NCBI GenBank assembly: GCA_018333865.1 | Contig: JAGXSE010000065.1 | Span: 174,794-238,793 of the forward strand | DNA: 64,000 nucleotides | Origin: Syntrophomonadaceae bacterium | Lineage (GTDB): Bacteria; Bacillota; PH28-bin88 | Reading direction: 5' to 3' | Shown: in pieces, positions 1-64,000 of the stretch | Position numbering within the stretch: position 1 is the stretch's first letter | How the letters are laid out: each line of letters starts with the position of its first letter | Position numbers and translations under genes: made by a program | Notes under the pieces: generated by a model | Databases searched by the model: none | What the model was told of the DNA's origin: nothing | The model's input: the letters and a program-made list of their open reading frames with translations, nothing else

Positions 1-1
1 T

Positions 2-277
2 GCCAGAGAAGAGGGAATCAAGGTGGGGTTGTTCCGTCCAATCACCCTATGGCCTTTTCCGGAAAAAATCCTTCTGGAATCGTTATCAAAGGCAAAGAAG
101 CTTCTGGTTGTAGAAATGAGTGCCGGTCAGATGATTGAAGATGTCAGGCTGGCTGTTTGCGGCAGGTTGCCTGTCCATTTTTACGGTCGAACCGGGGGCA
201 TGTTGCCATCAGCCAAAGAAATTCTGTCCAAAATTAAAACGCTGGGAGGTGGGGCAAGTGGACGTAGTATTCGCTAG
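2..277 (+). CDS. korA: 2-oxoacid:ferredoxin oxidoreductase alpha subunit, C-terminal end
   Basis: This is the last 91 residues of a gene that begins left of the window. The fragment contains [14 protein letters not shown] followed by [16 protein letters not shown], the typical tail of the alpha subunit of multi-subunit 2-oxoacid:ferredoxin oxidoreductases (Kor/Vor type). The family oxidatively decarboxylates 2-oxoacids to acyl-CoA and reduces ferredoxin in the cytoplasm. Its reading frame overlaps the start of the beta-subunit gene by 20 bases, which suggests translational coupling. The substrate (2-oxoglutarate or branched-chain oxoacid) cannot be told from this fragment. Confidence 0.85.
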
Positions 278-1001
278 GCCCACATCCATGACCAAACAGA
301 GGTTTCACTACTGCCCCGGTTGTACCCATGGCATTATCCACCGGCTGGTAGCTGAGGTTATCGATGAGATGGAAATCCGGGAAGACACCATTGGGGTTGC
401 CCCTGTCGGGTGTTCCGTCCTTCTATATAATTACCTGGACATTGATATGCAGGAGGCTGCCCATGGGAGAGCTCCGGCCCTGGCAACAGGCATCAAACGG
501 GTTTTGCCGGACAGGATGGTATTTACTTACCAGGGAGATGGGGATCTCGCCTCAATTGGGACAGCTGAAATCATTCATGCCGCTGCCAGGGGAGAGAACA
601 TTACTGCAGTCTTCGTTAATAACGCTATTTACGGCATGACTGGTGGGCAAATGGCACCAACCACCCTGGCTGGCCAGGCTACTACCACTTCTAAAACAGG
701 CAGAAATATTCAATCGGCTGGCTTCCCCATCCGCATGTCGGAAATGCTGGCCACTCTGGATGGAGCGGCTTACATCAGCAGGGTTTCAATACACAACCCG
801 GCTCATGTTATCAAAGCAAAAAAGGCACTTCGTAAGGCCTTTGAAACCCAGAAACGGGGGATTGGTTTTAGCATGGTGGAACTGCTTTCTACCTGTCCTA
901 CCAACTGGGGCCTGAAACCCACAGAGGCTTTAAAGTGGCTTGAAGAGAACATGATCCCTTACTATCCTCTTGGTGAATTTAAAATAAAGCAGGAGGTGTG
1001 A
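258..1001 (+). CDS. korB: 2-oxoacid:ferredoxin oxidoreductase beta (TPP) subunit
   Basis: This 247-residue protein is the thiamine-pyrophosphate-binding subunit. CPGC (residues 19-22) is the conserved N-terminal cysteine motif, GDGD (93-96) starts the TPP/Mg motif, and NN at 121-122 completes it, followed by [11 protein letters not shown]. An upstream ATG exists, but the GTG at 258 is preferred because GGAGGT lies 7 bases before it and homologues begin near here. It overlaps korA by 20 bases and is followed after 3 bases by the gamma subunit. The three genes form one operon of a ferredoxin-reducing oxidoreductase typical of strict anaerobes. Exact substrate is not determined. Confidence 0.9.
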
Positions 1002-1004
1002 TTC

Positions 1005-1562
1005 ATGCAACATGATGTAATTATTGCCGGTTTTGGCGGGCAAGGAGTTCTGTTGGCAGGCCAACTTCTGGCTTATGCCGGCTTGATGGAAAACAAAGAG
1101 GTGGCCTGGTTTCCATCCTATGGTCCTGAAATGCGGGGAGGAACAGCCAATTGCACAGTAATTGTATCCCCAAGGAAAATCAGTTCGCCTGTGGTGGAAG
1201 AACCAAGTGCGGCATTGGTGTTAAACCTGCCTTCCATGCTAAAGTTTGAACCAATAATCAGACCTGGCGGGTTCCTGTTGATAAACTCCAGTCTGGTTGA
1301 GCGACAGCCGGGAAGAAAAGACATTTATGCCTATCTGGTGCCTGCTAATGAAATTGCCCAGAATTTGGGTCATATCAAGGTTGCAAATATGGTTTTGCTG
1401 GGAGCCTATTTGGAACTCACAGGAGCAGTATCCATGTCCAGCATGCTGAAGGCATTGGAGAAGACCCTTCCTGAACATCGACAATACCTCTTGCCTGTAA
1501 ACCAAAAAGCCATGGAGATGGGGGCTCAGGCTGTCAGAAGAGTTTCTGCGATCGGTGCCTGA
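1005..1562 (+). CDS. korC: 2-oxoacid:ferredoxin oxidoreductase gamma subunit
   Basis: The 185-residue protein opens with a GFGGQGV nucleotide-binding-like loop (residues 9-15) and carries YGPEMRGGTANC, both characteristic of the pyruvate/2-oxoacid ferredoxin oxidoreductase gamma domain. The ATG is preceded by AGGAGGTG. It is the last gene of the operon: a strong hairpin with a T-rich tail (1617-1648) follows. As a separate gamma subunit it fits the four-subunit architecture (a small ferredoxin subunit is expected upstream of the window). Confidence 0.9.
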   Translation: MQHDVIIAGFGGQGVLLAGQLLAYAGLMENKEVAWFPSYGPEMRGGTANCTVIVSPRKISSPVVEEPSAALVLNLPSMLKFEPIIRPGGFLLINSSLVERQPGRKDIYAYLVPANEIAQNLGHIKVANMVLLGAYLELTGAVSMSSMLKALEKTLPEHRQYLLPVNQKAMEMGAQAVRRVSAIGA

Positions 1563-1616
1563 AACCAGAACTAACTATGTTCATTATTCTACCCTCATAT
1601 ATTTTCTTCCCTTTTT

Positions 1617-1648
1617 ACGCCTGCGTACTGTCGCAGGCGTCTTTCTTT
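1617..1648 (+). terminator. intrinsic terminator of the kor operon
   Basis: A perfect 9-bp stem ACGCCTGCG / CGCAGGCGT (1617-1625 and 1632-1640) with a 6-base loop is followed by CTTTCTTT. It separates the oxidoreductase operon from the priA promoter. Confidence 0.8.
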
Positions 1649-1682
1649 GGCGGGGGAATTGCTTTTCCCCAATACTGATTTC

Positions 1683-1691
1683 TGGTATAAT
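1683..1691 (+). promoter_or_regulatory. extended -10 promoter for priA
   Basis: TGGTATAAT is a consensus extended -10 (TGn plus TATAAT). No good -35 box lies 17 bases upstream, which the TGn motif can compensate. Transcription would begin near 1698, just before the Shine-Dalgarno site of priA. This excludes the ATG at 1690 as the start codon. Confidence 0.6.
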
Positions 1692-1716
1692 GGTGGAAAT
1701 AAAGGGGGGGACCTTT

Positions 1717-4191
1717 TTGTCAGGCGCAGAAAAAGCCTATGCCAGTGTTGTGATTGACCACAACAATCTCAAATTTAACCGTTTTTATGACTACCTGGTC
1801 CCGACAGGCCTGCGGCCGTTCGTTGAAGTGGGCTCAAGGGTATTGGTCCCCTTCGGTTCTCGTTTGCTGGAAGGTTATATTGTTGATCTGCCAGAAATAC
1901 CGGGGACAAGTAAGGTATTAAAAGAGATCAATCAGATGATTGATAAAAACCCTTTGTTAAACAAGGAGAGCATCGAACTGGCCAGGTGGATGAGCGATAC
2001 CTATCTTTGCTCTATGGCTGCAGCTCTCCGTTGCCAGATCCCTCCCAGTCCCCGGGGCCGCAAACAGTTAATCTGGCAGTGGACAGCCAGAGAAGATGCT
2101 GCCACAAAGGGTCTATTGGAGCATATCAAAGAACTGGACCCTGCTGCGGGCGACATGGCCAATTACCTGCAGCAAAGGGAATCGGTCGCAGAAGGGGTTT
2201 TAAAACGACGGTTTGGCATGAGTGCCTGGCAGTCGCTGGTGAACCTGCTTTTAGCCCACGGGCTGGTTAAAAGATCTATAAAAATGGGTCAACCCCGGGT
2301 TAGTGCTAAACCTTTAAAGGTCATTCTAACCTGCGATAGTCTGGTAGCACTTGCTGCATCAGAGGAGATGCGAAAAAAGGCGCCCCGCTTGGCCGATGCC
2401 CTGTCTCTTATGGCTGAATTAACCTCCTGCTGGTTAGATGATCTGGCAGATGCGGGGATTGCCCGCCGGCAAGTAGATATTTTAGTAGAAAAGGGTTGGC
2501 TTAAGCTAGAAGAAGCTTTGGAAATGCCGTCGATGGATCCGGAAGCCGCCTGTAGTGGAGAAACTGTACTTAACGAAGCTCAGGAGGCAGCTTTAACCCA
2601 GATTCTTTCTCAGTTGAATAAAAAGGAACCTGGTACTTTTTTGCTTCATGGGGTTACCGGTAGCGGCAAAACCGAGGTATACCTGGAGGCTATTCAAAGA
2701 GTCCTGCATGACGGGCGCCAGGCGATTGTGCTGGTGCCGGAAATTGCCCTAACCCCTCAGACATTGGCACGTTTTCAAATACGCTTTCCCGGCTTAGTCG
2801 GGTTATTGCATAGCGGCATGACCACCAGGGAAAGGCTTGATTCATGGTTAAAAATAAAAAACGGAGATACTAGGGTAGTGGTGGGGACCAGGTCAGCTGT
2901 TTTTGCCCCTTGCGCTAACCTGGGCCTGATTGTTTTGGATGAGGAGCATGAAACCTCTTACAAACAGGATGTGAACCCAAGGTATCATGCCAGGGAGGTA
3001 GCTCAAGCCCGGGCGAAAGGTCAGCAAGCACTTGTGCTACTTGCCAGCGCTACTCCGTCCCTGGAGACCTACTTGAATTGCGAAAACCAAAAGTACCAGC
3101 TTGCAATTATTCAGAACAGGCCCTGGGACAGAACAATGCCGGCAGTAAAGGTAATTGACCTGCGGGAGGAAATAAAGTCTGGCAATCACAGCGTTTTCAG
3201 CAGGGAGCTGCAGGCTGCTATTGCCAGGCGGCTATTGCAGGGGCAACAGGTGATTCTGTTTCTTAATCGCCGTGGATACGCTGGTTTTGTCTCCTGCAGG
3301 GAGTGTGGATTTGTCCTGAGATGCCCACATTGCGATGTTTCTCTGGTTGCTCATCAAGCTGGCACCCAACTCAGCTGCCATTACTGCAGTTTCCAAAGAG
3401 ACATGCCTTCTCGCTGCCCAGAGTGCAGGAGTGAGCGCATCAGGGCTTTTGGACTAGGTACCGAAAGGGTTGAAAAAGAAGCTTTTGCCCTTTTCCCCAC
3501 AGCCAGATTGCTGCGGCTGGACACGGACACGACTAAAACCCGGGGAGCGCACCAAAGCATAGTGCAGCAGTTTGCCCGTCATGAAGCCGATATTCTGGTG
3601 GGAACCCAAATGGTGGCCAAGGGTTTGGATTTTCCCCTGGTCACTCTGGTAGGGGTAATTTCAGCGGATACAACCCTGAACCTGCCTGATTTCCGGGCTG
3701 CGGAAAGGACTTTCCAACTGCTCTTGCAGGTATCTGGCCGGTCAGGCAGAGGCAACAGAGAAGGAGAGGTTATTGTCCAAACCTTTTCTCCCCACCACCC
3801 TAGCATTAAAGCAGCCGCCAGCCATAATTACCTGGCTTTTTTCCGCTACGAGTCGGAACAGCGGCGGAAATACCTTTACCCTCCCTTTGCCAGCATCATC
3901 AGACTGCTGTTGACAGGTCTTCAGGAGGAACAACTGATGACAGCTGCCCAAAGAATGTATAGACTGTTAGTAGACGTAAATCGGGAAAGAATGGACATTG
4001 ATATCCTTGGTCCCTCTCCGGCCACTATTGCTCGCTTAAAAAATTACTATAGATGGCAAATTATTGTTAAGGGCACCAGTCTTGAAACTATTAGAGAGCT
4101 TGTCAGAAAAGCAGTAACAGCGTTCTTGGATACTTCTGCCGTAAAAGGGGTATCAGTGGGGGTTGAAGTTGAACCATATAGCATGTTCTGA
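1717..4191 (+). CDS. priA: primosomal protein N' (replication restart helicase PriA)
   Basis: This 824-residue superfamily 2 helicase reloads the replisome at stalled forks. The N-terminal DNA-binding region is followed by Walker A GVTGSGKT (about 312-319), the DEEH box (about 408-411), and a zinc-binding insert with paired cysteines (CREC, CPHC, CHYC, CPEC; about 527-570). A C-terminal helicase domain has QVSGRSGRG. The reading frame is open further upstream, but the TTG at 1717 is chosen because GGGGGG lies 6 bases before it and the promoter -10 box sits upstream. It heads the priA-def-fmt cluster, as in many Firmicutes. Confidence 0.95.
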   Translation: MSGAEKAYASVVIDHNNLKFNRFYDYLVPTGLRPFVEVGSRVLVPFGSRLLEGYIVDLPEIPGTSKVLKEINQMIDKNPLLNKESIELARWMSDTYLCSMAAALRCQIPPSPRGRKQLIWQWTAREDAATKGLLEHIKELDPAAGDMANYLQQRESVAEGVLKRRFGMSAWQSLVNLLLAHGLVKRSIKMGQPRVSAKPLKVILTCDSLVALAASEEMRKKAPRLADALSLMAELTSCWLDDLADAGIARRQVDILVEKGWLKLEEALEMPSMDPEAACSGETVLNEAQEAALTQILSQLNKKEPGTFLLHGVTGSGKTEVYLEAIQRVLHDGRQAIVLVPEIALTPQTLARFQIRFPGLVGLLHSGMTTRERLDSWLKIKNGDTRVVVGTRSAVFAPCANLGLIVLDEEHETSYKQDVNPRYHAREVAQARAKGQQALVLLASATPSLETYLNCENQKYQLAIIQNRPWDRTMPAVKVIDLREEIKSGNHSVFSRELQAAIARRLLQGQQVILFLNRRGYAGFVSCRECGFVLRCPHCDVSLVAHQAGTQLSCHYCSFQRDMPSRCPECRSERIRAFGLGTERVEKEAFALFPTARLLRLDTDTTKTRGAHQSIVQQFARHEADILVGTQMVAKGLDFPLVTLVGVISADTTLNLPDFRAAERTFQLLLQVSGRSGRGNREGEVIVQTFSPHHPSIKAAASHNYLAFFRYESEQRRKYLYPPFASIIRLLLTGLQEEQLMTAAQRMYRLLVDVNRERMDIDILGPSPATIARLKNYYRWQIIVKGTSLETIRELVRKAVTAFLDTSAVKGVSVGVEVEPYSMF

Positions 4192-4238
4192 TAAATTGGA
4201 GCTAAACAAAAAGCTATAGAGTGTCAAGGAGGAAGAGG

Positions 4239-4712
4239 ATGGCGGTTTATAGTATTGTTAAGGTCGGCGACCCTATTTTGCGGGAACAGGCAAAACCGGT
4301 GAAAGGGGCTTCCATCTCGTTAAATCGGCTCTTGCAGAACATGGCGGACACCATGTATGAGGCAAAAGGAGTAGGCCTGGCTGCCCCCCAAATTGGGATA
4401 TCCAAAAGAATAATTGTGATTGATGTGGGTGAAGGTCTCCTGGAGATAATAAACCCGGAGGTTTTAGAGGCAAAGGGAGAAGAAACAGAAACTGAGGGTT
4501 GTCTCAGTGTTCCGGGGGTCATCGGCAAAGTAGCGCGGTATTCCGTTATGCGGGTAAAAGGTCGTGACCGCAATTGGCAGGTGGTTGAGATAACGGCTCA
4601 AGGTCTTTTAGCCAGGGCTCTTCAGCATGAGATTGACCACCTTGACGGCGTCCTGTTTATTGACAAGGCCGATAATCTGGAGCAGACCGTAGAAGATGCC
4701 CTGGAGGAATAA
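4239..4712 (+). CDS. def: peptide deformylase
   Basis: This 157-residue metal-dependent hydrolase removes the formyl group from nascent protein N-termini. All three family motifs are present: [10 protein letters not shown] (44-53), EGCLS with metal ligand Cys88, and QHEIDH with ligands His130 and His134 around catalytic Glu131. The ATG at 4239 follows AAGGAGG by 5 bases; a GTG 18 bases upstream lies before that ribosome site and is rejected. It neighbours fmt, so enzymes adding and removing the formyl group are co-transcribed. Confidence 0.96.
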
Positions 4713-4730
4713 CAGGACGGTGAACTAGAG

Positions 4731-5696
4731 ATGCGCTTAGTATTTATGGGGACACCCGAATTTGCAGTGCCAAGTCTAAATACCCTGGCTGCCTATTGCC
4801 AGGTGATAGCAGTAGTTACCCAGCCTGATAAACCTAAAGGCCGGCGCCAGAAAATTGTTAGCCCTCCGGTGAAAAATCATGCATTGGCTCTCGGCTTGCC
4901 TGTTCTTCAGCCCTTAAAGGTGAAAGAACCAGGATTCATGCAACAGTTAACTGAACTGCAGCCAGACCTGATCATAACGGCTGCTTTTGGTCAGATTCTG
5001 CCTGGGGAAATGCTGGTCATTCCACCTTTTGGTTCTGTTAATCTGCATGCTTCTTTGCTCCCCATGTACCGGGGAGCGGCACCGATACACCGGTCGGTAA
5101 TGAACGGTGATGCGGTTACAGGAGTAACCACTATGTATATGACTGAACAGCTGGATGCCGGTGACATTATCCTGCAAGCAGCACTGCCGGTGATGCCTGA
5201 GGAGAACACAGGGCAGGTTCATGATACCCTCGCGGTTTTAGGTGCCAGGCTCCTGGCGGATACAGTCCGTCTAATCGCCAGTGGTCAAGCCCCCCGGCGA
5301 GCACAGGAACAGGACCGGGTTTCCTATGCTCCCATCCTTAAGCGAGTTGATGAGATTATTTGCTGGGACAAGCCGGCCGGGATGGTGGTAAACCAGATCA
5401 GGGGCTTAAACCCCTGGCCTGGGGCTTGCACTACTTGGGATGGCAAAGAAATTAAGATCTCCAGGGCCGCCCTGGCTGAACACAGGTTGGGCACAGGCCG
5501 CTTTGAGGGGCAACCGGGGCAGGTTGCAGATGTGGTTAGAAACCAGGGATTTGTGGTAATAGCTGGCGATGGCAGGGGTGTTATGGTCCTGGAGGTTCAG
5601 CCTCAGGGTAAAGGACGGATGACAGCCGCTGAATTTGTAAACGGCTATCCCCTGGCAGCGGGAAGCCTTTTAGGAGGTGCTTGCCATAATAGTTAA
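4731..5696 (+). CDS. fmt: methionyl-tRNA formyltransferase
   Basis: The 321-residue enzyme transfers the formyl group from 10-formyl-tetrahydrofolate to initiator Met-tRNA. It begins MRLVFMGTPEFAVPSL, the standard family N-terminus, and contains HASLLPMYRGAAPIHR (from about residue 106) with the catalytic His and the SLLP formyl-folate loop. A C-terminal OB-like domain (about 205 onward) binds tRNA. It lies 18 bases after def. The gene end overlaps the ribosome-binding site and possible start of the DUF116 gene, so the next gene is probably translationally coupled. Confidence 0.96.
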   Translation: MRLVFMGTPEFAVPSLNTLAAYCQVIAVVTQPDKPKGRRQKIVSPPVKNHALALGLPVLQPLKVKEPGFMQQLTELQPDLIITAAFGQILPGEMLVIPPFGSVNLHASLLPMYRGAAPIHRSVMNGDAVTGVTTMYMTEQLDAGDIILQAALPVMPEENTGQVHDTLAVLGARLLADTVRLIASGQAPRRAQEQDRVSYAPILKRVDEIICWDKPAGMVVNQIRGLNPWPGACTTWDGKEIKISRAALAEHRLGTGRFEGQPGQVADVVRNQGFVVIAGDGRGVMVLEVQPQGKGRMTAAEFVNGYPLAAGSLLGGACHNS

Positions 5697-6474
5697 AAAA
5701 CGCCTGTTTGTTGGCCTACTGGCTTTCAGCCTGGCTGCAATTTTGGGGATGGGGACATTGGGGTGGTTTTTAACGGTTAATCGGGACCAAACCTGGAACC
5801 GTATAGCCTTAAGCATCCTTGGAGGGTCAATATTAGTGTTGCTGGCAGTGGTCAGCATTGGCGTGCTGGGGCTGATTCTCACTCTGTGGCGGGCGAAGGC
5901 GTACCCAAATCTGCAGAATACCGTGCTCCTGGCAACAAACATTTTGTTCCCGGTTGCTTTGGGGTTGGGGCAAATGATTGGCATCGATAAGGACCGGATC
6001 AAGCATTCATTTGTCGAAGTTAATAATTACCTGGTTAAGGTGCGGGATGTCCTGGCTAAACCTGCCCAGGTGCTGATTTTAGCTCCTCACTGCCTGCAGC
6101 ATGTGGATTGCCAACGAAAAATCACCATGGATGTCCGAAATTGCGCCAGATGCGGCAGATGTCCCATTGATGATCTGTTAGTGATCGCTGAAAACTACGG
6201 GGTAAGCATGGTGGTTGTAACCGGCGGCACCTTGGCCAGAAAATTTGTTTCGCAAGCAAAGCCCAGGGCTATTGTGGCAATTGCCTGTGAGCGGGATTTG
6301 ACCAGCGGGATTCAGGATACCAACCCGTTGCCAGTCCTGGGTGTGCTCAACATCCGGCCTGAAGGACCTTGTTTTAATACCGGAGTAAACCTTGCCAAAG
6401 TAGAAGATTCCCTGCGCTTTTTTCTGCGCAGCGATATCAAGGTAACAAGGGGACAAGCAGCAGGTTTACAATGA
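5677..6474 (+). CDS. DUF116 family membrane-anchored cysteine-rich protein
   Basis: This protein of up to 265 residues has two N-terminal hydrophobic segments (residues 8-30 and about 45-70) and a soluble C-terminal domain with a cysteine cluster: APHCLQHVDC, then NCARCGRC, then a lone ACERD and GPCFNTGV. This matches the DUF116 family often found next to fmt in Clostridia; its function is unknown, and the cysteines suggest a metal or Fe-S site (inference). The start is uncertain: GTG 5677 overlaps the only Shine-Dalgarno sequence (GGAGG, 5673-5677), while the well-spaced codons are ATA (5686, 5689). Confidence 0.75.
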   Translation: MLAIIVKKRLFVGLLAFSLAAILGMGTLGWFLTVNRDQTWNRIALSILGGSILVLLAVVSIGVLGLILTLWRAKAYPNLQNTVLLATNILFPVALGLGQMIGIDKDRIKHSFVEVNNYLVKVRDVLAKPAQVLILAPHCLQHVDCQRKITMDVRNCARCGRCPIDDLLVIAENYGVSMVVVTGGTLARKFVSQAKPRAIVAIACERDLTSGIQDTNPLPVLGVLNIRPEGPCFNTGVNLAKVEDSLRFFLRSDIKVTRGQAAGLQ

Positions 6475-6493
6475 TGGATTATTTGTGTATAAT
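6465..6493 (+). promoter_or_regulatory. sigma-A-type promoter for the zinc metallopeptidase gene
   Basis: TTTACA (6465-6470), a 17-base spacer and a perfect TATAAT (6488-6493) lie just across the end of the DUF116 gene and upstream of the metallopeptidase start at 6539. Confidence 0.75.
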
Positions 6494-6538
6494 TCAATTT
6501 AGCAATCAAAAATAATTACTAAAGGAGGGAGTGCCGAC

Positions 6539-7234
6539 ATGTTTTTCTGGGATCCTACCATGATCCTGCTAATCCCAGCTTTAATCATCTCGCTATGGGC
6601 TCAAGCCAAGGTGCAGTCGACATTCCACAAATACCTGCGGGTCCCTGCCGTCTCCAGGTTATCAGGTGCAGCAGTTGCGCGTAACCTCTTGAATGGGAAC
6701 GGGGCAGGCCATGTCAAGGTTGAAATGACTTCCGGTCACCTATCGGATCATTATGACCCCAGGACCAGGACCATCAGATTATCGCCGGAGGTATTCCAAG
6801 GCAGTTCCTTGGCCGCCTTGGGTGTCGCCGCCCATGAAGCAGGTCACGCACTGCAGCATGAGCACGGTTATTTTCCGTTAGAACTGCGCAACAATTTTGC
6901 TCCGGTTGCCCAATTTGGTTCAAACCTGGCCTTTCCAATATTGTTTATCGGCCTGATTTTGGGTTATACTAACTTTGCTATTTGGGGTGTTTATCTGTTT
7001 GCCGCAGTAGTGTTGTTCCAGATTATCACCTTGCCGGTCGAATTTAATGCCAGCCAGCGGGCCATTGCTTTGCTGGAAAGCGGAGGATATCTGGCTAAGA
7101 ACGAAGTGCAGCCGACTAAGCGAGTGCTTGATGCAGCTGCTTTGACTTATGTGGCTGCGGCCATCACTGCAGTGTTGACTCTGCTCCGCTTTATGTTATT
7201 AACCCGGTTCTTTGGTGGCGACGATAGAAATTGA
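6539..7234 (+). CDS. YugP-like integral-membrane zinc metallopeptidase
   Basis: This 231-residue protein has an N-terminal membrane helix (about 7-21), a cytoplasmic-type metallopeptidase segment with HEAGHALQH (His99, Glu100 and His103 as predicted zinc ligands and base) and two or three further hydrophobic helices (about 125-165 and 195-220). The composition matches the neutral zinc metallopeptidase family typified by B. subtilis YugP, whose substrates are not established. It stands alone between its own promoter and an intrinsic terminator. The ATG follows AAAGGAGGGAG by a good distance. Confidence 0.85.
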   Translation: MFFWDPTMILLIPALIISLWAQAKVQSTFHKYLRVPAVSRLSGAAVARNLLNGNGAGHVKVEMTSGHLSDHYDPRTRTIRLSPEVFQGSSLAALGVAAHEAGHALQHEHGYFPLELRNNFAPVAQFGSNLAFPILFIGLILGYTNFAIWGVYLFAAVVLFQIITLPVEFNASQRAIALLESGGYLAKNEVQPTKRVLDAAALTYVAAAITAVLTLLRFMLLTRFFGGDDRN

Positions 7235-7255
7235 CAGTAAAAAACAGCAACCAAG

Positions 7256-7283
7256 AGGCAGGGCAATCCTGCCTTTTGTTTGT
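7256..7283 (+). terminator. intrinsic terminator after the metallopeptidase gene
   Basis: AGGCAGG / CCTGCCT (7256-7262, 7268-7274) with a 5-base loop is followed by TTTGTTTGT. It ends the single-gene unit before rsmB. Confidence 0.8.
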
Positions 7284-7302
7284 GTTAATCCGGAGGGTTT
7301 AA

Positions 7303-8688
7303 ATGGTTAGGCGGGAAAGTAAGGCGACTGGCGCCAGGGAAACCGCTTTGCAGATTTTGCATGAAATTGACCAGGGCGAGGCTTACGCCAATATTGCCTT
7401 GAAGCGGCTGCTGGATGCCAGGGAATGGACAAAGCTGGACCGGGCTTTCATTACTGAGCTCATCTATGGTGTGGTACGAAATCAGAAGACCCTGGATTGG
7501 GTTTTGGAACAACAGACCAGGCGGCCTCTGGCGAAAACCACTGCCTGGGTGCGCAATATATTGCGAATGGCTGCATACCAGATTCTCTTTATGGACAAGG
7601 TGCCTCCTCCGGCTGCCACTCACCAGGCGGTGGAATTGGCAAAAAAATACGGCCATGCTGGTATTGCAGGTTTTGTGAACGGAGTCTTGCGGCAACTGAT
7701 CCGGGAACGGGAAAAACTTGAGTATCCTGACCTGGTTCGAGAGCCAGTGCGACATATCAGCATCAAGTATTCTCATCCTGATTGGCTGGTGGAACGCTGG
7801 CTTAAACGATATGGAACTGAAGGTACCATTGCCTTATGCCAGGTTGATAATCAGCCTGCACCGGTAACTATACGGACAAATACCCTTAAAACCTCCCGCG
7901 ATGGCCTGATTGAAGTACTGGCAGGGGAAGGGGTAAAAGCAGAGCCAGGTTGCCTTACAACCGAAAGCATCCGGATCAACGGATTGGATCATATCGATGG
8001 TTTGCCTTCCTTCGCGGCAGGTCTTTTTCTGGTGCAGGATGAGGCTGCTCAATTGGTTAGCCATGTCTTGAATCCCAAGCCAGAGCAGTTTGTCCTGGAT
8101 GCCTGTGCTGCTCCCGGCACTAAGACAACCCACCTGGCACAATTAATGCAAAACAAAGGGCAAATATTGGCCTGGGATATCCATCCCCATAAAATAGCTT
8201 TAATTGAGGAAAACTGCCGCCGTTTGGGTATTAGCATTGTCACCGCAAAAGAGGGGGATGCCCGGAGATTACCGCATGATCTCCTTGGCAAGGTGGACGC
8301 CATGCTTTTGGACGCCCCTTGTTCCGGTACTGGAGTTTTACGCCGCCGGCCAGATTCCCGTTGGCGCAAAACACCCGAGACCATCTTCTCCCTGCAAAAA
8401 CTGCAGCGAGAAATCATGAGCGGCGCACTGCCTCTTCTAAAGCCAGGTGGGGTTTTGGTTTACAGTACCTGTTCAATTGAAGCGGAGGAAAACCTTGAAA
8501 ATATCCGTTGGGCACTGCAGCACTTCCCCGGGCTAGAGCTGGATCCTCTTCCTCCTTTTCTACCAGAAACAATTTTCCGGCAGGAAGACCTGGATACAGC
8601 CGCCAAGGGTTACCTGCAGCTTTTGCCTCATATTCACGGGACCGATGGTTTCTTTATAGCCAGAATGCAAAAGAGTTTGACCAGTTAA
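7303..8688 (+). CDS. rsmB: 16S rRNA (cytosine-5)-methyltransferase RsmB (Sun)
   Basis: This 461-residue enzyme methylates a cytosine of 16S rRNA (position 967 in E. coli numbering) using SAM. An N-terminal NusB-like RNA-binding region (about 1-140) precedes the methyltransferase domain, which has DACAAPGTKTTHLA, the DAPCSGTG motif with Cys340, and YSTCS with Cys390; the two cysteines are the catalytic and product-release residues of the family. The ATG lies 5-10 bases after GGAGGG. It is followed by rlmN, so two rRNA methyltransferases are adjacent, as in other Firmicutes. Confidence 0.95.
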   Translation: MVRRESKATGARETALQILHEIDQGEAYANIALKRLLDAREWTKLDRAFITELIYGVVRNQKTLDWVLEQQTRRPLAKTTAWVRNILRMAAYQILFMDKVPPPAATHQAVELAKKYGHAGIAGFVNGVLRQLIREREKLEYPDLVREPVRHISIKYSHPDWLVERWLKRYGTEGTIALCQVDNQPAPVTIRTNTLKTSRDGLIEVLAGEGVKAEPGCLTTESIRINGLDHIDGLPSFAAGLFLVQDEAAQLVSHVLNPKPEQFVLDACAAPGTKTTHLAQLMQNKGQILAWDIHPHKIALIEENCRRLGISIVTAKEGDARRLPHDLLGKVDAMLLDAPCSGTGVLRRRPDSRWRKTPETIFSLQKLQREIMSGALPLLKPGGVLVYSTCSIEAEENLENIRWALQHFPGLELDPLPPFLPETIFRQEDLDTAAKGYLQLLPHIHGTDGFFIARMQKSLTS

Positions 8689-8722
8689 GACCCTTGAAAG
8701 GAGACAACATCCAATCTGAGAT

Positions 8723-9790
8723 ATGGATAGAATACAGCAGTTGGAATTAAGAGGAATGTCCCTGGAGGAAATGGATGAGCTGGTAAAAGGCCTGGGGCAG
8801 CCCGGATACCGCGCCGGACAGCTCTATCGATGGGTTCACCGCCATGGGGCCGCAAGATGGGCGGAAATGAAAAACCTTCCGCAAGAGCTGCTTCAACAGC
8901 TCCTTCATCGATGCCTTCTTGACAACACAAGGATTGTGGACCAGGTATGGACTGCCGGAAAAGACACTGTGAAATGCTTGCTGGAACTGCCCGATGGCGA
9001 AAAGATTGAAGCTGTGCTAATGATTTATGAGGGTAATGACCGCAAATCCCGGTATACTGCTTGCGTGTCAACCCAGGTTGGATGCCCGATGGGCTGCAGC
9101 TTTTGCGCGACAGGAATGACTGGCTGGCAGCGCAACCTGACTGCCGGAGAAATCATTGGGCAGGCCCTGGCAGTGCAGTCTGTCCTGTCACCAAAGCGGC
9201 AGATAACCAACATCGTTTTCATGGGGATGGGGGAACCCCTTCTGAACTTTCGCAACCTGATCAAGGCCATCGAGATTTTTAACAGTAGACAGGGAATGAA
9301 TATCAGTATGCGGCGGATAACTGTCTCCACTTGCGGTTTGGCGCCCCAGATCCGGGAGTTGGCTGATGAAGGCCTTCCGATAGTTTTAGCGGTATCTCTT
9401 CATGCTCCCACAGATGCCTTGCGGGAAACATTGATGCCAGTAAATAAAAAATATCCCATCTCCCAAATCATGGCAGCTTGCCGGTATTATGCGGAAAAAA
9501 CAGGTAGGCGGGTGACTTTTGAATATGCCTTGATCCGCGGGGTTAATGATCGAATAGAACATGCAGAACAGCTCGGCAGGCTTTTAAAAGGCTTCCTTTG
9601 CAATGTCAATCTGATTCCGGTTAACCCTGTTATGGAAAAGGGATGGCAGCGCACAAGCCAGGAAGAAATAGCACTTTTTGCCAAGCGACTACAGTCCTGG
9701 GGTCTGGAAACAGTTGTCAGAGAAAGCAAAGGTCAGGATATTGACGCTGCCTGCGGCCAACTGCGGCGCAGGAATAGCCATCAGGCATGA
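8723..9790 (+). CDS. rlmN: 23S rRNA / tRNA adenine-C2 methyltransferase RlmN
   Basis: This 355-residue radical-SAM enzyme methylates C2 of A2503 in 23S rRNA and A37 in some tRNAs. The radical-SAM cluster motif CPMGCSFC supplies Cys121, Cys125 and Cys128. MGMGEPLLNF is the SAM-binding GEP-type motif and the C-terminal VVRESKGQDIDAACGQL holds the conserved catalytic cysteine. It begins 34 bases after rsmB and is followed by prpC and prkC, the standard order in Bacillales and Clostridia. Confidence 0.96.
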   Translation: MDRIQQLELRGMSLEEMDELVKGLGQPGYRAGQLYRWVHRHGAARWAEMKNLPQELLQQLLHRCLLDNTRIVDQVWTAGKDTVKCLLELPDGEKIEAVLMIYEGNDRKSRYTACVSTQVGCPMGCSFCATGMTGWQRNLTAGEIIGQALAVQSVLSPKRQITNIVFMGMGEPLLNFRNLIKAIEIFNSRQGMNISMRRITVSTCGLAPQIRELADEGLPIVLAVSLHAPTDALRETLMPVNKKYPISQIMAACRYYAEKTGRRVTFEYALIRGVNDRIEHAEQLGRLLKGFLCNVNLIPVNPVMEKGWQRTSQEEIALFAKRLQSWGLETVVRESKGQDIDAACGQLRRRNSHQA

Positions 9791-9909
9791 ATTCAACATT
9801 AAGTTTTTTCAGCAGGAATACGATGTTTTTGCTCGAAATAAAAGAGAGATATAGGTGCTCTGGCAGGTTAACGAACTTGTATACCTCAGAAGAATTAGAG
9901 GTGAGATTT

Positions 9910-10617
9910 ATGCCGGCTTTCGGTCTCACTCATCCTGGACTAGTACGGGCCAGGAACGAGGATTATTTTTATATTGATCCAGAAAAAAGGCTTTATGTAG
10001 TTGCTGATGGAATGGGAGGGCACAAGGCAGGGGATATTGCCAGCAGCATGGCTGTAGCTACTATTGGGCAGTACATTACAGGTCACTCGGAGGCGCCGGG
10101 TGAACTGTTGAAAGAGGCCATTTTCCATGCTAACCAGGCAGTTTATCAGGAAGCACTGCGGATCCAGGCTAATCACGGAATGGGGACTACGGTAGCTATT
10201 GCTCTTATTGCTGACGGCAAGCTTTTTAGCGCTCATGTAGGTGACAGTAGGATCTATCTAATCAGGGAGGGTCAGGTTGCTGCTTTAACAAATGATCATT
10301 CCCTGGTCGAGGAACTGATCAAAAGGGGAGAACTCAATGAGGCTGATGCGATGGGACATCCTCAGAGAAATATTCTCACCCGGGCACTAGGTGTGGCCCC
10401 TCAGGTTGAAGTTGATACCGGAGAAGCCTGGCTCTCGCCGGGGGATTTTATCCTGCTGTGTTCTGATGGGCTATCAGGGGTAGTTGGAAAAGAAGAACTT
10501 GGGAGGATTGTTCTTGAAGGTTTTGACCTGAAACAATCTGTCAATTCTATGATTAAACTAGCGTTGGACCGGGGCGGGCTGGATAATATTACGGCTGTTC
10601 TGGTTCACTATGAATGA
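9910..10617 (+). CDS. prpC: PP2C-family serine/threonine phosphatase PrpC (Stp)
   Basis: This 235-residue metal-dependent phosphatase reverses phosphorylation by PrkC. Motifs include RARNED (near the N-terminus), VADGMGGHKAGD, GMGTTVAIALI, HVGDSRIYLI, LCSDGLSG and the terminal GGLDNITAVLV with the last metal-binding Asp. The frame is open for 41 codons upstream, but ATG 9910 is chosen because GAGGTGA sits 6 bases before it and homologues start at this point. The 119 bases between rlmN and this start contain no recognisable promoter. prkC follows after 30 bases. Confidence 0.93.
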   Translation: MPAFGLTHPGLVRARNEDYFYIDPEKRLYVVADGMGGHKAGDIASSMAVATIGQYITGHSEAPGELLKEAIFHANQAVYQEALRIQANHGMGTTVAIALIADGKLFSAHVGDSRIYLIREGQVAALTNDHSLVEELIKRGELNEADAMGHPQRNILTRALGVAPQVEVDTGEAWLSPGDFILLCSDGLSGVVGKEELGRIVLEGFDLKQSVNSMIKLALDRGGLDNITAVLVHYE

Positions 10618-10647
10618 AAGGAATTTGCCATTCAAGGGGGTGATTTA

Positions 10648-12483
10648 TTGCTGGGAAGAATTCTAGCCGGCCGCTATGAGTTGTTGGAGAAGCTCGGCGG
10701 CGGAGGAATGGCTGTTGTTTATAAGGGAAAAGACCGACTCTTAAACCGGGCGGTCACGGTTAAGCTTTTGCGGGATCAATATGCCCATGATCAGGAGTTT
10801 GTGCGCAAGTTTCGGCGGGAGGCCCAGGCTGTTGCCAGCTTATCTCACCCAAATATTGTCAGCATATACGATGTGGGGCAGGAAGGTGACCTGCATTACC
10901 TGGTGATGGAGTATGTGGAAGGTAAGTCTCTTAGAACAGTAATTCAGGAAGAAGGAGCTCTTGAACCTTCCCGCGCAGTAGAACTGTCCCAGCAAATTTG
11001 CGAAGCCCTGCACCATGCCCATGAACACCAGATAATTCATCGGGATATCAAGCCCCATAATATATTGATTACTCGCAACGGACGGGCAAAAGTAACCGAT
11101 TTTGGCATTGCCCTTGCGGCCTCAACGGCAACGGTCACCTACGAAGGGAATATGGTAGGTTCCGTGCATTATGTTTCCCCGGAGCAAGCCCGGGGTGAGC
11201 CGACAACCCCTCAGTCGGATGTTTATTCGGCAGGCATTGTTCTTTATGAAATGTTGACTGGCGAAGTGCCATTTATTGGGGAAACTCCTATCGGCATAGC
11301 TATGAAACATGTTCAGGAGTCTCCGCGTCCGCCTCGAGACATCAGGCCTGAGATACCACCTGCCTTGGAACGGGTGGTTGCTAAAGCCCTGATTAAGGAC
11401 CTGTCCAGGAGGTATAAAACAGCCAACGAAATGTGGGCTGATTTAGAAAAAATCAGGCTGATCCTGATGGGGGAGGACATGCCTGCTAAAGACTTTGGAG
11501 GAGTCGGGGGTGATAAGATGAAAGATAATACAGGCCCCCGCCGTCGGCGGAAGGCTCGTCCGCTTGCCTGGGTCTTGTTTTTTCTGATCATCTTGGCAGG
11601 TCTTTACGCAACTTTTTTAGGATTTGCTCAGTGGTTTGTGATCGGGGAAACCCGGGTGCCGGATGTGGTGGACCTGCCTTTGTACCAGGCCCAACTGCGT
11701 CTGAATGAAGCCGGTTTGAAAACTGAGGTTGGCGAGAAAAGGCATCACCTGCGCATAGTTCAGGGCAATGTTATTTCGCAGAGCCAGGAACCGGATACAG
11801 TAATCAAAAAAGGCCGGACGATCAGACTGGATCTGAGCCTTGGCCCAGAACTGCGAGAGGTGCCCGATGTAACCGGAGAAACTGTCCGCATGGCCCGCAC
11901 CCGGCTCCAAAATGCGGAGTTTGTTGTGGATCCCAATGAGGAACAAGTATTTCACCCGGATATCCCTCCCGGCAGGGTGATTAATACGGACCCGCAGCCC
12001 CTCACCAGGCAGCCCAGGGGCAGCACTATCAAATTAATCGTCAGCGCCGGACCCCAACTGCAGGAGGTCACTATGCCAAACCTAATTGGCAGATACCTGG
12101 ATGAAGTGCGGAAAGATATCGATGCTCTGGGTTTGTTTATGAACCTAACCTATACTGATAGCCCACATTTTTTTGCCGGGCAGGTGGCCGCCCAGGAACC
12201 AGCACCAGATAGCCCGGTGACACAGGGAACTACGGTCAACCTTGTGATCAGCAAAGGCGGAGGCCCCCCAGCCCAGCCTGCAACCGTAACTGTGCCGGTG
12301 CCTAATGATGGCAAGCAGCACCAGGTTAGTATAGTTGTTTCTGACAGGAAGAGTACCCGGACCGAGTACAGTCAACGACATTCTGGCGGGGACTATGTCC
12401 AGGTCGTTGTTGCTTACTACGGAGAAGGAGTTGTGCAGGTTTTCCTGAATGACGAGAAAATATACGAGCGCCGGGTTCCGTAA
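10648..12483 (+). CDS. prkC: PASTA-domain eukaryotic-type Ser/Thr kinase PrkC
   Basis: This 611-residue transmembrane kinase senses muropeptides or lipid II and controls growth, stationary-phase physiology and germination in Firmicutes. The kinase domain has the GGGGMAVVYKG nucleotide loop, VTVKLL lysine, catalytic HRDIKPHN (His131) and DFGIA. A single membrane helix lies at about 306-328, followed outside the cell by three PASTA repeats (about 335-400, 403-470, 473-540) and a short beta-rich tail. The start is TTG 10648 after AAGGGGGTG. It is coupled to prpC, giving a kinase-phosphatase pair. Confidence 0.95.
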   Translation: MLGRILAGRYELLEKLGGGGMAVVYKGKDRLLNRAVTVKLLRDQYAHDQEFVRKFRREAQAVASLSHPNIVSIYDVGQEGDLHYLVMEYVEGKSLRTVIQEEGALEPSRAVELSQQICEALHHAHEHQIIHRDIKPHNILITRNGRAKVTDFGIALAASTATVTYEGNMVGSVHYVSPEQARGEPTTPQSDVYSAGIVLYEMLTGEVPFIGETPIGIAMKHVQESPRPPRDIRPEIPPALERVVAKALIKDLSRRYKTANEMWADLEKIRLILMGEDMPAKDFGGVGGDKMKDNTGPRRRRKARPLAWVLFFLIILAGLYATFLGFAQWFVIGETRVPDVVDLPLYQAQLRLNEAGLKTEVGEKRHHLRIVQGNVISQSQEPDTVIKKGRTIRLDLSLGPELREVPDVTGETVRMARTRLQNAEFVVDPNEEQVFHPDIPPGRVINTDPQPLTRQPRGSTIKLIVSAGPQLQEVTMPNLIGRYLDEVRKDIDALGLFMNLTYTDSPHFFAGQVAAQEPAPDSPVTQGTTVNLVISKGGGPPAQPATVTVPVPNDGKQHQVSIVVSDRKSTRTEYSQRHSGGDYVQVVVAYYGEGVVQVFLNDEKIYERRVP

Positions 12484-12513
12484 GCCTTATTTAAATTAAA
12501 GCTGGAGGTATGC

Positions 12514-13392
12514 ATGGGGACTGGTATCCTTTTGAAAGGATATGCTGGCTTCTATTATGTAAAAACCGAATCCGAAGTCCTGGAATGCTCCCTCCGTGGG
12601 CGCCTCCGGCTAGAAAATCAGACCTTTTTAGCAGGGGATAAAGTAAAGGTGACTAATTTAGGCGCTGGAAAAGGGGTCATCGAGGGGGTCTTGCCCAGGA
12701 CAAGCGAACTCGCTCGACCGCCGGTCGCCAATGTTGACCAGGTTGTTGTGGTCATGGCATTGAGCAGCCCGCCGCCGGACTTGATGCTGATGGACCGGTT
12801 ATTGTTTGCCATTATTCATGCTGGTTTGAAGCCTATTATCTGCTGGAACAAAAGTGATTTGTGTCCGGGAGAACAGAATGATCATGGACTGCCGGGCCTA
12901 TATGCCAAAATTGGTTATCTTTCATTTCCTACCAGCACAAAGACCGGTGCGGGGATAACCCAATTAAAAGAAGAGTTTAGAGGCAGGATTTCTGTTCTGG
13001 CCGGGCCGTCTGGAGCGGGTAAATCCAGTCTCTTGAATGCCATTCAGCCAGGTTTGTCCTTACGGACAGGCCAGGTCAGTGAAAAATCCCAGCGTGGCCG
13101 CCATACAACCAGGCATGTAGAGCTTCTTTCAGCTGGCCTTGAGGGTCTGGTAGCGGATACCCCTGGTTTCAGCCGCCTTGAACTTCCACAAGTCAAACGA
13201 GAGGAAGTAGCCTGTTATTTCCCGGAAATGCTGAAGCTATTCAATAAGTGTCGATTTGCGTCTTGTTTGCACAGGCTTGAGCCGGGCTGCGCCGTGATCC
13301 AGGCTGTAAAAGAGGGTCAGTTGCAGGAAAGCCGGTACCAGCATTACCTCGAATTTTTGTCTGAGAGCATGGAGAAAGAAAGGAGATACTAA
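12514..13392 (+). CDS. rsgA: ribosome small-subunit biogenesis GTPase RsgA
   Basis: This 292-residue circularly permuted GTPase helps mature the 30S subunit. An N-terminal OB-fold (about 1-65) precedes the permuted G motifs: NKSD (G4) comes before GPSGAGKSS (G1, about 164-172), and DTPGF (G3) comes after. A C-terminal zinc-binding segment FASCLHRLEPGCAV supplies Cys-His-Cys ligands. The ATG has GGAGGT 6-7 bases upstream. It lies between prkC and rpe, the usual Firmicutes order. Confidence 0.95.
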   Translation: MGTGILLKGYAGFYYVKTESEVLECSLRGRLRLENQTFLAGDKVKVTNLGAGKGVIEGVLPRTSELARPPVANVDQVVVVMALSSPPPDLMLMDRLLFAIIHAGLKPIICWNKSDLCPGEQNDHGLPGLYAKIGYLSFPTSTKTGAGITQLKEEFRGRISVLAGPSGAGKSSLLNAIQPGLSLRTGQVSEKSQRGRHTTRHVELLSAGLEGLVADTPGFSRLELPQVKREEVACYFPEMLKLFNKCRFASCLHRLEPGCAVIQAVKEGQLQESRYQHYLEFLSESMEKERRY

Positions 13393-13393
13393 C

Positions 13394-14053
13394 TTGGTAA
13401 AAATTGCGCCCTCCTTGCTGGCCGCTGATTTAAGCCGGTTAGGAGATGCTGTCCGGCAAATTGAAGTAGCTGGTGTTGAGTACCTGCACCTGGATATTAT
13501 GGATGGACATTTTGTGCCCAATATCACCTATGGGCCGGGGATGGTCAGGGCATTGCGACCATTGTCCAATCTGCTTTTCGATGCCCATTTAATGATTCAG
13601 AATCCGGATGCGTTTATCCCAGCTTTTGCTGATGCTGGCGCAGATATAATTACCGTGCATGTTGAAACAACCCCACACCTGCATCGTACCTTGCAGTTTA
13701 TCCGGGAAAAAGGGGCCAAGCCGGCAGTGGCTTTGAACCCGGCAACGCCTCTGGAAACGGTGAATTTTGTGCTCGACCAGGTAGAAATGGTTCTCATAAT
13801 GACCGTGAATCCTGGTTTTGGCGGCCAGGCCTTCCTGCCCTTTGTAGTGGAAAAGATTCGCCAGTTGAAGTGTCTGATTGATAATAGAGGCCTGAAAGTA
13901 GACATTCAGGTCGATGGGGGAATTACCCCGGCTACTGCTCCCCTTGCTGTAAAGGCGGGGGCTAAGGTCCTTGTTGCCGGATCTGCTATCTTTGGTTTTC
14001 CCGATGTCAAAAAGGCAGTAGAGGATTTGCGCAGCTCCTCCACACTTTCCTGA
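13394..14053 (+). CDS. rpe: ribulose-phosphate 3-epimerase
   Basis: This 219-residue TIM-barrel enzyme interconverts ribulose 5-phosphate and xylulose 5-phosphate in the pentose phosphate pathway. It begins KIAPSLLAADLSRLG and contains LHLDIMDGHFVPN (metal-binding His-Asp), MTVNPGFGGQ and VDGGI, all family signatures. The TTG start lies just after the rsgA stop codon, preceded by AAAGGAGA, so the two genes are co-transcribed. Confidence 0.95.
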   Translation: MVKIAPSLLAADLSRLGDAVRQIEVAGVEYLHLDIMDGHFVPNITYGPGMVRALRPLSNLLFDAHLMIQNPDAFIPAFADAGADIITVHVETTPHLHRTLQFIREKGAKPAVALNPATPLETVNFVLDQVEMVLIMTVNPGFGGQAFLPFVVEKIRQLKCLIDNRGLKVDIQVDGGITPATAPLAVKAGAKVLVAGSAIFGFPDVKKAVEDLRSSSTLS

Positions 14054-14059
14054 TGCTGC

Positions 14060-14088
14060 TTGACGGTGATGGCAGGCGGTGCTATAAT
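14060..14088 (+). promoter_or_regulatory. sigma-A promoter of the riboflavin operon
   Basis: TTGACG (14060-14065), 17 bases, and TATAAT (14083-14088) form a near-consensus promoter; transcription would start near 14095, about 12 bases before the FMN aptamer. Confidence 0.85.
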
Positions 14089-14106
14089 TCCAGTAGTTGA
14101 ATAGAA

Positions 14107-14222
14107 TAGCCTTCGGGGACAGGTGTAATTCCGTACCGGCGGTTAAAGCCCGCGAACCGCATTTGCGGTTGATCCGGTGGAAATCCGGGGCCGACAGTAA
14201 TAGTCTGGATGAGAGAAGGATA
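14107..14222 (+). ncRNA. FMN riboswitch (RFN element)
   Basis: The conserved RFN pattern is clear: CTTCGGGG near the 5' end, ACCGGCGGTTAAAGCCCGCGA in two conserved blocks, a variable hairpin GAACCGCATTTGCGGTT, then GATCCGGTG, GGGGCCGACAGT and the closing GGATGAGAGAAGGA. The first and last segments pair to close the multi-helix junction. It precedes ribD and is followed by a terminator hairpin. FMN binding is expected to favour termination and shut down riboflavin synthesis. Confidence 0.95.
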
Positions 14223-14257
14223 AGCTTGCGATACTAATCGCTTGGCTTATTTTGGCT

Positions 14258-14285
14258 AATCCCCGAACAGGGGATTTTTTATTTT
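14258..14285 (+). terminator. riboswitch-controlled intrinsic terminator
   Basis: AATCCCC / GGGGATT (14258-14264, 14270-14276) with a 5-base loop is followed by TTTTATTTT. It lies between the FMN aptamer and ribD and is the likely expression platform. Confidence 0.85.
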
Positions 14286-14312
14286 AGTCGCACCTTAATG
14301 AGGAGGCATGCC

Positions 14313-15431
14313 ATGGACGATCCAGGCTATATGCAGCGGGCTATGGAACTGGCCCGGTTAGGGGCTGGCTGGACGAGCCCAAACCCAATCGTAGGAGCGG
14401 TGATCGTAAAGGATGGCCGGATTGTGGGAGAGGGATATCATAAGAAAGCTGGGACTGCTCACGCGGAGATTATTGCCCTGCAGGATGCTGGTTCAGCTGC
14501 AAAGGGAGCTACCTTGTATGTTAACCTGGAACCATGCTCCCATTACGGCCGCACCCCGCCTTGCGCTAAGGCTGTAATCCAGGCCGGCATTGCCAGGGCA
14601 GTGGTGGCTGTCGAGGACCCAAATCCAAAGGTGGCAGGGCAGGGAATACAGGAACTGAAAAGAGCAGGAATCCAGGTTGATGTAGGCATTTTAGAACAGG
14701 AAGCCCGTGAACAAAACGAAATCTTCTTTAAATATATTGATGCTGGAGTTCCCTATGTAACCTTAAAAACAGCGATCACACTGGACGGCAAAACAGCTAC
14801 CTCTGCAGGGAAATCAAAATGGATTTCCGGTCAGTTGGCCAGAGATGAGGTGCACCGCTTGCGCCACTTCCACGATGCTGTGCTTACGGGCATCGGTACA
14901 GTACTGGCCGATGATCCTCAATTAAATGTCCGGCTGGAAGGGAATTGGCGGCATCCCCTGCGGGTAATCGTAGATAGTCGTCTGCGTCTGCCTTTAACAG
15001 CTCTGGTTTGTGCCTCTGCAAAGAGGCAGCCCACCCTGGTCGCCACTACTGACCGCCACGATCCTCATCATAGACTGAGGTTGGAGGAATTGGGAGTTGA
15101 AGTAGTTGTCATGCCTTCCTATGCTGGCCGGGTTGATCTGGTCTCCTTGATGAGGTTTTTGGGCAAACGGGAGATAACCAGTATTCTCCTGGAGGCAGGC
15201 GCTCATCTGGCTGCTGGAGCCCTGGCCCAGGGATTAGTTGATAAAATAATCGCTTTTATTGCCCCCAAAATATTTGGCGGCTTGACAGCCCCAGGACCGG
15301 TAGGTGAATTGGGAATTAGCGAGGTAGAGCAGGCCCTCTCAATATCAAGATTGAAGCCAGTGCCTGTTGGGTCTGACCTTATGATCACGGGATATCTAAA
15401 CAAGGATGTTTCTTGGAGGATATCCGGATAG
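14313..15431 (+). CDS. ribD: bifunctional riboflavin deaminase/reductase RibD
   Basis: This 372-residue enzyme performs the second and third steps of riboflavin synthesis. The N-terminal deaminase domain has the zinc motif HAE (50-52) and PCSHYGRTPPC (Cys75, Cys84). The C-terminal domain (about 147 onward, beginning VTLKTAITLDGKTAT) is the NADPH-dependent pyrimidine reductase. The ATG at 14313 is chosen over the ATG at 14298 because AGGAGG (14301-14306) sits between them, 6 bases before the chosen start. It is the first gene of the FMN-controlled operon. Confidence 0.95.
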   Translation: MDDPGYMQRAMELARLGAGWTSPNPIVGAVIVKDGRIVGEGYHKKAGTAHAEIIALQDAGSAAKGATLYVNLEPCSHYGRTPPCAKAVIQAGIARAVVAVEDPNPKVAGQGIQELKRAGIQVDVGILEQEAREQNEIFFKYIDAGVPYVTLKTAITLDGKTATSAGKSKWISGQLARDEVHRLRHFHDAVLTGIGTVLADDPQLNVRLEGNWRHPLRVIVDSRLRLPLTALVCASAKRQPTLVATTDRHDPHHRLRLEELGVEVVVMPSYAGRVDLVSLMRFLGKREITSILLEAGAHLAAGALAQGLVDKIIAFIAPKIFGGLTAPGPVGELGISEVEQALSISRLKPVPVGSDLMITGYLNKDVSWRISG

Positions 15432-15471
15432 CTGTGTAAATTACTTGAATCTTGGAAGGGGGCAGGACGGT

Positions 15472-16122
15472 TTGTTCACCGGATTGGTTGCAGAATTGGG
15501 ATACCTTCGACAGATCACTTTGGGAGCGGATTCCGCCAGGCTTAACATAGCCGCCAGCCATATCCTGACAGATGTTTCATTGGGTGCAAGTATTGCTGTG
15601 AATGGTGTCTGTCTGACAGTAGTCCATTTTGGCAAGGACTATTTTGAGGCTGACGTAATGGCTGAGACTTTGGCCAGGACAAACCTGGGGAGTCTCCGAT
15701 CCGGGGACAGGGTTAACCTGGAGGCTGCTCTCAGGCTGGGTGAACGGCTAGGCGGGCACCTGGTTAGCGGCCACATTGACGGGGTCGGCCTGATTACCGG
15801 TAACGAAAAAAAAGATATTGCATTAGTAATTGAAATAGAAGCGCCGGAGGAAGTGCTCCGTTATCTTGTTCCCAAAGGTTCAGTAGCTATTGACGGTATC
15901 AGCCTGACAGTGATTGAGTGCCGGCACAGTACTTTTACCGTTTCCTTAATCCCCCATACAGCCAAGGCTACTACCCTTGGTTATAAACCCGTTGGGAGCC
16001 GGGTTAACCTGGAAGCGGACATGATTGCCAAATATGTGGAGCGACTTTTGGCGCCCCATCAAAACCGGACCAGGAGTTCGAAATTAACCATGGATTACCT
16101 TGCTCAACACGGTTTTCTTTAA
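15472..16122 (+). CDS. ribE: riboflavin synthase (alpha-type)
   Basis: This 216-residue protein dismutates two lumazines to riboflavin plus a pyrimidine. It has two repeated lumazine-binding domains: FTGLVAELG at the N-terminus with NGVCLTV, and a second copy beginning near HLVSGHIDGVG with DGISLTV. The TTG at 15472 matches the position where homologues begin (MFTGL...) and has GGAAGGGGG upstream; a longer open frame reaching into ribD is rejected. It follows ribD after 40 bases. Confidence 0.94.
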   Translation: MFTGLVAELGYLRQITLGADSARLNIAASHILTDVSLGASIAVNGVCLTVVHFGKDYFEADVMAETLARTNLGSLRSGDRVNLEAALRLGERLGGHLVSGHIDGVGLITGNEKKDIALVIEIEAPEEVLRYLVPKGSVAIDGISLTVIECRHSTFTVSLIPHTAKATTLGYKPVGSRVNLEADMIAKYVERLLAPHQNRTRSSKLTMDYLAQHGFL

Positions 16123-16138
16123 ATAAAGACGGAAAAGA

Positions 16139-17371
16139 GTGATCGCATTGACGAAGAAAAACGAACGGCTGTTCAGCAGTATTGAAGAAGCTCTGGCAGA
16201 GATAAAAAACGGCAAAATGTTAGTGGTTGTGGACGATGAGGACCGCGAAAATGAGGGAGACCTGGTAATGGCGGCCGAAAAGGTAACTCCGGAGGCCATC
16301 AATTTTATGGCTGGCCAGGGCCGGGGCTTGATCTGCCTGCCTTTGACGAGACAGCGGCTGGATGAACTGGATATTGGGCCGATGGTGCAGCACAATACCG
16401 ACAGCCATGAAACGGCTTTTACGGTATCAGTCGATGCCAAGGAAACCACTACCGGCATCTCGGCCTATGAACGTGCGGTTACGATCAAAAAGGTGCTGGA
16501 CCCTGCCACCCGTCCAACCGATTTGCGCCGTCCCGGTCATATCTTTCCCCTTCGAGCCAAGGAGGGCGGGGTTCTAAGAAGGGCTGGGCATACTGAGGCT
16601 GCTGTTGACTTGGCCAGGTTGGCCGGCCTGTACCCTGCAGGGGTTATCTGTGAGATTATGTGTGTTGACGGGACCATGGCCAGGGTACCTGACCTGATTC
16701 CCTTTGCCGACCGGCATGGGCTAAAGATTATCACTATTGCAGACCTGATCCAATATCGCCGGAAAACAGAGCGGCTGGTGGAAAGGGTAACCTCTGTGCA
16801 GCTGCCGACAAAGTTTGGGGACTTCATGCTCCATGCCTATCAGGACATCCTGAATGGCGATACCCACTTGGCCCTGGTCAAAGGGCTGGTAGCTGGCGAC
16901 CGCCCTGTGCTGGTAAGGGTTCATTCCGAGTGTTTGACCGGGGATGTTTTTGGCTCCTGCAGGTGCGATTGTGGGGATCAACTGGCTTGGGCACTGCAGG
17001 CGATTGAAAAAGAGCAGCACGGAGTATTGCTTTACATGCACCAGGAAGGGAGAGGTATCGGCCTTTTGAATAAGATCAAGGCTTATAACCTGCAGGATCA
17101 GGGAAAAGATACGGTGGAAGCCAATGAACTCCTTGGCTTCCCACCAGACCTCAGGGATTATGGGATAGGTGCTCAAATTCTGGCAGACCTGGGCATAAAT
17201 AAGCTGCGGCTGATGACTAATAACCCGCGAAAAATCAAAGGCATTGAAGGTTATGGGCTGGAAGTGGTGGAGAGGGTGCCTTTGGAGGTCTGTCCCTCTA
17301 AGACCAATTTCCATTATTTAATGACCAAAAAGGAGAAACTCGGCCACCTGCTCAAAGAAAAGGACCGCTAA
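16139..17371 (+). CDS. ribBA: bifunctional DHBP synthase / GTP cyclohydrolase II RibBA
   Basis: This 410-residue fusion supplies both riboflavin precursors. The N-terminal half (about 8-208) is 3,4-dihydroxy-2-butanone 4-phosphate synthase with [11 protein letters not shown] and [13 protein letters not shown]. The C-terminal half is GTP cyclohydrolase II with zinc-ligand CRCDCGDQL and [10 protein letters not shown]. The GTG at 16139 is used; a TTG three codons later is an alternative. Gene order ribD-ribE-ribBA-ribH matches the classical rib operon. Confidence 0.95.
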
Positions 17372-17414
17372 TGCTAAACAACCAAACTAAAGCAGAATGA
17401 ATGGAGGGCTTAAT

Positions 17415-17885
17415 ATGGCAAGGGTTTTCGAGGGTAAGCTTTTGGCGGAAGGGTTGAATTTTTGTATTGTTGTTTCTCGCTTTAATGAGTTTATTACTGG
17501 AAAACTGGTATCCGGGGCTATGGATGCACTGCAGCGCCACGGAGCCAGCCCGAAAGAGATTGATCTGGTCTGGGTACCCGGCGCTTTTGAGATCCCGTTG
17601 GCTGCGGGTAAAGTTGTCAGCCGCTATGATGCCGTAATCTGCTTGGGAGCCGTAATAAGGGGGGCTACACCTCATTTTGACTATGTGGCCAGCGAGGTAA
17701 CCAAAGGAGTTGCTCAGGTAAGCCTTGCCTCTGGCAAACCAGTGATTTTCGGCGTGATTACTGCCGATACCATTGAACAGGCTATCGAGCGGGCCGGCAC
17801 CAAAGCTGGCAATAAAGGTTTTGACGCTGCCGTTACAGCTATTGAAATGGCTAACCTCCTTAAAACCCTGGCACCTAATGACTGA
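17415..17885 (+). CDS. ribH: 6,7-dimethyl-8-ribityllumazine synthase
   Basis: This 156-residue subunit forms the icosahedral lumazine synthase capsid. Signatures include [31 protein letters not shown] (catalytic His) and [12 protein letters not shown]. The ATG at 17415 has GGAGGG 6-7 bases before it; the ATG at 17397 lies upstream of that site. It is the last gene of the riboflavin operon, followed by a terminator. Confidence 0.95.
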
Positions 17886-17931
17886 TGCGCAGGCTGGGGG
17901 TTACATCGGGGTGCCAGCGGAAAAGCTTAAA

Positions 17932-17958
17932 GGGCCGGTGTAAACCGGCCCCCTTTTA
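17932..17958 (+). terminator. terminator between ribH and convergent rpmB
   Basis: GGGCCGGT / ACCGGCCC (17932-17939, 17944-17951) with a 4-base loop is followed by CCTTTTA. It lies between converging transcripts and may also serve the reverse strand. Confidence 0.75.
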
Positions 17959-17974
17959 AAATCGCAGTATTTGT

Positions 17975-18169
17975 TTAGTTGTTAATAGCTCGTTGTACCT
18001 TGCCAGACCTCAGGCAACGAGTGCAAACCTCTATTTTTTGTGAATTGCTGCCTACCACTGCTCTCACCTGCTGGAGGTTAGGAGACCATGTTCTTTTTGT
18101 CTTAACATTAGAGTGACTGGATGAATTACCAGCAACCACGCCTTTACCGCATACACTACATTTAGCCAT
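17975..18169 (-). CDS. rpmB: 50S ribosomal protein L28
   Basis: This 64-residue ribosomal protein begins MAKCSVCGKGV and ends with ICTRC-like VCTRCLRSGKV, giving two CxxC pairs, so it is the zinc-binding form. It is encoded opposite to its neighbours between the rib operon and yloU, which is the conserved arrangement in many Firmicutes. AGGAGGTGTGG lies 5-6 bases before the ATG on the reverse strand, and a good promoter is present at 18227-18255. Confidence 0.95.
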   Translation of the reverse strand: MAKCSVCGKGVVAGNSSSHSNVKTKRTWSPNLQQVRAVVGSNSQKIEVCTRCLRSGKVQRAINN

Positions 18170-18226
18170 TTTTCCACACCTCCTCCGGATTTGCCCGCCT
18201 AATCATCCTTAAAAGAAACCTCTATT

Positions 18227-18255
18227 ATTCTATCAAAATCCCAGTGTCTTGGCAA
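18227..18255 (-). promoter_or_regulatory. sigma-A promoter of rpmB
   Basis: On the reverse strand TTGCCA (18250-18255) and TAGAAT (18227-18232) are separated by exactly 17 bases. Confidence 0.75.
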
Positions 18256-18345
18256 GAAGCTTTTGCATGGAAGTTTACATGGAAGAAGCTTTGCAAAGAA
18301 AAAATATGTTTAAACAGAAGGTTTTCCGAAATGTTTGTGGAAAAA

Positions 18346-18351
18346 TATAAT
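18346..18351 (+). promoter_or_regulatory. possible -10 box upstream of yloU
   Basis: A perfect TATAAT lies in an AT-rich stretch; the hexamer 17 bases upstream (TTTCCG) is a poor -35. In the 303 bases between rpmB and yloU this is the only plausible forward promoter. The rest of the gap holds the rpmB promoter, a direct-repeat patch (18255-18300) and the terminator at 18417. Confidence 0.35.
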
Positions 18352-18416
18352 TATATTATTTAAAGAAGTGTTTTCTATCTGTTCCCGGAATTAATTGTCT
18401 CATTATTCTTAGACCC

Positions 18417-18444
18417 AGCAGGGCGTCAGCACCCTGCTTTTTCT
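18417..18444 (+). terminator. orphan intrinsic terminator in the yloU leader
   Basis: AGCAGGG / CCCTGCT (18417-18423, 18432-18438) with an 8-base loop is followed by TTTTTCT. No forward gene lies between the ribH terminator and this site, so it ends either a short RNA or an attenuated yloU leader. Confidence 0.65.
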
Positions 18445-18472
18445 GAGTTAACATCCGGGGGAGGGCTTGTTT

Positions 18473-18829
18473 ATGCCGAATAAGATTCAAACCGAATATG
18501 GCTCTGTTAGTATTTCAAAAGAAGTTTTCGCCACCATTGCCGGCGCAGCTGCTATGGAATGCTATGGCCTGGTAGGCATGGCTCCTAAAACTTTGCAGGA
18601 TGGCCTGGTAGTAATGCTGGGGCGGGAGTCTCTGCGCAAAGGGGTAGAGGTTACCCTCCAGGACAATGGGCTGGCAGTTGATCTGTACATCATTGTTGGG
18701 TACGGCACTCGCATTTCCGTCGTTGCGCGAAATGTAATGGAGAAGGTCAAGTACACATTGGAAGACATCACCGGTGTTAAAGTAGACCGGGTCGACATTG
18801 TAGTACAAGGTGTAAAAGTAGTGGACTGA
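18473..18829 (+). CDS. yloU: Asp23/YloU (DUF322) family protein
   Basis: This 118-residue protein belongs to the Asp23/Gls24 alkaline-shock family: it has ISKEVFATIAGAAAMECYGLVGM, the alternating hydrophobic VDLYIIVGYG strand and VDRVDIVVQGV at the end. Family members are abundant cytoplasmic or membrane-associated proteins linked to envelope stress, with uncertain biochemical function. The ATG at 18473 follows GGGGGAGGG by 7 bases. It sits immediately before fakA, as in B. subtilis (yloU-yloV). Confidence 0.88.
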   Translation: MPNKIQTEYGSVSISKEVFATIAGAAAMECYGLVGMAPKTLQDGLVVMLGRESLRKGVEVTLQDNGLAVDLYIIVGYGTRISVVARNVMEKVKYTLEDITGVKVDRVDIVVQGVKVVD

Positions 18830-18842
18830 GGGGGTAGCTTTT

Positions 18843-20480
18843 TTGGGTTGGAAGCAGCTTAGAGCCAAGGAGTTTAAAAAAGCCTTTTATGCAGGCTATA
18901 CCAACTTGACCAAACATAAAGAGGAAATAAATTTGCTGAATGTTTTCCCCGTGCCTGATGGAGATACGGGTACCAATATGGTATTGACTATGGAAGCAGC
19001 CATTAAGGAAGCGCAAAAAGTGACGGCACCTTCTATAGGGCAAATTGTAGCTGCGGCTTCTATGGGGGCCTTGATGGGAGCCAGGGGGAATTCCGGTGTT
19101 ATTTTGTCCCAATTGATCCGCGGCTTCAGCCAGAAACTGGCGGAAAAAGACTTGATCACGGGTCCTAATCTGGCTGTAGCTTTCCAGGGAGGGGTTGATG
19201 TCGCCTACAAGGCGGTGATCAAGCCTGTAGAAGGCACTATTCTGACTGTGGCCAAATCTTTTGCGAAGAATTTTTCTCGTTTTATTGACCACGGCGACAG
19301 CATTCCGGTAGCGTTGCAGCGGGCGGTGCAACAGGCAGATATAACCCTTAAAGAAACTCCCAAAATGCTCCCGGTGCTTGCCCAGGCAGGAGTGGTGGAT
19401 GCCGGGGGCAAAGGGCTGTTGCGGATCCTTGAGGGAGTTGTGCATAGCTTGCTGGGGCAGGATGTTTTCCTGGAAGAGGCTGCTCCGGTATCCAGTCCCG
19501 CGCCGTTAAAATCAAGTTTAGCCGTTCTGGGAGAAAAAATAACTTTTACTTACTGTGCCGAGATGATCATTAAAGGGGATAACCTGCCTGCTGATGTTAT
19601 TCGCAGCAGGATGGAGCCACTCGGGGACAGCCTCCTTGTTGTTGGAACGGAACAGGTTCTCAAAGTCCATATCCACACAGACCAACCGGGAGATGTATTG
19701 AACGCTGCGACAGCTTTTGGCACCATGCACCACCTGAAAATTGACAACATGCGGGACCAACACCGGGAAAGCCTGGCGGAAGAAACTTCGGCCCAAGCTG
19801 CAGCGGCTGTCACTAAAGAAAAAGAGACTGGGGTCCTGGCAGTAGTGGCTGGCAGTGGGCTGGTGGAAATAATTAAAAGCATGGGTGCTGACGAGGTGAT
19901 CTCAGGCGGCCAGACCATGAATCCTAGTATTGAAGACATTGTTGAAGGAATTAATAGGGTTTTGGCTAAACGAGTGATTGTCCTCCCGAATAACAAGAAC
20001 ATAATTCTGGCTGCTGAACAGGCTGCTGAAATGGTCCAGAAGGAGGTTGCCGTTATTCCGACCAGGAGCTTTCCTCAGGGGCTGTCCAGCCTCCTGGCCT
20101 TTGACCCCGCTGCTAGCCTGCCAGAAAACCGGGAAAAAATGACAGCAGCCATCAAGCAGGTAACATCTGGTGAAATTACCTATGCTATCAGAGATTCCCA
20201 ATACAATGGTCTGTCTATCCAACAGGGGGATCTTTTGGGCCTGGTGAATGGGGAGATTAAGCTGACTGGCCAGGACCTGGCTACTGTCACTTTAGATTTG
20301 CTGGAAAAAATGATCACTGCTAATGACGCGGAGATAGCCACTCTTTTTGCTGGAGAAGACGTTAATAAAGAGGATGCGGACGAGCTTTTAGAGGCTTTGC
20401 GGGAAAAGTTTCCTGGCTTGGAATTGGAAATGTACTATGGAGGCCAGCCCTTATATTATTATATTATTTCGGCAGAGTAG
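18843..20480 (+). CDS. fakA: fatty acid kinase catalytic subunit FakA (YloV)
   Basis: This 545-residue protein has an N-terminal DhaL-like nucleotide-binding domain with FPVPDGDTGTNMV and ARGNSGVILSQ, a middle domain, and a C-terminal domain resembling the Fak C-terminal region. In Firmicutes FakA phosphorylates fatty acids presented by a FakB (DegV) partner, feeding acyl-phosphate to PlsY and PlsX. The TTG start is used, with GAGGGGG upstream. plsX and fapR lie 10 kb downstream, so both endogenous and exogenous acyl-phosphate routes are encoded here. Confidence 0.9.
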   Translation: MGWKQLRAKEFKKAFYAGYTNLTKHKEEINLLNVFPVPDGDTGTNMVLTMEAAIKEAQKVTAPSIGQIVAAASMGALMGARGNSGVILSQLIRGFSQKLAEKDLITGPNLAVAFQGGVDVAYKAVIKPVEGTILTVAKSFAKNFSRFIDHGDSIPVALQRAVQQADITLKETPKMLPVLAQAGVVDAGGKGLLRILEGVVHSLLGQDVFLEEAAPVSSPAPLKSSLAVLGEKITFTYCAEMIIKGDNLPADVIRSRMEPLGDSLLVVGTEQVLKVHIHTDQPGDVLNAATAFGTMHHLKIDNMRDQHRESLAEETSAQAAAAVTKEKETGVLAVVAGSGLVEIIKSMGADEVISGGQTMNPSIEDIVEGINRVLAKRVIVLPNNKNIILAAEQAAEMVQKEVAVIPTRSFPQGLSSLLAFDPAASLPENREKMTAAIKQVTSGEITYAIRDSQYNGLSIQQGDLLGLVNGEIKLTGQDLATVTLDLLEKMITANDAEIATLFAGEDVNKEDADELLEALREKFPGLELEMYYGGQPLYYYIISAE

Positions 20481-20489
20481 GGGAGTTCC

Positions 20490-22550
20490 TTGAACAATCC
20501 GGATAATATTCCTGTGCAGGCTATAAAAGGTGTCGGAAGCCGCCGGGCAGTACTGCTGCAAAACTTGGGAATTGTATCCATTGGTGATCTTTTGCGCCAT
20601 TATCCTCGCCGTCATGAAGACCGTCGGCAAGTAAAAGACCTGGCAGCTCTCGTTTCTGGCACTACAGCAACTGTGGAGGTCCGGGTTACTGGGGTGGAAG
20701 TCTTACGTCCGCGCAGGAATTTAACGGTAATCAGGGCGGCAATAACCGATGGCACCCGGCAGGCAGTGGCGGTTTGGTTTAACCAGGCCTATCTCTTGCC
20801 CCTATTGCGGCAAAATCCCGATCTTGTCATTACTGGAAAGCCTGTAGTCCGGGCTGGGAAATGGGAACTGACAGTACAGCAGTATGAAGTAATTGGCCGG
20901 GGCGATTCTCTGAATACCGGGAGGATTGTTCCGTTTTATCCAGCCCTGGCTGGACTTAACCAGCGGTTTTTCCGCACATTGATTTATTCTGCTCTGGATT
21001 TTGCATGCCAGATAACTGATATCTTGCCGGAGGACATAACATCCAGGTACGGGCTCATTTCGTTGCAGGAGGCCCTTCGAGCCATTCATTTCCCCCAAAA
21101 TTTCGAGGAATTAACATTAGCCAGAAAGCGCCTGGCCTTTGAGGAACTGCTGTTGCACCAGTTGGCTCTGATCCGTCTGAAGACATATAGCCGGCAGCTT
21201 ACTGGCCGTCAACACTGTTCGAATATGGAGGTTATTTCCAGATTCCTCAAATCTTTACCCTTTACATTAACTGGGGCTCAAAAAAAGGCGATCCGGGAAG
21301 TGGCTCTTGACATGGCGAAGCCAACTTCCATGTTCCGGCTGGTTCAGGGTGATGTCGGATGTGGAAAAACAGTGGTAGCCGCTGCGGCGATGGTCTTGGC
21401 GGCTGCGTCGGGCTGGCAGGCCGCTTTTTTGACCCCCACTGAGATTCTGGCAGAACAGCATTGCCGGAATTTAAGCACCCTTCTGGCTCCTCTGGGGATC
21501 CGCCCAGTATTATTAAGAGGAGAACTGCCGGTTGCCGTCAGGCGACAGGTGTTGAAGGATTTGAGTTGCGGGGAGGCCAAGGTTGTTGTTGGAACCCATG
21601 CTTTATTGAGCCAGGGGGTCAATTTCGCCTGCCTCAGCCTGGCGGTGATCGATGAACAACACCGTTTCGGCGTCAGGCAAAGAGCTGTTCTGCAACAAAA
21701 AGGAAAACACCCAGATGTGCTGGTGATGTCAGCTACACCGATTCCCCGCAGCTTGGCCTTAACTCTATACGGGGATATTGATATTTCAGTCATCGACGAA
21801 CTGCCTCCAGGGCGCAGCCGGGTAGTGACCCGGTTTGTTGAGGAAGCGGATAGAAAAAAGGTGTATGAGTTTCTTCGCCAACAAGTAAACCTTGGACGGC
21901 AGGCCTATGTGGTTTGCCCCATGATTGATGAAACTGAGAACATCGAAATCCGTTCCGCAGTCCAGCTGGCGGATGAATTGAGCCGGGGATGGCTTAAAGG
22001 ACTAAGACTTGGCGTTCTCCACGGCAAAATGAAGCCCCAGGACAGGGAAAAGCTGATGGATGAATTTTGTCTGGGCCATGTTCAGGTGCTGGTTGCTACA
22101 ACTGTTGTTGAAGTAGGTTTGGATGTGCCTAATGCAGCAGTGATGGTCATCGAGGGAGCAGAGCGCTTCGGCTTGGCCCAGCTGCACCAGCTAAGGGGAC
22201 GAATCGGCCGGGGCAGGTGGCAGTCTTACTGCCTGATGCTGGGGAACCCTGTTAGCTATGAGGCCAGGGAGAGGGTGCGAATATTAACTGAAATCAGTGA
22301 CGGATTCTTGATCGCTGAAGCTGATCTTCGCCTGAGGGGTCCGGGCGACTTTTTCGGCACCCGCCAGCATGGACAGCCCGGATGGAAAATTGCTGATCCA
22401 GTGGCAGACTACCTGTTAGCACTTCAGGCCAGGCAGGAAGCAGAGAGGATTGCCGCTTTTTTCGGGAAAGAAACCTCTCATCCCTACAGGAATATAATGA
22501 CAGCTATTGAAAATATATTCTGCACGGAAAGTTGGGATAAAGGCGTATAG
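20490..22550 (+). CDS. recG: ATP-dependent DNA helicase RecG
   Basis: This 686-residue helicase reverses stalled forks and processes Holliday junctions. An N-terminal wedge/OB domain (about 1-200) precedes Walker A GDVGCGKT, the DEQHRFG box, SATPIPRSLALT, and a C-terminal helicase half with LRGRIGRG and the LRGPGDFFGTRQ motif typical of RecG. The TTG start lies 9 bases after fakA. No clear terminator follows. Confidence 0.96.
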   Translation: MNNPDNIPVQAIKGVGSRRAVLLQNLGIVSIGDLLRHYPRRHEDRRQVKDLAALVSGTTATVEVRVTGVEVLRPRRNLTVIRAAITDGTRQAVAVWFNQAYLLPLLRQNPDLVITGKPVVRAGKWELTVQQYEVIGRGDSLNTGRIVPFYPALAGLNQRFFRTLIYSALDFACQITDILPEDITSRYGLISLQEALRAIHFPQNFEELTLARKRLAFEELLLHQLALIRLKTYSRQLTGRQHCSNMEVISRFLKSLPFTLTGAQKKAIREVALDMAKPTSMFRLVQGDVGCGKTVVAAAAMVLAAASGWQAAFLTPTEILAEQHCRNLSTLLAPLGIRPVLLRGELPVAVRRQVLKDLSCGEAKVVVGTHALLSQGVNFACLSLAVIDEQHRFGVRQRAVLQQKGKHPDVLVMSATPIPRSLALTLYGDIDISVIDELPPGRSRVVTRFVEEADRKKVYEFLRQQVNLGRQAYVVCPMIDETENIEIRSAVQLADELSRGWLKGLRLGVLHGKMKPQDREKLMDEFCLGHVQVLVATTVVEVGLDVPNAAVMVIEGAERFGLAQLHQLRGRIGRGRWQSYCLMLGNPVSYEARERVRILTEISDGFLIAEADLRLRGPGDFFGTRQHGQPGWKIADPVADYLLALQARQEAERIAAFFGKETSHPYRNIMTAIENIFCTESWDKGV

Positions 22551-22674
22551 TTGTTTCTGTTTAAAATTTATCCAGCTGGAAAAGATAAGACCGAACCTTT
22601 TCATATTCGATTAGGTTGCTACGGCATTATCCATACAAAGTAATAATAATTAAATTTAAAAAAAGGGTGATTCG

Positions 22675-23013
22675 ATGTATCTGCCGCCAGGACAACATTC
22701 GGTTACTGCCGTTTTCTATTCAAAGGATGCGGCAGACAGAGCAGTCCGCGCTCTGCAGGAGGCAGGGATAAACAGGATCACTGTTGATGAAACTTTATCT
22801 GCAAAGTGCCAGACCAAGCAATTCTCCTCTTTTGATGCCCAGCTTCTAAATGCTAATCGGGTTTTGCTGGGGACCGATCCATCAATTAGAGGCAATGAAC
22901 CAGGCATGAGGCACGAACATGAAACAGTATATATCGTTGCAAACGCTGTTGTGACAAGCTCCCAGCTGAACCTGGCTTTAAAGACCATTGCAGCTAACGG
23001 AGGGTATGTATAA
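22675..23013 (+). CDS. small protein, possibly general-stress (YflT-like) domain
   Basis: This 112-residue protein begins with HSVTAVFYSKDAADRAVRALQEAGI, a beta-alpha unit that resembles general stress protein 17M/YflT domains (TAxFxxxxxAxxAVxxLxxxGF). The remaining sequence is not recognised and has no signal peptide or membrane helix. The ATG is preceded by AAAAAGGGTGA. Position beside a spore protein gene might suggest a sporulation role, but no clear sporulation promoter was found in the 124 bases upstream. Function unknown. Confidence 0.55.
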   Translation: MYLPPGQHSVTAVFYSKDAADRAVRALQEAGINRITVDETLSAKCQTKQFSSFDAQLLNANRVLLGTDPSIRGNEPGMRHEHETVYIVANAVVTSSQLNLALKTIAANGGYV

Positions 23014-23029
23014 ATACAATTTATGCGGC

Positions 23030-23053
23030 AAGTTCCTGTCTTGCCAGGAACTT
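23030..23053. repeat. perfect 9-bp inverted repeat upstream of the SASP promoter
   Basis: AAGTTCCTG / CAGGAACTT with a 6-base loop lies between the 112-residue protein gene and the SASP promoter. There is no T-run after it, so it is not a canonical terminator; it may protect the upstream mRNA 3' end or bind a regulator. Confidence 0.5.
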
Positions 23054-23057
23054 AATA

Positions 23058-23086
23058 GCATGACGCCGGTCTCTGATGCCATACTA
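23058..23086 (+). promoter_or_regulatory. forespore sigma-G-type promoter of the SASP gene
   Basis: GCATG (23058-23062), 17 bases, and CATACTA (23080-23086) match the known sigma-G pattern (GHATR, 17-18 bases, CATWHTA). It lies 46 bases upstream of the SASP start codon, as expected for a late forespore gene. Confidence 0.75.
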
Positions 23087-23131
23087 GTACTAGAGGCTGC
23101 AGCCCAATTTCAAGTAAAAGAGGTGATTAAA

Positions 23132-23374
23132 GTGGCCGGTGGACAAAGAAGCAATCAGGTGCTGGTTCCGCAAGCAAGACCTGCTATGGACAAATTTAAA
23201 TGGGAAACTGCTGCTGCAGTAGGTATCAATATTCCCCAGGGCGGTTACGGTGGCGACATCCCGTCCAAAATGTGGGGAGCAGTCGGTGGCAATATGGTGC
23301 GGACCATGATCCAGGCTTATGAACAAAGTTTGGCTGGACAGCCTGCCCAAGTTACCACCAAACCAACTCCTTAA
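23132..23374 (+). CDS. alpha/beta-type small acid-soluble spore protein
   Basis: This 80-residue protein contains VLVPQARPAMDKFKWE, then VGINIPQGGYGGDIPSK and MVRTMIQAYEQ, the two conserved helices and central turn of alpha/beta SASPs. These proteins coat spore DNA and protect it from UV and peroxide. The GTG at 23132 has AGAGGTGA about 7 bases before it; an open frame upstream is ignored because the sigma-G promoter lies inside it. The segment at the usual GPR cleavage site reads WETA rather than the common EIA/EFA. The GPR protease gene is convergent next door. Confidence 0.92.
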   Translation: MAGGQRSNQVLVPQARPAMDKFKWETAAAVGINIPQGGYGGDIPSKMWGAVGGNMVRTMIQAYEQSLAGQPAQVTTKPTP

Positions 23375-23401
23375 TTCGGATTGTATATTATATTGTTTGG
23401 T

Positions 23402-23436
23402 TATGGGAGGCCGGAACCGGCCTCCCATATTTATTG
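23402..23436. terminator. bidirectional hairpin between SASP and gpr
   Basis: A perfect 13-bp inverted repeat TATGGGAGGCCGG / CCGGCCTCCCATA (23402-23414, 23417-23429) is followed on the + strand by TTTATTG. It ends the SASP transcript and probably also the convergent gpr transcript. Confidence 0.7.
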
Positions 23437-24408
23437 CAGATAGGTGGCAAAGGTATCTGGTTCAACAGCCGGGTGCAACCCCTGGTTAATCCCCGCTGCT
23501 AAGACCCTGGCGGTGTTTTTAATCAGGTCATCAATTTCCTTGGGAGTTACTGTCAGCTGGCCCCCAAAGGGGACCAGGATCTGTCCTGCTGTTTCCTGCA
23601 TCAGATTGGGTTCTAAATACGTTGCCATTTGAGGGGCTTTTTGTCTGAGTTGCTCCATGGCCTCGAAGACAATTACAGCTGCGTGGACAACTGTGGGCAC
23701 TCCAATGGCAATTACTGGGATTCCCATGGCCCGATGGCTGATTTCAGCCCGCTGATTACCTACTCCTGATCCTGGAGCAATACCGCTATCGGCAATTTGA
23801 ATGGTAGTAGAAATCCTCTCCAGGTTCTGGGCAGCCAGAGCATCAATGGCAATAATCGCTTGCGGTTTTAATCTCTCTGCTATCCCTTGAATGATTTCCG
23901 CTGTTTCAATACCTGTAATGCCCAGCACCCCCGGGGCGATGGCGCTGACTGGCCTTAAGCCTCCGATCAGCTCCTCCGGGGCATATTGGTGCAGGTGCCT
24001 GGTAACAAGGCAATGCTCAATTACCCTTGGCCCCAAAGCATCAGGGGTGGCCTGCCAGTTGCCTAACCCTACCAGGAGAACCAGGTTGTCCGGGCTGATG
24101 TTCCATTTTAGCATCAGCTGGCTCAGTTTTTGCCCCATAATGTTGCTGATTTCCTTGTGGGCTAGCCGGTTATTAACCCTTAACTCCGGAGCATCAATTG
24201 TGATATATGTCCCTTGTGCCCGGCCCATCATTCTTTCCCCGATGGCGTCCATGATAGTGATGGTGGTTACTTCCCCGCCAGGAAAGCTTTCTTTTTCTTC
24301 CCGCACACCGGGGATTTCCTGCTGTGCTTGCCCCCGCAAAAGCTCATGGGCTTCTAAAGCTAAATCCAGATTAACACCCGATAGCCGGAAAAAATCCATT
24401 CTGTTCAT
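23431..24408 (-). CDS. gpr: GPR germination endopeptidase
   Basis: This protein of about 325 residues matches the spore protease that degrades SASPs at germination. Recognisable family stretches include TTITIMDAIGERMMGR, VLLVGLGNWQATPDALGP, VSAIAPGVLGITGIET, IAIDALAAQNLERI and IADSGIAPGSGVGNQR. It is made as a zymogen whose short N-terminal propeptide is self-cleaved. AAGGAGG lies at 24421-24427, so ATG 24408 (12 bases) or TTG 24411 (9 bases) is the start; TTG 24417 is too close. It faces the SASP gene, its substrate. Confidence 0.94.
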   Translation of the reverse strand: MNRMDFFRLSGVNLDLALEAHELLRGQAQQEIPGVREEKESFPGGEVTTITIMDAIGERMMGRAQGTYITIDAPELRVNNRLAHKEISNIMGQKLSQLMLKWNISPDNLVLLVGLGNWQATPDALGPRVIEHCLVTRHLHQYAPEELIGGLRPVSAIAPGVLGITGIETAEIIQGIAERLKPQAIIAIDALAAQNLERISTTIQIADSGIAPGSGVGNQRAEISHRAMGIPVIAIGVPTVVHAAVIVFEAMEQLRQKAPQMATYLEPNLMQETAGQILVPFGGQLTVTPKEIDDLIKNTARVLAAGINQGLHPAVEPDTFATYLQ

Positions 24409-24603
24409 CAATTCCAAGAACCTCCTTAGCTAAACTATTGTCCTATCAGTCCTTTATTATTAGTCACCAATAAAAGGGTGATTATACACAGAATGTCTAA
24501 TGAAACAAAGATTGAGCGAACCATATTTGCGGACAACAGCAGTAAGGTTTAAATCTCCAGTGCCCGGGGCTGCGAAAGCAGAACAGTGTTAAAATCGGAG
24601 TCG

Positions 24604-24634
24604 AAAAAAAACCGCCAGGTGTTAGCTTGCGGTT
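24604..24634 (-). terminator. intrinsic terminator of the reverse-strand small RNA
   Basis: AACCGC (24634-24629) pairs with GCGGTT (24615-24610) on the reverse strand and a run of T follows (8 T in total at 24611-24604, part of it in the stem). Confidence 0.75.
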
Positions 24635-24748
24635 TAAATCTTGCCGGCAGTGGTTAGCTGCCGGCCAGGGAGAGGAGAAACCGGAGGAAGAGCTTATGGG
24701 GGAGGGTTATTCAAAAATAACCGCATAGCTCTTCATGAATTACTTCAC
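24604..24748 (-). ncRNA. candidate sporulation small RNA (CsfG-like) between gpr and rsmD
   Basis: On the reverse strand this non-coding stretch contains an 11-bp hairpin (24734-24724 with 24698-24687, one bulge) enclosing a perfect GGTTATT/AATAACC hairpin, then a perfect 8-bp GCCGGCAG/CTGCCGGC hairpin (24665-24643), then an intrinsic terminator. Unpaired stretches are pyrimidine-rich: CCCTCCCCC (24706-24698) and CCTCCGGTTTCTCC (from 24687), able in principle to pair with Shine-Dalgarno sequences. A promoter matching forespore sigma factors lies upstream. From memory, the conserved sporulation RNA CsfG of B. subtilis lies next to the rsmD homologue ylbH and is controlled by sigma-F and sigma-G. 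Identity is inferred from structure and context. Confidence 0.55.
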
Positions 24749-24753
24749 ACCCA

Positions 24754-24783
24754 TATTATTAACCAGGTTGATCATGCTTATAC
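24754..24783 (-). promoter_or_regulatory. forespore (sigma-F/sigma-G-type) promoter of the small RNA
   Basis: On the reverse strand GTATA (24783-24779) is followed after 18 bases by AATAATA (24760-24754), six of seven matches to the sigma-G -10 CATWHTA. The same bases read as GTATA, 15 bases, GTTAATAATA match nine of ten positions of the sigma-F -10 GGNNANAHTR. Transcription would begin near 24748. The consensus sequences are recalled from B. subtilis work. Confidence 0.55.
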
Positions 24784-24858
24784 CTGGAACGAAACTAAAA
24801 AAATTCGAGGTTAATTTTTTGCGAAGAATCGGGAAAACTATGGAAAATTCACGGGTTG

Positions 24859-24867
24859 TGCTATAAT
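24859..24867 (+). promoter_or_regulatory. extended -10 promoter for rsmD
   Basis: TGCTATAAT (TGn plus perfect TATAAT) lies 42 bases before the rsmD start; no good -35 is visible. The 490 bases between the gpr and rsmD start codons otherwise hold the reverse-strand small RNA, its promoter and the gpr leader, in which CTGC-GAAA-GCAG forms a small tetraloop hairpin near 24575. Confidence 0.6.
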
Positions 24868-24908
24868 TAACTTGATTGTCCAATAATAATTGCATATCAG
24901 GTGATGCT

Positions 24909-25460
24909 ATGAGGGTGATTGCCGGAATTGCCAGAGGCTCCAGGCTGGCTGCCCCCCGGGGTATGGCCACCAGGCCGACAGCAGATCGGGTAAAGGAGGC
25001 TGTTTTTAACATCTTGGGTTCCCGGGTGCCGGAGGCTAGTTTTTTGGATCTGTTTGCCGGCTCAGGTGCTATGGGGATTGAGGCATTAAGCCGGGGCGCA
25101 GCTTGTGCTGTTTTTGTGGAATCGGCAGGTCAAGCTGTTAAAACCCTGCGCCAGAACCTGGAGCGCACTGGGCTGGCTGAAGGAGCAAGGGTCTTGAACA
25201 CTGACTACATCAAGGCTATCCATCTTTTAACAGCTGAAAATGCCTCTTTTAACCTGGCCTACATCGATCCTCCGTACCATCAGGGGTTAGCCACTAAGGC
25301 TTTGGACTGGGTGGGGAAAAATAAACTGCTGGCTCTGGGAGGGTTAGCCCTGGCAGAAATTGCCCGCAAAGAAGAGCTGGCGGAAGAGGTTGGGCCGCTG
25401 GGAAAAATTCGGGTAGCAACCTATGGTGACACTGCTATTCATATTTATCAGATGGCATGA
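24909..25460 (+). CDS. rsmD: 16S rRNA (guanine-N2)-methyltransferase RsmD
   Basis: This 183-residue SAM-dependent enzyme methylates a guanine of 16S rRNA (G966 in E. coli). It begins MRVIAGIARGSRL, contains TRPTADRVKEAVFNIL, the SAM-binding FLDLFAGSGAMGIEALSRGA and the catalytic YIDPPY motif. The ATG at 24909 follows CAGGTGAT; a longer open frame upstream covers the promoter. In B. subtilis its homologue ylbH is followed by coaD, which is absent here. Confidence 0.94.
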   Translation: MRVIAGIARGSRLAAPRGMATRPTADRVKEAVFNILGSRVPEASFLDLFAGSGAMGIEALSRGAACAVFVESAGQAVKTLRQNLERTGLAEGARVLNTDYIKAIHLLTAENASFNLAYIDPPYHQGLATKALDWVGKNKLLALGGLALAEIARKEELAEEVGPLGKIRVATYGDTAIHIYQMA

Positions 25461-25521
25461 CATGAAACCGCGACCTCGGATAGAATAAGACTGGCAATTA
25501 ATGGAGGGAGGAAAGGACGCA

Positions 25522-26001
25522 GTGAACGTTATAGAAATCCTGGAAGAGATGGAAGGGATGGTCGAGGGAGGGTCCCGGGTACCCTTAACCGGCAAGGTGC
25601 TCCTTGACGGGGAAAACCTCTTGGACTGCCTGGATCGAATCCGCAGCTCCATGCCTGAGGAAATTCGCCAGGCCAGGTGGGTGACCAAGGAAAGGGAAAG
25701 GATTTTGAAAGAGGCCCGGGAAGAGGCCGAACGTATGATCAAGGAGGCCAGGAATCATATCGACCGGATGGCGGCGGAAAGCGAAGTGACTAAAAAGGCC
25801 CATGCCCGTTCCCAAGAAATAATCGGCCAGGCCCAGGAATCTGCCCAGGAATTGCGGGCAGGAGCTTTAAGTTATGCTGAGGATGTTTTGGCAAAGCTGG
25901 AAGCAAATCTGGAAAAAAACCTGCAGACCATCCGCGAGGGAAGGCAGCAGCTGCGCCAACCCCCACGAAAACCTGCAGAACAAGCTAAGGCCGCCAAGTG
26001 A
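25522..26001 (+). CDS. coiled-coil protein, ATP-synthase-subunit-like (function unknown)
   Basis: This 159-residue protein is dominated by a charged helix from about residue 45 to 140 (EEAERMIKEARNHIDRMAAE), typical of a coiled coil. Similar proteins next to rsmD in Peptococcaceae are often called ATPase or V-ATPase subunit H-like only because of this helical repeat; no catalytic motif is visible. The GTG at 25522 follows GGGAGGAAAGG. It occupies the place where coaD is expected and converges on ylbJ with only 13 bases between. Confidence 0.6.
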   Translation: MNVIEILEEMEGMVEGGSRVPLTGKVLLDGENLLDCLDRIRSSMPEEIRQARWVTKERERILKEAREEAERMIKEARNHIDRMAAESEVTKKAHARSQEIIGQAQESAQELRAGALSYAEDVLAKLEANLEKNLQTIREGRQQLRQPPRKPAEQAKAAK

Positions 26002-26014
26002 GAGGATTGAGCTG

Positions 26015-27235
26015 CTAATATTTTTTGCCAAAACAGAGTCTCTTCACATTTGCAATCAACCAGCTTCCCAGGACCAGGCAAAGAAGCAGTGCCAGGGACA
26101 TCCCCATTAATTGGAGGCTGACAAGTGCGCTGTTCCAAAATGCCCAAAAATTGTATGCCGGGAAGCTGATCTTATTGCTTATAGCGAGGACTACGGGCTG
26201 GGCATGAGTGCCAAGAAGGATCTGGGAAAGGGCACCGGCCAGGAGGCCGTGGGCAATCCTTGTTTTTACGAAGGTTTTCATCCCCAGGTCAGTTCCAGCG
26301 ATCATGCTGGCAACCTGGCTATGGACTGAAAGGCCACCCCATCCAAGGATGAAACTGATTGCCAGGACTTTTAGATTAAGGGGTGCATTTGCTTCTGCCA
26401 CCATTTTAGCGCCCATGGTCATTTCCACCAGTCCGCCGACGGCAGCAGTAATCAATTGAGGCGGAAAGCCCAGCATTTGCAGTGGCTTTGATAGGATCCA
26501 CGCAATTACCCCCAGGATGCCCGTCAGGCTGCAGACCTGAATGACAACTGAGAAGAGAATTATGTATCCGCCGATGAGTAAGAGGGTCTGAAAAGATCTT
26601 ATAACGGCCTCTGTGAGGAGATGACCAATGGCTTTTTGGTTGGCAGCTTGGGCTTTTGCCATCGCATGAAAGGCGTCAAGTAATAAAGAATGACTGATCC
26701 CTTTTGACCAGGTCTGTTTTTCCTGTTTCTTTGCTGCTATTCCCAGAACCATTCCCAGTGTCAGGTTGGCCAGGTAGTGGCTGCCCGCGATTAACACCCC
26801 CAATGAGGGGTCCTCCAGCATCCCCACTGCAATTGCCACCAGCATGAACAGGGGACTGGCGTTATTGGTGAAGGATAATAATCTCTCACCCTCAGCCTTG
26901 GTACATAAACCTTCTGCCCGCATTTTTGCGGTCAGCGCTGCTCCGATGGGGGCGCCAGATGTATAACCAATTACCATAATAAATGCCCCCCGGCCTGGCA
27001 CTCTGAACAAGGGCCGCATCAGCGGATCTAGCAGGACTCCCAAAAAGTCCACTACTCCTAAACCTCTTAAGATTTCTGAAAGAATAAAAAAAGGCAAGAG
27101 AGCTGGAAGCACAACGGTCCACCAGGCATTTAAACCCCGGAGGGACGCAGCAAAGATGTCTTTTGGATAAAATATAATCACGACCAGCATCCCTAGGGAT
27201 AAAATGAGCCAGAGCACGGTTTTTAAATTATTCAT
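26015..27235 (-). CDS. ylbJ: sporulation integral membrane protein YlbJ
   Basis: This 406-residue polytopic membrane protein has about eight hydrophobic segments and two nucleoside-transporter-gate-like halves (SGAPIGAALTAKMRAEG, FTNNASPLFMLVAIAVG and ILGWGGLSVHSQVASM). The pattern matches YlbJ, required for cortex formation in B. subtilis spores and expressed in the mother cell. It is encoded opposite to the flanking genes. The ATG has only a weak GAGG upstream. No confident sigma-E promoter was identified in its upstream region. Confidence 0.88.
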   Translation of the reverse strand: MNNLKTVLWLILSLGMLVVIIFYPKDIFAASLRGLNAWWTVVLPALLPFFILSEILRGLGVVDFLGVLLDPLMRPLFRVPGRGAFIMVIGYTSGAPIGAALTAKMRAEGLCTKAEGERLLSFTNNASPLFMLVAIAVGMLEDPSLGVLIAGSHYLANLTLGMVLGIAAKKQEKQTWSKGISHSLLLDAFHAMAKAQAANQKAIGHLLTEAVIRSFQTLLLIGGYIILFSVVIQVCSLTGILGVIAWILSKPLQMLGFPPQLITAAVGGLVEMTMGAKMVAEANAPLNLKVLAISFILGWGGLSVHSQVASMIAGTDLGMKTFVKTRIAHGLLAGALSQILLGTHAQPVVLAISNKISFPAYNFWAFWNSALVSLQLMGMSLALLLCLVLGSWLIANVKRLCFGKKY

Positions 27236-27421
27236 GTTCTAGCCTCAATCAGAGTTTATTTCTCAACACCAGAGCAAATATATTTGTTAGTATAGGATTA
27301 TAGAACAAACAGTCAGGAGTTGATGTCAGGGCAAAACTGGACAACCTAAACTAACATAGACCGGTGGTAGAAGCAAAAATCAATGCATTAAACCAATCAA
27401 TCGTCGAGGAGGCCGATGTTT

Positions 27422-28624
27422 ATGAAGGTACTTGTATTGAATTGCGGCAGTTCTTCCGTTAAATACCAGTTGTTCGATATACAAGATGAAAAGGTCTTAG
27501 CAAAAGGCCTGCTTGAGCGAATTGGCCTGCCAGGGGCATCAATCACCCATCGCCCTCATGGTCTGGATAAACGTGTAGTTACAACTGAAATCCCTGACCA
27601 CAAGGCGGCTATAAAACTTGTTTTTGCAGCTCTGATTGAGCAGGGTCAAGGGGTAGTAAGAGAAGTATCAGAAATTCAGGCTATAGGTCACCGGGTAGCT
27701 CATGGTGGTGATATTTTCCCTGTTTCAGTTTTAATTGACGCCAAAAGCAAAGAGGGTATCCGAAAATTGATCGAGCTGGCCCCCTTGCATAACCCAGCCA
27801 ACCTGCTGGGGATTGAATCCTGCGAGGAGTTGATTCCGGGGATTCGTCAGGTTGCCGTTTTCGATACCTCATTTCACCAGACTATGCCCGAAAAGGCCTT
27901 CATCTACGGTTTGCCCTACGAATATTATTCCAAATACTCGATCCGGCGCTATGGCTTCCATGGGACATCCCACAAATATGTGGCGGAACGGGCAGCGATG
28001 ATGTTGAACCGGCCGCTTAGTGAACTTAAAATTATCACCTGCCACCTTGGCAATGGTGCCAGTATTGCTGCCATAGCCGGGGGCAGGTCGGTTGATACAA
28101 GCATGGGCTTCACACCCCTGGAAGGACTAGCCATGGGTACCCGCTGCGGAGATATTGACCCGGCCATTGTCACCTTTCTGATGGAAAAGGAAGGCTGGAC
28201 TCCGGCTGAGACCAACAACACCTTGAACAAGAAAAGCGGTGTTTTGGGGATTTCCGGAGTTAGCAGCGATTTCCGCGATCTGGAGCAAGCCGCGGAGAGT
28301 GGGGACCAAAGGGCACAGCTGGCTTTAGATGTATATGTTTATAAGGTAAAGAAATATATAGGGGCTTATCTAATGGCCTTGAATGGCCTGGATGCCCTGG
28401 TATTTACCGCTGGCTTGGGAGAAAATTCTCCCCTGATCCGGCAAGCTGTTTGCGAGGGGATGGATTTCTTGCAGATGTGGGTCGACTTGAAAAAGAACCT
28501 GGTGCGGGGGGAAGAAGTAGACATATCTACCAGTGCATCCCGAGGCAAGATCCTGGTTATTCCCACCAATGAGGAACTGGTAATTGCCAGGGACACTGCA
28601 AAACTGGCTGCCGAACCATGTTGA
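27422..28624 (+). CDS. ackA: acetate kinase
   Basis: This 400-residue enzyme interconverts acetyl phosphate plus ADP and acetate plus ATP, yielding ATP during fermentation. Signatures include VLNCGSSSVKYQL at the N-terminus, HRVAHGG, FDTSFHQTMP (catalytic Asp), RRYGFHGTSHKYV and HLGNGASI, TSMGFTPLEGL. The second ATG (27422) is chosen because AGGAGG lies 9 bases before it and the first ATG is too close. No phosphotransacetylase gene is adjacent. The 186 bases upstream show no convincing promoter. Confidence 0.96.
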   Translation: MKVLVLNCGSSSVKYQLFDIQDEKVLAKGLLERIGLPGASITHRPHGLDKRVVTTEIPDHKAAIKLVFAALIEQGQGVVREVSEIQAIGHRVAHGGDIFPVSVLIDAKSKEGIRKLIELAPLHNPANLLGIESCEELIPGIRQVAVFDTSFHQTMPEKAFIYGLPYEYYSKYSIRRYGFHGTSHKYVAERAAMMLNRPLSELKIITCHLGNGASIAAIAGGRSVDTSMGFTPLEGLAMGTRCGDIDPAIVTFLMEKEGWTPAETNNTLNKKSGVLGISGVSSDFRDLEQAAESGDQRAQLALDVYVYKVKKYIGAYLMALNGLDALVFTAGLGENSPLIRQAVCEGMDFLQMWVDLKKNLVRGEEVDISTSASRGKILVIPTNEELVIARDTAKLAAEPC

Positions 28625-28650
28625 CATATAGCCTCCAGGTTTTGTATAAT
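28621..28650 (+). promoter_or_regulatory. sigma-A promoter of yceD-rpmF
   Basis: A perfect TTGACA (28621-28626), overlapping the ackA stop codon, and a perfect TATAAT (28645-28650) are separated by 18 bases. Confidence 0.85.
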
Positions 28651-28701
28651 GTCCTTTAGTTGTGCATTTTCAATACTCGCCCTGAATTGAGGTGAGGTTT
28701 A

Positions 28702-29217
28702 ATGAGAATATCCTTTGCGCAGCTTAAACGCCATCCTGGCAGGACACTCCCGCTTAAACTAAACCGATCATTGCCGCCCATGGAAGTGTTGGGGATGGAA
28801 GTGGAGTTTAGCGGTCCTGCAGAGGTTGATGGGGAGATGGGCCTGAACGAAACTGTTCTGACAGTTTCTGGTCAAATCCGCGCCGACTTGGTGCTTAGTT
28901 GCGGCCGTTGCCTGGAAAAATACCATCTTCCACTGGAGGTATCCTTTGTGGAGCGCTTTGTTCCCGCTGCCCATGCCTCCGATGATGAGGATCTGGTAGA
29001 ATGCCGGGTCTACAGGGAAGACGAAGTTGATTTGGAGCCAGTAGTTATAGAAAACATTATTCTGGCCTTGCCCATGCAGTACCTGTGCAGCCTGGATTGC
29101 CGCGGCATTTGCCCTGATTGCGGAGTTAATTTGAATAACCAGGAGTGTCACTGCTTGCGGGAGGAACCGGATGCCAGGTTTTCTGTTCTTTCCAAATTAC
29201 TGCCGCGGAACAATTAA
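28702..29217 (+). CDS. yceD: YceD/DUF177 family protein
   Basis: This 171-residue protein contains LSCGRCLEKYHLPLEVSF and the C-terminal CRGICPDCGVNLN cysteine pattern, both diagnostic of DUF177 (YceD). Family members are almost always encoded directly upstream of rpmF, as here, and have been linked in the literature to 23S rRNA metabolism. The four cysteines suggest a structural zinc site. It is transcribed from the strong promoter at 28621 together with rpmF. Confidence 0.92.
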   Translation: MRISFAQLKRHPGRTLPLKLNRSLPPMEVLGMEVEFSGPAEVDGEMGLNETVLTVSGQIRADLVLSCGRCLEKYHLPLEVSFVERFVPAAHASDDEDLVECRVYREDEVDLEPVVIENIILALPMQYLCSLDCRGICPDCGVNLNNQECHCLREEPDARFSVLSKLLPRNN

Positions 29218-29256
29218 TGGTTTTACTGATTAGAATTGGGAAGGGAGGGGATCCAG

Positions 29257-29439
29257 TTGGGAGTACCCAAGAGAAAGCACTCTAAGGCCCGTACTGCTTC
29301 ACGACGCGCTGAGTGGCTTAAAATTGACGGGCCTGGTTTATCTAAATGCCCGCAATGCCATGAGCTAAAAATGCCGCATCGGGTCTGTCCGGAATGCGGT
29401 TACTACAAAGAAAAGCAGGTTGTAAAAGTTAAGCAGTAG
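29257..29439 (+). CDS. rpmF: 50S ribosomal protein L32
   Basis: This 60-residue protein begins GVPKRKHSKARTASRRAEW, the L32 signature, and carries the zinc-binding pairs CPQC and CPEC. The TTG at 29257 is chosen because homologues start there and AAGGGAGGGG lies 6 bases upstream; an upstream GTG-type extension has no support. An intrinsic terminator follows at 29470. Confidence 0.95.
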   Translation: MGVPKRKHSKARTASRRAEWLKIDGPGLSKCPQCHELKMPHRVCPECGYYKEKQVVKVKQ

Positions 29440-29469
29440 CATGAATTGCATATATCGATAAAATATAGT

Positions 29470-29503
29470 AAAGGCTAGGGTCACCCGAAGCCTTTCTTTT
29501 TTT
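29470..29503 (+). terminator. intrinsic terminator after rpmF
   Basis: AAAGGCT / AGCCTTT (29470-29476, 29489-29495) encloses a small GGG/CCC stem and is followed by CTTTTTTT. Confidence 0.85.
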
Positions 29504-29523
29504 GGGCTAAAAGTCAATTTCTC

Positions 29524-29552
29524 TTGCCTGCGCCAGGTAATTCCATTATAAT
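29524..29552 (+). promoter_or_regulatory. sigma-A promoter of the fapR-fab cluster
   Basis: TTGCCT (29524-29529), 17 bases, and TATAAT (29547-29552). Just downstream lies TAGTATGGTTTTAATAGTA (from 29559), which only partly resembles the FapR operator; autoregulation by FapR is expected from the family but not proven by this sequence. Confidence 0.75.
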
Positions 29553-29598
29553 GTTGGTAGTATGGTTTTAATAGTAGTTAATAATAGGTGGTAATAAT

Positions 29599-30183
29599 AT
29601 GGGCAAGGGCTTATCCAGAGAATGCAGGCAAAAACAGCTGGAAGAGTATTTGCGGGCTAATCCTCTGGCCACTGATGAGGATTTGTCCAACTTCTTCCAT
29701 GTCAGTGTACCAACAATCCGGCTAGACAGGTTGTCCCTGGGGATTCCTGAAATGAGGGAAAGGTTGAAAGCAGTTGCTAATCATACCCAGACAGAGGTCC
29801 GGTCCCTAGCCCGAAATGAGCTGATTGGCGAACTGTTAGACTTGGAACTTGGACTGACTGCCCTTTCCTCATTGACTGTCCTGCCAGAAATGGTTTTATC
29901 CCGGACTAAGGTAGCCCGGGGACACTATTTGTTTGCACAGGCAAACTCCCTGGCGGTTGCTTTGATTGACTCCGAAACCGTGTTAACCGGCAGCGCCAGG
30001 GTGCGATATAAAAGACCTGTTTTACTGGGTGAACGGGTATTGGCCAAGGCCGTTGTCAAGGTTAAAAAAGGAAGCACCTACCTGATCTCTGTCTATTCCA
30101 AGGTGGAAAGGGAAATTGTCTTTAAGGGCCAGTTTATTGTTTCGGATTTAGCTAAGCGCAGTTCAGGGGGCATGATTGATTGA
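29599..30183 (+). CDS. fapR: FapR fatty-acid and phospholipid biosynthesis repressor
   Basis: This 194-residue regulator has an N-terminal DeoR-like helix-turn-helix (about 10-60, with FFHVSVPTIRLDRLSLGIPE) and a C-terminal hotdog-fold domain that binds malonyl-CoA, ending in RPVLLGERVLAKAVV and a core strand set. In Bacillus FapR represses plsX, fab and acp genes until malonyl-CoA rises. Here it heads exactly that cluster. The stop codon overlaps the plsX start (TGATG), so they are translationally coupled. Confidence 0.92.
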   Translation: MGKGLSRECRQKQLEEYLRANPLATDEDLSNFFHVSVPTIRLDRLSLGIPEMRERLKAVANHTQTEVRSLARNELIGELLDLELGLTALSSLTVLPEMVLSRTKVARGHYLFAQANSLAVALIDSETVLTGSARVRYKRPVLLGERVLAKAVVKVKKGSTYLISVYSKVEREIVFKGQFIVSDLAKRSSGGMID

Positions 30184-31184
30184 TGAAAATTGCTGTGGAC
30201 GCCATGGGCGGGGACAATGCCCCTGCAGAAATCGTTAAAGGCGCGGTAGAAGCTGCCCGTTCGGGTATTGCAGATGTCTTGCTGGTAGGCAATGAATTGC
30301 AGGTGCAAGCGGAATTGGCCCGGCACCCCAAACTGCACAATCTGTCAATCGTTCATGCCAGCGAGGTTATTGAAATGGATGAACCTCCGGCCACTGCATT
30401 AAGAAAGAAAAAAAACTCATCGATCATGGTGGCTACCCGTTTAGTTAAAGACGGGGAGGCCGGCGGGCTCGTATCTGCTGGCAGTACCGGAGCCCAGGTG
30501 TCTGCCGCCCTGCTTGGTCTGGGCAGGATCCCTGGCATCCAGCGGCCGGCTATAGCCACGGTTCTTCCTACTTTGCGCGGAGGCAAACTGATGCTTGATG
30601 TAGGCGCCAATACAGACTGCAAACCTCAAAACCTGCTGCAATTCGCTTTAATGGGCAGCATCTATGCTAACCGGGTAATGGGAATAAGTGATCCGAAAAT
30701 CGGTTTGTTGAATATTGGCACGGAAATTAACAAAGGGAATGAATTAACCCAAGCCGCTTATGAACTGCTGGCAGCAGCGCCCATAAATTTTATCGGCAAT
30801 TATGAGGCCAGAGATATCCCCAGCGGAGAGGCAGATGTGATTGTTTGTGACGGATTTGTAGGCAACAGCATCCTGAAATTTGGCGAAGGCTTGATCATAT
30901 CATTGTTCAGCATGCTGCAGGCGGAAATGGCAGGGTCCATGCGCACCCGCCTTGGGGCTGCCCTGATGCTGCCAGGGTTTAAATCAATAAAAAAGAAGTT
31001 AGAGTATGAGGAATATGGTGGAGCGCCCCTCCTGGGGGTTCAAGGGGTAAGCATCATCTGCCATGGCAGTTCCAAAGCCAAAGCGATTACCAATGCAGTG
31101 CGCTTAGCCGTACAGTGCCGGACAAACCGGTTTGCAGATCAGCTTTACGATGTTATGAATCTGGAGGAAGTGAAAGATGAGTAG
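30183..31184 (+). CDS. plsX: phosphate acyltransferase PlsX
   Basis: This 333-residue enzyme converts acyl-ACP to acyl-phosphate for glycerolipid synthesis. It begins MKIAVDAMGGDNAP and contains SAGSTGAQ, LLNIGTEINKGN, VCDGFVGN and the C-terminal GGAPLLGVQGVSIICHGSS, all conserved. The ATG at 30183 is preferred over the TTG one codon earlier. It overlaps fabH by 8 bases. FakA encoded 10 kb upstream makes the same acyl-phosphate from exogenous fatty acids. Confidence 0.95.
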   Translation: MKIAVDAMGGDNAPAEIVKGAVEAARSGIADVLLVGNELQVQAELARHPKLHNLSIVHASEVIEMDEPPATALRKKKNSSIMVATRLVKDGEAGGLVSAGSTGAQVSAALLGLGRIPGIQRPAIATVLPTLRGGKLMLDVGANTDCKPQNLLQFALMGSIYANRVMGISDPKIGLLNIGTEINKGNELTQAAYELLAAAPINFIGNYEARDIPSGEADVIVCDGFVGNSILKFGEGLIISLFSMLQAEMAGSMRTRLGAALMLPGFKSIKKKLEYEEYGGAPLLGVQGVSIICHGSSKAKAITNAVRLAVQCRTNRFADQLYDVMNLEEVKDE

Positions 31185-32187
31185 CCATCCACGCCCTGTC
31201 GGCATTGTTGGAGTTGGCATGTACGTTCCGCCCCAAGTTGTAACAAATAAAGAATTTGAGAAAATACTGGACACATCTGATGAGTGGATTGTTTCTCGCA
31301 CCGGAATCAGGGAACGGCGTCGCGCCTGCCAGGAAATTGCTACTTCTGATTTATGTTTGGAGGCTGCCGTGATGGCACTGAAAGATGCCGGGGTTGTAGC
31401 GGAAGAAGTAGATTTGATTATTGTAGGAACTCTCACGCCAGATTATCTTTTTCCTGCAACTGCTTGCATAGTACAAAAAAGACTTGGCGCAACAAGAGCA
31501 GCTGCTTTTGACCTGGAGGCAGGGTGCACAGGCTTTGTTTATGGATTAACCGTAGGGCAGCAGTTCATTGCTGCAGGAATGTACAGGACTGTATTGGTCA
31601 TTGGGGCGGAAATATTGAGCAGGGTATCCAACTGGGCGGATCGGAGCACTTGCGTCCTGTTTGGCGATGGAGCTGGAGCGGTGGTTTTGCAGGCTGTACC
31701 TGAAGGCTTCGGTATCCTTTCCAGCACTTTAGGGTCTGATGGCGATCTGGAAGAAGTTTTAATCCAGCCTGGCGGCGGAGCAAGAATACCTGCCTCATTG
31801 GAATCTGTCCAACAGGGTTTGCATACTATCCATATGCGGGGCAGCGATGTATTTAAATTCGCAGTCAGGGTAATGGGTGAGGCGGCATTGGAAGCAATTG
31901 AGAAAGCTGGCCTGACCAAAGATCAAATCGACTTTCTAATCCCCCATCAAGCCAATAACCGTATTGTTGAAGCAGCCCTCCGGCGTTTAGATTTGCCTTG
32001 GGAAAAAGTTTATCTTAATCTTGATCGCTATGGCAATATGTCAGCTGCCTCTGTTCCAGTTGCCCTGTATGAGGCCTTAAGGGAGGGGAAAATAAAACAG
32101 GGAGATATAGTTGTGCTGGTTGCCTTTGGCGCAGGATTAACATGGGCGGCAAGTGTGATTCGCTGGTGGAAAGAGGAAAGGAGGTAA
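31177..32187 (+). CDS. fabH: 3-oxoacyl-ACP synthase III
   Basis: This 336-residue condensing enzyme starts fatty acid synthesis by joining acetyl-CoA (or branched acyl-CoA) to malonyl-ACP. It has the family's active site: Cys117 in EAGCTGFVYG, His in PHQANNRI and Asn in NMSAASVP. The N-terminal GVGMYVPPQVVTN and SDEWIVSRTGI are standard. The ATG lies 8 bases inside plsX, with GGAGG upstream. Confidence 0.95.
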   Translation: MSSHPRPVGIVGVGMYVPPQVVTNKEFEKILDTSDEWIVSRTGIRERRRACQEIATSDLCLEAAVMALKDAGVVAEEVDLIIVGTLTPDYLFPATACIVQKRLGATRAAAFDLEAGCTGFVYGLTVGQQFIAAGMYRTVLVIGAEILSRVSNWADRSTCVLFGDGAGAVVLQAVPEGFGILSSTLGSDGDLEEVLIQPGGGARIPASLESVQQGLHTIHMRGSDVFKFAVRVMGEAALEAIEKAGLTKDQIDFLIPHQANNRIVEAALRRLDLPWEKVYLNLDRYGNMSAASVPVALYEALREGKIKQGDIVVLVAFGAGLTWAASVIRWWKEERR

Positions 32188-32191
32188 ATTA

Positions 32192-33124
32192 TTGCAGACT
32201 GCAATTTGTGACCTTTTAGGAATTCGCTATCCAATCCTGCAAGGCGGCATGGCCTGGGTAGCTACAGGAGAACTTGCGGCGGCCGTCTCGGCAGCTGGTG
32301 GTCTTGGGATTATCGGAGCAGGTAACGCCCCGCCAGTTGTTGTCCGGAAGGAAATCCGCAAGGTAAAGGCAATAACTGATAGTCCCTTTGGGGTAAATAT
32401 CTATTATTTGTCTCCTTTTGTGGAAGAGATAATTGACCTGGTGGTAGAGGAGAAAGTTCCGGTGATCACAACCGGTGCAGGCAACCCAGGCAAACATATC
32501 CCGCAGTTAAAAGAAGCCGGTATAAAAGTTATTCCTGTTGTGGCCGCCGTAGCTTTAGCCAGGAGATTGGAGAAAATAGGAGTAGATGCTGTAATAGCCG
32601 AAGGAATGGAATGCGGCGGGCATATTGGAGAATTGACTACTATGACATTAGTGCCTCAAATAGTTGATGCTATCAACCTGCCGGTAATTGCTGCCGGCGG
32701 TATAGCTGACGGCCGGGGAATGGCTGCGGCCTTGGCTTTAGGTGCCCAGGGAGTCCAGATTGGCACCAGGTTTATCTGTGCCAGCGAATGTACAGCGCAT
32801 GAGAAATATAAGCTGGCCATAATTAAAGCTAAAGACCGGGATACGGTTGTAACCGGCATCCCCGGCCATAAGGTGCGGGTGCTGGAAAATAAACTTACCA
32901 GGGAATTTGCCCGGCTGGAGAAAGAAAACGCCGCAGAGGATGCATTTCATCAATTGGGTTCCGGCCGGCTCCGAATGGCTGTTGTGGAAGGAGATATTGA
33001 CAATGGCTCTGTGATGGCAGGCCAAATTGCCGGAATGGTTAACGAAATAAAACCTGCTGCCGCAATTATTGAACAACTGCTAAAGGAAACCCAAGATGTT
33101 TTAGGTCGAATCTGCAGCGTCTAA
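32192..33124 (+). CDS. fabK: FMN-dependent enoyl-ACP reductase FabK
   Basis: This 310-residue TIM-barrel flavoprotein begins ICDLLGIRYPILQGGMAWVATGELAAAVS and has GGLGIIGAG, GMECGGHIGELTTM and GIADGRGMAAALALGAQGVQIGTRF, the pattern of FabK. It reduces the double bond in each elongation round and replaces FabI, none of which is encoded in this window. The start is TTG 32192 after AAGGAGG. Its placement between fabH and fabD supports FabK rather than a nitronate monooxygenase. Confidence 0.92.
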   Translation: MQTAICDLLGIRYPILQGGMAWVATGELAAAVSAAGGLGIIGAGNAPPVVVRKEIRKVKAITDSPFGVNIYYLSPFVEEIIDLVVEEKVPVITTGAGNPGKHIPQLKEAGIKVIPVVAAVALARRLEKIGVDAVIAEGMECGGHIGELTTMTLVPQIVDAINLPVIAAGGIADGRGMAAALALGAQGVQIGTRFICASECTAHEKYKLAIIKAKDRDTVVTGIPGHKVRVLENKLTREFARLEKENAAEDAFHQLGSGRLRMAVVEGDIDNGSVMAGQIAGMVNEIKPAAAIIEQLLKETQDVLGRICSV

Positions 33125-33164
33125 GAGGGATTAGAAAAAGTTTATTTTCGGAGGAATGCTGCTA

Positions 33165-34106
33165 ATGAATGGAATTGCCTTGGTCTTTCCCGGGCAGGGA
33201 TCCCAGGCTGTGGGGATGGGTTTTGATATGGCCCAAAAATACCAGGAGGCCCAGGAAATCTTTAGCCAGGCGGATGCCAAACTGGGTGTTCCCCTTTCGA
33301 AACTGTGTTTCCATGGGCCCGAAGAAGATTTAAAACTAACAGTGAATACCCAGCCGGCTGTATTAGCTGCCAGCATAGCCTGCTGGCAAGTGTTAAAGGT
33401 TGCTGGTGTAAATTTTGATATTACAGCGGGACATAGTTTGGGCGAATACAGTGCTCTGGTTGCTGCCGGGGTGATAGAATTTACGGATGCCCTTGGGATT
33501 GTGCGGGAACGGGGCCGGTTGATGGAAGAAGCCTTGCCTGCCGGGCAAGGAGGCATGGCCGCCATAATGGGACTGCCCCTTGAAAAAGTCGAGGAAATCT
33601 GCAAGGAAGCCGCCGTTAAAGGTGTTGTAGTACCAGCTAATTATAACTCCCCGGGCCAGTTAGTAATCGCCGGGGATCTGCCGGCCTTGGATATGGCTGT
33701 AGAGCTGGCCAAACAGGCTGGCGCTAAAAGGGTGATCCCGTTGCAGGTGAGCGGTCCCTTCCATTCCCCCCGGATGCAGTCTGCGGGCCAAAAGCTGGCT
33801 CAGGCCCTGGCAGAAATTCCCTTTAAACAACCAAAAGAAAGAGTTGTGGCCAACGTCACAGCAAACTTTGTTGAAACTCCGGAGGAAATCCGGGCGGCCC
33901 TGGTCAGACAGGTCAGCAGCCCGGTCCGATGGGAGGAAAGTGTCAGGAAGATGGTGGCCCATGGAGTGGATACTTTTATTGAAGTTGGCCCCGGGACAGT
34001 CTTAAGCGGGCTGATAAAAAAAATTAACAAGGATGTCAGGGTGATGAATATCCAGGATCCCGCGTCTTTGGAGAAAACCGTGGAGATCTTGAAAGGAGTG
34101 GGCTAG
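33165..34106 (+). CDS. fabD: malonyl-CoA:ACP transacylase
   Basis: This 313-residue enzyme loads malonyl units onto ACP. It begins GIALVFPGQGSQAVGMG and contains the nucleophile motif GHSLGEYSAL with Ser91, plus QVSGPFHSPRM with the catalytic His. The ATG at 33165 is 9 bases after CGGAGGA; the ATG at 33156 is too close to it. fabG begins immediately after its stop codon. Confidence 0.95.
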   Translation: MNGIALVFPGQGSQAVGMGFDMAQKYQEAQEIFSQADAKLGVPLSKLCFHGPEEDLKLTVNTQPAVLAASIACWQVLKVAGVNFDITAGHSLGEYSALVAAGVIEFTDALGIVRERGRLMEEALPAGQGGMAAIMGLPLEKVEEICKEAAVKGVVVPANYNSPGQLVIAGDLPALDMAVELAKQAGAKRVIPLQVSGPFHSPRMQSAGQKLAQALAEIPFKQPKERVVANVTANFVETPEEIRAALVRQVSSPVRWEESVRKMVAHGVDTFIEVGPGTVLSGLIKKINKDVRVMNIQDPASLEKTVEILKGVG

Positions 34107-34850
34107 ATGAGCATGGGGGGGCAAGTAGCTCTGGTTACCGGAGGTTCCAGGGGCATCGGCAGGGCTGCTGCAGTCGCCCTGGCCCGGGCGGGAGTCAAGG
34201 TGGTCGTAAATTATATGGGAAATGAGACTGCTGCCAGAGAGACTGTTGAACAAATACTCCAGGATGGCGGAGAGACCTTGGCAATCAAGGCCGATGTAGC
34301 CGCGCAAGATCAGGTCGAGGCAATGATGCAGCAAACCCTTGACAGTTTTGGCAGGATTGATATATTGATAAATAATGCTGGAATTACCCGGGATAATTTG
34401 CTGCTGCGAATGAAACCGGAAGAATGGGATCAGGTCATCAATACCAATCTGAAAGGGGTTTATAATTGCAGCAGATCGGTTATCCGGCCCATGCTGAAAC
34501 AGAAATCCGGGCGGATTATCAATATTACCTCGGTTATCGGTGTTACTGGTAACGCTGGGCAGGCCAATTATGCCGCTGCTAAAGCCGGCATCATAGGCTT
34601 TACTAAATCCATGGCTAAAGAACTAGGCTCCAGGGGAATATTGGTAAATGCCGTGGCCCCTGGTTACATCAGTACTGACATGACAACCAGGCTGCCGGAA
34701 AAGGCGCGCCAGGAACTGCTGCAAAACATTCCCTTGGCCCGTTTGGGCGACCCTGAAGATGTGGCTGACGTAATATTATTTCTAGCCACCCCTGCTGCTC
34801 GCTACATCACAGGCCAGGTTCTACATGTCGACGGTGGCATGGTAATGTAA
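34107..34850 (+). CDS. fabG: 3-oxoacyl-ACP reductase
   Basis: This 247-residue short-chain dehydrogenase reduces 3-oxoacyl-ACP with NADPH. TGGSRGIGRA is the cofactor loop, NNAGITRDNLL follows, and the catalytic Ser-Tyr-Lys is in NITSVIGVTG and NYAAAKAG. The ATG directly abuts the fabD stop codon. Confidence 0.95.
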   Translation: MSMGGQVALVTGGSRGIGRAAAVALARAGVKVVVNYMGNETAARETVEQILQDGGETLAIKADVAAQDQVEAMMQQTLDSFGRIDILINNAGITRDNLLLRMKPEEWDQVINTNLKGVYNCSRSVIRPMLKQKSGRIINITSVIGVTGNAGQANYAAAKAGIIGFTKSMAKELGSRGILVNAVAPGYISTDMTTRLPEKARQELLQNIPLARLGDPEDVADVILFLATPAARYITGQVLHVDGGMVM

Positions 34851-35120
<270 letters not shown>

Positions 35121-35133
35121 TTATCCTTGAAGG

Positions 35134-35160
35134 TCCCGTAGGTTCCTACGGGATTTTCTT
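35134..35160 (+). terminator. intrinsic terminator after acpP
   Basis: TCCCGTAGG / CCTACGGGA (35134-35142, 35145-35153) is followed by TTTTCTT. Confidence 0.8.
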
Positions 35161-35234
35161 AAATCATATAGTGTGCAATTTTATTCTAAAACTATTGCTC
35201 GAATAAATTTATTATTGAGGAGGCAGTTAAATTG

Positions 35235-36179
35235 ATGCTGCCAGCGCTTAGAATCGGCCACCTGGTTGCTAAATTACCTATTATTCAGGGTGGTATGGCT
35301 GTAAGAATTTCTACGGCTCCCTTGGCCGCTGCTGTTGCAAATGAAGGCGGCATCGGGATTATTGCGGCTACTGGTATGAGCTTGGAAGAACTGCGGCGGG
35401 AGATTCGGGCTGCCCGGGAAAAAACCAAGGGGATCATCGGTGTTAATGTGCTTTTTGCTGCCAAGCAGTTTGCTGAACTGGTCAGGACTGCCATATCAGA
35501 AGGCATTGATCTGATTATTTCCGGCGCTGGGGTTTCCAGGGATATGTATGAATGGGGAAAGGATTCTGGCACGGCAATTGTTCCTATTGTATCTTCAGGA
35601 AGATTGGCCCGCCTGGCCGAGAAATTAGGAGCATCTGCCATAGTTGTCGAAGGTGCTGAAGCTGGAGGCCACCTTGGAACAGATAGGTCCTGGCGGGAAA
35701 TACTGCCGGAGGTCAAAGAAAATGTGGACGTCCCAGTAATAGCTGCCGGTGGTATCATCGACGGTAAAGACATTGCCGAGGCGTTTTCCTACGGTGCAGA
35801 TGGAGTCCAGATGGGCACCAGGTTTGCTGCCAGCATTGAATCCGCAGCTGCGCCTGCACTAAAAGAAATGTACGTAAATGCAACCGAAAAAGATGTGGTT
35901 GTAATTGAAAGCCCGGTCGGGCTGCCAGGACGTGCATTGTATAATTCTTTCCTGGCAAGGGTTGACCGGCAAGAGATTAATGGATCGAATGTTAAATGCG
36001 GAAGTTGTCTTAAACACTGTTCTCACAGGTTCTGTATTCTGAAAGCATTGAACGAGGCTCAAAAAGGAAATCTTGACAACGGATTGGTTTTTTCAGGGCA
36101 GCAGATTGCAAAGATTAAAGAAATCCTGTCTGTCAAGGACATTTTCCGGAACCTGCTCAGAGAATTGGAGGCTCTTTAA
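35235..36179 (+). CDS. second FabK / nitronate monooxygenase-like flavoprotein with cysteine-rich tail
   Basis: This 314-residue protein shares the FabK/NMO barrel (IIQGGMAVRIS, GGIGIIAAT, VEGAEAGGHLG, AAGGIIDGKDIAEAFSYGADGVQMGTRF split along the chain) but ends with a C-x2-C-x3-C-x4-C cluster (KCGSCLKHCSHRFC, about 256-269) absent from classical FabK. It could be an enoyl reductase paralogue or a nitronate monooxygenase-type enzyme; the cysteines suggest an Fe-S or zinc site (inference). GAGGAGG precedes both TTG 35232 and ATG 35235, and the latter is used. It lies between acpP and fabF after a terminator, so a separate promoter is likely although none was clear. Confidence 0.8.
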   Translation: MLPALRIGHLVAKLPIIQGGMAVRISTAPLAAAVANEGGIGIIAATGMSLEELRREIRAAREKTKGIIGVNVLFAAKQFAELVRTAISEGIDLIISGAGVSRDMYEWGKDSGTAIVPIVSSGRLARLAEKLGASAIVVEGAEAGGHLGTDRSWREILPEVKENVDVPVIAAGGIIDGKDIAEAFSYGADGVQMGTRFAASIESAAAPALKEMYVNATEKDVVVIESPVGLPGRALYNSFLARVDRQEINGSNVKCGSCLKHCSHRFCILKALNEAQKGNLDNGLVFSGQQIAKIKEILSVKDIFRNLLRELEAL

Positions 36180-36197
36180 AAGGGGGAATTAACTACC

Positions 36198-37445
36198 GTG
36201 AAAAAACGTGTTGTTATTACCGGCATAGGTATTCTGGCACCCAATGGAACAGGTAAAGAGGTATTTTGGCAGGCTTTGACTGAAGGCAAATCAGGGATTG
36301 GGACTGTAACCCGCTTTAAGACCGATGATTTTCCCACCAAAATAGCCGGCGAGGTTAGAGACTTCGACCCAGGCAAGTTTTTTGACCGCAAAGAAGCAAA
36401 GAGAATGGACAGGTTTACCCAGTTTGCCGTCGCCGGGACTAAACTGGCTATTGAGGATGCGGGTCTCAATCTGGAGTCCATTGACTCGGAACGTTTGGCA
36501 GTGGTTTTTGGGACAGGTATAGGTGGGATGGAGACCTTGGAGGAGCAAGCCCGGATTTTAGCGGAAAAAGGTCCCGGCAGGGTCAGTCCCTTCTTCGTCC
36601 CGATGATGATCGCCAACATGGCTGCTGGCCAAATTTCCATATCAATCGGCGCCAAAGGACCAAACTATACGATTGTTAACGCCTGTGCTACAGGCACCAA
36701 CGCAGTTGGCGACGCCTATAAACTGCTGCAGCGGGGCGAAGCTGATGCGGTGATTACAGGGGGATCAGAGGCTTCGGTGACACCTTTGGCCTTTGCCGGC
36801 TTCTGTTCCATGAAGGCCATGTCAACCCGCAATAACGAGCCTGACAGAGCCAGCAGGCCGTTTGACAGGGACCGGGACGGCTTTGTCCTCAGTGAGGGAG
36901 CAGGGGTGCTGCTTTTGGAGACACTGGAACATGCTAAGAGCAGGGGCGCCCATATTTATACCGAGGTTATTGGCTACGGCAGTTCTGCTGACGCTTTCCA
37001 TATTACAGCGCCGGTTCCCGGGGGGGAAGGAGCAGCAGCATCGATGCAGGCAGCCTTGAACGACGCCAAACTAAAGCCGGAAGAAGTTGAATATATTAAT
37101 GCTCATGGTACCTCTACGGATCTTAATGATAAGCTGGAGACTCTGGCGATAAAGAAGGTGTTTGGTGCCAAAGCTTACGATATTCCGATCAGTTCCACCA
37201 AATCAATGACTGGCCATTTACTGGGGGCTGCTGGAGCGATAGAACTGATAGCCTGCTGTATGGCAATAGAAAAGGGAATTATTCCGCCAACCATAAATTA
37301 CGAAACCCCTGATCCGGACTGCGACCTGGATTATGTGCCAAATAAGGCCCGCCGGCAACAAGTTGCAGTAGCCCTTTCCAATTCCTTTGGATTTGGGGGT
37401 CATAATGCTACTGTTATTCTTAAAAAATATAACCAGGTAAACTAA
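36198..37445 (+). CDS. fabF: 3-oxoacyl-ACP synthase II
   Basis: This 415-residue condensing enzyme elongates acyl-ACP with malonyl-ACP. The catalytic triad is Cys163 in NACATGTNAVGDAY, His in NAHGTSTDLND and His in MTGHLLGAAGAIE. The GTG start has AAGGGGG about 11 bases upstream. rnc follows after 31 bases. Confidence 0.96.
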   Translation: MKKRVVITGIGILAPNGTGKEVFWQALTEGKSGIGTVTRFKTDDFPTKIAGEVRDFDPGKFFDRKEAKRMDRFTQFAVAGTKLAIEDAGLNLESIDSERLAVVFGTGIGGMETLEEQARILAEKGPGRVSPFFVPMMIANMAAGQISISIGAKGPNYTIVNACATGTNAVGDAYKLLQRGEADAVITGGSEASVTPLAFAGFCSMKAMSTRNNEPDRASRPFDRDRDGFVLSEGAGVLLLETLEHAKSRGAHIYTEVIGYGSSADAFHITAPVPGGEGAAASMQAALNDAKLKPEEVEYINAHGTSTDLNDKLETLAIKKVFGAKAYDIPISSTKSMTGHLLGAAGAIELIACCMAIEKGIIPPTINYETPDPDCDLDYVPNKARRQQVAVALSNSFGFGGHNATVILKKYNQVN

Positions 37446-37476
37446 CCTTTTCTCCACTGCTTGGAGGTAACTCAAT

Positions 37477-38187
37477 ATGGATAGTCATAGAAAAAATACC
37501 ATAGAAGACTTGAAAAACCGTCTGGGGTTAACGGACTGCAGCGTTGAATTGATCAATACCTCCTTGACCCATCCGACCTTTGCCTTTGAAAACAGACACC
37601 TGGGAGGGGAGCATAATCAACGGTTGGAGTTCTTAGGTGATGCAGTTTTAGGTTTGGTAGTCGGAGAGTATCTTTTCTATCATTTTCCTGAGTTGCCCGA
37701 GGGAGAGCTGACCAAAATGCGGGCCATGGTGGTGTGTGAAACTTCTTTGGCACGTCTGGCAAAATTCCTGGGATTGGGCACCCTCTTATTGCTTGGAAGG
37801 GGGGAAGAGATGAGCGGGGGGCGTGAACGGCCTTCAATCCTGGCTGATGCTTTTGAGGCTTTGACGGGAGCTGTATTTTTGGAATCAGGTTATCATGCTG
37901 CTCGCCGCCATGTGCTGAGAACATTAGCGGAGGAACTGCAATCTCTTGTGCCCGGAGATTACCATGACTTTAAAACAATTTTGCAGGAATACGTGCAGAG
38001 AGAAACGGATACAAACGTGACTTATGCCATTTTGCGTGAATCCGGTCCTGATCATAATAAAAGATTTGTTGCCGGTGTCAGTTTAAAGGGGAAGCTCCTG
38101 GCCGAAGGTTCTGGTCGCAGTAAAAAAGAAGCGGAGCAAGAGGCAGCCAGAAATGCTTTGGGAAAACTCCGAGCTTGCATCACCTGA
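37477..38187 (+). CDS. rnc: ribonuclease III
   Basis: This 236-residue enzyme cleaves double-stranded RNA and matures rRNA. The N-terminal endonuclease domain contains the signature NQRLEFLGDAVLGLVVGEY with the metal-binding acidic residues; the C-terminal domain (about 160-233) is a double-stranded-RNA-binding domain ending GRSKKEAEQEAARNAL. The ATG follows TTGGAGGT. In Firmicutes it is usually followed directly by smc; here spoVS intervenes. Confidence 0.95.
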   Translation: MDSHRKNTIEDLKNRLGLTDCSVELINTSLTHPTFAFENRHLGGEHNQRLEFLGDAVLGLVVGEYLFYHFPELPEGELTKMRAMVVCETSLARLAKFLGLGTLLLLGRGEEMSGGRERPSILADAFEALTGAVFLESGYHAARRHVLRTLAEELQSLVPGDYHDFKTILQEYVQRETDTNVTYAILRESGPDHNKRFVAGVSLKGKLLAEGSGRSKKEAEQEAARNALGKLRACIT

Positions 38188-38220
38188 TATGCAGTTTTTA
38201 CCACTACTCCTTTGTTAGTA

Positions 38221-38249
38221 GCAGGAATTCATTACCAACTGTCGAATAT
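38221..38249 (+). promoter_or_regulatory. sigma-H-type promoter of spoVS
   Basis: GCAGGAATT (38221-38229), an 11-base spacer and GTCGAATAT (38241-38249) match at every defined position the recalled B. subtilis sigma-H pattern (RNAGGAWWW, 11-12 bases, RNNGAATWW). spoVS of B. subtilis is a known sigma-H target. Confidence 0.8.
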
Positions 38250-38303
38250 ACTTATATCAATTATCAGCAGACGTAGCTTGCCTATACAAAAGGAGGAAGT
38301 GAC

Positions 38304-38564
38304 ATGGAAGTACTTAAAGTATCTGCTCAGTCTAATCCTAAAGCAGTCGCTGGAGCCTTAGCAGCAGTTTTTCGTCAGAGTGGCAAGGCAGAAATTCAGG
38401 CGGTAGGGGCAGGAGCTGTGAACCAGGCAGTCAAGGCCATTGCTATTGCAAGGGGATATGTTGCCCCTAATGGTATTGATCTTGTCATGATTCCTGCTTT
38501 TGCTGAAATTACTATCGAAGGCGAGGAAAGAACGGCTATCCGTTTTATTGTGGAACCTAGATAA
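38304..38564 (+). CDS. spoVS: stage V sporulation protein S
   Basis: This 86-residue protein begins MEVLKVSAQSNPKAVAGALA and contains GAGAVNQAVKAIAIARGYVAP, the nearly invariant SpoVS sequence. It has an Alba-like fold and is needed for normal septation and coat/cortex development in Bacillus. AAGGAGGAAG precedes the ATG. It has its own promoter and terminator, so it is a single-gene unit inserted between rnc and smc. Confidence 0.96.
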   Translation: MEVLKVSAQSNPKAVAGALAAVFRQSGKAEIQAVGAGAVNQAVKAIAIARGYVAPNGIDLVMIPAFAEITIEGEERTAIRFIVEPR

Positions 38565-38578
38565 CCGGCATTTGCCTT

Positions 38579-38608
38579 AAACTGCTCGTCAGAGCAGTTT
38601 TTTTTATT
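38579..38608 (+). terminator. intrinsic terminator after spoVS
   Basis: AAACTGCTC / GAGCAGTTT (38579-38587, 38592-38600) with a 4-base loop is followed by TTTTTATT. Confidence 0.9.
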
Positions 38609-38635
38609 GCCATACTGCCAAGTATCGGGAATAAT
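38607..38635 (+). promoter_or_regulatory. probable sigma-A promoter of smc
   Basis: TTGCCA (38607-38612), 17 bases, and AATAAT (38630-38635). It begins inside the T-tail of the spoVS terminator. Confidence 0.55.
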
Positions 38636-38675
38636 TAAATATGGAATGAATCGGGAGAAAACAGGGGGTGGCTTT

Positions 38676-41600
38676 TTGTATCTAAAAAGCCTTGAGTTGC
38701 AGGGGTTCAAATCTTTCCTGGAGAAAGTGCGATTGGAGTTTGACCATGGTATTACAGTAATTGTGGGGCCAAACGGGAGCGGCAAGAGCAATATCGCAGA
38801 TGCAATTCGCTGGGTTATGGGCGAACAAAGCGCGAAGACCCTCCGTGGAAATAAAATGGAGGACGTGATCTTTGCCGGCAGTGAAAAAAGGAAGCCGCTA
38901 GGACTTGCTGAAGTTTCGATCACTTTAGACAATGCTTCCGGTGCTCTCCCATTGGAGTATAAGGAAATAGCGATTACCCGCAGGGTGTTTCGCCTTGGCG
39001 AGAGTGAGTATTTTATTAATAAGACCCCTTGCCGGTTAAAAGACATCTTTGACCTTTTCGCCGATTCTGGTATTGGCAGGGAATCGATGAACCTTATTAG
39101 CCAGGGTAAGGTGGAAGAAGTGCTCAATGCCAGGGCTGAAGACCGTCGTGCCCTGATTGAGGAGACTGCCGGCATTGTTAAATACCGCAACAGAAAGAGA
39201 GAAGCTTTGCGAAAGCTGGAAGATACCCAAACCAGCCTTTATCGCTTGCAAGATTTAACAGCAGAACTGCACCGCCAGCTTGCGCAGGTAGCTACGGAAG
39301 CTGAAACGGCTCGAAAATACAAGACACTGAAGAGTGAGCTGGATGATCTGGAATTCAACTATTTTCTGAACCAATTAAGAAACGTAAGCCAAAGATTGGA
39401 TAATGCAAACCAGCAACTGAGCCAACTTCAGGATGACTTGGTTGCTGTAGAGGTGCTGAACAGCAAAGTACAATCAGAAGCATCGTTGCATCGCTTTGAG
39501 ATGGAAAAGGCGGAAAAACAAATCAACAGTACTCAACACAGTCTTTATGAGTGTATAACCAGGCTGGAGCGGCTCGAAGGACAGATCGGTATTGCCAAAG
39601 AGCGAAAGAACTCCCTGGTTGAACAGAGACAGAAACTCAACTCCTCAATGACAGCTGTTCAGGATAAACTGGTGTCCTGGCAAGATCAGCATGGTCTTCA
39701 GGAGGCTTCATACCATAAACTGCTTGCCGAGCTGGAGGAAGAAAGAAGGATCTTGACTAAATACTTGGCCGAACTTTCCAGGGAAGAAGATTTATTGAAA
39801 AAATACAATGCCAAGTTGGAACAGGCCAAGGGGTGCTTGTACGAACTGGCTAGCCGCTTGGCTGGCCTGCGAAACGAAGTTATGCAATTAAATCAACAAG
39901 GGCGTCAGGCTGAACTAAAGGAACAAAAGCTATTAGAAAGAAAACAGAGTCTTTTATCTGAGATCGAACAGTTGGAAGGATGCCGGGATGGTTGGCTAAA
40001 ACGATCCAGCCAGGTTCAACAGAGGTTAGAGGCGGTTTTTTGCCTTCAGTCAGAAATTGGTGCCAGAAAAAAGGAAAAGCAAAGAGATTTATATGAGTTG
40101 CAGAAAAAGGTGCAGGCTAATGAGCAAGAGGTAAATGCCTTGAGTTCCCGGTTGACAGTCCTGCGGGAAATGGCTAAAGAGGGAGAAGGCCTTTTTCAAG
40201 GTGTCAAGACCCTCCTCCAGGCAAGGGATAAAAGGAACCATTTATGCCGGGAGATTTGTGGAGTTGTCGCAGATTTAATTAAAGTTCCCCAGGAACTGGA
40301 AATAGCCATCGAAGTCGCTCTGGGCAGTTCCCTGCAGGATGTAGTAGTAGAAACCGACCAGGGAGCAAAAAGCTGCATTCAATTTCTAAAAGAAAATGGG
40401 GGAGGGCGGGCAACCTTCCTGCCATTAAACACAATCAAGCCCAGGAAGCTTCCACTGGAGGGAAATTCCCTGTTAGGAAAGCCAGGGATAATCGGCGTGG
40501 CCTCCCAACTGGTACAGGCTGATGAAAAAATTCAGCAAGTCTTGCACCACCTGCTGGGTAATCTTTTGGTGGTGCAAAACATTGAAGTAGGGCTTAAGGT
40601 TGCTGCGGCGACCGGCTACAGCATCAGGATGGTAACTTTAGAAGGAGAAATGCTCAATTACGGGGGATCTATCACTGGCGGATCGGCACGGCAAAAAAGG
40701 GGCAGCCTCTTGGCCCGCAACAGAGACATTACCGAAACAGCTAGCAGGCTTGCGGAGCAGATCAAGAACTTAGCTCAGAGAAAAGAGATTCTATCCGAGG
40801 CAGAGACAAAACTGCAGCTTGAAACTGCTGAGTGGGACAGCCTTCAGGCTGAGCTGCGTCAGCTTGAATTGACAGCGGCCAGCAATGCCACGGAGGGGGA
40901 TCGGCTGCAGGATGGGCAAAACCGCCTGGGTATCGAACTGAACGCAATTGAACTGGAACAAGAAGAATTGGGAACGGAACGGGCAAGAATTTTTTCCCGG
41001 CTTCAGACAGGCCGGCAGTTGCTGGCTAAGGGTGAGCAGGAAGAATTGGAATTAAAGAGAGAAATTGAGCAAATGCAGGTTGAAGAGAAAACAGTCCAAA
41101 CTGGTAACAGGACTCTGTCGGAAATAGTAACTGAAACCAAGGTTAAGCTGGCCAGGCTGCAGCAGGAAGAACTTGGGCAAAAAGAAAGCATGCAGCAGTA
41201 TTTCAAGGCGCAGGAGGAATATCTCGCAGAATTGGCTAAGCTTGGAGAAGAAATAACAGAGACTGACCAGCGGTTAGCTGAAAATGACAAAGACCTGGCA
41301 TCCTGCCAAACCGCTGCGAGCGCATTGATGATAACAAAAAAAGCCCTGGAGCAAGAGGTGGCGGTTCAACGGGAAGACCTTAAATCCCACAGGGAGTGGC
41401 TTGGCCGCTTAGAGCTGGAAAGCCGGCAGGTAGAGGAGCGGTTTGCAGAAATAAGAGGTCTAGCACATCAAAAGGAATTAGAAAAAACCAGGTTAGACGG
41501 AGAATTTCAGTCAGGTTGTGACATTCTGAAAGACAAATGGAAAATAGAGTTTGTTTCTGCTGTTACCAATAGACCTGGAAAGCTCCCTGCAGGTGGCTTT

Positions 41601-42257
41601 GTCCAGCGAATCAGGCAGCTGCAGCAGGATATTGCCGGATTGGGACAGGTGCATCTCGGGGCCATTGCCGAGTTCGAGCGACTGGAGGAAAGGCTATCCT
41701 TCCTTCGCGGTCAGAATGAGGACCTGGAAGAAGCAAAATCCATGTTGCTGCAGGGCATTAACGAAGTGGACCAGGTAATTGCTAAAAGGTTTTTATCGAC
41801 CTTCCAAAAAGTAGCTGATTCCTTCAGCAAAACCTTCTGTTCTCTCTTTGGCGGGGGCTATGCTTATCTTAGTTTAACTGAGCCGGAGAATCTTCTGGAA
41901 ACCGGCATCGAAATATCGGCACAACCCCCCGGGAAAAAGCTGCAAAACCTTAATGCGCTATCAGGGGGAGAACGGGCACTAACAGCAATTGCCCTCTTGT
42001 TTGCTGTTTTGTATTCCAGACCGAGTCCTTTTTGTGTGCTTGATGAAATTGATGCCTCCCTTGACGAGGCAAATGTAGAGCGATTTGCTTTCTTCCTTAA
42101 GGAGCTATCCCAAGATACTCAGTTTATTATTATTTCCCACCGGCAGGGAACCATGGAAACCGCCAACCGTTTATATGGTGTTTCCATGGAAGAGCCTGGC
42201 ATATCAAAAATGATTTCCGTAAAACTGGTTGACGGGGGCATAAGTCAGGCTTCATAA
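38676..42257 (+). CDS. smc: chromosome segregation protein SMC
   Basis: This 1193-residue condensin ATPase has the head-coil-hinge-coil-head layout: Walker A GPNGSGKSN (31-39), long coiled coils (about 170-490 and 670-1020), a hinge (about 515-640, around GVVADLIKVPQELEIAIEVA), and the C-terminal signature LSGGERALTAIALLFAVL (about 1095) with Walker B FCVLDEIDASLDEAN. The TTG at 38676 is chosen because AGGGGGTGG lies just upstream and homologues start at YLKSLELQGFKSF. Length is typical of the family. Confidence 0.97.
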   Translation: MYLKSLELQGFKSFLEKVRLEFDHGITVIVGPNGSGKSNIADAIRWVMGEQSAKTLRGNKMEDVIFAGSEKRKPLGLAEVSITLDNASGALPLEYKEIAITRRVFRLGESEYFINKTPCRLKDIFDLFADSGIGRESMNLISQGKVEEVLNARAEDRRALIEETAGIVKYRNRKREALRKLEDTQTSLYRLQDLTAELHRQLAQVATEAETARKYKTLKSELDDLEFNYFLNQLRNVSQRLDNANQQLSQLQDDLVAVEVLNSKVQSEASLHRFEMEKAEKQINSTQHSLYECITRLERLEGQIGIAKERKNSLVEQRQKLNSSMTAVQDKLVSWQDQHGLQEASYHKLLAELEEERRILTKYLAELSREEDLLKKYNAKLEQAKGCLYELASRLAGLRNEVMQLNQQGRQAELKEQKLLERKQSLLSEIEQLEGCRDGWLKRSSQVQQRLEAVFCLQSEIGARKKEKQRDLYELQKKVQANEQEVNALSSRLTVLREMAKEGEGLFQGVKTLLQARDKRNHLCREICGVVADLIKVPQELEIAIEVALGSSLQDVVVETDQGAKSCIQFLKENGGGRATFLPLNTIKPRKLPLEGNSLLGKPGIIGVASQLVQADEKIQQVLHHLLGNLLVVQNIEVGLKVAAATGYSIRMVTLEGEMLNYGGSITGGSARQKRGSLLARNRDITETASRLAEQIKNLAQRKEILSEAETKLQLETAEWDSLQAELRQLELTAASNATEGDRLQDGQNRLGIELNAIELEQEELGTERARIFSRLQTGRQLLAKGEQEELELKREIEQMQVEEKTVQTGNRTLSEIVTETKVKLARLQQEELGQKESMQQYFKAQEEYLAELAKLGEEITETDQRLAENDKDLASCQTAASALMITKKALEQEVAVQREDLKSHREWLGRLELESRQVEERFAEIRGLAHQKELEKTRLDGEFQSGCDILKDKWKIEFVSAVTNRPGKLPAGGFVQRIRQLQQDIAGLGQVHLGAIAEFERLEERLSFLRGQNEDLEEAKSMLLQGINEVDQVIAKRFLSTFQKVADSFSKTFCSLFGGGYAYLSLTEPENLLETGIEISAQPPGKKLQNLNALSGGERALTAIALLFAVLYSRPSPFCVLDEIDASLDEANVERFAFFLKELSQDTQFIIISHRQGTMETANRLYGVSMEEPGISKMISVKLVDGGISQAS

Positions 42258-42328
42258 ATATTAGATACATACCTTGCCTCTGATAGGAAACAATATTGCA
42301 AAAAGCTGCAGCGAACAGGAGGCAAAGC

Positions 42329-43459
42329 ATGAAAGTTAAAGGAATATGCCGGGATATCGTTGAACAGGTGGTCCAGCGAACCAAGGAGCTGAGCCAGGGG
42401 CGTAATGTAGGAAGCATTGGCTTTATTGACGAAGAAGGATATCTTTCCAGTATGACAGAACCTGTTGACGGGGGCCTTGGTGGAATTCCCTTTCGCAGCT
42501 TGCTTGGCCAGGTGGCTGATATGGCGGAAAAATCCATTGTTGAAGGTCTGATTCAGATCCCCGAAAACGCTGTTTTTATTATCACCAGGCCGGGGAAAAC
42601 CGGTCTGATAACTGATGTATCTGCAGTAGACTTTTTTGGCATACCTATTGTCTGTGTCGGGGTAAAAGCCGAAGGCATTGCCGGTGTGGGAATTGTTTAT
42701 CCAAAAGCCGAGTTCTTCGATTTGGCTACAGAAGCTGAAGAGCTTAACCTGGCAACATTAGAAACTAAAACCATGGACGCTGAGAAGGATGTGCTCCGTC
42801 GCAGCCATCAGTTAGAACTTCGCTACCTGGAGGTTGGGGAAGAATTGCCGGTTGTCGACCGGAAAATGCAGCCTTATGAACAACATCGCAGGCAAGGAGA
42901 GAAGATGCCGCGCAAAGATATTCAAAGCATTCATGCCAGAATGGCCGAGTCGCTGGTGAACCGTTCAGTTGAGATTGGCCAAGGAAGGGAAGTGGCGGCC
43001 ATAGGCCTGGTTGATGATAACGGCATGGTTTCTCCCTGGGGAGAAATCATAGCTGGAGGAATCGGGTTTGTGCCGGCAAGGCTAATGGCTTCCAGCGCTT
43101 TTAACATCACCGGGAAGTCCTTGCGGTCTATCTACAGTAAACATATGGATCCCCGGGCAGTTATTGTGCATACCCATCCAGGAGGTTCTGGTGTAATGCA
43201 TATCGGTGATGCCGGCGCCGGTCCGGCTTCATGGGGACGACCAATAGTTGCCATTGGACATGACAAAAATGGTGAGATCAGAGGAGCCACTGTCCTGGAA
43301 CCGACCGCTTCTCTCTTTAAGCTGGCAGACGAGGAGGAAAAACTGAATCTCCAGTTTTTTTCGGCAGACACACCTGAGGAAGAGGCCAGTATTCGCAACA
43401 GGAAATTGGGTATTGCCCAGGATTACACAGGCTTGTGCAAGACCATTGAGATTAAATAA
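42329..43459 (+). CDS. tandem MPN/JAMM-like domain protein of unknown function
   Basis: This 376-residue protein contains two related copies. Copy A (about 15-145) has GRNVGSIGFIDEEG, AVFIITRPGKTG, FFGIPIVCVG and ATEAEELNL; copy B (about 205-345) has GREVAAIGLVDDNG, AVIVHTHPGGSG, SWGRPIVAIG and ADEEEKLNL. Copy B carries HTHP (His281, His283), His291, Asp294 and an upstream Glu239, resembling the JAMM metalloprotease pattern E...HxHP...S-x2-D with His in place of Ser. Copy A has lost both histidines (ITRP). The ATG at 42329 follows CAGGAGG. It lies between smc and ftsY, which are usually adjacent. Metal binding and peptidase activity are inferences. Confidence 0.7.
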   Translation: MKVKGICRDIVEQVVQRTKELSQGRNVGSIGFIDEEGYLSSMTEPVDGGLGGIPFRSLLGQVADMAEKSIVEGLIQIPENAVFIITRPGKTGLITDVSAVDFFGIPIVCVGVKAEGIAGVGIVYPKAEFFDLATEAEELNLATLETKTMDAEKDVLRRSHQLELRYLEVGEELPVVDRKMQPYEQHRRQGEKMPRKDIQSIHARMAESLVNRSVEIGQGREVAAIGLVDDNGMVSPWGEIIAGGIGFVPARLMASSAFNITGKSLRSIYSKHMDPRAVIVHTHPGGSGVMHIGDAGAGPASWGRPIVAIGHDKNGEIRGATVLEPTASLFKLADEEEKLNLQFFSADTPEEEASIRNRKLGIAQDYTGLCKTIEIK

Positions 43460-43474
43460 TAGACATGGTAAAAT
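43446..43474 (+). promoter_or_regulatory. sigma-A promoter of ftsY
   Basis: TTGAGA (43446-43451), 17 bases, and TAAAAT (43469-43474), overlapping the end of the preceding gene. Transcription should begin at about 43481, exactly at the palindrome described separately. Confidence 0.75.
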
Positions 43475-43475
43475 A

Positions 43476-43505
43476 TTCAGGTTAAGGTGCCCGCCTTAAC
43501 CTGAA
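43476..43505 (+). promoter_or_regulatory. palindrome at the ftsY transcription start
   Basis: A perfect 12-bp inverted repeat TTCAGGTTAAGG / CCTTAACCTGAA (43476-43487, 43494-43505) with a 6-base loop. Its core GTTAAGG-N6-CCTTAAC (43481-43500) recurs at the start of the ylxM-ffh transcript. No T-run follows, so it is more likely an operator or a 5'-end RNA hairpin than a terminator. Confidence 0.6.
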
Positions 43506-43526
43506 ATTATGTTTGGGGGGCTTATA

Positions 43527-44444
43527 ATGGGTATTTTTAGCCGTTTAAAAGAAGGGTTGCGGAAAACCCGGGAAGGGTTTGTCAGTAAAATAACCGAACT
43601 GGTAACCAGTCAAGGTGAAATTAACGATGAGTTTTACGAGCGGCTGGAGGAAATCCTGATTACCGCTGATGTTGGAGTAAATACTTCTATGAAGCTGGTC
43701 GCGAAGGTCCGCCAGAAGGTAAAAGAGGGAAAAATCAGAGAGGCTGCACTCGTAAAAGATGTGCTGCGCCAGGAGATTGCCAACCTCATGGTACAACCGG
43801 CCAGAGGGCCAGAGATCCAGGGCCCCTTTCCCTGGATAATCATGATTGTGGGTGTCAATGGGGCAGGAAAAACAACCACTATTGGCAAGCTAGCTCATAA
43901 AATTAAATCGCAGGGTTTTAGTGTTGCAGTAGCTGCCGGTGACACCTTCCGGGCAGCTGCGATAGATCAGCTGGAAATATGGGGAAATAGAGCCGGGGTG
44001 ACTGTAGTTAAGCATCAGGCTGGGTCCGACCCAGCCGCGGTTGCTTATGACGCTGTTTTGGCGGCCAAATCCAGAGGATACCAGGTGGTTATTATTGATA
44101 CGGCCGGCCGGCTCCAAACCAAGACTAATCTGATGGAAGAGGTAAAGAAAATGCGCCGGGTTGTGGAGAAGGAGACTGCCGGGGGGCCACAAGAAGTCCT
44201 GCTGGTGCTGGATGCCACAACAGGTCAAAATGCCTTGTCCCAGGCGAAATTGTTCACTCAATCGCTTGGACTGACAGGCTTGGTCTTAACCAAACTGGAT
44301 GGCACCGCCAAAGGCGGGGTCGTGATCGGCATTGCCGCTGAGTTGCAACTGCCTGTAAAGCTAATCGGATTTGGGGAAGGAATTGAGGATCTGAAAGAAT
44401 TTAACCCCCGGGAATTTGTAGACGCCCTATTCAGCGATAATTAA
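43527..44444 (+). CDS. ftsY: signal recognition particle receptor FtsY
   Basis: This 305-residue SRP GTPase docks Ffh-ribosome complexes at the membrane. A short N domain (about 1-95) without the long acidic A region is followed by the G domain with GVNGAGKTTTIGKLA (from about 109), AAGDTFRAAAIDQL, DTAGRLQ and TKLDGTAKGG. The ATG at 43527 has GGGGGG 6-7 bases upstream; the ATG at 43509 precedes it. ffh lies 3.6 kb downstream, separated by an MTA salvage block. Confidence 0.96.
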   Translation: MGIFSRLKEGLRKTREGFVSKITELVTSQGEINDEFYERLEEILITADVGVNTSMKLVAKVRQKVKEGKIREAALVKDVLRQEIANLMVQPARGPEIQGPFPWIIMIVGVNGAGKTTTIGKLAHKIKSQGFSVAVAAGDTFRAAAIDQLEIWGNRAGVTVVKHQAGSDPAAVAYDAVLAAKSRGYQVVIIDTAGRLQTKTNLMEEVKKMRRVVEKETAGGPQEVLLVLDATTGQNALSQAKLFTQSLGLTGLVLTKLDGTAKGGVVIGIAAELQLPVKLIGFGEGIEDLKEFNPREFVDALFSDN

Positions 44445-44466
44445 CAAGAAAGGTGGGGAAAAAGCC

Positions 44467-45261
44467 ATGGCTATGCCGCCTGTTGGTATTATCGGCGGAA
44501 CAAGTGTTTATGCTCTGGGGCTTGATACCGAGGAAAGGACGATAAACACCAGTTACGGTACTGCACTGGTCCATTTAAGTCAGTGGGGAGAGCGGGAAAT
44601 AGTTTTCCTGGCCAGGCATGGGAAAGGCCATCAAGTTCCCCCTCACCGCATCAATTACCAGGCTAACATCGCGGCTCTAAAACAGCTGGGGGTTCTTGAG
44701 GTGCTGGCAACAGCCTCGGTAGGTTCCCTGGTTGAATACTTCCAACCAGGAGACCTGGTTTTATTGGATCAATTTATAGATTTTACCAAAAGCCGTCCAA
44801 CTACCTTTTTTGATGGGGGGGGGAAGGGTGTAGTCCATATAGATTTGACTGAGCCCTATTGTCCCCGGCTTCGGAAAATAATAGCCGGCCAGGATTGGCA
44901 GAGTCTGTCCTGCCGGCTCCACCCTAATGGGACTTATATTTGCACCGAAGGACCCAGATTTGAAACGCCTGCAGAAATCATGATGTTTAAACATTTTGAT
45001 GCTCATTTAGTGGGCATGACCAATGTCCCGGAAGTAATCCTGGCCAGGGAAGCAGAACTGTGCTATCTGACAGTAGCTGTTGTAGCAAATTATGCTGCGG
45101 GAATCTCCCGCCAGCCCTTAACCCACCGGGAGGTTGTTGATACAATGGCTAAAACCCAGGCCAATCTGTTAAAGGTCATCCTAAGCTTTATTGCTCAGCC
45201 GTTTTCCACAGAGGCTGACTGCAGCTGCAGGACGGCCCTGAGGGAAATGGACCAGTTCTAA
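44467..45261 (+). CDS. mtnP: methylthioadenosine/methylthioinosine phosphorylase
   Basis: This 264-residue enzyme is of the MTAP/PNP family: IGGTSVYAL (phosphate-binding GG), RHGKGHQVPPHRINY, TASVGSL, CTEGPRFETPAEI and GMTNVPEVILAREAELCY. It releases the base from 5'-methylthioadenosine or 5'-methylthioinosine and forms methylthioribose 1-phosphate. Because an MTA deaminase homologue lies two genes downstream, methylthioinosine may be the true substrate (inference). mtnA, which uses its product, follows after 22 bases. Confidence 0.88.
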   Translation: MAMPPVGIIGGTSVYALGLDTEERTINTSYGTALVHLSQWGEREIVFLARHGKGHQVPPHRINYQANIAALKQLGVLEVLATASVGSLVEYFQPGDLVLLDQFIDFTKSRPTTFFDGGGKGVVHIDLTEPYCPRLRKIIAGQDWQSLSCRLHPNGTYICTEGPRFETPAEIMMFKHFDAHLVGMTNVPEVILAREAELCYLTVAVVANYAAGISRQPLTHREVVDTMAKTQANLLKVILSFIAQPFSTEADCSCRTALREMDQF

Positions 45262-45283
45262 GCGCTGGAAGGGGGGGCAGGTA

Positions 45284-46297
45284 TTGGAAAGTATTATTTG
45301 GGGCAATGGCAAGCTGAAACTGCTTGACCAAACCAGGCTGCCGACAGAGACTGTTTATCTGGAGTGCACCAACTACCGGCAGGTTGCCGCAGCCATTCAA
45401 CGGCTGCAGGTGCGGGGAGCTCCGGCTATTGGGATTGCTGCTGCTTACGGATTGGTCTTGGGTGCGGGTGAACATCAAGACAAAAACTTTTCTGATTTTG
45501 CCAATAAGATCAAGGAAGTGGCCAGGGAACTTGCCTCTACCAGACCCACGGCGGTAAATCTTTTTTGGGCCACAGAACGGATGTTGGCCAAACTAATTGA
45601 TATACAAACCATACCCCCTGAAAGCTGGTTCTCTGCCTTTGAAGAAGAGGCTTTGGCTATTCATCGTGAGGATCTGGAAATGAACCGGCAGATTGGTTGG
45701 TGGGGAAACCAGTTGATAGAGCCAGGCGCCCAGATCTTAACTCACTGTAATGCTGGGGCGTTAGCCACCGGTGGATATGGGACGGCGCTGGGGGTAATCA
45801 GGGCAGCTCACCAGGCGGGAAAAAACATCTCGGTTTATGCCTGTGAGACCAGGCCCTTACTGCAGGGTGCCAGGCTGACAGCTTGGGAATTGAAGCAAGA
45901 CAGGATCCCTGTGACACTGATTACCGACAACATGGCAGGGTACCTGCTGCAGCAGGGAAGAATCAACTGCGTGGTAGTAGGGGCGGACCGGATAACCGTA
46001 AACGGTGACGCAGCCAACAAGATTGGAACCTATAGCCTTGCTGTTTTAGCGTATCATCACCAGATCCCTTTCTATATAGCTGCTCCCAGGTCAACCTTTG
46101 ACTATAAGATCATTAGCGGTGCGGATATCCCGATCGAAGAGCGCAACCCTGAGGAGATTTGTTTCTTTGGCGGATGTGCTGTTGCACCGCATGGGATATC
46201 TGTCTATAATCCGGCTTTTGATATTACACCCAACAGGTATGTGACCGGCTATATTACTGAAAGGGGGATCTTAAAACCTCCTTTTATCACACCATGA
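45284..46297 (+). CDS. mtnA: S-methyl-5-thioribose-1-phosphate isomerase
   Basis: This 337-residue enzyme converts methylthioribose 1-phosphate to methylthioribulose 1-phosphate. It has VRGAPAIGIAAAYG, HCNAGALATGGYGTALG (catalytic Cys), CETRPLLQGARLT and GADRITVNGDAANKIGT (catalytic Asp). The TTG start follows GGAAGGGGGGG. With mtnP and mtaD it forms a compact methylthioadenosine salvage unit; later steps are not encoded in this window. Confidence 0.95.
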   Translation: MESIIWGNGKLKLLDQTRLPTETVYLECTNYRQVAAAIQRLQVRGAPAIGIAAAYGLVLGAGEHQDKNFSDFANKIKEVARELASTRPTAVNLFWATERMLAKLIDIQTIPPESWFSAFEEEALAIHREDLEMNRQIGWWGNQLIEPGAQILTHCNAGALATGGYGTALGVIRAAHQAGKNISVYACETRPLLQGARLTAWELKQDRIPVTLITDNMAGYLLQQGRINCVVVGADRITVNGDAANKIGTYSLAVLAYHHQIPFYIAAPRSTFDYKIISGADIPIEERNPEEICFFGGCAVAPHGISVYNPAFDITPNRYVTGYITERGILKPPFITP

Positions 46298-46339
46298 CAC
46301 CTTCTGCAGTTTATTTTATCTAACAAGAAAGGGATCATT

Positions 46340-47647
46340 ATGAAACGCCTTTTGATTAATGACTGTATTGTTGTACCCATGAAAAAAGAGTTGTCACAGC
46401 CGGGGGACCTTTATTTTATCGGCGAAATTGCAATTGAGGGATCTGAAATTATTTCAGTTGGTCCACCAAAAAGCAGACCTGCAGGATGGGAACCAGAGCG
46501 GGTAATCTCAGCCCGGGGGAAGGTGGCTATGCCCGGGTTTGTAAATGCCCATACCCATGCAGCCATGACACTCCTCAGGGGATATGCCGATGACATGCCG
46601 TTAATGCAGTGGCTTGAACAAAAAATCTGGCCTTTAGAATCAAGGCTCGTAGCTGACGATATTTATTGGGGTGCGATGTTGTGTATTGTAGAAATGATTA
46701 GGGGCGGCACCACCACCTTTGCAGACATGTACTTCTGGATGGATCGGGTTGCAGAGGCTGTCGCCCAATCTGGGATTAGGGCCAGCCTTTCCCGGGGCTT
46801 GATCGGGTTTCAAGCTAATGGGGATGAAGCACTCCGGGACAGCGTTGACTTCATAAAAACTTGGCATGGCCAGGCTGACGGACGGATAACTACCAAACTG
46901 GGACCCCATGCTGCCTATACATGCCCTCCGGATTATTTAAAAAAAGTTATCGCTTTGTCCGAAGAACTTGGCGTGGGCCTGCATATTCATGTTGCGGAAA
47001 CAAAATCCGAGTTGCAGACTATCAGTAAACAATACCAAACAACTCCAGTGGAGCATTTAGAGAAAATAGGCCTTTTTACCCGCCCGGTTCTGGCAGCCCA
47101 TTGTGTCCATTTATCGAAAAAAGATATTGAGATCTGCCGGCAATGGGACGTAAAGGTTGTGCATAATCCCCAAAGCAATATGAAACTAGCCTCAGGAGTG
47201 GCTCCGGTTCCCTTGATGCTCCAGGCAGGCATTAAAGTTGCCCTGGGGACCGATGGAGCCGCCAGCAATAACAATTTGGATATGATGGAGGAAATGCGGG
47301 CCGCTGCGCTCTTGCATAAAGTGTTTACCTTGGATGCAACTGCAGTCCCGGCTTATCAGGCCTTGCAAATGGCAACCCGTTATGGGGCGGAAGCATTAGG
47401 ACTTAAAGACGTAGGGTTTTTATCCGCCGGCATGAAGGCTGATATTATCCTGGTTGACTTCCAGCAGCCCCACTTATATCCTTGTCATGACGTTTTGGCC
47501 CACCTGGTGTATGCAGCCCACTCCGGAGATGTTCATACAGTAATCATAAACGGAGAGATACTGATGGAAGACAGGGAACTAAAGACCATCGATGTTGAAA
47601 AAATCTGTTTCGAAGCAGCAGAGCGGGCAAAACGCCTGACCAGTTAA
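46340..47647 (+). CDS. mtaD: 5'-methylthioadenosine/S-adenosylhomocysteine deaminase
   Basis: This 435-residue amidohydrolase has the metal motif HTHAAMTLLRGYADD near residue 70, HVAETKSE, AHCVHLSKKDIE and GTDGAASNNNLDMMEE, the MtaD/SAH deaminase pattern (former TrzA/AtzA-like family). It deaminates MTA, SAH or related adenosines to inosines. Placement after mtnP and mtnA suggests a pathway MTA to methylthioinosine to methylthioribose 1-phosphate to methylthioribulose 1-phosphate. Confidence 0.9.
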   Translation: MKRLLINDCIVVPMKKELSQPGDLYFIGEIAIEGSEIISVGPPKSRPAGWEPERVISARGKVAMPGFVNAHTHAAMTLLRGYADDMPLMQWLEQKIWPLESRLVADDIYWGAMLCIVEMIRGGTTTFADMYFWMDRVAEAVAQSGIRASLSRGLIGFQANGDEALRDSVDFIKTWHGQADGRITTKLGPHAAYTCPPDYLKKVIALSEELGVGLHIHVAETKSELQTISKQYQTTPVEHLEKIGLFTRPVLAAHCVHLSKKDIEICRQWDVKVVHNPQSNMKLASGVAPVPLMLQAGIKVALGTDGAASNNNLDMMEEMRAAALLHKVFTLDATAVPAYQALQMATRYGAEALGLKDVGFLSAGMKADIILVDFQQPHLYPCHDVLAHLVYAAHSGDVHTVIINGEILMEDRELKTIDVEKICFEAAERAKRLTS

Positions 47648-47654
47648 ACAGAAC

Positions 47655-47682
47655 TTGACATATGGACCAATTCTGTTATTAT
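47655..47682 (+). promoter_or_regulatory. sigma-A promoter of ylxM-ffh
   Basis: A perfect TTGACA (47655-47660), 16 bases, and TATTAT (47677-47682). Transcription should start at about 47689. Confidence 0.75.
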
Positions 47683-47691
47683 TGGAAATAG

Positions 47692-47713
47692 TGTTAAGGA
47701 AAAAACCTTAACA
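47692..47713 (+). promoter_or_regulatory. palindrome at the ylxM-ffh transcription start
   Basis: TGTTAAGG / CCTTAACA with an AAAAAA loop. The core GTTAAGG-N6-CCTTAAC (47693-47712) is identical in both arms and loop length to the element at the ftsY start (43481-43500). It is the very 5' end of the predicted mRNA, just before the Shine-Dalgarno site. Confidence 0.6.
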
Positions 47714-47731
47714 GAGTCGGAGGGTTTTGCT

Positions 47732-48091
47732 GTGGAAAAACATCACCGGGTAGCAGACCTGTTTGACTTTTATTCCCCCATGCTAACCAAAAAACAGCGT
47801 GAAATAATTGAATGCTACTATCACCAAGACCTGTCGTTAGGAGAGATTGCTGAACAATACGACATCAGCCGGCAAGCAGTCTACGATACCCTCCGGCGTA
47901 CCGAAAAAATATTAGAGAACTACGAGGGAAAACTTGGCCTCCTGGGAAAATACCGGTGGAGGCAGCAAGAGATTGCCAAGCTATCGCAATTGTTTCAGGA
48001 CGAGGAACCAGAGGATCTGAACGAAAATTTGCCCAAAATCAGGGGAATTTTGCGGCTTTTGATGGCGGACGGCGAGAATGAGGAGGCGTAA
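47732..48091 (+). CDS. ylxM: YlxM, SRP-associated helix-turn-helix protein
   Basis: This 119-residue protein has the helix-turn-helix [25 protein letters not shown] (split about residues 35-60) preceded by [18 protein letters not shown], the standard UPF0122/YlxM sequence. In streptococci YlxM associates with SRP RNA and Ffh and modulates SRP GTPase activity. It is always encoded just upstream of ffh; here the two are 2 bases apart. The GTG start follows GGAGGG. Confidence 0.93.
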
Positions 48092-48093
48092 AA

Positions 48094-49458
48094 ATGGCAG
48101 CCTTTTCCGGTCTAGCTGAAAAACTTCAGGAAACTTTCCGGCGGTTGCGCGGCAAGGGCAAAATCTCGGAAAACGATGTAGCGGAAGCCATGCGCGAGGT
48201 CCGCATTGCTCTTTTAGAAGCCGATGTTAACTTTAAAGTGGCGAAGGATTTTATCTCTAAGGTCAGAGAGCGGGCTGTCGGCCAGGAAGTCCTCAGGAGC
48301 CTGACCCCTGGACAACAGGTGGTAAAAATCGTTTACGAGGAACTAGCTCAACTGATGGGCGGTACCCAAAGTAAACTTGCTATTGCCCCTAAATCTCCAA
48401 CAGTAGTTATGCTTGTTGGCCTCCAAGGGGCTGGAAAAACAACTTCAGTTGCTAAGCTGGCAAATATGTTAAAAAAACAGGGCCGCAGACCCTTGCTAGT
48501 GGCAGCGGACATATATCGCCCGGCGGCCATTAAACAGTTGCAGGTTTTAGGCCAGCAATCAGACCTGCCTGTATTTGCAGTGGGCGATAAGATAAGCCCG
48601 GTGAATATCGCCTCGGCTGCCCTGGAACATGCCAAAGTCAATGCTAATGATTACCTGCTTATCGATACAGCAGGCCGCCTTCACATTAATGAAGAATTAA
48701 TGGAGGAACTGCGCGGCATCAAAAAAGCGGTCAGCCCTAACGAAATCCTTCTGGTCGTAGATGCAATGACAGGGCAGGATGCGGTTAATGTTGCAGAGGC
48801 CTTTCACAAATCCCTGGGACTGGATGGCGTTATTCTGACCAAACTGGATGGCGATACCAGGGGTGGCGCAGCCCTTTCAGTCAGAGCTGTTACCGGCTGT
48901 CCGGTAAAATTTGTAGGCATGGGAGAAAAGGTGGATGCTCTGGAACCTTTTTTTCCGGACCGGATGGCTTCCAGGATCCTGGGCATGGGTGATGTGCTGA
49001 GCTTGATTGAAAAGGCTCAAGCAACAATTGATGCCGAAAAGGCCAAGGAACTGGAGAAGAAACTGAGGCAGCAGCAATTTACCCTGGAGGATTTTTTGCT
49101 ACAGCTGCAACAGGTAAAAACCATGGGACCTCTTGATGAAATTTTGGGGATGATACCTGGATTGGGAGGAGCCCGGCAGCTGAAAAATATGCAGGTTGAT
49201 GAAAGAGAGCTAGTTAAGACAGAAGCTGTAATTCAGTCCATGACTCCGGAAGAAAGAAGAAATCCTGACATCCTTAACGGGAGCCGGAAGAGACGGATTG
49301 CCTTGGGTAGCGGTACCAAAGTTCAGGATGTCAACCGCTTAGTTAAACAATTCGAAGAAGCCCGCAAATTAATGCGTCAATTTGGTGAGGTCCAGGGATA
49401 CGGCAAAGGAGGCAAAGGGAAAAAAGGCAAAAAAGGTTTGTTCGGGTTTCCTTTTTAG
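48094..49458 (+). CDS. ffh: signal recognition particle protein Ffh
   Basis: This 454-residue GTPase binds signal peptides and SRP RNA. N domain (about 1-90), G domain with GLQGAGKTTSVAKLA (from about 109), AADIYRPAAIKQL, DTAGRLH and TKLDGDTRGG, and a C-terminal M domain (about 300 onward) with SMTPEERRNPDILNGSRKRR, the RNA-binding motif, followed by a lysine/glycine-rich tail. It forms an operon with ylxM and leads into rpsP. Confidence 0.97.
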   Translation: MAAFSGLAEKLQETFRRLRGKGKISENDVAEAMREVRIALLEADVNFKVAKDFISKVRERAVGQEVLRSLTPGQQVVKIVYEELAQLMGGTQSKLAIAPKSPTVVMLVGLQGAGKTTSVAKLANMLKKQGRRPLLVAADIYRPAAIKQLQVLGQQSDLPVFAVGDKISPVNIASAALEHAKVNANDYLLIDTAGRLHINEELMEELRGIKKAVSPNEILLVVDAMTGQDAVNVAEAFHKSLGLDGVILTKLDGDTRGGAALSVRAVTGCPVKFVGMGEKVDALEPFFPDRMASRILGMGDVLSLIEKAQATIDAEKAKELEKKLRQQQFTLEDFLLQLQQVKTMGPLDEILGMIPGLGGARQLKNMQVDERELVKTEAVIQSMTPEERRNPDILNGSRKRRIALGSGTKVQDVNRLVKQFEEARKLMRQFGEVQGYGKGGKGKKGKKGLFGFPF

Positions 49459-49505
49459 TTTAAGTATAGTTGGGTTAGAATATTATGGCAGGGAGGTGAG
49501 ACAGC

Positions 49506-49775
49506 ATGGCGACAAAAATCAGGCTAAAACGGATGGGTGCCAAAAAAGAGCCCTTTTACCGTTTAGTTGTGACTGACAGCCGTTCTCCAAGAGATGGCAG
49601 GTTTATTGAGGAAATAGGTTACTATAACCCCATCAAGCAGCCTGAAGTTATTCAAATTGATGAAGAAAAAGTATTAAAGTGGCTGGGTACAGGCGCTCAA
49701 CCTTCCGATACTGCCAAGGGTCTGCTTAAAAGAGCAGGCATCTGGCAAAAACATGTCGCAGGGGGAGAAAAATAA
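49506..49775 (+). CDS. rpsP: 30S ribosomal protein S16
   Basis: This 89-residue protein begins [34 protein letters not shown] (given here only as its well-known opening: KIRLKRMG...PFYRLVV...SPRDGRFIE). The ATG follows GGGAGGTGAGAC. It is part of the conserved ffh-rpsP-khpA-rimM-trmD-rplS order. Confidence 0.97.
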
Positions 49776-49799
49776 TTCGACCAAATGGAGGTTATCCTC

Positions 49800-50030
49800 A
49801 TGCAAAATTTGGTGGAAGTGTTAGCAAAAGCATTGGTAGACAATCCTAACCTTGTGCAGGTGAAGCAGCTAGAAAAGGATAGGTCTCTCGTTCTGGAATT
49901 GAAAGTAGCAGAGGAAGACATGGGAAAAATTATCGGCAAACAAGGAAGAATTGCCAAAGCGATTCGCGCAGTAGTTAAGGCTGCCGCAATAAAAAGCGGA
50001 AAGAGAGTTACTGTGGAAATAGTTCCGTAA
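49800..50030 (+). CDS. khpA: KH-domain RNA-binding protein KhpA (YlqC)
   Basis: This 76-residue single KH domain contains the signature GKIIGKQGRIAKAIRAVV (GxxG loop). KhpA works with KhpB in RNA binding and affects cell division and wall synthesis in streptococci. The ATG at 49800 is 7 bases after GGAGGT; the ATG at 49785 overlaps that site. It lies between rpsP and rimM as usual. Confidence 0.94.
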   Translation: MQNLVEVLAKALVDNPNLVQVKQLEKDRSLVLELKVAEEDMGKIIGKQGRIAKAIRAVVKAAAIKSGKRVTVEIVP

Positions 50031-50071
50031 TTATGAGTCTATTGCCGTGTTTGGCTGTGCTGGAGGGGTTT

Positions 50072-50581
50072 ATGGAAGACCACCAAAGAATTACCATCGG
50101 CCAGGTTTTGACTACCCACGGTTACCGGGGAGAGATAAAAGTGATGCCCTTGACGGATTACCCGGAACGTTTTTACACCATGGAAGAGGTGTATTTGGCA
50201 AAAGAAGGTATCGTCCGTAAACTTGGCATTGATAGTGTCCGTCCCTTCAAGCATTTGATTCTATTAAAGTTTAAAGAGGTCCAATCTGCTGAGGAAGCGG
50301 CAATTTTCAGAGGTGGGTTATTGCAGGTTGACGCAAAAGATCTCGTTCAACTTCCGGAAGGCCACTATTACCACTTTCAGTTAATCGGCCTGCATGTTTT
50401 CTCTGTAGCAGGAGAGGAAATAGGAAGACTGACGGATATTTATCAAACAGGAGCCAACGATGTTTATGCAGTAGCCTCTCGCTCAGGCACTATACTTTTG
50501 ATCCCGGCGCTAAAAAAAGTAGTAAAAGAGATTGATTTAGCAAATAAGAGGATTACTGTGGAAATGCTGCCGGGTCTTTGA
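50072..50581 (+). CDS. rimM: 16S rRNA processing protein RimM
   Basis: This 169-residue protein matures the 30S head by binding S19. Family motifs are [28 protein letters not shown] split across the N-terminal domain, [15 protein letters not shown] and the PRC-barrel end [12 protein letters not shown]. The ATG at 50072 has GGAGGGG just upstream; the earlier ATG at 50033 has none. It overlaps the trmD leader by design of the operon. Confidence 0.94.
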
Positions 50582-50598
50582 AAAACCAGGTGATTAGT

Positions 50599-51336
50599 AT
50601 GCGAATCGATGTTCTAACCATTTTTCCGCGGATGTTTGACGGGCCTTTCAGCGAGAGTATTTTGGCGCGGGCCGTTAATAAGGGTTTATTGTCCATCAAC
50701 ATCATTGACCTGAGGCAGTATGCCTATGACAAACACCGCACTGTTGATGATTATCCCTTCGGAGGCGGTCCCGGCATGGTTATGAAGCCGGCCCCATTTT
50801 TTCTGGCCCTGGAGGACTTGCAGCAAAGTTGCCAGGGAGACCCGATGAGGGTAATCCTGTTGTGTCCTGGTGGAAAGGTTTTTAACCAGGAGGTAGCCCA
50901 GGAATTATCCAAGCAATCCGGTTTGGTTTTTCTCTGTGGCCATTACGAGGGAATTGATGATCGGGTGCGGCAGCGTTTTGTCACTGATGAAATCTCCATC
51001 GGAGATTATGTGTTAACAGGTGGCGAACTCGCCAGCATGGTGATCATTGACGCTGTTGCCAGGCTTCTGCCCGGTGTTTTAGGGGATGCCTGTTCGACAG
51101 CTGAAGAATCCTTCTCTGACGGCCTCCTTGAATATCCCCAGTACACCCGCCCAAGGGACTACCAGGGACTGTGTGTTCCAGATGTGTTGCTATCTGGCAA
51201 CCATGAGGAAGTTCGCAGGTGGCGGCGGAAGGAGTCCCTGCGCAGGACGCTCCTGAATAGACCAGACCTCATAGCTGCGGCAAATCTGTCCGATCAGGAC
51301 CGCCGGTTACTGGCAGAAATCGCAAGTGAGATTTGA
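50599..51336 (+). CDS. trmD: tRNA (guanine-N1)-methyltransferase TrmD
   Basis: This 245-residue knotted SPOUT methyltransferase makes m1G37 in tRNA. It begins [20 protein letters not shown] and contains [25 protein letters not shown] and [13 protein letters not shown], the trefoil-knot motifs, and [15 protein letters not shown]. The ATG at 50599 lies 5 bases after AGGTGA; a TTG overlapping the rimM stop is rejected. Confidence 0.96.
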
Positions 51337-51364
51337 CCAGGACAGCCACCCTTTGGGGTTAATA

Positions 51365-51394
51365 TTGTTTTCATTCGGACCATTATGTTATAAT
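51365..51394 (+). promoter_or_regulatory. sigma-A promoter of rplS
   Basis: TTGTTT (51365-51370), 18 bases, and TATAAT (51389-51394), with TGT before the -10 (extended -10). It allows rplS to be expressed independently of the upstream operon. Confidence 0.75.
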
Positions 51395-51437
51395 ACTTCA
51401 TGGTTTAACGCATTTGCTTATGGAAGGAGGGATTCCT

Positions 51438-51779
51438 TTGGATATAATCAGATCTATCGAAGCTATTCAGCTTAAAAAAGACGTGCCAAATATGCGGTCA
51501 GGGGATACGGTCAAGGTATATGTAAAAGTTAAGGAAGGTAACCGGGAAAGACTTCAGGTGTTTGAGGGTGTTGTGATCAGGCGGCGCGGCAGCGGAATGA
51601 GCGAAACCTTTACTGTACGAAGGGTATCTTACGGGGTTGGAATTGAACGGACCTTTCCTGCGAATTCACCCCGAATTGATAAAATTGAGATTATCCGCAG
51701 AGGTAAAGTGCGCAGAGCAAGGTTATATTACTTACGAGATTTGGTCGGTAAAGCGGCACGGATCCGTGAAAGGCGATAA
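51438..51779 (+). CDS. rplS: 50S ribosomal protein L19
   Basis: This 113-residue protein begins [18 protein letters not shown] and contains [28 protein letters not shown] and a basic C-terminus. The TTG at 51438 is 6 bases after AAGGAGGG and matches homologues; an upstream ATG precedes that site. Confidence 0.96.
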
Positions 51780-51787
51780 TACTTTTT

Positions 51788-51820
51788 GCAAAGGGACTGG
51801 AGTTCTCCCAGTCCCTTTGC
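51788..51820. repeat. perfect 13-bp hairpin between rplS and lepB
   Basis: GCAAAGGGACTGG / CCAGTCCCTTTGC (51788-51800, 51808-51820) with a 7-base loop lies directly after rplS. No T-run follows it, so it may be an mRNA-stabilising or processing hairpin rather than a full terminator. Confidence 0.65.
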
Positions 51821-51848
51821 TGTACAGCACGAATACAGGGGGAAGTTT

Positions 51849-52367
51849 ATGCAGGGAAGCAAAAGCGCATTTTCGGAATTCCTGGAAAGTATTATTATCG
51901 CAATTATTTTAGCTACCGTAATCAGGGTATTTCTATTCCAACCCTTTTATATTCCTTCAGGCTCAATGGAGCCTACTCTGATGCCTGGCGATAGGATTAT
52001 TGTAAATAAACTTGTCTATCGCTATAGTGAACCAGAGCGGGGGGATGTGGTTGTTTTTAAATATCCCCTGGATCCCGAGAAGGATTATATAAAACGCATA
52101 GTGGCTGTAAGTGGGGAAAGAATTGAAGTAGATGACGGGCGGCTTTTTATTAATTACGAGCAGGTATCTGAGCATTACTTGCCCCCAGGTCTTATTTACA
52201 ATGATTTCGGGCCGGCAGAAGTGCCTGCCGGGCAATACTTCGTGATGGGTGACAACCGGAATAACAGCCAGGATAGCCGCATATGGGGCCCGTTACCCAG
52301 GGATAATTTTGTTGGAAAAGCTGTGATTATTTTTTGGCCGCTAAACCGCATTGGTTTGATCCAGTAG
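51849..52367 (+). CDS. lepB: type I signal peptidase
   Basis: This 172-residue membrane protease removes signal peptides. One N-terminal membrane helix (about 12-30) precedes the catalytic domain: SGSMEPTL with nucleophile Ser39, DYIKRIVAVSGE with general base Lys82, and GDNRNNSQDSR. It has the short single-helix Gram-positive form. The ATG at 51849 follows GGGGGAAG. It may also mature exported components of the downstream Tad system, although Tad prepilins use TadV. Confidence 0.95.
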   Translation: MQGSKSAFSEFLESIIIAIILATVIRVFLFQPFYIPSGSMEPTLMPGDRIIVNKLVYRYSEPERGDVVVFKYPLDPEKDYIKRIVAVSGERIEVDDGRLFINYEQVSEHYLPPGLIYNDFGPAEVPAGQYFVMGDNRNNSQDSRIWGPLPRDNFVGKAVIIFWPLNRIGLIQ

Positions 52368-52381
52368 GAAGGTGACATTTA

Positions 52382-53230
52382 TTGCAGATCCATTGGTATC
52401 CTGGGCATATGGCCAAGACCAGGAGGTTATTGAAAGAAAAGCTTAAACTTGTCGATCTGGTGATTGAACTGGCTGATGCCCGCATCCCTTTAAGCAGCAG
52501 GAATCCGGAGTTTGACAGTCTTTTAGACAATAAACCCCGGTTGCTCTTGCTGACAAAAGCTGATTTAGCAGAGCCGGCTGTTACCCAATCCTGGTGCATA
52601 TATTTTCAGCAAGATGGTTTAAATGCCATGGCTGTGGACTTGTTGTCAAAATCACCTCTGCATGGGGTGATCCCAGCGGTAGAATCCCTGGCCGAGGGAG
52701 TAATGCAGAGGTTGGAGGCAGCCGGAAAACTCCGGCGTCCTGCCAGGGCAATGGTTGCGGGCATTCCAAATGTAGGTAAATCCCAATTAATTAACAAGCT
52801 TTCAGGAAAGGCCTCGGTACGGGTGGAAAACAGGCCGGGAGTTACCCGTGGCTACCAATGGATACGGTTGGGGAAACAGATCGATTTGATGGATTCCCCC
52901 GGGATGCTTTGGCCGAAAATTGAGGACCAGCAGACAGGCTTTAAACTTGCTTTGATAGGAGCAATCCCGCAGGACATTCTGGATAATGTGGAGTTGGCCT
53001 TAGAATTGCTGCGACTTTTGCTGGAAAGCTATCCCTCCCGCCTTATTGAGCGGTACGGAATTCAGGTCGAGAGGGCTGCCACCCCTTTATTGGCCTTAGA
53101 AATGATAGGCCGGAGCAGGGGCTTGTTAAAAAAGGGCGGGATTGTTGATGCGAAAAAAGCCGCCGAAGTCCTCTTGCAGGAGTTTAGAACAGGAAAATTG
53201 GGGAGATTTTCTCTTGAACAAAAAAAATAA
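52382..53230 (+). CDS. rbgA: ribosome biogenesis GTPase RbgA (YlqF)
   Basis: This 282-residue circularly permuted GTPase is needed for late 50S assembly. It begins IHWYPGHMAKTRRLLKE and shows the permuted order TKAD (G4), then GIPNVGKSQLIN (G1), then DSPGM (G3). The TTG start follows AGGAAGGTGA. In related genomes rnhB follows directly; here about 10.6 kb of regulatory and Tad genes lie between. Confidence 0.95.
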   Translation: MQIHWYPGHMAKTRRLLKEKLKLVDLVIELADARIPLSSRNPEFDSLLDNKPRLLLLTKADLAEPAVTQSWCIYFQQDGLNAMAVDLLSKSPLHGVIPAVESLAEGVMQRLEAAGKLRRPARAMVAGIPNVGKSQLINKLSGKASVRVENRPGVTRGYQWIRLGKQIDLMDSPGMLWPKIEDQQTGFKLALIGAIPQDILDNVELALELLRLLLESYPSRLIERYGIQVERAATPLLALEMIGRSRGLLKKGGIVDAKKAAEVLLQEFRTGKLGRFSLEQKK

Positions 53231-53237
53231 ACTTCAT

Positions 53238-53272
53238 GCTAATCCCCAGCAGCCTGCTGGGGATTAGCTATT
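53238..53272 (+). terminator. hairpin terminator after rbgA
   Basis: A perfect 14-bp stem GCTAATCCCCAGCA / TGCTGGGGATTAGC (53238-53251, 53255-53268) with a 3-base loop is followed by a short weak T-tract (TATTTG). Confidence 0.6.
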
Positions 53273-53353
53273 TGCGGAAAACCATGAAGAAAGAGGAAAA
53301 ATAAGGCTCGATGCCGAATTTTAGAATTAATCATCATCCTGAGGTGTTAACTA

Positions 53354-54505
53354 ATGATTGATATTACCGCTCTGGACAGGGTAGTTAAAAATACTATTCT
53401 TGCTGTAGAAAAAGGAAAAGAGCAAATTTATGACATCGCTGAAAATGCCCGTCAGGAAAGAGTAAGGGTTAAATCTGAGCTGGAAAAGGTTAAGGCTGAA
53501 GTTTTGGAGGTAATTGAAGAGGTCGACAGGTTAGACACTGAAGAAAAAAACGCCCGGCGAAAACTGATGGAAGTGAGTAAAAACTTCCAACGATATTCCG
53601 AAGAGGATATGCAGGCAGCCTATGAACATGCCCGAGCCCTCCAGATTAAACTAGGGGAACTGCGCGAGCGGGAAAAACAGCTCCGGCTGCGAAGAGACAA
53701 GCTGGAGGTAAGCTTCCGCAACCTGGAGGAAACTGTAAGGAAGGCAGAAGATCTGGTATCCCAAGTGGGTGCCGCTTTGACTTATCTTAAACACGACCTG
53801 CGGGATCTGAGTACAAGGCTGGAAGAGATTCAAAACCGCCAGGTACTGGGGATTAGGGTCATCAGGGCCCAAGAGGAAGAACGCAAGCGAGTAGCCAGAG
53901 AGATCCATGACGGGCCAGCTCAATCGATGGCTAATCTGGTTCTGCGGGCTGAAATATGCGAAAAACTGCTGGAGGTAGACCCGCCATCCGTCAAAAAGGA
54001 ACTGCAAGAATTAAAAAAAATGGTCAAAGACAGTCTGCAGGACGTAAGAAAAATTATCTTTGATTTGAGGCCCATGCTGTTGGATGACCTGGGGATTGTT
54101 CCAACACTGCGCAAGTTCCTGGCAGAGTTTACCGAAAAGCACAATTTTCCAGTAGATTTTACTGTTACCGGACAGGAACGGAGATTACCTCCCCCTGCTG
54201 AGGTAACTCTTTTTCGAATTGCTCAGGAGGCATTGAATAATACACTAAAACATGCTAATGCCCATCGGGGTGTGATGCGATTGGAATTCTTGCCGGGAAG
54301 GGTTAACCTTTTAATAGCTGACGACGGGAAAGGCTTTGATTTTTCCAAAGCAATCAATGCAACCGAACAAGATACCTTTGGCCTTATGGGAATGCGGGAA
54401 AGAGTCGAACTGCTGGAGGGGAAAATTGGGATCAAGACATCTCCAGGGAAGGGTACCCAGATTATCGTTCAAATCCCACTTGAGGCTGGTTTGAAGGAGG
54501 GCTAA
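53354..54505 (+). CDS. degS: DegS-like cytoplasmic sensor histidine kinase
   Basis: This 383-residue kinase has no membrane segment. An N-terminal coiled-coil DegS sensor domain (about 1-160) precedes the HisKA_3 box RVAREIHDGPAQSMANL with phosphoacceptor His185, and a HATPase domain with FRIAQEALNN, DDGKGFD and GLMGMRERVELLEG. Length and layout match B. subtilis DegS (385 residues, His189). It is paired with a DegU-like regulator 1 base downstream. Position at the head of the Tad cluster suggests control of pilus production (inference). Confidence 0.88.
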   Translation: MIDITALDRVVKNTILAVEKGKEQIYDIAENARQERVRVKSELEKVKAEVLEVIEEVDRLDTEEKNARRKLMEVSKNFQRYSEEDMQAAYEHARALQIKLGELREREKQLRLRRDKLEVSFRNLEETVRKAEDLVSQVGAALTYLKHDLRDLSTRLEEIQNRQVLGIRVIRAQEEERKRVAREIHDGPAQSMANLVLRAEICEKLLEVDPPSVKKELQELKKMVKDSLQDVRKIIFDLRPMLLDDLGIVPTLRKFLAEFTEKHNFPVDFTVTGQERRLPPPAEVTLFRIAQEALNNTLKHANAHRGVMRLEFLPGRVNLLIADDGKGFDFSKAINATEQDTFGLMGMRERVELLEGKIGIKTSPGKGTQIIVQIPLEAGLKEG

Positions 54506-54506
54506 A

Positions 54507-55154
54507 ATGGACTGCATAAAGACAATAATTGTCGACGACCATCCCTTGATCAGGGAAGGGATCCGGAGGATACTTTCGTTGGATCACCGGATTCAGGTGG
54601 TGGGCGAAGCGAGTGACGGCCTGCAGGGTTATGAAATGGCCCGGAAACATTTGCCCGACGTTATTTTAATGGATATTAACATGCCCCGCATGAACGGTAT
54701 CGAGGCTGCCAGGTTGATCAGGGAAGAAATGCCTGGAATTAGAATTATCGCCCTGACCATCCATGACGACCAGGCTTATGTTATCGAAATGATAAAAGCC
54801 GGCGCTAACGGCTATATATTGAAGGATGTTGAAGTACAAGAGCTGATCAAAGCTGTGATTGCCGTAGCCGATGGACATTCGGTTATCCATCCCGTAGTAA
54901 CCGGGAAGGTTTTCGGGGAACTCAGACGAAAGAACGCTGCCATACCCGAAGAGAAGGAACCCTTGACCGGCAGGGAAATGGAGATCTTAAGCCATATTGC
55001 CCGGGGAGAAGCCAATAAGATGATTGCACACCGGCTTTGCATCAGCGAAAAGACAGTAAAAAACCATATTTCCAGCATATTCCGGAAACTGGGAGTAAGT
55101 GATCGAACCCAGGCAGCCCTTTATGCAGTAAAAAACAGGATCGTCCATTTATAA
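54507..55154 (+). CDS. degU: DegU-like NarL-family response regulator
   Basis: This 215-residue regulator has a receiver domain with Asp10/Asp11 and phosphoacceptor Asp56 (VILMDINMPRMNG), Lys in YILKDVEV, and a C-terminal LuxR-type helix-turn-helix (about 150-205) with LTGREMEILSHIARGEANKM and EKTVKNHISSIFRKLG. It is co-transcribed with the DegS-like kinase and followed by an intrinsic terminator. DegU-type proteins control motility, exoenzymes and biofilm in Bacillus. Confidence 0.88.
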   Translation: MDCIKTIIVDDHPLIREGIRRILSLDHRIQVVGEASDGLQGYEMARKHLPDVILMDINMPRMNGIEAARLIREEMPGIRIIALTIHDDQAYVIEMIKAGANGYILKDVEVQELIKAVIAVADGHSVIHPVVTGKVFGELRRKNAAIPEEKEPLTGREMEILSHIARGEANKMIAHRLCISEKTVKNHISSIFRKLGVSDRTQAALYAVKNRIVHL

Positions 55155-55170
55155 AAGATAGTCAATTCAT

Positions 55171-55195
55171 AAAGCGCGGGAGCGCTTTTTTAATT
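55171..55195 (+). terminator. intrinsic terminator after degU
   Basis: AAAGCGC / GCGCTTT (55171-55177, 55182-55188) with a GGGA loop is followed by TTTAATT. Confidence 0.8.
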
Positions 55196-55200
55196 GGTCT

Positions 55201-55235
55201 GGTCCTAGGGACTAATTTCTCAAAAAAATAGGACC
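55201..55235. promoter_or_regulatory. inverted repeat upstream of flp (possible operator)
   Basis: GGTCCTA (55201-55207) and TAGGACC (55229-55235) are exact inverted repeats 21 bases apart, about 75-110 bases before the pilin gene. A regulator-binding role is possible but unproven. No consensus promoter was found in this leader. Confidence 0.3.
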
Positions 55236-55307
55236 CCCGCCGGATAACCTAAATTTTATATTAGCTGTAATATTAACTCAAAAGCAAATTCTGGAGGTGA
55301 ACAGACA

Positions 55308-55496
55308 ATGGATTTCCTGAAGCGGTTAATGGTCGAAGAAGACGGACAGGGGATGACAGAATACGGACTAATCCTAGCATTGGTATCTGTAGTGGTAATC
55401 GGCGTATTGATAACCATGGGAACAGAGTTGCGGACTATTTTCACTAACGTGTTAAATGGATTGAGAGGTGCCGCTCCCCCTGCTTCCCCTTCATAA
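55308..55496 (+). CDS. flp: Flp/Fap-type pilin
   Basis: This 62-residue prepilin has a short leader ending in Gly13, the motif G|QGMTEYG with Glu and Tyr at mature positions 5 and 6, and a 20-residue hydrophobic stretch (LILALVSVVVIGVLITMG). This is the class IVb Flp pilin pattern. It is cleaved by the TadV-type peptidase and forms the Tad pilus fibre. AGGTG precedes the ATG. A hairpin after the gene separates it from the assembly genes and probably yields higher pilin expression. Confidence 0.93.
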   Translation: MDFLKRLMVEEDGQGMTEYGLILALVSVVVIGVLITMGTELRTIFTNVLNGLRGAAPPASPS

Positions 55497-55534
55497 CTAA
55501 AGGAAAAACGGCAATCTTTGGAATCTTTCTGAAA

Positions 55535-55570
55535 AGACCCTACTTGGGCAGCCGGGTAGGGTCTCATTTC
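55535..55570 (+). terminator. hairpin between flp and the Tad assembly genes
   Basis: AGACCCTAC / GTAGGGTCT (55535-55543, 55556-55564) with a 12-base loop is followed by CATTTCC, a poor T-tract. It probably acts as a partial terminator or stabiliser of the pilin mRNA. Confidence 0.5.
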
Positions 55571-55590
55571 CTGGGGGAGGTGCTGAGGAT

Positions 55591-56115
55591 TTGCTCCCAG
55601 ACTTGCTATTAGGTCTTACGGTCGGCATTTGCGCTGTTACAGATCTGCAAAAAAGAAAAATATATAACCTTATTCTTTTCCCTTCCCTGGTTGCCGCAGT
55701 TTTTTGGCACCTCTTACAGGAACCGCCCATGATTGGAACAAGTCTGCTGGGAATTTTTACAGGGGCCGCTCTATTGTTCCTGCCCTTCATGGCCGGAGCC
55801 ATGGGAGCAGGTGATGTTAAGCTCTTGGCAGTGGTAGGCGCATGGAAAGGGCCTTTGTTTGCCATGCAAGTACTTCTGGTAGCCACCATTGCCGGGGGCT
55901 TGTGGGCCTTAGTTATTCTCTGGCGGGAAAAGAGGTTGGTATCAGCATGCAAAACCATCATTAATGTATTTATTGGTTTTTTTTTACGGAAGCAAGGGCT
56001 GAGCATGCTGCCAAGGCTTGGAACTTCTGTTTCGCCTGAAGATACGGTTCCTTATGGTGTCGCTATTGCTGCAGGGGTTCTTCTTTTGTATCTGGCGGAG
56101 GTGAGTGGGCTTTGA
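55591..56115 (+). CDS. tadV: prepilin peptidase TadV/CpaA
   Basis: This 174-residue polytopic membrane aspartyl protease cleaves Flp-type prepilins. The two catalytic aspartates lie in AVTDLQKRKIYN and GAMGAGDVKLL (GxGD). About five hydrophobic helices are present and the methyltransferase domain of long prepilin peptidases is absent. The TTG start follows GGGGGAGGTG by about 8 bases. Its stop codon overlaps the tadE start (TTGA). Confidence 0.9.
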   Translation: MLPDLLLGLTVGICAVTDLQKRKIYNLILFPSLVAAVFWHLLQEPPMIGTSLLGIFTGAALLFLPFMAGAMGAGDVKLLAVVGAWKGPLFAMQVLLVATIAGGLWALVILWREKRLVSACKTIINVFIGFFLRKQGLSMLPRLGTSVSPEDTVPYGVAIAAGVLLLYLAEVSGL

Positions 56116-56507
56116 TCATTCGATTCCATCAGCAAGAAAAAGGTCAAGCCATGGTAGAACTTGCTTTGATTATGCCCATCGTAATCCTTATGCTAATGGG
56201 AATTTTTGAATTTGGCCGCTTGTTTCACGCCCATATTACCGTTACACATGCTGCCAGGGAGGGAGCCAGGCTGGCTGCTGTTGGTGCAAATGATGAAAAC
56301 ATCCGGATCCGGGTGAATGACAATGCTGCGGCCCTGATTCAGGAAAATCTTCATGTTACGGTTTCACCTGCACAGGGAGATAGAGTTAGAGGAGAAGCTG
56401 TTCGGGTAGAGGTCCGGTATCCGGTCATCTTGTCAATGCCAGTTATTTCTGTTGCCATTCCCAACCCGGTTTGGGTAGAGGGGAAGACTATCATGCGACT
56501 GGAGTGA
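56112..56507 (+). CDS. tadE: TadE-like pseudopilin
   Basis: This 131-residue protein has the cleavage motif EKG|QAMVE (Gly11, Glu16 at mature position 5) and a hydrophobic helix LALIMPIVILMLMGIFEFGRL, matching TadE minor pseudopilins. The rest is an extracellular beta-rich domain. The TTG start overlaps the tadV stop codon. It is followed by the TadG-like gene. Confidence 0.9.
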   Translation: MIIRFHQQEKGQAMVELALIMPIVILMLMGIFEFGRLFHAHITVTHAAREGARLAAVGANDENIRIRVNDNAAALIQENLHVTVSPAQGDRVRGEAVRVEVRYPVILSMPVISVAIPNPVWVEGKTIMRLE

Positions 56508-56512
56508 TTTTT

Positions 56513-57460
56513 TTGCGGTTTTCAAATGAAGCCCCGAAAAAAATCTTTTCGCATTTATTGCGTTCTGAACAGGGTGGGCTATTGCTGGTATTTGCAATGG
56601 CTGGCGCTGTATTAATGGGGATGATGGGGCTTACGGTTGATGTCGGGTTAGCCTATACCACGAAGGCTAAATTGAATGCGGTTGTGGATGCGGCAGCTTT
56701 AGCCGGAGCGCAGGAACTGCCCGGGAACCCAGTCAGGGCCAGGGAAATAGCCATTAGTTATGCAGTAGCCAACGGGGTGAAGGCCGAACAGGTTTCAGCT
56801 GAGGTAAGCATTGATAATCACCGCTTGATTGTAAAGGCCGAAAATGATATCAGGTTCTTTTTTGGTTCATTTCTAAATCATGAAGAAGAAAAGATCACAG
56901 CCAGGGCAGAAGCCCTGGTAGGCAGTATCACTGGAATTGCCGGGGTGTCGCCTATTGGCGTGGAGGACCAACCCCTGCAGTTTGGTGTGAAATATACTTT
57001 GAAGCATGGATCCGGTGAAGGGGGAAGCCCCCTGGGTTCGGGTAATTATGGCGCTTTGGCCTTGGGGGGAAGAGGTGCCTCAACCTACAGGGAAAATTTG
57101 ATTTACGGCTACCAAAATATGCTCAGGGTGGGACAGGTCATTTCAACAGAACCCGGCAATATGTCTGGTCCGACAAGGGTTGGCATTAATACAAGAATCG
57201 CGAACTGCACTGATCTTAATTGCAGTTTTCATAGTTTTTCCCGCTCGTGCGCTCATATTATCTATGTGCCTATTTATCAACTTACAGTGGATAAAAATTC
57301 TGTCATCATTCGCGGTTTTGCGGCTTTTTATGTGGAAAAGGTGGCTGGACAGGGGCAAAACGCAGAAATTAGAGGATATTTCGTTAGGACGGTGGCTAAC
57401 GGGATAGCCGAACCATTTGCTCAGGATTATGGCCTGATGGCAGTATCATTAGTGTATTAA
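56513..57460 (+). CDS. tadG: TadG-like Flp pilus assembly protein
   Basis: This 315-residue protein has an N-terminal membrane helix (about 22-45, LLLVFAMAGAVLMGMMGL) and the segment LTVDVGLAYTTKAKLNAVVDAAALAGA, the hallmark of TadG/TadE-like pilus assembly proteins. The large C-terminal part is predicted extracellular and contains a small cysteine cluster (NCTDLNC and SCAH, about 228-248). The TTG at 56513 has GGAGTGA upstream; GTG 56504 is an alternative. It lies 5 bases after tadE. Confidence 0.82.
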   Translation: MRFSNEAPKKIFSHLLRSEQGGLLLVFAMAGAVLMGMMGLTVDVGLAYTTKAKLNAVVDAAALAGAQELPGNPVRAREIAISYAVANGVKAEQVSAEVSIDNHRLIVKAENDIRFFFGSFLNHEEEKITARAEALVGSITGIAGVSPIGVEDQPLQFGVKYTLKHGSGEGGSPLGSGNYGALALGGRGASTYRENLIYGYQNMLRVGQVISTEPGNMSGPTRVGINTRIANCTDLNCSFHSFSRSCAHIIYVPIYQLTVDKNSVIIRGFAAFYVEKVAGQGQNAEIRGYFVRTVANGIAEPFAQDYGLMAVSLVY

Positions 57461-57485
57461 ACAACACAGCATGGGAGGGAAAAGG

Positions 57486-58187
57486 GTGAAAAGGAAAATA
57501 ACATTGTTATTGGCCTTGATTATGGCCTTTGGGGCGGCTTTTTTAGTATACAAATACCTTGAAAAGATTGAGGCGGAATACCAGGCCAGCCAGGACCTTG
57601 CTCAGGTAGTTGTTGCGCGGGAACAAATCCCTCCCCAAACAAAGATCAATATGGCTATGATATCCGTAAAAAAAATCCCGCGCAACCTTATCCACCCCCA
57701 GGCGGCAAGTTCACCTGACGATTTGGTGAATAAGATTTCCAATACTGTCCTTTACCCTGGAGAACAAGTCCTTTTACCCAAGCTTGTGGCGCCAGGTGAT
57801 TTTTCTCATGGCATCGCCTACAACCTGGAACCAGGCAAGAGGGCCTTAGCTGTGGCAGTAGATCAGGTTGTTGGGGTGGGCGGTTTCCTGTCTCCCGGAA
57901 ACAGGGTGGATGTTGCCGTCCTATTGGAGAACGTAAGCGGCGATCAGGTTGCTTTTTTGGCAGCGCAGAACCTCAGGGTGCTTTCTGTAGGCCCGATGCT
58001 CCATCGGCCGAATTCCCAGGAGCCTGCCAAAGATTTTCATAACGTGACTCTGGAGGTTACACCCGAAGAGGCTTTAAAGATGCTGATGGCTGTTGAAAAA
58101 GGCCGGATCCGCCTGTTATTGCGCCCGGCTGTTAAAGAGACGCTTCCAAACCCGCCTCAACTGCGCTACAGTGCCTTCTCCTCTTAA
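57486..58187 (+). CDS. cpaB: CpaB/RcpC-like pilus assembly protein with SAF domain
   Basis: This 233-residue protein has one N-terminal membrane helix (about 6-22) and a SAF domain (about 40-105, VVVAREQIPPQTKI to YPGEQVLLPKLV), then a CpaB C-terminal domain with GKRALAVAVDQVVGVGGFLSPGNRVDV. CpaB/RcpC proteins help form the Tad channel or bind cell-wall glycan. The GTG at 57486 is 6 bases after GGGAGGG; ATG 57471 precedes that site. Confidence 0.88.
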   Translation: MKRKITLLLALIMAFGAAFLVYKYLEKIEAEYQASQDLAQVVVAREQIPPQTKINMAMISVKKIPRNLIHPQAASSPDDLVNKISNTVLYPGEQVLLPKLVAPGDFSHGIAYNLEPGKRALAVAVDQVVGVGGFLSPGNRVDVAVLLENVSGDQVAFLAAQNLRVLSVGPMLHRPNSQEPAKDFHNVTLEVTPEEALKMLMAVEKGRIRLLLRPAVKETLPNPPQLRYSAFSS

Positions 58188-58213
58188 GTATTTAACAGCA
58201 AGGTGGTGGTTTT

Positions 58214-59422
58214 GTGGCAAAGATTCAGGTTCTGATTGTTGATGACGTAGCCCAGACCAGAAAAGAAATCTGCCGGCTGCTCCAATTTGAGAATGACATG
58301 ACAGTCGTTGGAGAAGCAGGCAATGGGCAGGAGGCTGTTGCCCTCGCCCAAGAGCTGCAGCCTGATGTTATTTTAATGGATGTCAACATGCCGATGATGG
58401 ATGGGATTACCGCCACCCAACGCATATCACTGGAGGTCCCCAAAGCAGCAACAATAATTATCTCCATTCAGGGTGAGCACGAATACCTAAAAAAAGCCAT
58501 GTTGGCCGGGGCGAGGGAGTACCTGGTAAAACCTCTGGCATCAGAGGAACTGGCTTTTGCTATCAGGCGGGTCTACGAGTTGGCCAAGAGCCGGAATCTT
58601 TCGCAACGTGATGCGCCTGCTGGCAAAAACAAACGGGAAGGACGATTGATCATGGTCTTTAGCCCTAAGGGAGGGGTCGGGAAGACCACGATTGCGACAA
58701 ATGCGGCCATTGCCTTGGCTCAACAAAGGCAAGGAAAAACTGCCCTGGTAGATCTGGATTTGCAGTTTGGTGATGTTGCATTGATGCTAAACCTGGACAC
58801 CAGGCGAAATATCTGTGAATTGTCCAGGGAAGAAGATGATCTGGACGCAGAAGTTGTGAACAGCTATTTGATCCCTCATTTCTCTGGTGTCCGGGTCCTG
58901 ATTGCTCCGCCAATACCTCAGGAGGCGGAATTAGTTAAACCGGCCCAGATTTCCAGTATCTTATCAGCCGCGCAACAACAAATGGACTTTATTGTAATTG
59001 ACACCGCACCAGGGCTATCGGATTTGAATCTTGACCTTTGGGAAATGTGCCATGAGTTGCTCCTGGTGGTAACCCCTGACCTGGCTACTCTAAAAAGCGC
59101 CAAATCCTGTTTAGATGTGATGGCCGGCCTGAACTTAAACCATAAAACTTCGATCATCCTAAACAGGCATAATTTAAAGATGGGAATTAAACCAGAAGAC
59201 ATCGAAAAAATTTTAGGCACCAGGATATGGCGGCAAGTTCCCAACGATGAGGATGTAGTCACACAGGCAGTTAACAAGGGGCTTCCTTTTATATTAGGCC
59301 AGAGTAGAGCGCCAATCAGCCACAGCATTACTGACCTGGCAGAAGGGCTGATTGGTGAGGAAGGCCTGGCCCGCACAGTCGGCAGGAAAAAAAGCCTGGC
59401 GGCCAGGATTTTTAACCTTTAA
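58214..59422 (+). CDS. cpaE: CpaE/TadZ-like ATPase with intact receiver domain
   Basis: This 402-residue protein combines a receiver domain (1-120) and a ParA/MinD-type ATPase. The receiver keeps Asp10, Asp11, Asp56 (VILMDVNMP) and Lys106, so it may be phosphorylated, unlike many degenerate TadZ receivers. The ATPase has the deviant Walker A PKGGVGKTT (151-159) and VDLDLQFGDVA. CpaE/TadZ localises the pilus machine at the membrane. The GTG follows AAGGTGGT. Confidence 0.9.
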   Translation: MAKIQVLIVDDVAQTRKEICRLLQFENDMTVVGEAGNGQEAVALAQELQPDVILMDVNMPMMDGITATQRISLEVPKAATIIISIQGEHEYLKKAMLAGAREYLVKPLASEELAFAIRRVYELAKSRNLSQRDAPAGKNKREGRLIMVFSPKGGVGKTTIATNAAIALAQQRQGKTALVDLDLQFGDVALMLNLDTRRNICELSREEDDLDAEVVNSYLIPHFSGVRVLIAPPIPQEAELVKPAQISSILSAAQQQMDFIVIDTAPGLSDLNLDLWEMCHELLLVVTPDLATLKSAKSCLDVMAGLNLNHKTSIILNRHNLKMGIKPEDIEKILGTRIWRQVPNDEDVVTQAVNKGLPFILGQSRAPISHSITDLAEGLIGEEGLARTVGRKKSLAARIFNL

Positions 59423-59435
59423 GGGGTGACAGGGT

Positions 59436-60794
59436 ATGTCGCTGTTAAAACGGCTTGAATCCGAGCAAAAAACCTCAACAGTCCCTTCATTGGCCAAAGA
59501 AACGGGGATCCGTGTGCAAAGAAAAGAAGAGTATCTTCTCTTGAAAACCAAGATTCATCATCGTCTAGTGCAAGAGATGGGACAGGCTGACCACAGCACT
59601 GCAGTTGATCTGGAAAAATTGAGGACTAAAGTGGATGAAATAGTGCAGGGTTTTTTCGCCTCTTCAGCTCATTTATTCCCAAAAGGAGACCAGCAAAAAT
59701 TAGTTTCTGAGGTGTTGGCTGAAGCTGTCGGCTATGGGCCAATACAACCCTTGATCGAGGATCCCAGCGTTTCAGAGATCATGGTCAATGGTCCAAAAAA
59801 AGTATATGTGGAGCGCAGCGGCAAACTGGAGCTTACTGAGGTTTTTTTTCGGGATGATTCTCATGTGGAGCATATCATTGAAAAAATTGTTGCACCACTT
59901 GGGCGGCGAATAGACGAGAGCATGCCAATGGTTGATGCACGTCTGCCAGATGGATCGAGGGTTAATGCTGTGATTGCGCCACTGGCACTGGATGGACCAG
60001 CCCTGACTATCCGCAAATTTTCCAAGGATCCCTTAACTGTCGATAACCTGATTCAATACGGTTCTTTGAACCGGGAAATGGCACGTTTTCTGGAGGCTTG
60101 TGTCAATGCTTCTTTAAATATTATTGTTTCCGGCGGCACTGGCTCAGGAAAAACCACCATGTTAAATATTCTATCCTCGTTTATCCCGGAAGCTGAGCGA
60201 ATAGTTACCATCGAGGATGCAGCCGAACTGCAGCTTCGGCAGGAACATGTTGTCCGCCTGGAAACCCGCCCGCCCAATATAGAAGGAAGAGGTGCCATTA
60301 GCATCAGGGATTTGGTGCGAAACTCGCTCAGAATGAGACCTGACAGGATTGTGGTCGGTGAGGTGAGAAGCGGAGAGGCCTTGGACATGCTTCAGGCGAT
60401 GAATACCGGCCATGATGGCTCATTGACAACCGGACACGCCAACGGGCCCAGGGATATGTTGGCCAGGTTAGAAACCATGGTGTTAATGTCCGGGATGGAC
60501 CTGCCTGTGCGAGCAATCAGAGAACAAATAGCTTCAGCTGTGGATTTGATTGCTCACCAGGCAAGGCTTAAGGACGGAAGCAGAAAGGTTACTCATATAA
60601 CTGAAGTTCAAGGAATGGAAGGAGAAGTAATTGTTTTACAGGATATTTTTTTATTCAAACAGACAGGACTCGATCAGAACGGACGGGTGCAGGGTAATTT
60701 TCTCTGCACAGGGCTTCGTCCTAAATTTATGAGCAAGATGGAAGATGCCGGGATTCAACTGCCACACAGCCTGTTTTTATCGTCAATGTTGTAA
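59436..60794 (+). CDS. cpaF: Tad pilus secretion ATPase CpaF/TadA
   Basis: This 452-residue hexameric ATPase drives pilus extension and retraction. It has an N-terminal domain (about 40-200) with EIMVNGPKKVYVERSGKLE, Walker A GGTGSGKTT (from residue 233), the Asp-box and Walker B RPDRIVVGEVRSGEALDML, and GHDGSLTTGHAN. The ATG lies 13 bases after cpaE and follows GGGGTGACAGGG. Confidence 0.95.
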   Translation: MSLLKRLESEQKTSTVPSLAKETGIRVQRKEEYLLLKTKIHHRLVQEMGQADHSTAVDLEKLRTKVDEIVQGFFASSAHLFPKGDQQKLVSEVLAEAVGYGPIQPLIEDPSVSEIMVNGPKKVYVERSGKLELTEVFFRDDSHVEHIIEKIVAPLGRRIDESMPMVDARLPDGSRVNAVIAPLALDGPALTIRKFSKDPLTVDNLIQYGSLNREMARFLEACVNASLNIIVSGGTGSGKTTMLNILSSFIPEAERIVTIEDAAELQLRQEHVVRLETRPPNIEGRGAISIRDLVRNSLRMRPDRIVVGEVRSGEALDMLQAMNTGHDGSLTTGHANGPRDMLARLETMVLMSGMDLPVRAIREQIASAVDLIAHQARLKDGSRKVTHITEVQGMEGEVIVLQDIFLFKQTGLDQNGRVQGNFLCTGLRPKFMSKMEDAGIQLPHSLFLSSML

Positions 60795-60814
60795 CCATAA
60801 GAAGGGGGCAGCAT

Positions 60815-61759
60815 ATGAAAGATATTATTTTCCCAGCTATTTTGGCAGGGGTTGCTCTTTTTATTTTTGTCTTGGAAATCAGCTCCGTTAAAAAAGGCCA
60901 GATAGAACAAAGGATTGACGAGTTAAGTGAAGGCCAGAAAAATAAACAAAAACAGGAGGAAAAGGCAGTAAAATCACAGGATAAACCCCCTGAGAAGCTT
61001 GGTTTTTGGAAAAAACCGCTGCAAGCGCTGGACAAGGAGTTGTTAAAAGCAGATCTGCCAGTAAAGGCAGAAGAATTTCTGGCCTTAACTTTAGCGGCAG
61101 CTCTATTACCGGCCATATTGCTGATGGTTCTAACCGGCAAAGGAATTCTGGTGATCCTTTGGGTGCTTGTTATCACCTGTATTGCTTTTTTATTTTTGAA
61201 ACAGGAACAAAGAAAGCGCAGTACGGCCTTTGACAGGCAGTTGGCAGATTCTTTGGGAACAATGGCAAATTCCCTTCGGGCCGGTTTTGGTTTTTTGCAG
61301 GCAATAGAAATGATAAGCCAGGAGAGCCGTCCGCCTCTGGCGACAGAGTTTCAGAAAACCCTGAAAGAAATAAGACTTGGTGTTACTACAGAAGACGCAT
61401 TGCAACATCTATGCCAGCGAATTGCCAGTCAGGATTTGGAATTAATAATAACTGCTCTTTTAATTCAACGGCAGGTGGGAGGAAATCTTGCCGAGGTATT
61501 GGACCGGATATCGCATACTATCAAAGAAAGAAATAGAATACGCGGGGAGATTAAGACATTAACGGCACAAGGCAGGATTTCAGGTATGGTTATCGGCGCA
61601 TTGCCTTTCGGATTAGGGTTGTTTTTAATGATTGTTAATCCCGAATATATCGGCGCATTATTTCAGCATCCAATGGGGCTTGCTCTTATTGGTGCGGGGT
61701 TTGCCGCTCAGGCTGTTGGGGTAGTAGTGATACGCAAAATTGTCAATATCCAATTATAA
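60815..61759 (+). CDS. tadB: Tad pilus inner-membrane platform protein TadB
   Basis: This 314-residue protein has an N-terminal helix, a charged linker (about 25-65), two hydrophobic segments (about 85-128) and a type II secretion F domain (about 145-270, LADSLGTMANSLRAGFGFLQAIEMI), then C-terminal helices. This is the TadB arrangement. Its stop lies 10 bases before tadC. Confidence 0.93.
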   Translation: MKDIIFPAILAGVALFIFVLEISSVKKGQIEQRIDELSEGQKNKQKQEEKAVKSQDKPPEKLGFWKKPLQALDKELLKADLPVKAEEFLALTLAAALLPAILLMVLTGKGILVILWVLVITCIAFLFLKQEQRKRSTAFDRQLADSLGTMANSLRAGFGFLQAIEMISQESRPPLATEFQKTLKEIRLGVTTEDALQHLCQRIASQDLELIITALLIQRQVGGNLAEVLDRISHTIKERNRIRGEIKTLTAQGRISGMVIGALPFGLGLFLMIVNPEYIGALFQHPMGLALIGAGFAAQAVGVVVIRKIVNIQL

Positions 61760-61769
61760 CGAGGTGATC

Positions 61770-62693
61770 ATGATGTTATTGACAATCGCAGCACTGGTCT
61801 TCGGAGTCGTGTTCTTAATTGGAAAAGAGTTTGCCGATGGTGCTGCCCGGCAAGATGAGGCTCTCAATGATAGAATTCTGATAGTTGCCGGTAATGCTGT
61901 GCCTAAGAACTTTCGCCAGCTGGAATTAAGCAAATCCTTTTTCGAACGGGTCTTCAAACCTTTAATCGCAAGATTTTCAGTGCTTTTCACAGGAAAGGTT
62001 TTTACGAGGTATCAGGAGCGCTTACAGGAGACTTTGCAGCAAGCGGGCAGTCCGGGACGTTTAAATCCCGGAGAAATGTTAACTATAAAATTCTTCTTAT
62101 TGGCAGCCTTGCCATTTACGGTGTTCTTCTTTGTCACCACCGGCATGGGAGTGATTTTCAAAGTATTGATCATTATTATATCAGCGTTGATCGGATGGAT
62201 ACTGCCTGATATATATATAAACAACCTGAGGCAGAAAAGAATGGCCTTGATTCAAAAAGACTTGCCGGATACGCTGGATTTACTTACAGTAAGTGTTGAA
62301 GCCGGCCTGGGCTTTGATGCTGCTATGGCAAAAGTTGTGAATAGATTTGAAAATCCCTTAGCTAAAGAATTTGGTCGCGCACTGCAGGAAATAATGGTTG
62401 GACAGTCTAGGCGGGAAGCCCTGCGCCAGATAAACTCGCGCACAGGTGTAGAGGATTTGCAAATCTTTATTAATTCGGTGATCCAGGCTGACCAACTGGG
62501 AATCGGAATTGCTAATGTCTTAAGACAGCAGTCGGATGCCATTCGGACCAGAAGGCGGCAGAGGATAGAAGAGCAGGCCATGAAAGCTCCGGTAAAGATG
62601 CTGCTTCCCCTGGTTTTCTTTATTTTTCCATCTATTTTTATTGTTCTTTTAGGGCCGGCAGTTATTCAGATAATAGAGGGCCTAAGCAAATGA
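61770..62693 (+). CDS. tadC: Tad pilus inner-membrane platform protein TadC
   Basis: This 307-residue homologue of TadB has the T2SF domain with LPDTLDLLTVSVEAGLGFD and REALRQINSRTGVEDLQIF, flanked by membrane helices (about 1-20, 105-155, 275-300). The ATG at 61770 follows GAGGTGATC; an upstream TTG inside tadB is rejected. Its stop codon overlaps the next ATG (ATGA). Confidence 0.92.
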   Translation: MMLLTIAALVFGVVFLIGKEFADGAARQDEALNDRILIVAGNAVPKNFRQLELSKSFFERVFKPLIARFSVLFTGKVFTRYQERLQETLQQAGSPGRLNPGEMLTIKFFLLAALPFTVFFFVTTGMGVIFKVLIIIISALIGWILPDIYINNLRQKRMALIQKDLPDTLDLLTVSVEAGLGFDAAMAKVVNRFENPLAKEFGRALQEIMVGQSRREALRQINSRTGVEDLQIFINSVIQADQLGIGIANVLRQQSDAIRTRRRQRIEEQAMKAPVKMLLPLVFFIFPSIFIVLLGPAVIQIIEGLSK

Positions 62694-63073
62694 AATACCC
62701 TTGTTTTTACTCCCTCAAAAACATGAATAACCAAGCCTATTTAGCAAACAAGGCGCTCTTAGCAGATAATTTCAAGTCCAGATTATGCGGCCTGATTGGC
62801 AAAGCCTCTTTGCAGCCCGGTGAGGGGTTAATCCTGACACCATGCAGCAGTATTCACTCGTTTTTTATGCGCTTTAAATTGGATGTATTATTCTTGGACC
62901 AGGCCCAACGGGTTGTCTCCTTGATCAAGAACATGCCTCCAAACCGGATCGGACCTGTGATCAAGAACAGCAAATGGGTGGCAGAACTGCCGGAAGGGAC
63001 AATTGCCTCTTCGGGAACTAAAATAGGGGACGAAATAGGAATTTTTATCGGAGGAGTGAGGAGAGTTGGATAA
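62690..63073 (+). CDS. DUF192 family protein
   Basis: This 127-residue protein contains ADNFKSRLCGLIGKASLQPGEGLILTPCSSIHSFFMRF split across the domain, the DUF192 pattern (cysteine and SIHTFFM-like core), then LPEGTIASSGTKIGDEI. The family has unknown function and is frequently exported or encoded near pilus genes; this copy has no clear signal peptide. It overlaps tadC by 4 bases, so it belongs to the Tad operon. Confidence 0.85.
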   Translation: MKYPCFYSLKNMNNQAYLANKALLADNFKSRLCGLIGKASLQPGEGLILTPCSSIHSFFMRFKLDVLFLDQAQRVVSLIKNMPPNRIGPVIKNSKWVAELPEGTIASSGTKIGDEIGIFIGGVRRVG

Positions 63074-63746
63074 CCAAAAAAACCTGCCGCTGGCAAAGTG
63101 GAAGCAGCGGATGAGCCTGCAAACTAAGATTGCCATTTCCTTTGTATTTATGAGCCTGTACTTGATGTTGCTAATGGTATTGATTTTTAATTATTTTGCT
63201 GAAAGCCTTATTCCACCCGAAATTTTAGCAACTCTTTTCCATCGGGTCGCACCCCTTTTTATAACAGCGGGAGTAATGGGGGTTATTATCAGTCAGCTTA
63301 TTGTAATCAAGCTAGTTAAAAAGCCGGTTAAAGAGCTGATCGATGCTACAGAAAGAGTATCTTTTGGTGATTTTACAAAGCCAGCAACAATGTACCATAA
63401 GGATGAATTGGGATGGCTTACCAACTGCTTTAATAAAATGACCTCCCACCTGGGCTATCTGGTCATAACTGCTCAGGAGCATGCAAAACACATGCTTGGA
63501 AGAAGTGAGCAATACTATGACCAGGTTGTCTTAATGGAAAAGCGCTACATGCATATTAAGTCGCAGGTTGAAAACTTAAAGGGACTTGTCAGTAATCATC
63601 AGGACAGCATTTATTTCCAGCTGGTAGATTTAGAAAAACTTTTGGAAGAAGAAAACATCAGGTTAAATGATTTGAAGACCCAGTTGGGAAAACTGGTCAG
63701 GACGGCAAGCAACATGGAAATACACCTGGCGCAATTTAAGGCGTGA
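63066..63746 (+). CDS. HAMP-domain membrane protein with coiled coil
   Basis: This 226-residue protein has two membrane helices (about 23-46 and 62-82) with only about 15 residues between them, a HAMP linker (about 83-135, KKPVKELIDATERVSFGDF and DELGWLTNCFNKM) and a C-terminal coiled coil. No kinase, cyclase or methyl-accepting output domain is present. It may be a truncated signal transducer or structural scaffold for the pilus; function unknown. The TTG overlaps the DUF192 gene and follows GGAGTGAGGAG. It ends the Tad operon at an intrinsic terminator. Confidence 0.75.
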   Translation: MDNQKNLPLAKWKQRMSLQTKIAISFVFMSLYLMLLMVLIFNYFAESLIPPEILATLFHRVAPLFITAGVMGVIISQLIVIKLVKKPVKELIDATERVSFGDFTKPATMYHKDELGWLTNCFNKMTSHLGYLVITAQEHAKHMLGRSEQYYDQVVLMEKRYMHIKSQVENLKGLVSNHQDSIYFQLVDLEKLLEEENIRLNDLKTQLGKLVRTASNMEIHLAQFKA

Positions 63747-63768
63747 ACTGACAAATTAAGATAAAATG

Positions 63769-63800
63769 AAACAGGGATGATGCCAATCCCTGTTTTTTTC
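63769..63800 (+). terminator. intrinsic terminator of the Tad operon
   Basis: AAACAGGGAT / ATCCCTGTTT (63769-63778, 63786-63795) with a 7-base loop is followed by TTTTCC. Confidence 0.85.
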
Positions 63801-63831
63801 CTGTGCTTGAGGAGGAATAATTTCCACTGCT

Positions 63832-63860
63832 AGCGAATTTAGGTTCAAATAACTCGCTAT
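63832..63860 (+). repeat. imperfect hairpin before rnhB
   Basis: TAGCGAATTT and AAAT-AAC-TCGCTA can form a 10-bp stem with a 3-base bulge, ending just before the AAGGAG ribosome site of rnhB. Confidence 0.4.
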
Positions 63861-63876
63861 AAGGAGCTTTCCGTTC

Positions 63877-64000
63877 ATGATTGACTGGGAACAGGAGATC
63901 CGGAAAAAAGGATATGCTCTAATTGCTGGTGTGGATGAAGCGGGCAGGGGACCCCTGGCGGGGCCAGTAGTAGCAGCCGCGGTGATTTTTAAGGCTGGCA
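63877..64000 (+). CDS. rnhB: ribonuclease HII, N-terminal fragment
   Basis: The first 41 residues include [21 protein letters not shown], the RNase HII signature with catalytic Asp-Glu. The enzyme removes RNA from RNA-DNA hybrids. The ATG lies 10 bases after AAGGAG. The gene runs off the right edge of the window. In the Firmicutes backbone it follows rbgA directly. Confidence 0.93.

Follow-up and report, generated by a model that had tools for sequence, protein, structure and literature searches.

What does the gap between gpr and rsmD encode? It lies at positions 24604-24783 of the window, by which we mean the whole 64,000-nucleotide stretch of DNA that was analysed, and its sequence and a comparison of relatives mark it as a candidate csfG locus with its RNA on the minus strand. 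The rsmD (ylbH) gene (24909-25460, plus strand; TIGR00095, 154 bits) is divergent from this RNA, while gpr, encoding the spore/germination protease (23431-24417, minus strand; TIGR01441, 370 bits; start probably at 24408 or 24411), lies downstream of it on the same strand. Adjoining gpr and convergent with it is an alpha/beta-type SASP gene (23132-23374, plus strand; PF00269, E 4e-23), SASPs being the kind of protein that GPR degrades. Near rsmD lies ylbJ, which encodes a sporulation membrane protein (26015-27235, minus strand; TIGR02871, 341 bits), an arrangement shared with B. subtilis. The genome carries hfq and a sigG match above the cut-off, plus other sigma factors of the same group. At Rfam gathering scores the sole match in the window was an FMN riboswitch at 14105-14224 (109.7 bits).

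Judging from the sequence, the gap almost certainly encodes the small RNA CsfG, transcribed away from rsmD. The explanation that best accounts for the whole, which we put at roughly 90%, is a CsfG RNA that would be transcribed in the forespore and end at its own terminator; pairing of its pyrimidine-rich core with mRNAs is a proposed and much less certain part of it. To our knowledge, CsfG is a widely conserved forespore or sporulation RNA with no known target.

In the proposed scheme, forespore RNA polymerase carrying sigma-G, and perhaps sigma-F too, would transcribe csfG. The earlier note had pointed to GTATA and AATAATA on the minus strand as spaced like a sigma-G promoter, and this bore scrutiny: the -35 element GTATA (24779-24783) and the -10 element AATAATA (24754-24760; mostly CATAATA or CATACTA in relatives) are separated by 18 nt and score 11/12 against the sigma-G pattern. 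The pattern is kept among related loci: 117 of 144 score at least 10/12 on the RNA strand, a level reached by the other strand in 7 of 144 and by about 5% of shuffled sequences, and in 111 of these 117 the spacer is 17 or 18 nt. The near-agreement with the sigma-F pattern was checked by eye alone.

The predicted transcript is about 145 nt long (24604-24748, minus strand), its start being placed from the -10 element and its end from the U tract. Folding of 24740-24604 gave three hairpins at -42.9 kcal/mol (z = -4.0), a fold that just one of 200 shuffles matched or exceeded; for the whole 180 nt, promoter included, z was -2.1. Hairpin 1 (24735-24748; GUGAA/UUCAU), seen in the fold prediction and in relatives, takes the forms GUGAA/UUCAC, GUAAA/UUUAC and GGUAAAUCU/AGAUUUACC elsewhere. 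Hairpin 2 (24687-24734) is predicted to have an outer stem, GAAGAGCU/AGCUCUUC, an inner stem, GGUUAUU/AAUAACC, and a bulge, CUCCCCCAU. A pyrimidine linker (24668-24686) separates it from hairpin 3, and the last 11 nt of this linker (TCTCCTCTCCC) are mostly unpaired in the predicted folds of 128 loci. Hairpin 3 (24643-24665; GCCGGCAG/CUGCCGGC) keeps its pairing between relatives whose sequences are unrelated there. The transcript would be ended by its own intrinsic terminator (24604-24635), made of a hairpin at 24609-24635, AAACCGC...GCGGUUU, followed by UUUUU. A strict terminator scanner did not list it, probably because the stem has an internal mismatch. Of 128 loci, 112 have a terminator after the core on the RNA strand; 16 have one on the other strand, and the rate in shuffles is 2%. 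The string of hairpins and the strong minus-strand terminator described in the earlier note are thus borne out, as is the lack of coding potential, no reading frame being conserved on either strand across the related loci.

Compared with shuffles, the 3' part of the RNA has a mean fold z of -5.6, and 95% of loci fall below -2. The median number of pairs in the first hairpin of this part is 10, compared with 7 for shuffles, and its arms are only 28% identical between loci, near chance. In sequence terms, then, this part retains its structure and is free to change its letters. Compensatory changes in relatives had been suggested as a check on the RNA: hairpin 3 kept its pairing as its sequence changed, and hairpin 2 showed no covariation within the window's type, since its sequence is nearly invariant there.

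Comparison of relatives also defined a conserved core, CCCCATAAGCTCTTCCTCCGGTTTCTCCTCTCCC (24668-24701, minus strand). This core (CCCCAUAAGCUCUUCCUCCGGUUUCUCCUCUCCC) is nearly invariant, and in the window it is identical letter for letter to that of several distant relatives; the flanking hairpins vary in sequence yet still fold. Core positions 16-34 were selected by the search pattern in the named loci, and they are nearly invariant too among the relatives that a blastn search with the window recovered. In most loci the CCC portion of the core's 5' end is predicted to be unpaired. By simple motif rules, the 5' arm is of the Bacilli type in 67 loci and of the window's type in 13, with another or no clear arm in 48. 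The core thus persists with a different pairing partner or with none, which points to a sequence-specific function. The pyrimidine-rich loops and linkers that had been remarked on in this gap have a counterpart across spore formers, in which the pyrimidine-rich core recurs.

How widely does the element occur, and does it follow sporulation? By blastn it matched 37 of 61 genomes, the window's own included (38 entries with second copies counted), and in the order around G139 matches were found in 311 of 349 genomes. A 19-nt piece of the core, searched against 84,980 named species, hit at least 117 stretches, and among the matches listed all titles were Bacillota except two metagenome-assembled genomes labelled Acetobacteraceae and Desulfovibrio. 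These two carry the spore gene ylbJ, rsmD and csfG, and are probably mislabelled or contaminating Bacillota contigs. Of 155 loci, 141 have a recognised rsmD, which is divergent everywhere except in two; the remaining loci are often truncated by the end of the stretch. In a survey of 379 genomes of the phylum, the core (at most 2 mismatches in 22) was present in 162 and gpr in 318: 159 had both, 3 the core only, 159 gpr only and 58 neither, giving an odds ratio of 19 and p ~1e-12, a value to be taken as a guide only because related genomes are not independent. The three exceptions with the core only (G146, G223 and G254) are drafts. The element thus appears to be restricted to spore formers, and the core is absent from about half of the gpr-bearing genomes. 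A more sensitive profile raised the number of core-positive genomes from 162 to 176 only, suggesting that the core is either near its consensus or unrecognisable. One genome, G108, has two csfG-like copies, one beside an rsmD-sized gene and the other elsewhere with its own promoter-like site; an extra copy in G267 looks like a contig overlap. No integrase was recognised beside the extra copies in these two genomes within the stretch read.

Two IMG/VR phage contigs, L233 and L234, hold a folded CsfG-like element with 31 of the 34 core letters (L233, 5881-5989; L234, 1438-1550; z of -4.9 and -3.7, respectively). At three base pairs the two elements differ in both partners, which with two sequences is weak statistical evidence. 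The element directly follows a tyrosine integrase gene, of which the L233 match covers the C-terminal part only, and is flanked on both sides by GCGCACA repeats; the contigs also hold tail, endolysin and recombination genes. An integrase together with flanking repeats is the layout of an attachment site carrying part of a host gene, and the phage element is probably an attP with csfG as its counterpart; it may also be a functional RNA that has a terminator of its own. The finding points to csfG as a possible site of phage attachment. It is conceivable, though we lean against it, that temperate phages exploit CsfG, integrating at its ultraconserved core and using a promoter of their own to express a folded CsfG RNA that replaces the host's or acts as a decoy. 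If so, phages would gain a handle on sporulation. Among the genomes searched we found no lysogen with a phage at csfG, and two candidates for such a prophage (G569 and G661) were both ordinary csfG loci. A search of 50,697 phage records for a CsfG-like element gave no match, and no close relative of the phage integrase turned up in 349 genomes at E 1e-70, a limit so strict, and applied with no positive control, that this negative carries no weight.

For the host RNA, we propose that C-rich segments (CUCCCCCAU, UUCCUCC and UUUCUCCUCUCCC) would pair with Shine-Dalgarno sequences of mRNAs in the forespore, and that this pairing would block or alter translation, perhaps with the aid of Hfq. Read as its complement, the core gives GGAGG-8 nt-AUGGGG, much like a perfect translation start; a single RNA could thus mask a ribosome-binding site together with the start codon. 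A C-rich region is common to RoxS, FsrA and CsfG, and that of RoxS blocks the ppnKB ribosome-binding site (PMC4409812). By this analogy, we slightly favour Shine-Dalgarno pairing as the mechanism of the CsfG core. The core is predicted to be able to pair with ribosome-binding sites within the window. When the 67 sites there were ranked by duplex energy, SASP came 31st and gpr 49th, ranks that leave both unsupported as targets. A 13-nt perfect complement of the core occurs in this genome only at csfG itself and hardly elsewhere in 60 relatives, among which no long perfect complementary target is conserved. The pattern GGAGG-N6-9-AUGGGG has 7 sites in the genome, one of them csfG, close to the 4 of the reversed control, with no obvious sporulation gene among them.

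The near-invariance of the core exceeds what Shine-Dalgarno pairing needs, which counts against that mechanism. The core might instead bind a conserved protein or ribosomal component, with CsfG acting as a sponge or decoy. A core that across the phylum is either nearly identical or undetectable would fit this, as would the want of a conserved long complementary target and the co-purification of CsfG with Hfq in B. subtilis (PMC3574147). Ribosomal RNA was considered as a partner, and 23S is absent from the assembly. We nevertheless regard a sponge or decoy as unlikely: the C-rich regions of RoxS have been shown to act by pairing (PMC4409812), and our analysis found no candidate partner.

Could the structured RNA instead be the 5' leader of gpr, with sigma-G transcription entering gpr and the structured part attenuating or otherwise regulating it? 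In 20 of 135 loci the gene lies downstream in the same orientation, and it follows csfG immediately in L083, L032, L114, L127 and L130, some of which have no clear terminator in between. In L083 gpr comes straight after the terminator; the hairpin between the two in L032 is without a U tract, and in such lineages read-through or a leader role is possible. Most loci, however, have no gpr nearby, and in the window the RNA is set apart from gpr by a terminator and about 190 nt, and gpr has a promoter-like site of its own, GTATA-N18-ACTAATA (10/12 by the same count, by eye). The distance and the separate promoter-like site argue for two units here, and the alternative that this region is merely a gpr leader, raised alongside the CsfG proposal, is improbable in the window.

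CsfG on the minus strand is also the reading that bears on Rfam, where a search had been proposed as a check. A permissive search of 521 bases around the element returned RF00516, the 'ylbH leader', as the top and only relevant match (24602-24738, plus strand, 28.8 bits, E 3e-4). The alignment spans the whole core but falls short of the gathering score of 50; the family is the same element on the other strand. Weak matches to anti-hemB, isrK, MIR5286 and ST7-AS1 were also below cut-off and were taken as chance. Seven of the Bacilli loci tested gave RF00516 matches of 60-117 bits, each time on the complement of the proposed RNA, and other window-type and short-type loci tested were below its gathering score as well; the window copy probably falls short because its 5' hairpin is unlike the Bacilli form. 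An Hfq study of B. subtilis saw no Northern signal from the ylbH-leader strand and reports that the reverse strand is CsfG (PMC3574147). In the window, the plus strand carries an extended -10 promoter-like site for rsmD, TGCTATAAT (24859-24867), which would place the start of the rsmD mRNA past the supposed leader; such sites are only moderately enriched across loci (perfect in 12 of 128; 1.8% in shuffles). A cis-regulatory rsmD leader on the plus strand, at one time described as an orphan riboswitch, is therefore very hard to credit, even though RF00516 is filed and matches on that strand and GGAGG-8 nt-ATG there resembles a ribosome-binding site, since promoters and terminators sit on the opposite strand across loci, the putative short reading frame ranges from 3 to 73 codons and is without ATG in 26 of 128, the window's rsmD site appears to lie downstream of the element and the corresponding B. 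subtilis strand gave no Northern signal. Both the strand and the type given for RF00516 appear to be wrong, the RNA being CsfG from the complementary strand, and our data support correcting the two.

The proposal that this gap holds CsfG is thus supported, as is the expectation of conservation in relatives, since promoter, core and terminator recur across loci of spore formers. The window element is a well-supported, ordinary member of a known and functionally open small RNA family, to which the comparative set adds a near-invariant core, a replaced 5' arm, recognisable architectures, and a link that is strict with rsmD and extends to spore genes. Like CsfG (S547) of Bacillus subtilis, it lies beside rsmD/ylbH on the divergent strand behind a forespore-type promoter, has a pyrimidine-rich conserved core, hairpins and a terminator, and occurs with sporulation genes. 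It differs in its 5' hairpin, GAAGAGCU-GGUUAUU...AAUAACC-CUCCCCCAU-AGCUCUUC rather than the Bacilli AACCGCGGAGAAGACUU arm, and in having gpr downstream, its host being a distant relative. With the 'ylbH leader' of RF00516 it has in common the genomic element, seen from the complementary strand; that family is filed as a cis-regulatory leader, on a strand disfavoured by both the comparison and the B. subtilis Northern. RoxS/RsaE and FsrA likewise have C-rich stretches, single-stranded in part, that are fit to pair with Shine-Dalgarno sequences, and differ from it in promoters, conditions and genomic location.
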